Assembly (NCBI GenBank): GCA_945885655.1 | Contig: CAMCZE010000002.1 | Span: 1-36,993, forward strand | Reading direction: 5' to 3' | From: Bacteriovorax stolpii | GTDB taxonomy: Bacteria; Bdellovibrionota; Bacteriovoracia; Bacteriovoracales; Bacteriovoracaceae | DNA: 36,993 bases | Shown here: piece by piece, positions 1 through 36,993 of the stretch | Position numbering within the stretch: position 1 is the stretch's first letter | Layout of the letters: every line of letters begins with the position of its first letter | Notes under the pieces: model-generated | What the model was told of the DNA's origin: nothing | Seen by the model: only the letters and a program-made list of their open reading frames with translations | Database searches by the model: none | Made by a program: the position numbers and the translations under genes

Positions 1-187
1 TGATATGCCTGAAGATTTGATCGACGCCATCGAGAACTGTCGCAATGACAATGACGTGAAAAACGTTGGTGTTGAGTGGGCAATTTCTCAGGCCAGAGAG
101 CTTATGGCAAAAAAAGTTCCATGCTTGCATTTTTACTCAATGGGTAAATCTACGGCAATTCAACAGATTGCATCAGCACTCTATTAG
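1..187 (+). CDS. metF: 5,10-methylenetetrahydrofolate reductase, C-terminal fragment (gene starts before the window)
   Basis: The frame is open from base 2. The C-terminus ...GVEWAISQARELMAKKVPCLHFYSMGKSTAIQQIASAL resembles the MetF C-terminal signature (G.P..HFYTMN/GK). Confidence 0.8.
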   Translation, partial: DMPEDLIDAIENCRNDNDVKNVGVEWAISQARELMAKKVPCLHFYSMGKSTAIQQIASALY

Positions 188-580
188 TTATTTTTTGGAA
201 CCATCGTCCCGAGAACACTGACCACAGTTGTCTTTTTTATTCGTAAGCTCACGAAGCTCTTCTACTTTTTGATAAAAGTAATCTTTTACCTTTTTCCCTT
301 GGTCATTATCCAATAACCAGGCCAGCTTAGATACGCCTGGTAAAGAATGAAGAAGGTAATCCACAACTTCAGGGCCACTGATAATTTTTTTCTCTGTCGT
401 TATCAGATGAACTTTTTCAAGACATTCCTGTCTTGAAAGCTCAGGAAATTTTTCATAAACAGCTTCATCCCGGGCCGAAACAAAGGTTAAATTTTTATCC
501 AAGTATTCAAGACCCTGCTTAAATCGTAAGCACATGGGACACTCTGGATCATATAAAATAAGGGGTAAATGGTATTTCAT
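188..580 (-). CDS. DCC-family (DUF393) thiol-disulfide oxidoreductase-like protein
   Basis: 130 aa. N-terminal LILYDPECPMCLRFKQGLEYLD matches the D-x-x-C-x-x-C pattern of DUF393/DCC proteins. Confidence 0.7.
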   Translation of the reverse strand: MKYHLPLILYDPECPMCLRFKQGLEYLDKNLTFVSARDEAVYEKFPELSRQECLEKVHLITTEKKIISGPEVVDYLLHSLPGVSKLAWLLDNDQGKKVKDYFYQKVEELRELTNKKDNCGQCSRDDGSKK

Positions 581-627
581 ATCTGTTTATTATATCATGT
601 GAATGAGAAAAATCCTAAAGGTAGCAA

Positions 628-2169
628 ATGATGAATAGACGTGAATTTCTTCAATTTCTTGGTATTTCTGGAGTCTTGGCGAAAATACCAGCTGAGGCCT
701 TTGCTAAAACAGCGATAAATTCTCTGCCTCATCTGGCAGCGAACTTGGAAGATAAACTTCTAACTGTTGATGGCCTCCAGTATAAAATCTTAATGCGATG
801 GGGAGATCAAATTAACCTCACTCAAAAATTCGGTTTTAATAATGACTTCATCGCTTTTCATCCACTTCAAAATGATCGGGGAATTTTGTGGGTTAACCAC
901 GAATATGTTCATCCTCTTTTTATTAATGGCAATGATCGCACAAAGGCCAACGTTGATGCCGAGATGTTAGAAGTCGGCGGCAGTCTTATTGAGGTCAAAA
1001 AAATTAAAGATGAATGGGTCTTTATTAAAGATTCGCAATATAACAGACGCCTCGATGCCAATACCAAAATTCCTTTTGCATGGCATACACCTATTGCCGG
1101 ATCAACAGTTAGCATAGGAACTGTGTCTAATTGTGCTGGAGGAAAAACACCTTGGGGAACGATACTCACTTGCGAAGAGAACTACGATATGGTCTGGGGA
1201 GATCATGACAGAAAAGGAAATAAAACTCCTAGTGGACAGAGCTGGAATATGATTTATCCTCGCCCACCTGAACACTACGGTTGGGTTGTTGAAGTTGAGC
1301 CTCTGACAGGAAACGCCAAAAAGCTTATCTCCATGGGTCGCTGTGCTCATGAATGTGCGGCCGTAACAAAAGGAAAAGATGGTAAGGTTGTGGCCTATAC
1401 TGGTGATGATGCAAACGATGAACATCTCTATAAATTTATTTCTGATTCAAAATCTTCCTTAGAAATGGGTAAACTTTATGTAGCTGATCTTAAAAAAGGG
1501 GAATGGATATCTTTAGACAGAAAAGATCAAACGATCCTTCAGAAGAATTTTAAAGATCAAACAGAAATCCAAATATATACACGAGAGGCAGCTAAACTTG
1601 TCGGAGCAACACCGCTTGCTAGACCTGAGGACATTGAATTTGATCCTTTGACCGGACATGTTTTTGTGGCCCTCACTAATAATAAAAATAAAAATGATTA
1701 TCACGGCTCCATTCTGAAAATTATGGAAAATGATAATGACCCTTCCTCTCTTAAATTTTCTTATGAAACATTTCTTACGGGTGGAGAAAATTCCATTTTT
1801 TCTTGTCCTGACAATATGGTTTTTGATACAAAGGGAAATCTTTGGTTTACAACAGACATGGCCGCATCAAGTATTGGGAAGGCCCCTTATGAACATTTTG
1901 GAAACAATGGCCTTTATGTCTTCATCAGAAGTGGATCTCATGCAGGTGAAGTGATTCGCGTAGCTAGCGCTCCCGTAGACGCAGAATTTACTGGGCCCTG
2001 TTTTTCGCCCGACTATAAGACACTTTTCCTTTCAGTCCAACATCCTGGAGAAAGTAGTCTTACAAAAGACAATCCAACCAGCAGTTGGCCAGATGGAAAG
2101 ATTCCCAAATCCTGTGTTGTAAGCATAACGGGACCAGTTCTTAATAAAATCGTGCAAGGTAAACTATGA
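628..2169 (+). CDS. PhoX-family (DUF839) phosphatase, Tat-exported
   Basis: 513 aa. N-terminal MNRREFLQFLGISG is Tat-like. PhoX-like blocks include WVNHEYVHPLF, GTILTCEENYD, GRCAHECAAV and ARPEDIEFDPLTGHVFVALTNN. Confidence 0.85.
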   Translation: MMNRREFLQFLGISGVLAKIPAEAFAKTAINSLPHLAANLEDKLLTVDGLQYKILMRWGDQINLTQKFGFNNDFIAFHPLQNDRGILWVNHEYVHPLFINGNDRTKANVDAEMLEVGGSLIEVKKIKDEWVFIKDSQYNRRLDANTKIPFAWHTPIAGSTVSIGTVSNCAGGKTPWGTILTCEENYDMVWGDHDRKGNKTPSGQSWNMIYPRPPEHYGWVVEVEPLTGNAKKLISMGRCAHECAAVTKGKDGKVVAYTGDDANDEHLYKFISDSKSSLEMGKLYVADLKKGEWISLDRKDQTILQKNFKDQTEIQIYTREAAKLVGATPLARPEDIEFDPLTGHVFVALTNNKNKNDYHGSILKIMENDNDPSSLKFSYETFLTGGENSIFSCPDNMVFDTKGNLWFTTDMAASSIGKAPYEHFGNNGLYVFIRSGSHAGEVIRVASAPVDAEFTGPCFSPDYKTLFLSVQHPGESSLTKDNPTSSWPDGKIPKSCVVSITGPVLNKIVQGKL

Positions 2170-2465
2170 AAGAAGAAATCATTAAGTCCTATGTAGAAGC
2201 TCATATCTGCAATCATCAACGTGACAAGGAAGATGATTGTTACAAAAAAGGCGCTAAGGAACTGACGGATAATCTCAAGAAGTGGGCCAAAGAAACTCAG
2301 AACAAAGAAATAAAAGTCTTTAGAAGTGGGTGTCTCGGAAAATGCTCAGAAGGAATTGCCATCGCTTGTTATCCTGAAAAAAAATTTTTATTGGAGGTGG
2401 AATTGGCCGATGAAGAAAAAATTAAAAAAGGCCTTATTCAGGCCCTTGAAAAACTTAAAAGCTAA
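2166..2465 (+). CDS. Thioredoxin-like [2Fe-2S] ferredoxin domain protein
   Basis: 99 aa. Cys pattern CNHQRDKEDDCYKKGAKEL...FRSGCLGKCSEGIAIACYPE. It overlaps the phoX-like stop codon (ATGA), which suggests translational coupling. Confidence 0.75.
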   Translation: MKEEIIKSYVEAHICNHQRDKEDDCYKKGAKELTDNLKKWAKETQNKEIKVFRSGCLGKCSEGIAIACYPEKKFLLEVELADEEKIKKGLIQALEKLKS

Positions 2466-3798
2466 GATTAATTTTCTGATTCACTACAACACTATTAAAT
2501 CGTTTTGTCTTATTGCCTTCGAATGAAAAATCATAAGTTCCAGATTTGAGCATGATATAAAAGCTTCCATCTGGATTAATTTTATAAACTTGTACTGCTT
2601 TTGTATCTCCCGTACGGAAAATAACAATCCTCTGATAATCACTTAAAGAAGTTTGTCCCTGTACACTCGTTCCTTCTAATCGACTCAAAAGATACTGCCA
2701 TCCTGGACGATTTCTTAAAACCGTCTTATCGCGCCATTTTGCATAACCAGGATGAAATCCCTGCCATGAGCTATTCACTTCGATCACAAAGGGAATGACT
2801 TGATGTTCAACATACATCCAGTCGATGTCACCACCATCAGCATTGTATAAAAGTTCCCAGGCCGTACCAGGCTTATAATCAAGCTTTTTACCAATCTCGG
2901 CCCCAATGGCCTGAACTTCTTCGCCTGTTGGCGTTTTAAGAGGGCGACATCCAAATGGATAAATAACAATCTCTGAATATGAATGATAAGAGATATTGAA
3001 CACCGGTTTTATAGATGCCACAAAACTCATCATGGCCTGAGTTTCAGGTTCTGAAGCCGCAGAAGCACCACGGTAATCTTGGGCTCCCTCCATTGAACTT
3101 GAGCCATTACAAGAGTTCCAGCCATGAGGATAGTTTCTATTTAAATCAACACCATGTTCATCACGGGCATTTTTACGCCACATTGAATTCCCATTCCACA
3201 TTTTGTTATTACCATCGAGGTTAAACATAGGAATGATCCAAATTTCTGTGTTGTTTACCCAATGAGTAACTTCGGTATTACTTCCATAGTTACTGGTGAG
3301 ATATTCAACCATGTCCGTTGTGATCTCTGGAGTCATCACTTCTCGTGCATGGTGCATGCCATTGACTAAAATGGCGGGTTCAAGTTCGTCAACTTTAGCA
3401 TTGTCTGAAATTTTGATGGCAAAAATCTCACGGCCTTCTAAGGTCTTACCGATAATTTTAAGTTCCGTAATGTCAGGATGACGAGCATGAATATCTTTTA
3501 CAAAATCTTCTATCTCGTCAGGATTTTTATACTCATCATCGGGACTCGCAATAAGTGTTTTTGGAAGAGTGTATCTGATAATTGTTTTCTGAGATTGTAT
3601 CTCTGCTAGCTCTCTCTCGGTAAGAAAAGCCTCAATGTGATTTTCTTTATAGTTAATACCTGTCACATCTAGATCATGTGTTCTTAAGTAGTTTTTGATT
3701 GATGGGGTGAAATCAAATCTCACGAGATAAGAACTTTCTGCAAAAACATTTCCACTTAAACATATAGCGGCCAGGATCATCCATTTTGGATTGAACAT
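2455..3798 (-). CDS. Secreted M14-family zinc carboxypeptidase
   Basis: VNGMHHAREVMTPE (HxxE), the Arg/Asn-containing DLNRNYPHGW, a later His/Glu region (ISYHSYSEIVIYPFG; PFVIEVNSS) and a signal peptide MFNPKWMILAAICLSGNVFAES. I place the start at 3798 because it is preceded by AAGGAGTGCGAT; the ORF track start at 3840 is probably too early. Confidence 0.88.
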   Translation of the reverse strand: MFNPKWMILAAICLSGNVFAESSYLVRFDFTPSIKNYLRTHDLDVTGINYKENHIEAFLTERELAEIQSQKTIIRYTLPKTLIASPDDEYKNPDEIEDFVKDIHARHPDITELKIIGKTLEGREIFAIKISDNAKVDELEPAILVNGMHHAREVMTPEITTDMVEYLTSNYGSNTEVTHWVNNTEIWIIPMFNLDGNNKMWNGNSMWRKNARDEHGVDLNRNYPHGWNSCNGSSSMEGAQDYRGASAASEPETQAMMSFVASIKPVFNISYHSYSEIVIYPFGCRPLKTPTGEEVQAIGAEIGKKLDYKPGTAWELLYNADGGDIDWMYVEHQVIPFVIEVNSSWQGFHPGYAKWRDKTVLRNRPGWQYLLSRLEGTSVQGQTSLSDYQRIVIFRTGDTKAVQVYKINPDGSFYIMLKSGTYDFSFEGNKTKRFNSVVVNQKINLSF

Positions 3799-3887
3799 AT
3801 CGCACTCCTTTGTCGATTCATAGACAAGGAGATCAAACACCTTCGACTCTGTAAATCAATCCAGAGAGAAGTTAGAAGTTATTGGAT

Positions 3888-5147
3888 TTAAGAAGCTAGG
3901 TCTTTACGGAAATCGACAAGCTTTTCTTCGGTATAACCACTCTTCACCATAGCCTCGATCATTGCTTTTAAAAATGCAGGGTCTCTCACATTTTTATTAT
4001 AAATGTCTAATCCGCGCTTAACTAAACTACTCGGGTTTTTAAGTTTTTTAGCTAAAATGAGATATTCACTAACCATAAAATCGACATCTTGGTTCCCGCC
4101 TGCAGGGAAACGTTTCATATATTTTTCGGCTTCATCTATCTGATCATACTCCACTAAAATCGTGATAATCGATCGAGTAAATTTTGGAAATTCTGAACAA
4201 GATACTGCAATATTCTCAAAAAACCGGTTGGCCTCAGTAAATTTTCTATTTAACATATTGTGCTTACCCGCAATATACATTCCAGAGCCAATATAATTTA
4301 TCATGAGCGGAGTTCTTTCATCTAAAGTTGTAAAGACCTCATAATAAATTTGCATATCATCATAGTTTTCCGTTCTTACTGCCAGCCTGACAATCTGAGT
4401 AAGTCGCTCAGGATTGGCAGGAAAAAACTGAGCAATTTTTTTTACGACCTGATAAGCCTCAGTAAATTTCTCTTGTCGCATAAAAATTTCATATAAACCA
4501 ATCAAACATTTAAAGTGGATATTATTAAAAGCTAAACCTTTATTATAAGAACCTTGTGCCTGAGAAGCTTGTTCTTGTAAGTATTCGGCCTGACCCATAT
4601 AAAAAATGGCCAATGCCGGACGTGGATGCATTGGCTGCGCAGATTTAAGTATTTCAATCGCTCCGGAATAATTTCCAAGATTAATCTGCTCTTTACCTTG
4701 CTCAACTCGAAGTACATATTCTGAAGGTTGAACTTTTGAAGCAATGGTAGAAACTAAATTCTCTTGTATACTTTGAAGCGTATATGGCTTGATGATAAAT
4801 GAATCAACATCTTCCTCAGCTGCTTTAGCGACTGCTGACTGGGAAATGTTGGACGTTACGAGTATAAGACTTAACTTTTTATTGTTCGGATTTTTTTCTC
4901 TTACGGCCTTAAATAAATCAAATCCAGAACCACCACCTATCGTATAGTCAGAAAGAACAATTCCAATTTTTTTCGTATCAATAAGCTGAACGGCTTCTTC
5001 CAGATGTCCCGCGGTATGAATCATGTGTCTCTTGGCACCCAAGTCCACCATAATTTTCATCAAGCGGTTACGCGAACTAGAATTCTTGTCGACCACAAGA
5101 ATCTCATTAATTGCAATATAATCGTTAAAAACTTGCTTTTTATCCAT
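3888..5147 (-). CDS. Response regulator: CheY-like receiver plus TPR-like helical repeats
   Basis: NEILVVDKNSSSRNRLM...IGIVLSDYTIGGGSGFDLF...LVTSN...FIIKPYT fits a receiver with phospho-Asp and Lys. It is followed by repeated helical pairs of TPR character. Confidence 0.8.
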   Translation of the reverse strand: MDKKQVFNDYIAINEILVVDKNSSSRNRLMKIMVDLGAKRHMIHTAGHLEEAVQLIDTKKIGIVLSDYTIGGGSGFDLFKAVREKNPNNKKLSLILVTSNISQSAVAKAAEEDVDSFIIKPYTLQSIQENLVSTIASKVQPSEYVLRVEQGKEQINLGNYSGAIEILKSAQPMHPRPALAIFYMGQAEYLQEQASQAQGSYNKGLAFNNIHFKCLIGLYEIFMRQEKFTEAYQVVKKIAQFFPANPERLTQIVRLAVRTENYDDMQIYYEVFTTLDERTPLMINYIGSGMYIAGKHNMLNRKFTEANRFFENIAVSCSEFPKFTRSIITILVEYDQIDEAEKYMKRFPAGGNQDVDFMVSEYLILAKKLKNPSSLVKRGLDIYNKNVRDPAFLKAMIEAMVKSGYTEEKLVDFRKDLAS

Positions 5148-5879
5148 TTAAAGTCCGGAAACCTTTTTCATAAAAGCATTAATCTTAAATTGTCGTTTAT
5201 CTAATTTACTTAAAAACCTTGCCCATGCTTCCAAATAATTTGGATACACATTAAAAATAAATCCCTCGTCACTCGATTGCCCAATAAATCCACTACATAA
5301 GAATGTCTCCATAACAGGACCATCAAAAACGGTGATTCTAACTATGACTTGGCTATTTATATCTAACTCTGCTTGGGTCGAAAGAAGCAAACTTTTTTCA
5401 TTAATTTCAATACCTTCAATTTCCATATTTTTGTTATTCACTAACATTTCAAATTTTATACCACGAGGCTCAACCATCTCGCGTATACCTTGATAGAATT
5501 TATCAAAGTCAAAAAGAAGATTCTCAAGATCATTCAGCAAATCAGCAGGATTCTCTCTCTTACGAAAATGTCCTGAGATTGTATATTGACTCATTAAGCT
5601 CTTATCCATTGGTTGAATATCGGCCAGCACCACAAAAACGGGCATCGTTTCTAGTTTGCATTTACACCAATCGACCAACTGATGGATGATTCCATCGGTT
5701 AAGTAGTAGCTGCATAGAACAAGATCAAAATCGAAGCTTTTAAAAAGGAGTTTTGCCTCTGCCTGGCTCGTTACATAAGTGCATTGAGCACCTAAGGAGA
5801 TGAGATACGTTGAAACTTTTTCTGAATAATTCTGATCACCATCAATGATAAGTAGAGAGTTTCCGTTTAATCTTTTCAT
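5148..5879 (-). CDS. Pseudo-receiver domain protein with a possible PilZ-like C-terminal domain
   Basis: SLLIIDGDQNYSEKVSTYL...DFDLVLCSYYLTDGIIHQL: receiver-like, but Ser sits where the phospho-Asp is expected. The start codon overlaps the upstream stop (TAATG). Confidence 0.65.
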   Translation of the reverse strand: MKRLNGNSLLIIDGDQNYSEKVSTYLISLGAQCTYVTSQAEAKLLFKSFDFDLVLCSYYLTDGIIHQLVDWCKCKLETMPVFVVLADIQPMDKSLMSQYTISGHFRKRENPADLLNDLENLLFDFDKFYQGIREMVEPRGIKFEMLVNNKNMEIEGIEINEKSLLLSTQAELDINSQVIVRITVFDGPVMETFLCSGFIGQSSDEGFIFNVYPNYLEAWARFLSKLDKRQFKINAFMKKVSGL

Positions 5880-8473
5880 TAGTAGCCTTTTACATTTTTG
5901 AGAAAGACATTAATGTTATTCTGACGGGACTCATAGACTTTCATGAACTCTTCGACCTTTGCTTTTGAATTCTTATCGATTTCAATTGTCAGTTGTTCAT
6001 TACCATCTGCTTCACGATCAACGTTGGCAATTTTCCCTTCAATTGATATTTTTGTATCTTTGTCTAAATAATTAAACTTCATATCAAGCTTAATAGTACT
6101 TCCTGCAACGAGACCCGATTTATCTGTTTCGAAAATAAAAGTCTCATCAAAAAAATCTTGCAGGCCACATTCAATTCTTAATCCATCAACACTCACTACT
6201 GATTCAAGTGTTGCATTGGCACAGGCCGCTGCAATATCATCGGGCAATTTCTGACTAAGTGTTGAAACACTTAATTTGTCTTGTCTTGCCTCTGCAATTG
6301 AAACAACCTTCCTGTCCGGAGAAGATTTTATTTCATTTAGATTGTCTTTATCGTTTGAGTGACCATTGCTACTAAGTTCCTCTAATAGTTCTTCTCCTGC
6401 ATCATCGTCAGAGCTGTCTTCAAGAAGAGCTTCTTTTTCTTCCGATGAACTGGATCCATCGTCCGTTCGCCGCTTTTTCTTTCCAACCATGTCTTCAGGA
6501 TTAGTATCGGAATCTTCATCGTTTAAGTTCTTTTTACCAGTTCTAGCACCGGATTTATAATGAGACTCAATTTTGTCAGTTGAACCTTTGCCCGAGGGCA
6601 TATCGTTTAAGTCATCACCTTGTTCTGATTTTTCTCGTTTTTTTCTTTCACTTAATGGAGTATCTGACTCTTGGTCCTCATCTGCATCGCCTTTAGTCTT
6701 GGCCTTAGAACCAGACTTATAATGAGATTCCAACTTATCAGTACTGCTTTTACCATCAAGACCATCTTTTGATCTCGGAGTTAGTCCTTCCTGCTCTTCT
6801 TTTTCTTTTTTCTCTTTTGCATCCAAATTTTCATTCGGATTGTGTCCCTTATAATGAGTCTCATGGTGATTATCTTTATTTCCTTGGGATAATTGAGCAC
6901 CCTCACGATGTTTCTCAGGAGAAGGGCCTTTTAAGTCTTCCAGTGGTTTTTCATGAAAATCACTTTTTCCACCATACTGATTACTCTTATTGGAATTGGG
7001 GTCAAACTTCTCGGCTTCGTTATGACCCTCATAATGAGTTTTGTGTTCTTGATTCTTATTATCTAAACCTAGCTGTGCCCCATCACGATGTTTTTCAGAT
7101 GCTGGCCCAAGAAGATCTTTGTTAGGATTTTCTTTCAGTCCCTCTTTTCCGTACTGATTACTTTTTTTATCATTCGCATCAAATTGTTGAGCTTCGTTAT
7201 GACCTTCATAGTGAGTTTTATGTTCTTGGTTTTTATTATCTAAACCTAACTGAGCACCATCGCGGTGTCGCTCTGAAGCGGGACCATCTTGATTTTTATC
7301 AATCTTCTCTTCACCAGAAGTTCTACCTGATAGCGGACCAGATTCTCGGCCTGCTTTAACCTTACCTTCTAAAGGATCAGTGCTTAGCTTTTCCTCTCCG
7401 TCAGTTTTTCCTTCAAGGTTCCCACCTAGATCACCCTCAGCGGAATTTTTACCACTAAGATCGGCCTGCTCAATATTATCAGTCTTACCTTTTCCTTCAA
7501 GATTTGTATTGATGTTATTATCATTTTCAATAACATCATTTTCTCCGGCAGCCTCTCTATCTTTTTTAAAAACTAATTCCTTGTCAAAACTTTCAAGGAT
7601 GGCCTCTTCTTTAGTTTTTGCATACTCCGAGTTCTTCGAAATTGTTAAAACCTTATCTTTAAGTTTGGCCCTAGTCTTATGCTCATTCTTTTCCGTTCTA
7701 TGAAAAAGCTCAAATGAAGTTCCTGTCATTAACCACTGGTTTTCTTTCCAAACATACTCTGGTTTTTGATCACCGTTATAATACCAGTTCCCTTTTTCAG
7801 GAAAAAAAGATTCTCTGTTTTCAGGCTTCATTTCAAAACGCCAAATATTCTTTTTACCTTCTACTTCCATCCATTGGCCAACGTAAGGTCCTGGACCAGT
7901 AAATCTCACAAGCCATTTGCCGAGAACTTTTTTACAATCAGCGGCTTCATTTTTAATTAACCAAATATCATCTTCACAATCAATTGCCGCTTGCCACTGA
8001 GGGGTCTGGTCTAAGGCTTTTTTCTCTTCTTCTTTTTCTGATTTTAGAGATTTTGCTGTTAGTTCTGCACTCGTATTCTTCTTAGATTGTGCGACAAGAG
8101 ACTTCATCCAAAAATCGATTTTAAATTTAAGTGCCTTAACATTAATAGTAGGCTCAACCAAATCTAAGATACCTAATTTCTGAATAGCTTTTTCAAATTG
8201 TTTAAGACCACTGAAGTTAATCACGACGATTTTAACAATGTTCTCCTTTGGGAGACTCTTTTGTTGTTTCATAAACGTCGCGATTTGCACCAAGTCACTT
8301 TTATCTTTCAAGGAAGAAATAACAAGACAAACAGGTTCTGTTCCGAGATAAGTAACTAACTCATTTGAAGTAGAAAAGTCTTCGCCTGCGAACGGGGTTA
8401 CGCGCATGACTTCCGATAAAACTTTCCAGTCTTGCTTAAATAGAAATCTGGAAACAGGAATATTACCGCTCAT
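5879..8473 (-). CDS. 864-aa multidomain protein: divergent receiver-like N-terminus, WYYNG (GYF-like) region, tandem repeats, acidic low-complexity linker, C-terminal PilZ-like domain
   Basis: A continuous ORF with three ~59-60 aa repeats (GPASE[RK]HRDGAQLGLDNKNQEHKTHYEGHNEA...NKSNQYG), two shorter STDK[LI]ESHYKSG repeats, and a Ser/Asp/Glu-rich linker. Confidence 0.75.
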   Translation of the reverse strand: MSGNIPVSRFLFKQDWKVLSEVMRVTPFAGEDFSTSNELVTYLGTEPVCLVISSLKDKSDLVQIATFMKQQKSLPKENIVKIVVINFSGLKQFEKAIQKLGILDLVEPTINVKALKFKIDFWMKSLVAQSKKNTSAELTAKSLKSEKEEEKKALDQTPQWQAAIDCEDDIWLIKNEAADCKKVLGKWLVRFTGPGPYVGQWMEVEGKKNIWRFEMKPENRESFFPEKGNWYYNGDQKPEYVWKENQWLMTGTSFELFHRTEKNEHKTRAKLKDKVLTISKNSEYAKTKEEAILESFDKELVFKKDREAAGENDVIENDNNINTNLEGKGKTDNIEQADLSGKNSAEGDLGGNLEGKTDGEEKLSTDPLEGKVKAGRESGPLSGRTSGEEKIDKNQDGPASERHRDGAQLGLDNKNQEHKTHYEGHNEAQQFDANDKKSNQYGKEGLKENPNKDLLGPASEKHRDGAQLGLDNKNQEHKTHYEGHNEAEKFDPNSNKSNQYGGKSDFHEKPLEDLKGPSPEKHREGAQLSQGNKDNHHETHYKGHNPNENLDAKEKKEKEEQEGLTPRSKDGLDGKSSTDKLESHYKSGSKAKTKGDADEDQESDTPLSERKKREKSEQGDDLNDMPSGKGSTDKIESHYKSGARTGKKNLNDEDSDTNPEDMVGKKKRRTDDGSSSSEEKEALLEDSSDDDAGEELLEELSSNGHSNDKDNLNEIKSSPDRKVVSIAEARQDKLSVSTLSQKLPDDIAAACANATLESVVSVDGLRIECGLQDFFDETFIFETDKSGLVAGSTIKLDMKFNYLDKDTKISIEGKIANVDREADGNEQLTIEIDKNSKAKVEEFMKVYESRQNNINVFLKNVKGY
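6782..7285 (-). repeat. In-frame tandem coding repeats (two 177-180 bp units plus a third divergent, shorter unit)
   Basis: Units begin near 7285, 7108 and 6928 (reading the minus strand) and encode GPASERHRDG..., GPASEKHRDG... and GPSPEKHREG.... Confidence 0.85.
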
Positions 8474-8609
8474 GAGGACCTTTTAAGTAAGAAAACTACT
8501 CTTCCCCTTATCGACTTTTTGAAATTATTCTTAAGTGGTAAATTCTTTAACCTATTAAAAGAATAGCTTTTGACTACAATAGTGGAAGAACAGGGCGTTG
8601 CGAGCTTAT

Positions 8610-10010
8610 ATGCAAGAAAACGAAGACAATCAGGATCCAGAAAATCAAGACCTCTTACAGGATCTCTCGGAAAACGGGAGAACTGAAGAGCTTGTTGAAA
8701 TGTTTGAAGAACTTCCAACGATGGATGTTGCCGATTTTTTAGAGGAAAAGCCAGTTCAAGATGTTGTCAATTATCTTCTTGAACTTGACCTGGAAGATCA
8801 GGGAAGGATTTTTTCTGACCTATCTCATGACCTTCAATTAAAAATATTTAACCTCGTTGACCGCAGAACTTTTGCCCGTATTTTCGGACAAATGTTCTCA
8901 GATATTCGGGCCGATCTCTATCAAGAGCTTTCTAAAGAAGAACAAATTGAACTTCTCCCCTATTTAGATAAAAAGGTTCGAGAAGACGTTATTATTCTAT
9001 CAGCTTATCCACCGGAAACGGCCGGTGGAATTATGAACACGGATTTTGCCACCATCTTCGCTGACATGACTTCATCTGAAGCTTTGAATAAAATTCGTAA
9101 AGATGCTCCTTCAAAAGAAATGATTTATTATATTTACGTCGTTGATAATTCCATGGTCATGAAAGGTATCGTCACACTCAAAGATCTTGTGATGAATGAG
9201 CCCCAAACCAAGGTAACTGATTTTCTCAACGAGTTTTTCATCTCCTCAGAAGTTAACGAAGATAGAGAATCGGTCGCTCAAAAAATTGAACGTTATGATC
9301 TTGTTGCCATTCCTGTACTTAACTCCCTTAACCAGCTCGTTGGGATTGTTTCGCATCAAGAGGCCATTGATATTATCCGTAAAGAAGAAACGGAAGATTT
9401 AGAAAGACTCATGGGGATCATGCCCTCAGAAAACGACGAAGAGTATCTTGCCACTTCTTCTTTTCACCATTTTAAAAAGCGAGTCATCTGGCTCGTGTCT
9501 CTAGCAGCTATCGGAATTCTATCAGGAATGATCATCAATGAGTATCAAGGTCTACTTGAACAATTTATTATTCTTGCTATGTACATGCCTATGATGGCAG
9601 CAACTGGAGGTAATACAGGTTCTCAAGCTGCAACCGTTGTTATTCGAGCTCTATCTCTTGGTGAAGTTACTGATAAAGATTGGCTTAAAATTGTTCTAAA
9701 AGAATGCCGTATTTCTTTTATGCTTTCAGTTTGTGTCGCCGCTCTCACATATCTTAAAATCGCATTTCTTTCATTTCATGCTCTGCTTCCCACAAATTTC
9801 AGCATGAGCTACATCGGTATTATCATTTCTATCGCCATTGCTATCCAGGTTATAACTTCCGCCATCATTGGGGCCAGCCTTCCACTTATTGTAAGACGCT
9901 TGGGTGGTGATCCGGCCGTAGTCGCAAGTCCGGCCATCACCACAATTGTGGATATTACAGGTCTACTTATCTATTTTACCGTTGCAACATTAACCTTAGG
10001 TGTTTCCTAA
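8610..10010 (+). CDS. mgtE: Magnesium transporter MgtE
   Basis: MgtE N-domain and CBS organisation (YLDKKVREDVIILSAYPPETAGGIMNTDFATI), followed by the TM domain MPMMAATGGNTGSQAATVVIRAL and RRLGGDPAVVASPAITTIVDITGLLIYF. The start is either TTG 8598 or ATG 8610. Confidence 0.95.
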   Translation: MQENEDNQDPENQDLLQDLSENGRTEELVEMFEELPTMDVADFLEEKPVQDVVNYLLELDLEDQGRIFSDLSHDLQLKIFNLVDRRTFARIFGQMFSDIRADLYQELSKEEQIELLPYLDKKVREDVIILSAYPPETAGGIMNTDFATIFADMTSSEALNKIRKDAPSKEMIYYIYVVDNSMVMKGIVTLKDLVMNEPQTKVTDFLNEFFISSEVNEDRESVAQKIERYDLVAIPVLNSLNQLVGIVSHQEAIDIIRKEETEDLERLMGIMPSENDEEYLATSSFHHFKKRVIWLVSLAAIGILSGMIINEYQGLLEQFIILAMYMPMMAATGGNTGSQAATVVIRALSLGEVTDKDWLKIVLKECRISFMLSVCVAALTYLKIAFLSFHALLPTNFSMSYIGIIISIAIAIQVITSAIIGASLPLIVRRLGGDPAVVASPAITTIVDITGLLIYFTVATLTLGVS

Positions 10011-10056
10011 CCCATTTCTCAGAGCTAAGATTAAATTCCCTTGAAGGAGTTTTAAT

Positions 10057-11430
10057 ATGCAAGTTGTCATTTTGTGTGGTGGCTCTGGTACTCGTTTATG
10101 GCCTATTTCGCGGTCATTATATCCAAAACAATTTGTTCGTTTATTTGGAAATGAATCCCTTTTTCAAAAAACGTTAAGAAGAAATATTAATCAAGCTGAC
10201 TCCTTCACCATCGTTATCAATCAAGAACAATATTTTATGGGACTTGATCAATTAGAAGAACTTAAAATACCTAATAAACGTAAATTCATTTTAGAGCCAA
10301 TTGGCAGAAATACAGCTCCAGCAATTGCCATGGCAGCTTTTGCAAGTGAACCAGAAGAAATTCTTCTTATCGTGCCTTCAGATCATCTCATTGAAAAAAC
10401 GGATGACTATGAAAAATCGATCAAAGAAGCCATCAAACTTGCCAATGATGGAAACCTCGTTACCTTTGGAATTAAACCTGGCTATCCAGAAATTGGTTAT
10501 GGTTACATCGAGGCAGCGGGTTATGATGTAAAAGCTTTTAAAGAAAAACCTAATCTTGAACTTGCTAAAAAATACCTTGAGGCTGGAAATTATTTTTGGA
10601 ACAGTGGTATGTTCTGTTTTAAGGCCAATACTTTTTTAAACGAACTTAAAAAACATGCCCCAGATATTTACGAGCAAAGTAAAAAAACATTTAACAACAG
10701 TAAAGCTGATCCTGCTATACGCTTAAATGCCGAGGATATGAAGGCCATTCGTTCCGAGAGCATCGACTATGCAGTCATGGAGAAATCTCAACACGTTAAA
10801 GTCATTCCTGCAGATATCGGCTGGAGTGATCTTGGCTCTTTTGATTCCCTTTACGAAGCACTTCCAAAAGATGAATCAGGAAACACTATTGCCCAAAATG
10901 TTATTCATTCTGGATCAAAAAACAACCTCGTTATCAGTCATAAACGTCTCATTTCAACAATCGACGTAGATGACTTAATGATTGTCGATACTATGGATGC
11001 ACTTTTGATTGCTAAAAAAGGTTCCACTCAAAAAGTGAAAGAGCTTTTAGCTGAGGTAAAAAAACATTCTACTGAAATGACCAATGTTCACACGACGGCC
11101 CATAGACCTTGGGGTACATATACAATTCTAGATGAGCACGCTGAGTACAAAGTAAAACAAATTGTAGTTCGTCCTGGGGCAAAACTTTCGTATCAGTACC
11201 ATCATCATCGCTCTGAGCACTGGATTGTTGTAAGTGGTACGGCCACAATTACTATTGATGATAAAACCTTTGATCTTAAACAAAACGAGTCGACCTTCAT
11301 CCCTCGTGAGGCAAAACATCGTTTGGCCAATAATCAAAAAAAAGATCTTGTACTCATTGAAGCCCAGGTTGGAAGTTATCTTGGCGAAGATGATATTGTG
11401 CGTCTTCAAGACGATTACAAGCGTAACTGA
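10057..11430 (+). CDS. manC: Mannose-1-phosphate guanylyltransferase / mannose-6-phosphate isomerase
   Basis: MQVVILCGGSGTRLWPISRSLYPKQF nucleotidyltransferase motif, FILEPIGRNTAPAIAMAA, and a C-terminal cupin (RPWGTYTILDE...VRPGAKLSYQYHHHRSEHWIVVSGTA). A ggagt RBS lies upstream. Confidence 0.95.
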   Translation: MQVVILCGGSGTRLWPISRSLYPKQFVRLFGNESLFQKTLRRNINQADSFTIVINQEQYFMGLDQLEELKIPNKRKFILEPIGRNTAPAIAMAAFASEPEEILLIVPSDHLIEKTDDYEKSIKEAIKLANDGNLVTFGIKPGYPEIGYGYIEAAGYDVKAFKEKPNLELAKKYLEAGNYFWNSGMFCFKANTFLNELKKHAPDIYEQSKKTFNNSKADPAIRLNAEDMKAIRSESIDYAVMEKSQHVKVIPADIGWSDLGSFDSLYEALPKDESGNTIAQNVIHSGSKNNLVISHKRLISTIDVDDLMIVDTMDALLIAKKGSTQKVKELLAEVKKHSTEMTNVHTTAHRPWGTYTILDEHAEYKVKQIVVRPGAKLSYQYHHHRSEHWIVVSGTATITIDDKTFDLKQNESTFIPREAKHRLANNQKKDLVLIEAQVGSYLGEDDIVRLQDDYKRN

Positions 11431-11518
11431 TTGATACTTTTAGCACTTACACCCACTAGACTTTGTTCAATAAGAATTGGTAGAGTAAAAAAAATACACA
11501 CTCTCTCCGAGGACCTAT

Positions 11519-11584
11519 ATGTTTCGATCAGTTTTGATCCTAATCGCTTTTTGTTACGTCTTAACGACGCTAACAAAATTCTAA
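11519..11584 (+). CDS. Possible 21-aa hydrophobic small peptide
   Basis: ATG at 11519 preceded by ccgaggacc. Translation MFRSVLILIAFCYVLTTLTKF* is a single hydrophobic segment. The only support is RBS-like spacing and hydrophobicity. Confidence 0.3.
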   Translation: MFRSVLILIAFCYVLTTLTKF

Positions 11585-11599
11585 CTCAGGAACGGTGAA

Positions 11600-12412
11600 A
11601 TGGAATTCACCTCAATCCTCTCAGTATTAAGTTCTTTTTTTAAAACCTCGGTACTTACTAAAAAAAAATCAATCCCATTCACAGTTTTTATTCTTTCACC
11701 TCATCCCGATGATGAGTGTATTTCAGGCTCACTTGCCTTAAGACTTGGGCTCGAAAATCAAATGAAGCTCATCAACATAGCTGTAACTCTTGGCTCAAAT
11801 AAGGAGAGGCAAAAAGAACGTTTGAAAGAACTCCGCGATGCAAACAAAGTCCTAAATATGAAAATGGAAGTTTTAGGCGAAGACTGGAAAACGAAAGAAA
11901 AAGAACTCAAAATCCTATTAGAAAAGTATCGGCCGCAAATAGTTATTGCCCCTCATGTTAAGGATCATCATCCTGCACATGTTAAAACCGGCGAACTTTT
12001 ACTCAAAACAGTTAAAAAAAGTAAATTGCCTGCAACAATCATCGCCTGGAGTGAATTCTGGGGCCCTCAAAAAAAAATAAATCTTCTCCTTGAAGTACCT
12101 CAAGAAGTTTTAGAACTTCAAATTAAAGCTCTTCAAAAACATGTTGGTGAGATTAAACGTAATCCATATCATTTAAGATTACCGGCATGGATGATGGATA
12201 ATGTACGCCGAGGATCAGAACTTGTTTCAGGTAAAGGCAGTGAAGCTCCTAATATGGCCTATGGTGTTCTTCACCAACTCCAACTTTTAAAAAATAAAAA
12301 AATCACTTCTTTAAAATTAAAAAAATCAGTGCTGACTTCTGAAGATGATATCGGTCAGATGTTTAAGTTGATTTTACTTGCAGCTTCAGGATCCAAGACT
12401 AAAACAAAATGA
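11600..12412 (+). CDS. PIG-L/LmbE-family deacetylase
   Basis: FILSPHPDDECISGSLALRLG (PHPDDE zinc motif) and PQIVIAPHVKDHHPAHVKTGELL. Confidence 0.88.
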   Translation: MEFTSILSVLSSFFKTSVLTKKKSIPFTVFILSPHPDDECISGSLALRLGLENQMKLINIAVTLGSNKERQKERLKELRDANKVLNMKMEVLGEDWKTKEKELKILLEKYRPQIVIAPHVKDHHPAHVKTGELLLKTVKKSKLPATIIAWSEFWGPQKKINLLLEVPQEVLELQIKALQKHVGEIKRNPYHLRLPAWMMDNVRRGSELVSGKGSEAPNMAYGVLHQLQLLKNKKITSLKLKKSVLTSEDDIGQMFKLILLAASGSKTKTK

Positions 12413-13092
12413 GCATGTGACTTTAAATACGTTACTGGGCATTTGTCATCGTTATGGTGGTTCACAAGATACTTAATCACATCAGCCTTATTTTTTCCTG
12501 TAGCAAGCATTACAAGCTCTTTTGCTTCCATGATTGTTCCTATGCCCATCGATATTGCCTCGGCCGGAAGGTTTTCAGTGATCTGAAAACTTGGCCTATT
12601 TGCAACAAGGGTACTGGGAGAAAGTTTAACCAATCTGGTTCTTGAATTTTTGCTTGATCCTGGTTCATTAAAACCCACATGACCATTTTGACCCACTCCC
12701 AAAAGCTGAAGGTCAATCCCAGAACTTTCACGTATGGCCCTTTCATAATTCTGTGCCGATTCATCAAAATCTTTCACATGGACAGATGGAAAAGCAAAAT
12801 GATCCTCCGAAAGCCCCAAAGGTAAACGTACATGTTGATCAATGTAGGATTTAAAACTGGAAACATGGTTTTTAGGCAATCCTACGTATTCATCCAGCAT
12901 AAAAAAAAAGGATTGCTTCAAATTAAGTGGCCGTGCTCGAACTTTTTGTACCAGAATCTTATAAACAGGTTCCATGGTTCGTCCCGTGGCAAGTCCGATA
13001 ACGGGGTTTAGAAGCCCCTGAAGCTTGTCATAAACGATTGAGGCCACTGCCTCATTGGCCTCAGCTGTACTTTGGGCAAGGATAATTCTCAT
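12355..13092 (-). CDS. nagB: Glucosamine-6-phosphate deaminase
   Basis: FFMLDEYVGLPKNHVSSFKSYI, LLGVGQNGHVGFNEPGSSKNSRTRLVKL, MGIGTIMEAKELVMLATG. Confidence 0.9.
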   Translation of the reverse strand: MRIILAQSTAEANEAVASIVYDKLQGLLNPVIGLATGRTMEPVYKILVQKVRARPLNLKQSFFFMLDEYVGLPKNHVSSFKSYIDQHVRLPLGLSEDHFAFPSVHVKDFDESAQNYERAIRESSGIDLQLLGVGQNGHVGFNEPGSSKNSRTRLVKLSPSTLVANRPSFQITENLPAEAISMGIGTIMEAKELVMLATGKNKADVIKYLVNHHNDDKCPVTYLKSHAHFVLVLDPEAASKINLNI

Positions 13093-13141
13093 ACTGAAAT
13101 CTTAACCTCCATTCTATAGGCCAATCAACATAATACTCTGT

Positions 13142-13187
13142 AAAATATTCGGATTCCGAATTCAACATTTTGAAATCGGAATATTTT
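13142..13187. promoter_or_regulatory. Imperfect inverted repeat upstream of the sigma-54 regulator gene
   Basis: AAAATATTCGGATTCC ... GAAATCGGAATATTTT. The outer 9 bp are perfect arms, and a nested TTCGG-ATT-CCGAA lies in the left arm. It ends 16 bp before the ATG at 13204. Confidence 0.45.
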
Positions 13188-13203
13188 GTATTAAAACCCT
13201 ACT

Positions 13204-14526
13204 ATGAACGCCAATTTATCTATTCTCATCATTGAAGACGACAAGTACACACGCCTCAATTTGAGAGATATTCTTAAACCATTTGGTATTGTAGAAGAGG
13301 CCCATGATATTGAAATGGCCCGTTTAAAGCTAAGTGAACGCTTTTTTGACATTGTTATTACTGACATTGAATTAGGTAATGGCTCAGGAGTGGAATTAAT
13401 CCCTCAGATTGTGAAAAAAGGTTCTTATTGTATCATTGTGAGCTCATACGAAAATGATGACATCATCGAGGTTGTTTATACGTTAGGTGCTAAACATTAT
13501 CTGTCGAAGTTTAGGTTAAAAGAACAGCTCCCTATTTATATCAATAAGTATTTACAAGGTAAGAGTTCTCAATTTGAACGATTTATAAATGAAGACTTCA
13601 TTACTCAAGACCAAGAAACAATTCAGGATCTTAAAAAACTTTGTGAAGCGAACTTAAAAAATCAAACTCTGTTTATTTCAGGTCCCACAGGAACTGGTAA
13701 AAGTTTATTGGGAAAACTCATTCATGAGATGACTCATCCGGAAGGAAACCTGGTCCATATTAACTGTTCGGAAGTATCTGAAAGCTTGCTTGAGTCTGAA
13801 CTTTTTGGACATGAGAAAGGTGCGTTTACAGGAGCAGATCAGAAAAAAGACGGAAAACTAAAGTTGGCCAATGGAGGTACTCTTTTTTTAGATGAAGTTG
13901 CAACGATGACTATTTCTATGCAACAGAAACTTTTAAAAGCTTTGGACGAAAAAACTTTTTATCCTGTAGGTTCAAGAACCCCTGTTACATCTCATTTCAC
14001 TCTTATTACTGCAACTTGTGAGGATCTTACAGAAAAAATGAAGAAAAAAGAGTTCCGCGAGGATTTTTATTACCGCATCTGTGGTTTTCAATTCCATCTT
14101 AAGGCCTTAAATCAAAGACCATTAGACATAGAACTTCTTATTAAAAATTTTCAGAAAAAATCTCATCGCCGTTTTATGATAAAGTCCGATGCTCTTAACC
14201 AACTGAAAGATCATACTTGGCCTGGTAACGTACGGGAACTTTTAAAGTTTTGTGAACAATTTTCACAAAATCAAACGGGAATCATCGACTCTGGATTCAT
14301 TAAAAAAATGCTTCCAACTAAAAAAGTTTTATTAAACCACACACATGACTGGGAGTCACATGTCTTTGAACATGGTCTACGCTCATATATCAATCACATA
14401 GAAAGAAAATCCGTAGAAGAATCTCTTAAAAGAAATAAAGGTAAAATCACGACTTGTATCAAGGAACTTAAAATTTCAAGTTCCGCTTTTTATCGCATCC
14501 TTCAAGAAAACCAACTTATTTTGTAG
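13204..14526 (+). CDS. Sigma-54-dependent response regulator (receiver - AAA+ - Fis-type HTH)
   Basis: Receiver LIIEDDKYTR...IVITDIELGNGSG; Walker A GPTGTGKS; sigma-54 contact loop GAFTGA; TLFLDEVATM; WPGNVREL; C-terminal ESLKRNKGKITTCIKELKISSSAFYRIL. Confidence 0.95.
   Translation: MNANLSILIIEDDKYTRLNLRDILKPFGIVEEAHDIEMARLKLSERFFDIVITDIELGNGSGVELIPQIVKKGSYCIIVSSYENDDIIEVVYTLGAKHYLSKFRLKEQLPIYINKYLQGKSSQFERFINEDFITQDQETIQDLKKLCEANLKNQTLFISGPTGTGKSLLGKLIHEMTHPEGNLVHINCSEVSESLLESELFGHEKGAFTGADQKKDGKLKLANGGTLFLDEVATMTISMQQKLLKALDEKTFYPVGSRTPVTSHFTLITATCEDLTEKMKKKEFREDFYYRICGFQFHLKALNQRPLDIELLIKNFQKKSHRRFMIKSDALNQLKDHTWPGNVRELLKFCEQFSQNQTGIIDSGFIKKMLPTKKVLLNHTHDWESHVFEHGLRSYINHIERKSVEESLKRNKGKITTCIKELKISSSAFYRILQENQLIL
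14341..14374. promoter_or_regulatory. Candidate enhancer (UAS) dyads for the sigma-54 promoter at 14528
   Basis: ACACATGACT-GGG-AGTCACATGT (8/10 symmetric, TGACT/AGTCA core perfect), overlapped by CATGT-N6-ACATG. About 180 bp upstream of the -12 element, inside the regulator coding sequence. Confidence 0.35.
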
Positions 14527-14527
14527 T

Positions 14528-14543
14528 TGGCACCAACCTTGCT
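14528..14543 (+). promoter_or_regulatory. Sigma-54 (-24/-12) promoter
   Basis: TGGCAC-CAACC-TTGCT matches the consensus TGGCAC-N5-TTGCW exactly, 2 bp after the stop codon of the sigma-54 activator and 35 bp before the ATG at 14578. Confidence 0.88.
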
Positions 14544-14577
14544 TAAAGGTCAGCAACTTTAAAAAAGGAAGTTGGCC

Positions 14578-14922
14578 ATGAGTTTACAAAAAAAAACTAT
14601 TAATCGATATCGACATTTTTTTCCTGAAGATACACTTCGTGAAGTTTCTGCTCGCACAGGAATTCAAATCACTCGAATTTTCAGACTCTTTAACGGAAAA
14701 AACATGAAAGTCGCTGAACTTGAAGCCTTTCAAAACATTATTGATCTGAAGTTATCAGAAAATAAAAATCTTAAAAGAGTCGAAAATGCTTTAGATGAAG
14801 CTTATTCGATTCTCACAAATGAAGAGTTATACAAAATTGCAAATTATATTGAGAGAAAAGTAGTTGCACGTAGTTACAGTCGTTATCACCTTAATTCATT
14901 TAAAGATGCAATCATCGCTTAG
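14578..14922 (+). CDS. Small HTH-like protein, first gene of the predicted sigma-54 operon
   Basis: ATG 14578 after an AAGGAAG RBS. MSLQKKTINRYRHFFPEDTLREVSARTGIQITRIFRLFNGKNMKVAELEAF looks like a Cro/C1-type helix-turn-helix. Confidence 0.6.
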   Translation: MSLQKKTINRYRHFFPEDTLREVSARTGIQITRIFRLFNGKNMKVAELEAFQNIIDLKLSENKNLKRVENALDEAYSILTNEELYKIANYIERKVVARSYSRYHLNSFKDAIIA

Positions 14923-14930
14923 GAGTTATT

Positions 14931-15410
14931 ATGAAAGGATTATCATCACTCGAAAGAATTATTTTAGAATGTGTCGGAAAAGGCAGTCTAAGTTTTCAAG
15001 AAATTCAGACTCAAACAGGAATCTATGAAAATATTTGTTTTAATCTTATCCAAGCTCTCATCATTAGGGGTCTCTTAAAGAATGAAGGTGTTAAATATAA
15101 AATTTCAAGCTCATTATCTCCACTCGTGCTTGAAGAAATAAATGGTCATGAAGCAAAAATCGCTGAATCCCTTGAAATGATTGAAGCTGTTATTGAACAG
15201 ACCTCCTGCCGAGTTTTTCGTTTTCAGAAAATAGCACTAGACCCAAAAGATGAAAAAATATTCCTCGCAATGTTATCAAACTTCGAATCGTTTTTATCCG
15301 ACGCTCATAAAAAATCTCAGGCATCAGTTCCACTTAAAGAAAGAAAGATTATTTTCTGGGGAATGGGAGAAGTTCAAAATTTAATGCACAAAATAGTTAC
15401 TGGAAGATAA
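14931..15410 (+). CDS. Winged-helix-like protein, possibly related to the TIGR02147 group
   Basis: SSLERIILECVGKGSLSFQEIQTQTGIYENICFNLIQALIIRGLLKNEGVKYKIS is wHTH-like. aggag RBS, 8 bp after the previous gene. Confidence 0.5.
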   Translation: MKGLSSLERIILECVGKGSLSFQEIQTQTGIYENICFNLIQALIIRGLLKNEGVKYKISSSLSPLVLEEINGHEAKIAESLEMIEAVIEQTSCRVFRFQKIALDPKDEKIFLAMLSNFESFLSDAHKKSQASVPLKERKIIFWGMGEVQNLMHKIVTGR

Positions 15411-15411
15411 T

Positions 15412-16737
15412 ATGAGATTTCTCATGCTCATCATTTTATTTTCCTGCGGCAAGCACACAATTCCTACATCAAAAGACTTGTTTGATGATGATGGTGACCA
15501 AATCCTTAATTATGAAGAGATCGGCGACAATCAACACATCGCTCAAGTGCAGGCACTTAATGAAATCCAAGGAGTATTAAGTTTTGGCCATAAAAAGAAC
15601 TCACATGAAAGAATAGAACTTCTATTTGATAATCAGATTAATTTTACAAACAGGGCCTATGTTCTTTTAACAAAAAATGCTCGTTTTATCACTCAGGATG
15701 AATACTTTTCGGAATTCGCAAAACTAAGATTATATAATTCTAAACAAAATTTTGACATTAACTTAGACTCTTATAACATTAAATTGAATTTTAAAGCTCC
15801 TGTTAAAAAAGACTATCACCTCGTGTATGTTCATAAGGATAAAAAAAGAATACTTGCTCCTTGGAGCTTAAAAGTCGATATCACATTATCCAAGACCGAT
15901 TTACAAAATCTTCTTTCAAATAAATCACATATTATTCTTACAAATAACTCGACCCAACGTATTCAAGAGAAGACTTTTAGGGTCTTTTATAGTGATGGTG
16001 TTACAAGCACAATCTATTATGTTTCCAGAGATTTCGGTTTTTCTAATTTCTTAAAGTTGATGAAAGTTGATAGTTATATACTCAGTGATGATGTTCATTT
16101 CTTTTTTGATAAACGAAGCGATCAAGTTGAGGAATGGTGGGTTAGAGACTTGGGAAATGATAAAGTTATTGCGAAGGCCCCAATCAGTACCTTAAAAAAC
16201 GTTTTTCTCCAAGGATATAATCTGACAAACATTATTGTAGATAGACGCAAGGGTTTTACTTATGCCAATGCCAATTTAAATAATCCTGAAGGAGCAAAAG
16301 TATTTTTAAAAATTCACCCTACCATGACCTCTGTTGGTCTTAATGCTTATAGTTCAACATACACAAGAAATAATTCCCTAGAGAGATCAATAACATGTAT
16401 CAATTATTATCGAGCTCCAGCAGAAGAAGTTAGCGTACCTATCACGATAGATCTTTTTACTCAGGAAGTTCATTTTTCTTCACTCGGAGTAGTTATTCCA
16501 AACGATTGGAAGCTTTATGAAGGTTCTGACAAAAATGGCCTGTATTGGGAAGTCGGTTTTAATTCCTTACCACCGATGTTTATAATGAGTTTACCCAATA
16601 AAACTTTTCCTCCAGGACATTATATCGGTCTCTACAACACTACATGTCCACAATATGCAACCGTTATAACGGTTCCAGTAAGCGATGAAGGTAGATTTCT
16701 TCTTGAAATTGAAGCCTATGTTGAGAAGATGGAATAA
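15412..16737 (+). CDS. Predicted lipoprotein with an N-terminal EF-hand-like calcium loop
   Basis: MRFLMLIILFSCGKH (short lipoprotein signal with lipobox LFSC), followed by DDDGDQILNYEE, which fits the DxDxDGxxxxxE loop spacing loosely. Confidence 0.6.
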   Translation: MRFLMLIILFSCGKHTIPTSKDLFDDDGDQILNYEEIGDNQHIAQVQALNEIQGVLSFGHKKNSHERIELLFDNQINFTNRAYVLLTKNARFITQDEYFSEFAKLRLYNSKQNFDINLDSYNIKLNFKAPVKKDYHLVYVHKDKKRILAPWSLKVDITLSKTDLQNLLSNKSHIILTNNSTQRIQEKTFRVFYSDGVTSTIYYVSRDFGFSNFLKLMKVDSYILSDDVHFFFDKRSDQVEEWWVRDLGNDKVIAKAPISTLKNVFLQGYNLTNIIVDRRKGFTYANANLNNPEGAKVFLKIHPTMTSVGLNAYSSTYTRNNSLERSITCINYYRAPAEEVSVPITIDLFTQEVHFSSLGVVIPNDWKLYEGSDKNGLYWEVGFNSLPPMFIMSLPNKTFPPGHYIGLYNTTCPQYATVITVPVSDEGRFLLEIEAYVEKME

Positions 16738-16755
16738 AGTCTCTACAATAATCCA

Positions 16756-17529
16756 ATGGCCCTTTGTTTAATTACTTGTAACATTCGTTTTGATAATCCT
16801 GCCGATGGTCACCATGCATGGCCCCATCGACGGGATTTTTTAGCGCAAACCCTTCTTAAACATAATCCTGACATCATTGCGACTCAAGAAGGCAGATACC
16901 AACAATTGAAGGACTTTGGGAGCAATCTTAAAAATTATGAGTTGATAGATGAACATCGATCTTGGAGTAGTGAACGAATGTATCCATCTTTTTTTATACG
17001 TAAGGATCGATTTGAAATTTTAAAAAGTGAAGACATATGGTTATCGGAAACTCCAAATATTGCAGCAAGCAGATCATTTGGAAGCGCTTTTCCCCGACTC
17101 ATGACTTGGCTAAAGATTCGGCCTAAAAACTCAGATAAAAATATTCTTATTGTTAATACTCATCTTGATCATCTCAAAGAAGAGACACGTATCGGACAAA
17201 TAAACGTATTAATTCAGGAGATAAATAAGATCTGGCAATCAGAATGTCCGTTAGTGCTCATGGGAGATTTTAACGAGAGTCCCATAGGACAAGTCAGACA
17301 GATTATTAATAAAGAATTTCCTGACCTGCAAGATGCCTGGAAGTCTTTTAATAATATCGAAGAGACATCTCATCATGCTTTTAAGGGAAAGATGGACAAT
17401 GGAACCCGTATCGATTGGATTCTAGTCGATAAAAATGCCAAGATTCAAAGCTGCATTATGGATAAGACAAATAAAGAGGGGCTTTATCCAACGGATCACT
17501 ACCCTATTATAAGTAAGATTAAGTTTTAG
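16756..17529 (+). CDS. Endonuclease/exonuclease/phosphatase (EEP) family protein
   Basis: LITCNIRFDNPADG, IIATQEGRYQQL, ILIVNTHLDHL, VLMGDFNESP, RIDWILVDKN, YPTDHYPIISKI. Confidence 0.88.
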   Translation: MALCLITCNIRFDNPADGHHAWPHRRDFLAQTLLKHNPDIIATQEGRYQQLKDFGSNLKNYELIDEHRSWSSERMYPSFFIRKDRFEILKSEDIWLSETPNIAASRSFGSAFPRLMTWLKIRPKNSDKNILIVNTHLDHLKEETRIGQINVLIQEINKIWQSECPLVLMGDFNESPIGQVRQIINKEFPDLQDAWKSFNNIEETSHHAFKGKMDNGTRIDWILVDKNAKIQSCIMDKTNKEGLYPTDHYPIISKIKF

Positions 17530-18448
17530 TGGCGACCTCTTGTCCTAAGTGAAGATAAGTCTCAATACCCTTAGAAGTATTGGCCATGATATCTTCAGAA
17601 GGTTTCCAAGCACCTTTTTCACCTAAAAGAATCACTGTGGATCCTCCAAAAAGGAAATATCCCTTCTCCTCGCCTCTAACAAAAGGCTTGTTCCATCGAT
17701 GAGATTGTACAATCTTACCAACACAGATGGCCCCCACTTCGATGTAGGCCAACTTACCAAAATTTTCAGTTTGAAGAATTGAAACATGACGTTCATTTTT
17801 AATAAAAATTTGATTTTTATATTTGATTGCTAATGGATTCACAGAATCATAAGCACCAGGCACTCTAAAATTATCCAACACATTACCATTATCAGGATAA
17901 TGATAGCGATGATAGTCAACAGGACAAAGGCGAGCAATCATCAAAGGCCCACCTTCAAATATTTTGGCCACTTGTTCATTTCCAACTAAATCCTTAGCTT
18001 TAAGGTATTGGCCCTTAACTGGATAAAGCTTTTTATCATCAATAGCATCAAATCCAACATAACGGGCCTCAGCAAATGCTGCCATCTTAGTATTATCCGA
18101 AATAAAATTTCTTTTACCCATTTTAAATTTACGGATAAAAAATTCATTAAAACTTTTATATGAATCTCTGATATCTTGAGCGGGACGACTTCCTGCTTCA
18201 TAATCATCAATTGGAATATTAAACTTTTCAATGAACGGTCTAACTTTTGAATGACTCATAGGCATATCTTGAAACGCCCCATAGGCCTGACTAAAAAACT
18301 TATTCGTAAATGCTCCGCCCAGTTTTTGCCCAGCAAAAGAACAATAAAGAAATTTTATAAACCAATCCCCATAAACTTTTTCTATTTCGGTATTGCCGCT
18401 CACGCGGTTAAAGTACCTAATTTCTGGTGCAGTATGTAGGATTGACAT
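17519..18448 (-). CDS. psd: Phosphatidylserine decarboxylase
   Basis: RLCPVDYHRYHYPDNG, VGAICVGKIVQSH, and the pyruvoyl cleavage region FLFGGSTVILL. Confidence 0.88.
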   Translation of the reverse strand: MSILHTAPEIRYFNRVSGNTEIEKVYGDWFIKFLYCSFAGQKLGGAFTNKFFSQAYGAFQDMPMSHSKVRPFIEKFNIPIDDYEAGSRPAQDIRDSYKSFNEFFIRKFKMGKRNFISDNTKMAAFAEARYVGFDAIDDKKLYPVKGQYLKAKDLVGNEQVAKIFEGGPLMIARLCPVDYHRYHYPDNGNVLDNFRVPGAYDSVNPLAIKYKNQIFIKNERHVSILQTENFGKLAYIEVGAICVGKIVQSHRWNKPFVRGEEKGYFLFGGSTVILLGEKGAWKPSEDIMANTSKGIETYLHLGQEVATKT

Positions 18449-18480
18449 AAGATTTCCTCTTGGGAGTTTTATAGAAACAT

Positions 18481-18510
18481 ATTATACTGGGGCATCTAAG
18501 TTCATGTCAA
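18481..18510 (-). promoter_or_regulatory. Sigma-70-type promoter reading toward psd
   Basis: The minus strand reads TTGACA-N18-TATAAT (-35 at 18510..18505, -10 at 18486..18481). Confidence 0.6.
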
Positions 18511-18524
18511 AGTGAGGAATACAA

Positions 18525-19556
18525 ATGAAACTGATTCTATTCATGTACCTTAGTTTATCTTATTTGACTGCATTCGGTGGAGATCTTCTTTCGGTTGAAA
18601 CCAAAACTATCGAAATTTACCGGAAAGCTGTACCCTCCACTGTAAACGTTTCAAATATAAAACTGGCCCGGAATTCCTTTTATGGTGAAATTGAAGTTCC
18701 ACAAGGGGCCGGTTCTGGATTTGTTTGGGACCAGGAAGGTCACATCATCACTAACTTCCACGTTGTTCAAGGTGGCAATAGTTTTGTTATCACTTTTTAT
18801 AATGATCCTAAACATTATAAGGCCAAACTCGTTGGTACTGCTCCAGAAAAAGACATTGCAGTCCTTAAATTACTAGAGAAACCAACGAAACTTTCTCCCA
18901 TTGAATTCGGTTCATCTAAAGATCTTCTTGTAGGTCAATACTCATTTGCTATTGGATCACCTTTTGGTCTTGATTATACACTTACTTCTGGTGTGATTTC
19001 AGCGCTTGGAAGAAAAATTGATGGTATTGGCGGTGTAAAGATCAACGACATGATTCAAACTGATGCTGCTATCAACATGGGTAACTCTGGGGGTCCTCTC
19101 TTAGACTCATCTGCAAAACTTATTGGAATGAATACCGTTATTTTTTCGACCAGTGGATCAAGTGCGGGACTTGGGTTTGCTGTACCGGCAGACACCATAA
19201 GAATGATTGCGCCTCAACTCATCCAACACGGGAAACTAATACGTCCAGGGTTGGGAATTGGAATTGTTCCAGACAGTATGAAAGAGCGTCTTATACAAGG
19301 CAATAAAGGCATCATCGTTTCTTACGTAGATGTTAAAGGATCTGCAGGTAAAGCAGGTATTCAAGGCATGACCCAAGATCGATTTGGAAGAATGTACTTA
19401 GGAGACGTGATCTTAAGTGTAGATGGCCAAGAAGTGAACGGACTTGATGATATTTATCAAGTCCTTGAGAAAAAGAAAATTGGCGACACTGTGAATGTTA
19501 CTCTACGTCGAGAGGGAAAAGCAAAATCAGTTAAAGTGACACTACAGGCCCTGTAA
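18525..19556 (+). CDS. HtrA/DegP-like trypsin-like serine protease with one PDZ domain
   Basis: Signal peptide; GSGFVWDQEGHIITNFHVV, DIAVLKL, IGSPFGLDYTLTSGVISA, TDAAINMGNSGGPLLD, C-terminal PDZ. Confidence 0.93.
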   Translation: MKLILFMYLSLSYLTAFGGDLLSVETKTIEIYRKAVPSTVNVSNIKLARNSFYGEIEVPQGAGSGFVWDQEGHIITNFHVVQGGNSFVITFYNDPKHYKAKLVGTAPEKDIAVLKLLEKPTKLSPIEFGSSKDLLVGQYSFAIGSPFGLDYTLTSGVISALGRKIDGIGGVKINDMIQTDAAINMGNSGGPLLDSSAKLIGMNTVIFSTSGSSAGLGFAVPADTIRMIAPQLIQHGKLIRPGLGIGIVPDSMKERLIQGNKGIIVSYVDVKGSAGKAGIQGMTQDRFGRMYLGDVILSVDGQEVNGLDDIYQVLEKKKIGDTVNVTLRREGKAKSVKVTLQAL

Positions 19557-20693
19557 GTTTTTAACTGCATTTTTTAAAGTTACTTCTTTTTTAGCAAAAC
19601 AAAACCTTAAATACCTCTCTCCTTCAGTTGATTTCAAATAAAATGCTGAAGGAGGAACGGTAGCTACTTTATTTTCTTTGATTAGTTTTAGAGCATAATC
19701 TACATCATTGAGTTTTGTTTTTCCTGAAATAGGAACCATCATAAAATATGTGCCTTTAGGGCTTGAGAAATCAAAACCTAACTGCCGCATCTCCTTATAG
19801 AAGAAATCTCTTTTTTCTTTATATAATGAAACAAAACCAGGTAAATATTCAGGCAACTTTTTTAAACTTTCAGCAACACCCTCTTGCATAGGAGTTGAGA
19901 CAGAAAAAGTCACATATTGATGAACTAATCGGCAGGCCTTTGAAACAGTTTCGTTAGCGCATATCCAACCAATTTTCCATCCCGTCACACCAAAAGTTTT
20001 TCCGGCACTTGAAATAGTAATTGTACGCTCCTTCATACCTTCAAGAGTTGCTGTTGGAATATGCTTACAACCATCAAAAACTAAAAACTCATACACCTCA
20101 TCCGACAAAAGATAGGCATCAGATTTTTCCGCGGCTTTCGCCACCATTTCAATTTCTTGTTTAAGCCACACTTTCCCTGACGGATTATGGGGATTGTTAA
20201 GAATGATGAGTTTTGTTCGAGGTGAAATAGCAGCATCTAATTCTTTTTGATCAATTAAAAAATCGGGAGCATGCATCGTAACTGGAATAGGTATACCACC
20301 TGCCATCTTAATTGATGCAACATAGGAATCATAAAATGGCTCCAGTACAACAACTTCATCACCAGGGTTAATGAGGGCCGTGATCACAAGATAAATTGCT
20401 TCTGTTGCTCCTACTGTTACTGTCACTTCTGATTCTGGATGATAGTTTAAATGATAAAAACTTTTATAATAATTTGCGATCTCCTGGCGAAGGTTCGCCG
20501 TTCCATGAAAGGGTGCATACTGATTATGGCCCTCCTGCATTTTTTTATAAACAATGTCCTTGAGCCAGTCTGGCCCATCAAAATCAGGAAATCCCTGTCC
20601 CAAGTTAACAGCATTATGTTCACGGGCAAGTTTTGAAATCACACCAAAAATCGAATCTTTAAAACCGGCAATACGGAGAGCTGTATCTTTCAT
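19542..20693 (-). CDS. Class I/II pyridoxal-phosphate aminotransferase (YbdL/kynurenine aminotransferase-like)
   Basis: NLGQGFPDFDGPDWL, LNNPHNPSGKVW, SSAGKTFGVTGWKIGW, RLRFCFAKK-like C-terminus (RYLRFCFAKKEVTL). Confidence 0.9.
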   Translation of the reverse strand: MKDTALRIAGFKDSIFGVISKLAREHNAVNLGQGFPDFDGPDWLKDIVYKKMQEGHNQYAPFHGTANLRQEIANYYKSFYHLNYHPESEVTVTVGATEAIYLVITALINPGDEVVVLEPFYDSYVASIKMAGGIPIPVTMHAPDFLIDQKELDAAISPRTKLIILNNPHNPSGKVWLKQEIEMVAKAAEKSDAYLLSDEVYEFLVFDGCKHIPTATLEGMKERTITISSAGKTFGVTGWKIGWICANETVSKACRLVHQYVTFSVSTPMQEGVAESLKKLPEYLPGFVSLYKEKRDFFYKEMRQLGFDFSSPKGTYFMMVPISGKTKLNDVDYALKLIKENKVATVPPSAFYLKSTEGERYLRFCFAKKEVTLKNAVKNLQGL

Positions 20694-20733
20694 GCTAAAA
20701 CCTCTTCTTTCAAATCTATCATTTTAAGCAAGA

Positions 20734-23610
20734 CTATTCAATTTGTTGAGTGATTTCCAAATACGACATATTACGACGAAGGTTTTGAATATAGACATTT
20801 TCGTCAGGGGTAGGATGTTCTGTGTTTGATTGTAGATATTTACTGCGCCCCATATAAATGTAGGCCAAATATTCCAGACGGTTTTCACGAGTAATCTGCA
20901 CTTTATCTGCATCATTCTTATTTTTTTCAGCAATAGTTTTCAGCCTAACCATGGCATCGGCCAAATAGGCCATGGTTGCAATCGCTGCATTTTTTGGTTC
21001 ACCTAAATTATCATCTTTAACATCGGGATATTTATTTCTCCATTCTCCCGCAGGTAAAAACTTTATCTGCGTAAATCCACGTGAGTTTTTTTCGTCATAT
21101 TTTTTATCAATAAAAAGATTTGCAATATCTTTATATGTCGATAGAAGCCATTGCGTATTTTCTTTAAGGAAATATTTTTCGCTTCGACCAAAGTCACTTT
21201 CGTTTCCCATAACAGCGTAGGCCATCATCGCGAGGTCATTATAATCATCATTATCCAAAGATAAGGCCTTCATTAAAGTTGATTTTTCTGATACTAATGT
21301 GTTTACAAAGATTTCAGAATCTTTCGTTTTTCCCTGTGGATTAGTAATCTTTATCTGAATCGGTCTAGAAGATTTAGTTGAATTAAAATTATACAATCCT
21401 AAATCTTTAATTGGCACAGGATTCTCTGAAAAGAGATTAATCTGTCCATTCTTTAAAACAAAATGATTCCCCTCTTCTTCTGGCAAAACATAGACCTTAC
21501 AAGCTGGACCCATCCATTTTTTGATAGTTTCAAAATCTTTTTCTTTAAGATTTACACATCCTCCAGTGACTCTTCTATCTGCAGGGTTTCCGGTTCCAAA
21601 ACGTTTGTATCGTTCGGGGAGATTGGTAGGAACTTGATGAATAGCAAAAACAATATCTTTACTTGTCTGGGTAGAAAGTGAAAAAAGATTATTGTTAAAA
21701 TTCTCTTTATAATAATCATTGTTGTTTTTGAGTTGATCAACGGTAAAAACACCAGCGCCTGTCGTTTTGTTAGATAATTTCTCAAAGTCTGTTGCTTTGG
21801 TGAATCTTGTTCGTTGATCCGAAATTCGAGAGCCCACCAAAACTTCTGTTTCAAAAACTTGTATTCCATTTAATGCATACACTTTAAGACTAGCAAGTCT
21901 TTTACTTACTACAATATAGTGGCCACAGTCCTTGCTTGGAAAGTCACGGTGATAATTTAAAATAATTTCTTCATCTGAAAGATACTGGTATGATTTACGA
22001 CGATTTTTTTCTACCTTCACGTCCTGAGCTGCAGGTTGACGACTAAATGGTGATGATGGATTTTTACCAGTAATTGAATCGTAGGTTTGATTTTCAAAAG
22101 TATAATATGGAAAACTATTTCTAATCGCATTGGCCCTCACAAGAAGGATCGCAGGGTTTTCAGATTTCAAATCCTCGGCCAGAATATCCATGCCTTTTTT
22201 TCTCATCTCCATAACAATGATAGTTGCCGGATTTTGATTCATTCCTTGCAAATTATATAATTGTCCTTTATGAACAAACGTCTCGTCTCCATTAAGCATG
22301 GCCTTTACTTGAGAATTTAAATAATCTTCATCATCAGAAGTTATATAAGATCTGTAAAGGGCCCTGCGGGCAGGAGGAAGAAGATTCAAAGCATCTTCAA
22401 TAACAATAACTTCACCTGTACTTCGTTTATAAAGCTTACCCTTATTTTCAAAAATCTTATCTTCACTCATTATGGCCGATGCCATCTTTTGTTGAAATTC
22501 TAAGTCTTGTTTTTCTATATTTTCGAGTAAGCCTGCTTTTTGTTCCCGTTTAATAATTTTCAGAGGATCTTGAATCATGAGACCAACATCAGAAACATAG
22601 ATATTATGAGACTGCTCAAGATCTGCACGCTTTTGTCCTGCTGGTCGTGATGGAGATGAAACATGAACTGGATTTTTCTGAGCATCCATAAATATTATTT
22701 TACTTGTAGATGCACTCACCTTGGTAGAAGTACCCGTTTTATTTCTTGGTTTTTTTGTATGTTTCACTTTAAGCCATAAATCCCCATATGAGAGATCTTC
22801 AAATAACTCATCATCTGTATGAAGTTTTTTTGTAATACTCTCCCAAAGCACATTCTGAATGTCGTTATTTTTCATAAATAGCTCTGACATAGACATATCA
22901 CTCGGATCACAGATCTCATCATTTTGGCAGGCCTGTGGTACGTTCATCGTATCAAAAAAATCATTCATTTTATTTTGTAGATCACTCATTATCTGATCCA
23001 GACCACTAAGCTTCATATCGATATTAAGTTCTCTTTTATTTTTAGTGTGAGGTATTCCATAATCGTGATTGATCATCTTTACAAAGTTCATAACACCTTG
23101 AGGGCCATCGGTCGTGAACATGCGGTGATCATACACGCCATTTTTTTTTGTTGCTTTTTCTTTCTTCGCAATTACGGCCAGAAGTTTTAAATCTGAAGCA
23201 TTCAGCTGGAATGGTTTCGATTCTTCTCCAAATTCTTTAATGAGAATATTTTGAAGATATGGAGCAATCTCGGCCAGGGTGGAACGAGACAGTGGTTGAG
23301 CTTCAAAAGCTTTGCGGGCCTTGATAAACTCTGGTTTACTTGAGGTATATTTCTGATTAAGAAGATCTAGAATGGTCTTTTCAATTGTCTTAACTTTATT
23401 ATGTTGGTCTTCTTTTTGGGCCTTAAGATATGTCCATGCAAGACGATGAAGGGTGATGTCAGATTGAAGTTTAAGAAATTCCCCGGCTTCTTTTTTATCT
23501 ACATCCGTAGCAAATAATACTTTCAGTGCATCCAGGCAGCTCCGCGAAGTGCCAAAAACACTTAGAGAAATAAGTCCGCTTATGAAAAAGACCAGAATTT
23601 TTTTTATCAT
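20734..23610 (-). CDS. 958-aa secreted L,D-transpeptidase (YkuD) with a C-terminal lysozyme/lytic-transglycosylase-like domain
   Basis: Signal peptide MIKKILVFFISGLISLSVFG. YkuD region HYIVVSKRLASLKVYALNGIQVFETEVLVGS...FAIHQVP...RRVTGGCVNLKEKDF. C-terminal MAYAVMGNESDFGRS...NSRGFTQIKFLP...NAAIATMAYLAD resembles the SLT pattern ES...S.GLMQ. Confidence 0.8.
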   Translation of the reverse strand: MIKKILVFFISGLISLSVFGTSRSCLDALKVLFATDVDKKEAGEFLKLQSDITLHRLAWTYLKAQKEDQHNKVKTIEKTILDLLNQKYTSSKPEFIKARKAFEAQPLSRSTLAEIAPYLQNILIKEFGEESKPFQLNASDLKLLAVIAKKEKATKKNGVYDHRMFTTDGPQGVMNFVKMINHDYGIPHTKNKRELNIDMKLSGLDQIMSDLQNKMNDFFDTMNVPQACQNDEICDPSDMSMSELFMKNNDIQNVLWESITKKLHTDDELFEDLSYGDLWLKVKHTKKPRNKTGTSTKVSASTSKIIFMDAQKNPVHVSSPSRPAGQKRADLEQSHNIYVSDVGLMIQDPLKIIKREQKAGLLENIEKQDLEFQQKMASAIMSEDKIFENKGKLYKRSTGEVIVIEDALNLLPPARRALYRSYITSDDEDYLNSQVKAMLNGDETFVHKGQLYNLQGMNQNPATIIVMEMRKKGMDILAEDLKSENPAILLVRANAIRNSFPYYTFENQTYDSITGKNPSSPFSRQPAAQDVKVEKNRRKSYQYLSDEEIILNYHRDFPSKDCGHYIVVSKRLASLKVYALNGIQVFETEVLVGSRISDQRTRFTKATDFEKLSNKTTGAGVFTVDQLKNNNDYYKENFNNNLFSLSTQTSKDIVFAIHQVPTNLPERYKRFGTGNPADRRVTGGCVNLKEKDFETIKKWMGPACKVYVLPEEEGNHFVLKNGQINLFSENPVPIKDLGLYNFNSTKSSRPIQIKITNPQGKTKDSEIFVNTLVSEKSTLMKALSLDNDDYNDLAMMAYAVMGNESDFGRSEKYFLKENTQWLLSTYKDIANLFIDKKYDEKNSRGFTQIKFLPAGEWRNKYPDVKDDNLGEPKNAAIATMAYLADAMVRLKTIAEKNKNDADKVQITRENRLEYLAYIYMGRSKYLQSNTEHPTPDENVYIQNLRRNMSYLEITQQIE

Positions 23611-23655
23611 ACCTTAGTCAGCTTGTCGGATAGGACGGCCAAAAACTTTAATTTC

Positions 23656-24672
23656 TTAGTCCTTAGGATCCATAGCATCCCGGACACCCTCTCCTATGAG
23701 AGAGAGCATAGTAAGGGTAAAAAAGAGTGCTAATGAAGGGTATACAGCTAACCACCAACCCTCAGTAAAATGCTTTTGGGCCTGATTAAGAAGCTCACCC
23801 CAACTTGGCGTTGGGGGAGTTAAACCAAAACCCAAATAATCTAAGCTGGCCAAACTGACCACGTTTCCCGCAATCACAAAAGGTGAAAAAGTTATGATGG
23901 GAGACAAAGAATTAGGTAAAAGATGTTTAAAAAAAATTCGAATATTTCCTGCACCTAAGGCCCGGGCCGCTTCAACGAATTCTTTTTTTCTATTTTTAAG
24001 ATACTCACCCCTTACATAATAACTGATGCTTATCCAGCCAAAGAGACTAGAAAGAAGAACCAATAAAAGAAGGGTCGGTTTAAAAATAGAAATAATGATA
24101 ATAAGAAGAAAAAACTGAGGAACAGTGGAAAGTACCTCAACGACTCGTTGACCCCAAAAGTCAGTTCGGCCTCCAAAATATCCCATGACTCCACCTAACA
24201 AGGTTCCAACAACAAATGTCAGAACCCAAACAAGAAATGAAAAAGTGATGGAGTACCTAAGTCCATAAAGAAGACGAGTAAGTATGTCTCGCCCCCTATC
24301 ATCAGTTCCCATCCAGTTCTCAGAACTTGGCGCAGAAGGATATGCATCTACTTCATGATTTGATTCAAATGGATCCCATTGAATAACTGGCCAAATAATA
24401 GTGTCGCCTTCGTCTAGTTCCAACTCTCTGTAGTTCATAACCATGGCATTTTGAACGCCGAAAAGGCTCGGATGATAATCTACCAAGACAGGAAAATATG
24501 TATGATTATCGTATCTTAAATAAAGAGGTTTGCTATTGGCCCAAAATTCAGCAGAAAAACTGAAAATACAAGAAATGCCAACAAGCCAACATGAAATCAC
24601 GGCCAATCGTCTGGCCTTAAAACGACGCCATTTTTTTAATGTCTCATCATTACGAATTAATTTTTCAATCAT
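23656..24672 (-). CDS. Peptide ABC transporter permease, YejE-like
   Basis: KKWRRFKARRLAVISCWLVG...KPLYLRYDNHTYFPVLVDY resembles the YejE N-terminus; GTDDRGRDILTRLLYGLRYS; EAARALGAGNIRIFFKHLLPNSL EAA loop. Confidence 0.88.
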   Translation of the reverse strand: MIEKLIRNDETLKKWRRFKARRLAVISCWLVGISCIFSFSAEFWANSKPLYLRYDNHTYFPVLVDYHPSLFGVQNAMVMNYRELELDEGDTIIWPVIQWDPFESNHEVDAYPSAPSSENWMGTDDRGRDILTRLLYGLRYSITFSFLVWVLTFVVGTLLGGVMGYFGGRTDFWGQRVVEVLSTVPQFFLLIIIISIFKPTLLLLVLLSSLFGWISISYYVRGEYLKNRKKEFVEAARALGAGNIRIFFKHLLPNSLSPIITFSPFVIAGNVVSLASLDYLGFGLTPPTPSWGELLNQAQKHFTEGWWLAVYPSLALFFTLTMLSLIGEGVRDAMDPKD

Positions 24673-25697
24673 GTGAAATCAATCCTTGGATCAACGAGGA
24701 CATAAGCAAAATCGGAAAGAATATTGCCCACTAAAAAAAGAGCACTTTGAATAAAAACAAGACCCATAATCACATTATAGTCTCGAGAAAGAATGCTTTT
24801 GTAACTTAAAAGACCGATTCCATCGAGTTGGAAGATTGTTTCAAGGAGAAGAGATCCAGCAAAAAAAACAGTTAAAAATCCACCCAGACCAGTCACTATT
24901 GGAATGAGGGCATTTCTTAAAGCATGTTTCATATAAATAACTTTTTCATCCAGGCCCTTGGCACGTGCAGTGCGAATATAATCTTTTTTGATCTCCTCAA
25001 TCAATGAGTTTTTCATAAGAACAGTGAGACTCGTAAAAGACCCAATCGTGTAACAGATTAATGGTAAAGTAAAATGATGAACTCGATCGATAAATTGTTC
25101 CCAACCATTGAGATCATCAAAATATTCAGACTGAAGTCCACCTACTGGAAAAATCTCTAAAAAACTTCCACCTGACAACATCACGATAAGAAGGATTGCA
25201 AGCATGAACGATGGAATAGAATAAAAAACAAAAAGAATGATACTTGATGAAATATCAAAAAAACTACCATGCTTAATGGCCTTCATTATTCCTAAGGGAA
25301 TGGAAATGAGATAACTCAAGAACAAAGAAATAATACCAAACTGTAACGAGACAGGAAATTTACTTACAATCACATCCACCACAGGCTCTTCATAAGTAAA
25401 ACTCTCACCAAAGTTTAAAGTGACAATATTTTTAAGCCAAAGGATGTAGCGCTCATGCATTGGTTTATCAAAACCATATTGTTTTTTTAGAGCTTCCATA
25501 ACTTCGTCTGAAACCCCTTGGGATCCCCCACGCTGAGTACTTGCCCCCCCTCCATCTCCTCCGGAAAATCGGATCTGTTGAAGTCTTTGCTCAATGGGCC
25601 CACCAGGGGCCATATTGATAATGACAAAAACAACAACCGTCACGCCTAAAAGAGTGGGAATAAGGATAGCTAAACGTCTTAAAAAATACTTCAACAT
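24669..25697 (-). CDS. Peptide ABC transporter permease, YejB-like
   Basis: MLKYFLRRLAILIPTLLGVTVVVFVIINMAPGGPIEQ, YGFDKPMHERY, RTARAKGLDEKVIYMKHALRNALIPI, LVDPRIDF C-terminus. Overlaps the yejE-like start (ATGA). Confidence 0.9.
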   Translation of the reverse strand: MLKYFLRRLAILIPTLLGVTVVVFVIINMAPGGPIEQRLQQIRFSGGDGGGASTQRGGSQGVSDEVMEALKKQYGFDKPMHERYILWLKNIVTLNFGESFTYEEPVVDVIVSKFPVSLQFGIISLFLSYLISIPLGIMKAIKHGSFFDISSSIILFVFYSIPSFMLAILLIVMLSGGSFLEIFPVGGLQSEYFDDLNGWEQFIDRVHHFTLPLICYTIGSFTSLTVLMKNSLIEEIKKDYIRTARAKGLDEKVIYMKHALRNALIPIVTGLGGFLTVFFAGSLLLETIFQLDGIGLLSYKSILSRDYNVIMGLVFIQSALFLVGNILSDFAYVLVDPRIDFT

Positions 25698-25698
25698 A

Positions 25699-27309
25699 TT
25701 ATTCTAACTTCCAGTACATGGTTCCAATATCATAAACGTAGGTGTCTTTGACTTTTTTGACTCTTTTACTATGAGCATAAAGTGAGTACTTGCTGTTAAA
25801 CCAAAAGACATATGGATAGTCTGCCGAAATGATCTCATGAACTTTATTAAGAAGTGGAATTCGTTTTTCTTTTTCATAGATCTTACGAGAATCATCAATC
25901 AAACGGTCAACCTGAGGATTTGAATAACTGATGAAGTTTGATCCTGCTCCTTGTATAGAACTGGTATGCCAAATTTGTTTTGGATCCCAATCAACACTCC
26001 CCCCTCCCCATGCTAATCGGACAGCTTCAAAATTCTTTTCATCAAGAAGCTTAATAAATGAGTTCCACTCAATATTTTTAATATTAAATTCCACTCCAAC
26101 CTTACGAGCATCTTCTTTATAGATCGTAAGATATTTCATCTTTTCTTGAGTAGGCTCAAGAATCGTAATAGATAGTTTTGTTAATTTCCCTGAGATTTTT
26201 TTGTCTAATATCCCATCTTTATCAGAATCCTTCCACCCGGAATCATGAAGTAGCTTAAGAGCTTCCTGAGGATTGAATCCTAATACAGGCACGGACTGAG
26301 AAGCATAATCAGACTGAATATAAATGGGACCAGTGGCATTTTCAGATAAGTTATACTCAAACTTATCTAACATCAGTGGTCGATTAAAAAGCATGCCTAG
26401 TGCTTTACGAACATTCCGATCTTTTAAAATTTTGTGTTTAAAATTCCAAGCAATGAAATTATATCCTGTCGGTGTTTTGTTTACTGTTTTAACTTTAACG
26501 ATCTTATCATCCCATATCTTTCCAACAGTCTTTTTCACAAAACCATCTGCTCTTAAAGATAAAAAATCGATATCGCCTTTTTTCAAAAGCTCTAAAGAAA
26601 CATTTTCTTCAGAAGCAAACCGTAGGACAACTTTAGGAATTACGAAAGCATCTTTTTCTGTTTCGGCTCCATTACCCCACCAGTCTTTATTTTTGGTCAG
26701 GATAATTTTCTGACCTTTGTCATATTTAGTGAATACATAGGGACCAGTCCCTATCAATATTTTACCAAACTCTTTTTTGTTTTCTACTTTTGAATAAAAA
26801 TGTTTTGGAAGAACTTTAAGTGTTGCGCACACATCAAAGTTTTGAAAATAATCATCTTTTACAATAAATCTCACTGTGTATTTATCAAGAATCTGTACCT
26901 CTTTAATTGACTCATAAAATGGACGGTACTGAACTGCTTTAAAATCGTCCGTGAAAATCACATCATAAGAATACTTCACATCTTCAGAAGTGAATTCAAT
27001 TCCATCATGCCACTTCACTCCTTGGCGTAGTTTAAAATCAAAAACACGTTTATCCTTCGACATTGTCCATCCAGTAGCAAGCGCAGGTTTCCAAGCAAAT
27101 GTATCTGGATCATTACTTAAGAGACCTTCAACGACATAGGCATGGACTTGTGGTGTGTAACCATCAGAACTTGATAATGGACTGAGTGTCGTAGGCTCAC
27201 CTCCAATATTGAGATAAATTGTGGTGTTTGATTTTTTATTTTTACCCTGACAGGCCATAAGGGCCAACAAAGAAACAAATAAAAATAACTTTACGTATGC
27301 AAAGGACAT
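25699..27309 (-). CDS. Extracellular solute-binding lipoprotein, family 5 (YejA/OppA-like)
   Basis: Lipobox LALMACQGK; GEPTTLSPLSSSDGYTPQVHAYVVEGLL; FKLRQGVKWHDGIEFTSEDVKYSYD. aaggag RBS. Confidence 0.9.
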   Translation of the reverse strand: MSFAYVKLFLFVSLLALMACQGKNKKSNTTIYLNIGGEPTTLSPLSSSDGYTPQVHAYVVEGLLSNDPDTFAWKPALATGWTMSKDKRVFDFKLRQGVKWHDGIEFTSEDVKYSYDVIFTDDFKAVQYRPFYESIKEVQILDKYTVRFIVKDDYFQNFDVCATLKVLPKHFYSKVENKKEFGKILIGTGPYVFTKYDKGQKIILTKNKDWWGNGAETEKDAFVIPKVVLRFASEENVSLELLKKGDIDFLSLRADGFVKKTVGKIWDDKIVKVKTVNKTPTGYNFIAWNFKHKILKDRNVRKALGMLFNRPLMLDKFEYNLSENATGPIYIQSDYASQSVPVLGFNPQEALKLLHDSGWKDSDKDGILDKKISGKLTKLSITILEPTQEKMKYLTIYKEDARKVGVEFNIKNIEWNSFIKLLDEKNFEAVRLAWGGGSVDWDPKQIWHTSSIQGAGSNFISYSNPQVDRLIDDSRKIYEKEKRIPLLNKVHEIISADYPYVFWFNSKYSLYAHSKRVKKVKDTYVYDIGTMYWKLE

Positions 27310-27328
27310 GGAATCTCCTTAAAAGTTC

Positions 27329-28030
27329 TTATTTCTTTATATACAAAGCTGGATCAAGTGACCACCGATCAATTTTAAGATTGTGATCTTCAATTCGATA
27401 CGACTCCAGTTTACTGTCAATTTCATTAAGACGAGCTTCCGAATTTTTAAACTCAGTAAATGATCGCGACTTATCTTCCTCAAGAGATGCTAACTCTTTT
27501 TGCCATTCAATTTCCAATTTTTGCCTAAGGATTTCATAGCGTTTATTAACTGTATCCACTTTTTCTATATGTCCTTCAAGCTCTATCTGGTGACGATGTT
27601 TTTTTGATGTCATGGCCAATCTTTTTTTAAGTAAAATTTCGATCAACTCTTTTGCGACCTTGATAGTCTGTTTAAGGTCAGTACTTTCAAAATGCATATA
27701 CGTTCCTGTTGTATAATGCAGACGCAAAATACAACGGTCATAGTCCGGAACTTTGAACAGAAGGTAATCGTTTGTCCGGCCTTCAACCACGGCCAAACAA
27801 CGCTGATCAGGATAGGTCTCATTCCAAAACTCAACTCTATCCTTACGGTTTAAAAATTTAATATTGGCAAAATCGGTACGAATTCTTATGAGTCTGGCCT
27901 CAGGATTGATTCGAGAAATCGTGCCACCAAAACGTAAGTTTTCTACCTCTTCAGTTGAAACCGGAACAAGTGGTTGTGCCATAATATTGGTAAAAGCAAA
28001 TAAAAATAAAAATCCCAAGTGTTTAAGCAT
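27329..28030 (-). CDS. Hypothetical secreted protein with a C-terminal coiled-coil region
   Basis: Signal peptide MLKHLGFLFLFAFTNIMAQ; charged heptad-like region KRYEILRQKLEIEWQKELASLEEDKSRSFTEFKNSEARLNEIDSKLESY. Confidence 0.6.
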   Translation of the reverse strand: MLKHLGFLFLFAFTNIMAQPLVPVSTEEVENLRFGGTISRINPEARLIRIRTDFANIKFLNRKDRVEFWNETYPDQRCLAVVEGRTNDYLLFKVPDYDRCILRLHYTTGTYMHFESTDLKQTIKVAKELIEILLKKRLAMTSKKHRHQIELEGHIEKVDTVNKRYEILRQKLEIEWQKELASLEEDKSRSFTEFKNSEARLNEIDSKLESYRIEDHNLKIDRWSLDPALYIKK

Positions 28031-28065
28031 GATTTTAATTATGCCATGGCCCAGATTTTTTTGGT

Positions 28066-28740
28066 TTACTCTTTTTTAAGGATAATACTTGATCGGAACT
28101 CTTTTTCATGAAGAGGTTCTTCGTATTTTAAGATACGCATGCTCGGGAAAAGCCTAAGAAGTTCTTGTTCTCTAAGATAACTATCCTCTGAGAGAGGATC
28201 TCGTCTGCGATTGGCCTTTTCTTTAACAGTATGGCCTTCATAAATGATAATACCACCTGGCCTTAGCCAACCCTTCATTCGCTCTACTAATGAACGGTCC
28301 ACATAATAAAAACAAATAATGGCATCATAGGATTGAGGTTGAATCTTATAGTCTTTTAAAGAGGCCACAACCCCTTTGATTTTGACATTGAATTCCTGGG
28401 CCAAAAGATAGGCTTTTTTCACTGCAACTGAACTGATATCAATTCCAGTAACTTTATAACCTTTTTGGGCAAGAAATACGGCGTTACGTCCTTCACCCAT
28501 TCCCATATCAAGTACAGTTCCTTCAAAGGGAATGAAATGGTAATTTTCGGCCAAAAATGGCGCTGGAGACTTACCATAAATAAATGTCGGGCGGTTGTAA
28601 CGTTCATCCCATTGGCTTTTGGAATCTTGTGGCGTCTTAATACCTGTAAGCTGCTGAAAACGACTTCCCGAAATAGGATCACGCGACCAAGTTATCGTCG
28701 GTGAAGTCATGATAAAGATTAAAAAATAAAGAATTTTCAT
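28066..28740 (-). CDS. Class I SAM-dependent methyltransferase with N-terminal signal-peptide-like segment
   Basis: WDERYNRPTFIYGKSPAPFL, GTVLDMGMGEGRNAVFLAQKGYKVTGIDISSVAV. Preceded by MKILYFLIFIMTSPTITWS. Confidence 0.82.
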   Translation of the reverse strand: MKILYFLIFIMTSPTITWSRDPISGSRFQQLTGIKTPQDSKSQWDERYNRPTFIYGKSPAPFLAENYHFIPFEGTVLDMGMGEGRNAVFLAQKGYKVTGIDISSVAVKKAYLLAQEFNVKIKGVVASLKDYKIQPQSYDAIICFYYVDRSLVERMKGWLRPGGIIIYEGHTVKEKANRRRDPLSEDSYLREQELLRLFPSMRILKYEEPLHEKEFRSSIILKKE

Positions 28741-29216
28741 GTCTCTTGAGGGGTACCATCTTTAAACGATTCTGAAAAGTCTTGCTCGTTAGATTGGTCA
28801 ATAAATAATGGTTTTTCTTCTATCATCATATCAGCATCTATTCCAAGCTCGGCATCTAAGAAGAGGTTTAGTGTTGCATGAAGTTTTCCAAGTTTTGCAA
28901 TTTTTCGATCAATGTAATCTTCTACGGTATTTGGCATATCCTCAGTGTGATAAAAATACCAACTCATCTCCTCTACCGTTGTATAAAATTGATCCAGCGT
29001 CGTAATAAGGTCGGTGCTACACCGAGAAAGATCCATGATTGTCGTTGCCTGGTAACGATTATGAAAAATTAACGGGAAATGCTCACGAGTTCTTCTAAGA
29101 GCAAAAATTTCTAAATATTCTGACTTGCGGGTTTTAATCCTGTCATAAACATTATTCGCATCTACTTTGAGTAGCATGAGCACTCTTTGAGTCATCTCAT
29201 CATTTTTACTTTTCAA
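28737..29216 (-). CDS. Hypothetical protein
   Basis: 159 aa ORF overlapping the methyltransferase start by 4 bp (ATGA), so probably co-translated. No family recognised. Confidence 0.6.
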   Translation of the reverse strand: MKSKNDEMTQRVLMLLKVDANNVYDRIKTRKSEYLEIFALRRTREHFPLIFHNRYQATTIMDLSRCSTDLITTLDQFYTTVEEMSWYFYHTEDMPNTVEDYIDRKIAKLGKLHATLNLFLDAELGIDADMMIEEKPLFIDQSNEQDFSESFKDGTPQET

Positions 29217-29229
29217 GACTCACTCCCAC

Positions 29230-29700
29230 TCAAATTGAGATCCCTTTCACTCCAGCACGTTTTCCCCCCGGCCACCTTTTATCAATACTCATCTGAGTAA
29301 TGTGATGTCGAGCAAGTCGTTGCACAAATCGACTGGGATCAATTGGATATTTTAAAAATATATAATTTTTCAAACTGAAAAATTGTTTCGAATCATTAAG
29401 CTTGGAAAAACTTGAAAGATGAATGTAAGTCAAACGTGGTGATTTCAGGATGAATTTTAATATATTTCTCACCTTCTCATTGTAGAGCTTATATTCATTT
29501 GTATCCATCGTTGATGTAATGATTGTGATTTGTTCTTGATCTGAGGCAGCAACAAGACTTTGTAATTGATCTATTTTAATAGGAACTAACATAAAACCAA
29601 TCTCTTTAAGGTAACTGTCCAAAACATAAAAGCTCGTAGGCAGCTTCTCACTCAAGGTTAAAAAGAAAAAAAAAGTGGTTGATGTAGCTTCTGTACTCAT
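29230..29700 (-). CDS. Hypothetical protein
   Basis: 156 aa ORF in line with the downstream genes. No family recognised. Confidence 0.5.
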   Translation of the reverse strand: MSTEATSTTFFFFLTLSEKLPTSFYVLDSYLKEIGFMLVPIKIDQLQSLVAASDQEQITIITSTMDTNEYKLYNEKVRNILKFILKSPRLTYIHLSSFSKLNDSKQFFSLKNYIFLKYPIDPSRFVQRLARHHITQMSIDKRWPGGKRAGVKGISI

Positions 29701-29802
29701 ACTTACCTATCGGGAAACGCGGAGCATTCTTTAGAACCCGACAACCACGGTCAGTTTCCATAAGTATGTTGCTTTTAAAAATACTGTTATCATTTATCGA
29801 AT

Positions 29803-31365
29803 ATGACTAAATATTTATCCTCCATTCATTTACTTTTATTACTCAGCACTGCTTTTTTAAGTTCTGTAACATTAAACGATAACTTCCTAGTGCCAAAATG
29901 GATGGGTCTCTACTCTCTGACATTATGCACTCTTTTTTCATTTTTATTTTCGTCGCTTAAATTTCCTCGATTCGATCGCTTTTCAGGGTCATTGCTTATC
30001 CTATTAACCACTCTTTCTTTGATTCATTTCTTTAACCAAAAACAACCTTTCTATTTGCCTGCATTCTTAGACATCATCACGTTTGTCGTATTGTTTTTGT
30101 TCTTTTTTAATTATTTTTTAAAAGACCCCCTCTCCTCTGGAAAATGGTTATTGCATTTATTTGTTTATATTAGTTTTCCTGCTCTTGTTTTTTCGCTCAT
30201 CACATTCATTTTTTCAAGTGATCGTTTTTTTCAAAGATCAGACTATATCTTTTCTTTTTTTGGGAACGCCAACATGGCCGCCCAATATTTTTCATTGGTT
30301 TTTTGCTGCCTTTTGCTCATAAAGCCAACTGAAAAAAACAAACTCCTATATAGAAGTTATTTTTTCTTAGTTCTAATTTATTTAATCATGCTTCAGTGTC
30401 GTTCTGTACTTCTGGCCGTGATATTAATAAGCTTCTTGCATTTTGTGATAAATTCCAAGGCCAGTCGAAATAAGATTTTTTGTTTTTTATTTCTCGTTCC
30501 CATCCCCTTTGTGATGATGGCCTATTTCAGCTATAAGAAATTTTCATTCAAGGAAAATACACTCTTAGGCCGCATAGAGATTTGGTCATCAACCTTAGAG
30601 ATGATCGCAGATAAAGTATTTCTCGGTTGGGGAGCCTCTAGTTTTGAATTTTCGTTTATGTCTTATAACAGGAATTCATTTGATCATGAGATATTCAATA
30701 CTCCGCATAATGAGTTTCTAAGGATTGCAGTGGAATACGGACTTCCCTTCTGCCTATTCCTTTTATTTTTTATTGGATCTGTACTTAAAAAATTTTTCAC
30801 CTCTAAAATCGTCACAAAAAATGAAAAAAAATTTATTGTTTATTTTATCGTCTTATTTAGTATCGAATCTTTTTTCCAATTTCCTCTCATGCTCTCCTAT
30901 TCATTTCTTAGCATCACGGCCGTATTGGCCTATGTCGTTTGTCGATCCTTTACATCCGTTCCTCTAAATAAAAAGATCTTACTTGGACCTCTTGTTGCCT
31001 TAATCTTTTTTTTCAGCAGTGGCATTTTTTTAAAAATATATTCAGGATACTATCAAACTCACGCCCAATCTTACCTAGAAAGCAAAAATGCATGCGAGTA
31101 TTATCCTTTAAATTGGAAGGCCTGTATTCAAAAGGGCAGAATAGAAATGAGACAACATGAGTTTAAGAAGGCCGAAGAAACCTATCATAAGTTGTTACAA
31201 ATATCGCCATCACACTTTCCTACTTTGACAGCACTTGGCGAACTTTATTATTCTACTCAAAACCAGGACAAACTATGCTCAACTCTTTCTAAATATAAAA
31301 CCCAGCTGAAGAATGGAAAGTCACCGATCATACAATATTATGAAAATGCGTGTTTAAAAAAATGA
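29803..31365 (+). CDS. O-antigen ligase/polymerase-family membrane protein with C-terminal TPR-like tail
   Basis: Many TM segments; FFGNANMAAQYFSLVFC, LGRIEIWSSTLEMIADKVFLGWGASSFEF, FNTPHNEFLRIAVEYGLPF; TPR-like tail AEETYHKLLQISPSHFPTLTALGELYY. Confidence 0.85.
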   Translation: MTKYLSSIHLLLLLSTAFLSSVTLNDNFLVPKWMGLYSLTLCTLFSFLFSSLKFPRFDRFSGSLLILLTTLSLIHFFNQKQPFYLPAFLDIITFVVLFLFFFNYFLKDPLSSGKWLLHLFVYISFPALVFSLITFIFSSDRFFQRSDYIFSFFGNANMAAQYFSLVFCCLLLIKPTEKNKLLYRSYFFLVLIYLIMLQCRSVLLAVILISFLHFVINSKASRNKIFCFLFLVPIPFVMMAYFSYKKFSFKENTLLGRIEIWSSTLEMIADKVFLGWGASSFEFSFMSYNRNSFDHEIFNTPHNEFLRIAVEYGLPFCLFLLFFIGSVLKKFFTSKIVTKNEKKFIVYFIVLFSIESFFQFPLMLSYSFLSITAVLAYVVCRSFTSVPLNKKILLGPLVALIFFFSSGIFLKIYSGYYQTHAQSYLESKNACEYYPLNWKACIQKGRIEMRQHEFKKAEETYHKLLQISPSHFPTLTALGELYYSTQNQDKLCSTLSKYKTQLKNGKSPIIQYYENACLKK

Positions 31366-32094
31366 TTTAAGCCAAGAGAATATCTTTTTTAAAAAACCTA
31401 AAATGAGTCCTACAGAAAGAGAAACCATATTATTTGAACCAGATACTTGAATCATTCCACAACCAACTCCGGAGGCGGAAGTTGATTTTGATTCTTGAAA
31501 TGCCAATGGAGAAATATATCCACTCACTTGCCGACTTTGAGTTTCATTAAAGGCTTGATCCATACCTTGAGTATCATCCTCATCAAGCCCATAATAAGGA
31601 TTTTGAAGTACGGGGGCCATAACAGCTTTATTCACACTTGAGTGGTCTAAACCCATGGTGTGTCCAAGTTCGTGCGTAATGGTCGTATAAAGATGATCCA
31701 TATCCCGATTAAGATAATGTCCCCCGTTAATCACAATTTCAGTTTTAGCGAAGTAGGGACCATTGGTGTAGCGGATAGCAACGGCCAAGACTGAGTTCGC
31801 GTCCATTCCTGTTTCGGCAGCAAAATTTGTGGACCATCGAATGATGTTGGAGGTAGCAGCACTTGATCCCGATGTTACAAAATTCCAAATGGAAAGTCCT
31901 GTTTCAGATTCCCATTCATTCATGGACTTTTTTGTAATAACTTCAAGATTTTCTTTTCGGATGGGATCTCCATCCACTACTGTCATAGAGATAGGAAATT
32001 CAGACCAATAAAATCCATTTTTGAAGTCACTGGTAAGATTAAAACTCCAAGCTTTTGTCGATAGAAACGATAAAACAAAAAATAATTTCCACAT
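31354..32094 (-). CDS. Matrixin-like zinc metalloprotease with C-terminal Cys/hydrophobic/basic tail
   Basis: Signal peptide; ITHELGHTMGLDHSS (HExxHxxGxxH); tail GVGCGMIQVSGSNNMVSLSVGLILGFLKKIFSWLKSFF. Confidence 0.85.
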   Translation of the reverse strand: MWKLFFVLSFLSTKAWSFNLTSDFKNGFYWSEFPISMTVVDGDPIRKENLEVITKKSMNEWESETGLSIWNFVTSGSSAATSNIIRWSTNFAAETGMDANSVLAVAIRYTNGPYFAKTEIVINGGHYLNRDMDHLYTTITHELGHTMGLDHSSVNKAVMAPVLQNPYYGLDEDDTQGMDQAFNETQSRQVSGYISPLAFQESKSTSASGVGCGMIQVSGSNNMVSLSVGLILGFLKKIFSWLKSFF

Positions 32095-32124
32095 AGATTT
32101 TCTTCCTGAAAAACTTTTTAGTGT

Positions 32125-32430
32125 CTATATACTTTCTAGAGAACAAATTTTTCCATTCCGAAGTTGAACACGGTAGTCCTCACCACGTTTAAGTTCGAAA
32201 GGTCCATTCTGTAAAACATCCACCATTATTTGTTTTTGTTCTTCACCTTTACGCATTTGACTGATGCTAAAGATCACTTTATTAGCGGAGAAGACACTAC
32301 TTGGTCCCGAGGGTTCAATAACCTCCTTAACCTCACCTTCAAACTGAATTGGGCAATCAGCATTTTGAACAGTCACCATTGACCATGAAAACTGTGTGAC
32401 CAGTGCCAATATAACAATGAGAAATGACAT
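32125..32430 (-). CDS. Small secreted hypothetical protein
   Basis: 101 aa, signal peptide MSFLIVILALVTQFSWS, good RBS (ccaaggagtaaggcATG). Confidence 0.6.
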   Translation of the reverse strand: MSFLIVILALVTQFSWSMVTVQNADCPIQFEGEVKEVIEPSGPSSVFSANKVIFSISQMRKGEEQKQIMVDVLQNGPFELKRGEDYRVQLRNGKICSLESI

Positions 32431-32444
32431 GCCTTACTCCTTGG

Positions 32445-32480
32445 CCTGAAATAGCGGATTTCCTTACCCGCCTTTTCAGG
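32445..32480 (-). promoter_or_regulatory. Stable hairpin in the leader of the 32125..32430 gene
   Basis: Minus strand: CCTGAAA-AG-GCGGGT-AAGGAA-ATCCGC-TA-TTTCAGG. A 7 bp stem, 2x2 internal loop, 6 bp stem (one G-U) and 6 nt loop, immediately before the RBS. Confidence 0.55.
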
Positions 32481-32497
32481 AATAGTAATTGCACGAC

Positions 32498-32528
32498 GGA
32501 TGCCAAAATATGGGATGGGCCAAATATG
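32498..32528. repeat. Tandem ~15/16-bp direct repeat upstream of the leader hairpin
   Basis: GGATGCCAAAATATG followed directly by GGATGGGCCAAATATG. Confidence 0.5.
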
Positions 32529-32573
32529 CTTTTTTACGAGGAAGACAGGGATGGTCGGGGACAAAAAGGACAT

Positions 32574-32611
32574 TTAAAAAAACAAAGGGCACCACTTTGG
32601 ATGCCCTTTGT
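32574..32611 (-). terminator. Rho-independent terminator of groESL
   Basis: Minus strand: ACAAAGGGCA-tccaaagtgg-TGCCCTTTGT followed by TTTTTTT; 10-bp perfect stem about 27 bp after the groEL stop. Confidence 0.9.
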
Positions 32612-32638
32612 CGTTAGTTCAATTTGGTAAGGGACAAA

Positions 32639-34306
<1,668 letters not shown>

Positions 34307-34320
34307 TTAGGAAAAAATTT

Positions 34321-34611
34321 TTAGTTTTGAAAAACACCAAGGATTTCGTCTTCTTTCATGATGATATAGTTGACACCTTCTACCTTAACTTCTGTTCCGG
34401 AATATTTTCCGAAAAGAACTTTGTCACCCTTCTTAACATCAAGAGCTTTTACTGAACCATCTTGTAGACGGTAACCAGTTCCAACTGCAACAACCTCACC
34501 TTGAGCAGGTTTTTCTTTATGGTTGTCGGGAATGATAATTCCACCAGCGGTTTTAGTTTCTTCCTCAACTCTTTTGATAAGAACACGGTCTTGAAGTGGT
34601 TTAACTGTCAT
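34321..34611 (-). CDS. groES: Co-chaperonin GroES (Hsp10)
   Basis: [42 protein letters not shown]...[29 protein letters not shown]. Confidence 0.99.
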
Positions 34612-34680
34612 AGATCCTCCAAATAAATTTAATAATCACGCCTAGCATTACGCCTTATTGATAAAACAATGTGCCACCAC

Positions 34681-34708
34681 AATGTAATGTCGAACCCATG
34701 AGTGTCAA
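34681..34708 (-). promoter_or_regulatory. Candidate sigma-70-type promoter of groESL
   Basis: Minus strand TTGACA-N16-TACATT, about 70 bp upstream of the groES start. Confidence 0.45.
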
Positions 34709-34980
34709 GGCTAGTTAAGTAAAAAAAAATTCAGTATCTGGAAGTACTGGATAACCCTTGAGAGGCGACTATTAGCGTCTAAGCTCGTTAATCAATAGAT
34801 CCCAAACTCTGTGCTTAGCAAAAAAATGCAAAAAATTCCTGATCAGTTTACTTTTGCCTAGCATATTTTGCCGCACAATCATTAATCAAAACACGATCTT
34901 ACAAAGATTTAAGATACAAATTTTAAAACCGACTAGTTTTCACGCTACAATTGTAAGAGAAGCATTCCTAAGGATGGTCA

Positions 34981-35490
34981 ATGCTCACCAAAATGTTAAA
35001 ACAAAAGCTATGTCCCCTGTTCTCATTGGCCTTGGCCTTTGGGTGTGGGAAAAAAATTAGCGAAGTGGAAGCAGGGCCAGTCCCCACCAGCATTAATCAG
35101 GCCCAAGAACTTGACCCTCTCCTTATTTTAGAACTCATTGAAAAACAAGGCGTAAAAAAATCATTCACTATTCCAAGGGATGGGATTTTTAAGTTGCCTG
35201 CGAAACTTTTTATACAAAGTGGAAGAGGCCCGGGGCGACGAGTAAGTATTACCTATAATAAAGAAGCTGGTCCAGATAACATTTATGAATTTAAGTGCAC
35301 TTATCGCTCAAGAACTGAAGTAGATAATCTACCCCTTCAAAACTGCACTGATTCTTTAGGTAGGGACTATGGTGATGTTTCAGATGAAGTTTTCACTTTA
35401 GATCAAGGCAAACAAGTTGAAATGAATCTTCTTAATCCAAACGGATCAGATCTTGAGATCCACGCCTGGTACGAAGTCGAATGGAAATAA
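34981..35490 (+). CDS. Hypothetical lipoprotein
   Basis: N-terminus MLTKMLKQKLCPLFSLALAFGCGKK with lipobox LAFGC. No conserved domain recognised. Confidence 0.65.
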   Translation: MLTKMLKQKLCPLFSLALAFGCGKKISEVEAGPVPTSINQAQELDPLLILELIEKQGVKKSFTIPRDGIFKLPAKLFIQSGRGPGRRVSITYNKEAGPDNIYEFKCTYRSRTEVDNLPLQNCTDSLGRDYGDVSDEVFTLDQGKQVEMNLLNPNGSDLEIHAWYEVEWK

Positions 35491-35508
35491 TTTTTTAAAT
35501 AATCTTTT

Positions 35509-36993
35509 TTATTTTGTAACCGGTTTAACTGAAGCCGGTAAACGATCGCCCTCGGTGAGCTTATGTAGCCGAGATATGTCCTGTTTATATTCAGGATTTA
35601 ATTCCTCAAATCTTTCTGCATTCACTAAATATCGATACCCCTCCGTAAAATTTACCTCTGCAGTCTTTCTTAAAACTAAAAAATACTCATCCTCAGAAAG
35701 AGATCCCTCATAAAGAGAATAATATTTGCGAAAAAGTCTGAAGTCTTTGAGTTGTGAAATATAAACGAGTGTTTTCCCTTTATCAGCTCCGTGAACTAAA
35801 AAATGATCGATCAGATGAGCATCTCTTTTCTGAACGATGTTAAACATGAGCGTTCTGCCTAATAAACTTGGTCGTGAATTAATTTTGTTTGGGAGTTCTT
35901 TATTTTCAATAATCTCTTCAGCAGTAGATTGTTGAATCAAACGAACATATTTATGGCCCTCCCAATAATGGGCCACCATTATTCCAATACAAACCGCAAA
36001 CATTGCACTCAGTGGCAAGGAAACTTTCCAATTCAGAAAAGAACTAAGATATTTTCTAACCTTTTGAACAGGAGAGATATAAAAGTTAAAAGGTAAATGG
36101 GCATCCACTTTTTCCTGCAACGAGCTGAATCTTACCGAGAGGTCGGGATGAGTAGAAAATACTTTTTTGATCCAGGAATTAATCACACCTTGTTTATGAT
36201 GATGCGTTTTCTTAAGTTTTAAGTATTCTGGCAACTCTTCTGGTTTTGTTAATTTTTCCAAAGCGGATTTAAAAACATTTAAATCAACTCCTAACTCAAT
36301 AACTGCATATGCATCGGCCTCAAACTCGTGGGATCGAATTGTATCAAAGAGAAGGGCATAATTTAGAATGAACCAAATCATACAACAGATCACTGTCACA
36401 ACGGCCATTGCTTTAGAATGAAGAGTCGTATCTTCCCCCCAATATATAAATGCTAAACCAAAAATAAGGAACATTAAAAAACTTGAACCTAATAGAATGG
36501 AAATAAGGTTACGAAGAAGATCAATAACTCTTTTATGAATATGCCTGTTGGCCACATGGCTTAACTCGTGAGCGATCACAGCATCAAACTCCTCCAAAGT
36601 CAGCATTGTTCGCAGGTTTTTCCCGATAAACATTGTCTGATTAGAAAATTTTAGAATTTTTAGACCAACGACAAAAGCATTCTTGATATCAGTTTCAATC
36701 CAGCGTACACGCATATTTGGCATGTGAATTTGTTCTAAGCGTTTACTGATGATCCTAACGTATTCAGGTTCAGTCACTTCCCTATTTGGAATTAATCGCA
36801 ACATAATGATAACTGAACAAATAATGGTTAAAACTGAAACTGAAATGATGTTAAACAATAATCCCAAAAACCAAAAGTTGCCCCAATCATTTTGTACTTC
36901 CCCTTGGAAGGCAAGATTAATGACTGAATAAAGAAGAATGGGCAACATGATCAAAGCAAAACTAACCCTCAGTTCTTTTGTTAATTGCTGACG
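35509..36993 (-). CDS. M48-family membrane metalloprotease (N-terminus beyond the window)
   Basis: FDAVIAHELSHVANRHIHKRV (HExxH), several TM segments, RSHEFEADAYAV. The frame stays open to the window edge (RQQLTKELRVSFALIMLPILL...), so the TTG 'start' at 36954 is probably internal. Confidence 0.88.
   Translation of the reverse strand, partial: RQQLTKELRVSFALIMLPILLYSVINLAFQGEVQNDWGNFWFLGLLFNIISVSVLTIICSVIIMLRLIPNREVTEPEYVRIISKRLEQIHMPNMRVRWIETDIKNAFVVGLKILKFSNQTMFIGKNLRTMLTLEEFDAVIAHELSHVANRHIHKRVIDLLRNLISILLGSSFLMFLIFGLAFIYWGEDTTLHSKAMAVVTVICCMIWFILNYALLFDTIRSHEFEADAYAVIELGVDLNVFKSALEKLTKPEELPEYLKLKKTHHHKQGVINSWIKKVFSTHPDLSVRFSSLQEKVDAHLPFNFYISPVQKVRKYLSSFLNWKVSLPLSAMFAVCIGIMVAHYWEGHKYVRLIQQSTAEEIIENKELPNKINSRPSLLGRTLMFNIVQKRDAHLIDHFLVHGADKGKTLVYISQLKDFRLFRKYYSLYEGSLSEDEYFLVLRKTAEVNFTEGYRYLVNAERFEELNPEYKQDISRLHKLTEGDRLPASVKPVTK

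Follow-up and report, generated by a model that had tools for sequence, protein, structure and literature searches.

Several known systems of peptidoglycan enzymology come close to the protein described here. The YkuD family of L,D-transpeptidases (PF03734) includes B. subtilis YkuD, LdtMt2 and E. coli DpaA, and the GH23/SLT family of lytic transglycosylases (PF01464) includes Slt70 and MltF. DslA (Bd0314), a deacetylation-specific lysozyme of the predator B. bacteriovorus, is a muramidase of the lysozyme superfamily whose two catalytic glutamates stand 11 residues from each other (PMC7511926). Two further studies bear on how such activities might be connected. L,D cross-links were found in 2024 to inhibit lytic transglycosylases, not lysozymes (PMC11390936), and in Agrobacterium the YejABEF transporter was identified as an importer of anhydromuropeptides (PMC9790009). 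In a literature search of partial coverage for YkuD domains paired with SLT or lysozyme-like domains, also in phages including crAss-like ones, no title or abstract describes the pairing.

Here we describe a protein that joins two known reaction types, one of them through a domain family without an assignment, in an unusual and recurrent fusion. It is encoded in a window of 36,993 nucleotides, the whole stretch of DNA that was analysed, which is one complete contig of a draft genome of 318 contigs. The gene begins with an ATG codon and, together with the features of its transpeptidase domain, is located as follows.

20734–23610, minus strand: exported L,D-transpeptidase / lytic-transglycosylase-like fusion of 958 residues, stop codon included (from the open reading frame and full-length homologues)
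21487–21921, minus strand: YkuD L,D-transpeptidase catalytic domain, residues 564–708 (Pfam PF03734, E 4.9e-7; Foldseek)
21637–21639, minus strand: predicted catalytic His658 in FAIHQVP (from the motif)
21556–21558, minus strand: predicted catalytic nucleophile Cys685 in RRVTGGCVNL (from the motif)

Full-length, intact counterparts at 45–47% identity are found in genus mates, and because the fusion recurs at this length its reading frame does not exist by chance; a chance frame and an assembly artefact were both ruled out by this conservation. An earlier note on this DNA had placed the 958-residue frame at exactly these coordinates, and the motifs it quoted (IHQVP, TGGCVNL, GNESDFG, NSRGFTQIKFLP and AAIATMAYLAD) are all present in the protein. 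Named assemblies that carry relatives belong to Bacteriovoracaceae, Halobacteriovorax and Bdellovibrio, so the source organism is a relative of Bdellovibrio-like predators.

The YkuD domain scores 30.9 bits over the full PF03734 profile, for which 23.4 is the cut-off, and His658 and Cys685 supply both residues of the motif H-x(n)-[ST]-x-G-C within the fusion, which makes the earlier note's assignment of this domain certain. The β-sandwich fold of the family agrees: Foldseek pairs the full-length model with YkuD, LdtMt2-type enzymes and DpaA at a probability of 1.00, with E-values of about 0.005 for the whole-chain query. The likeness to the family thus comprises the domain itself, the catalytic pair and the fold, at a sequence identity of about 10–17% to solved L,D-transpeptidase structures. 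Unlike the known YkuD enzymes, however, the window protein adds a domain of the glycan-cutting type and an N-terminal region of 560 residues. The same genome contains eight PF01464 matches and two more to PF03734, of which one stays under the family cut-off, so the fusion is not its sole enzyme of either kind.

The second catalytic candidate lies at the C-terminus.

20737–21378, minus strand: domain resembling lytic transglycosylases and the lysozyme superfamily, residues 745–958, outside Pfam (from conservation, profile alignment and fold)
21199–21201, minus strand: predicted catalytic Glu804 in GNES (conserved in 74 of 74 homologues; falls on the catalytic Glu of SLT in the profile alignment)
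21067–21084, minus strand: SRGFTQ motif, residues 843–848, counterpart of the SLT G-L-M-Q (S, G and Q conserved in 74 of 74)

Searches of this domain against Pfam, NCBIfam, PHROGs and PDB sequences, with the single sequence or with a profile, returned no match, and PF01464 is matched neither by the window protein nor by any of 26 homologues. The Glu/SRGxxQ motif is conserved to a degree that chance would by no means produce. Among the 74 homologous domains Glu804, Ser843, Gly845, Gln848 and Thr879 are each invariant, position 805 is occupied by Ser or Thr, and Glu804 is the only acidic residue of the domain that never varies. When a profile of the 74 sequences was aligned blind to one of 29 SLT domains from this lineage, the score was 30.2, of modest significance (P 4.9e-4); 17 unrelated control families, assembled from nearby genes, reached at most 19.2 and a reversed profile 13.3. 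The register of this alignment pairs Glu804-Ser805 with the catalytic Glu-Ser of SLT, the SRGxTQ motif with the GLMQ stretch, and L-x-x-P-x-N-A-A...YL with L-x-x-P-x-x-N-I...YL. The domain therefore shares with GH23/SLT a Glu-Ser at a helix end, G-x-x-Q, P-x-N-A-A..YL and Y-x-x-G, all in the same order. It differs in escaping recognition by Pfam, in a longer insert between the Glu and SRGxxQ, and in having Y-x-Y-x-G where the family has A-Y-N-x-G.

An AlphaFold model of the domain from 26 sequences is confident (pLDDT 87, pTM 0.80) and places Glu804 near the C-terminal end of a helix spanning residues 787–808. Against a library of viral folds a single match was significant, to a Virus NIOZ-UU157 LysM protein (E 2.4e-6, TM 0.52) and by fold alone; next in rank came GH19, a putative endolysin and LT_GEWL proteins. 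No PDB structure was matched at E ≤ 0.001, a level also missed by the hits with the best TM-scores, which include Tse3 (0.32), MltF (0.28) and a GH19 chitinase. Could the region, given this and the lack of any match in the sequence libraries, be an all-helical binding domain unrelated to lysozyme, similar in its motifs by convergence? We regard this as very unlikely: the invariant E, S, G and Q follow the GH23 order, the profile match exceeds its controls, and two libraries place members of the lysozyme superfamily high among their fold matches. Conservation, the blind SLT alignment, the confident fold with its viral LysM match and the single invariant acid all point to a divergent member of the lysozyme superfamily, and the domain is likely to have a lytic-transglycosylase-like fold. 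The earlier note had proposed an SLT- or goose-lysozyme-like C-terminus and named the conservation and catalytic position of the Glu as a test, which the residue passes, being invariant in all 74 sequences, near a helix end and aligned with the SLT catalytic Glu; the PDB fold comparison, on the other hand, is suggestive, with nothing at E ≤ 0.001.

DslA resembles the window domain as a divergent lysozyme-superfamily enzyme of a predatory relative, akin to GH23 and with an ES motif at a helix end (PMC7511926), although no YkuD domain has been described for it. With its two glutamates as precedent, the C-terminal domain might be a lysozyme or muramidase that uses Glu817 as a second acid, instead of a lytic transglycosylase. 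Residue 817 is Glu in 65 of the 74 homologues (88%) and GH19-type hydrolases are among the fold matches, but the remaining 9 have Gln or Lys, and the model puts Glu817 on a helix (811–818) and not on a strand. Since, moreover, Glu804 is the sole invariant acid, as in the single-Glu transglycosylases, and the order and spacing of the motifs follow GH23, we find a muramidase improbable and continue with the transglycosylase-like reading. Membership in the DslA family itself (PDB 6TA9) was considered and rejected; the profile of the window domain matched no PDB chain at E ≤ 10.

How widespread is this domain? A scan of genome contigs with the single sequence found nothing, and homologues were recovered by an alignment query, which located the domain in 70 of 291 sampled Bdellovibrionota genomes. 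The 74 distinct copies were sorted by eye, on the basis of motifs and remnants, into three classes: an intact YkuD domain precedes 18 of them, crAss-like phage LysM proteins included, a YkuD remnant that lacks the catalytic pair precedes 36, and in 20 there is no YkuD domain. A catalytic transpeptidase is thus missing from 56 of the 74 proteins, all of which keep Glu804, so that the two activities are often uncoupled. Among them is a 607-residue homologue in a Bdellovibrio genome (G105; L164, C1 1065500-1069200) with a degenerate YkuD domain and an intact SPETNFG...SRGPTQI; its transglycosylase-like domain is encoded at about 1,065,967-1,066,626 on the minus strand. On a tree of the domain the three YkuD classes require 5 changes, compared with 32 when the labels are shuffled.

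Two homologous loci show further arrangements. At L035:10088-13342 a fusion has a YkuD domain without either catalytic residue; it follows a gene (L035:8062-10107) whose YkuD-like product retains the His/Cys motif intact, without the transglycosylase-like domain and without a Pfam match of its own. Judged by these sequences, transpeptidase and transglycosylase-like functions appear to be split between the neighbours. On the minus strand of L059 (G034), near 9574-9576, a single in-frame TAA separates the N-terminal domain of a homologue from the rest, which may reflect a true split, a pseudogene or an error in the sequence.

Copies outside the bacteria come from phages. A search of IMG/VR with an alignment as query found six contigs, on which the phage link rests; their viral nature was checked through a Pfam match to the crAss capsid. 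In one of them, L123:4843-6717 encodes a protein with LysM, YkuD and transglycosylase-like domains containing IHA, SNGCIN, QETKGG and SRGLTQI, and the contig has a Crass_capsid match at 3e-122 and portal-like genes beside this gene. Proteins of this architecture, from 624 to about 1000 residues, are encoded between portal and capsid genes in L123, L125, L126 and L127, the last being a more distant copy with the motifs SMHW and SNGCTR. They share with the window protein a YkuD domain with His and Cys followed by the transglycosylase-like domain with its Glu and SRGLTQI, but possess LysM, and the N-terminal helical domain is missing from them. As all catalytic residues recur in these crAss-like phage proteins, the pairing of the two domains is no accident of assembly, and the idea that the fusion is unique to the source organism was discarded in view of the other bacterial and phage fusions. 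A tblastn search of 50,697 named phages with the window domain and with the phage protein gave no match.

The phage copies, all with an intact YkuD domain, lie outside the bacterial ones on a tree whose root was set at the midpoint and not inferred. Under this midpoint root, an ancestor with an intact YkuD fusion followed by repeated decay would be the simpler reading of the sequences. Such repeated decay of a transpeptidase, beside a glycan-cutting Glu that never varies, offers a natural experiment on the way from wall enzyme to regulator.

What does the loss of the catalytic pair mean for proteins that have kept it? The glycan cutter might be the working enzyme throughout, with the YkuD domain serving as a substrate-binding or regulatory reader of stem peptides that is catalytic in some lineages by inheritance. 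The invariance of Glu804 speaks for this, as do the 36 homologues, the Bdellovibrio protein included, that retain the YkuD frame without His and Cys, since an active site that is lost from a retained fold indicates a non-catalytic use of that fold. In the window's own clade, however, no member has lost His or Cys although the proteins diverge by about 55%, which indicates selection for catalysis there, and we consider a mere reader unlikely for the window protein. Our preferred reading, held with some reserve as the better-than-even option, is a dual-catalytic periplasmic peptidoglycan editor, whose catalytic residues are present and whose reactions and location we infer; its target may be the cell's own wall or that of prey. 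The earlier note's assignment of two domains stands, while its picture of both sites at work and acting on prey goes beyond the data, as most homologues, including that of Bdellovibrio, lack the catalytic residues of the transpeptidase. About nineteen L,D-transpeptidases are reported to be encoded by B. bacteriovorus, with two of them acting on the prey wall (PMC12546842), and by analogy a prey-wall role of the fusion is possible.

The dual-catalytic editor would work in the following way. After export directed by the signal peptide-like start, the helical domain and the hairpin repeats of the N-terminal region would probably bring the enzyme into place at the wall or at partners. With His658 and Cys685, the YkuD domain would bind the third residue of a stem peptide as an acyl-enzyme and then transfer the acyl group to an amine, giving an L,D cross-link or a D-amino-acid exchange, or to water. 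The C-terminal domain, with its predicted fold and Glu804, would cut the glycan strand at MurNAc. With both domains on one chain, glycan strands could be opened and stem peptides refastened or trimmed at the same site.

If both halves work, the product of the YkuD half should restrain the other, given that L,D cross-links inhibit lytic transglycosylases. A single chain with both domains makes this antagonism testable within one molecule. One may speculate, though we think it rather doubtful, that crAss-like phages and Bdellovibrionota have a wall-editing unit in common, a glycan cutter with its own L,D-cross-link brake for controlled opening with a sealed rim, in which the brake has turned into a non-catalytic reader in Bdellovibrio. 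The transglycosylase-like domain also constitutes a large family of putative peptidoglycan enzymes outside Pfam, found in crAss-like phages and in Bdellovibrionota, among them the tractable predator Bdellovibrio.

The roughly 550 N-terminal residues that had been left unassigned in the earlier note can now be divided, from the model and from profiles, into four parts.

23551–23610, minus strand: signal peptide-like N-terminus, residues 1–20, MIKKILVFFISGLISLSVFG (from reading the sequence; predicted helix 2–19)
22786–23550, minus strand: N-terminal helical domain, residues 21–275 (AlphaFold model)
22609–22785, minus strand: linker of low confidence, residues 276–334 (pLDDT <50)
21985–22554, minus strand: three helix and β-hairpin repeats, residues 353–542, with a period of 58 residues (from strand positions in the model)

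A lipoprotein was considered and dismissed, as Cys25 lies behind the signal peptide-like start outside a lipobox context. The helical domain has no Pfam match. It recurs at the C-terminal end of two proteins that differ in all other respects (L062:6056-8266 and L063:2162-3841), and is therefore a mobile domain. The linker, at about residues 276–334, is probably disordered, judging by the model. The hairpins of the three repeats are predicted at residues 386–395, 444–453 and 502–511, and a profile made from the repeats recovers each copy separately (iE 2.5e-12, 4.7e-14 and 1.7e-11). None of 1000 shuffles aligned as well as copy 1 with copy 2; copy 3 is not significantly similar to either in pairwise comparison and is detected through the profile only.

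The surroundings of the gene in the window's genus suggest a further connection to peptidoglycan.

23656–24672, minus strand: Yej/Opp-type permease, best family YejE, below cut-off (family search; conserved neighbour in the genus)
24669–25697, minus strand: Yej/Opp-type permease, best family YejB, below cut-off (family search; conserved neighbour in the genus)
25699–27309, minus strand: peptide-type substrate-binding protein, SBP_bac_5 (Pfam; conserved neighbour in the genus)
19542–20693, minus strand: downstream PLP aminotransferase of the methionine aminotransferase subfamily (family search; conserved neighbour)

The binding protein, the permeases, the fusion and the aminotransferase are encoded on the same strand with gaps of at most 45 bases, and the YejE-like permease is likely in the same operon as the fusion; scans for promoters and terminators gave results at chance level. 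Gene order is kept in the genus wherever contigs reach. A Yej partnership across the whole family was rejected, as the synteny stops at the genus. The permeases score 333.6 against 445 bits for YejB and 259.5 against 439 bits for YejE, under the curated cut-offs and yet best of all families. This is where the likeness to YejABEF lies; in contrast to that system (PMC9790009), the adjacent genes include none for an ATPase, and the peptide-binding protein is not typed as YejA or YepA. Because YejABEF imports anhydromuropeptides, a Yej-like importer next to a transglycosylase-like enzyme makes sense as far as gene order goes, and in the genus the transporter encoded upstream would probably take up the wall fragments.

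The same neighbourhood invites a purely degradative reading, in which the YkuD domain would be an L,D-carboxypeptidase or a DpaA-like L,D-endopeptidase and the protein would feed the importer. DpaA is indeed the second best fold match of the full-length model, next to a gene order that places a Yej-type peptide importer alongside. Classical transpeptidases match equally well, however, and the fold cannot distinguish transfer from hydrolysis; we think this reading quite improbable and retain the dual-catalytic editor.

Within the genus the fusion is a variable element. It is present in 10 of 25 genus mates and patchy on the permease tree. In six mates that lack it (L203-L208, L215-L220) it is cleanly absent from the site equal to window positions 20693–23656, where the permease and aminotransferase genes adjoin, 14–36 bases apart. 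Between species the flanking transport and aminotransferase genes are about 68–87% identical and the fusion about 38–50%, so the fusion protein evolves fast. Near the cluster and conserved in genus mates, the window also encodes a matrixin-like secreted metalloprotease (PF00413; 31354–32094). At 15412–16737, in a conserved neighbourhood, lies the gene for an exported protein of 441 residues without a Pfam match, which evolves very fast, with 23–26% identity between genus mates.
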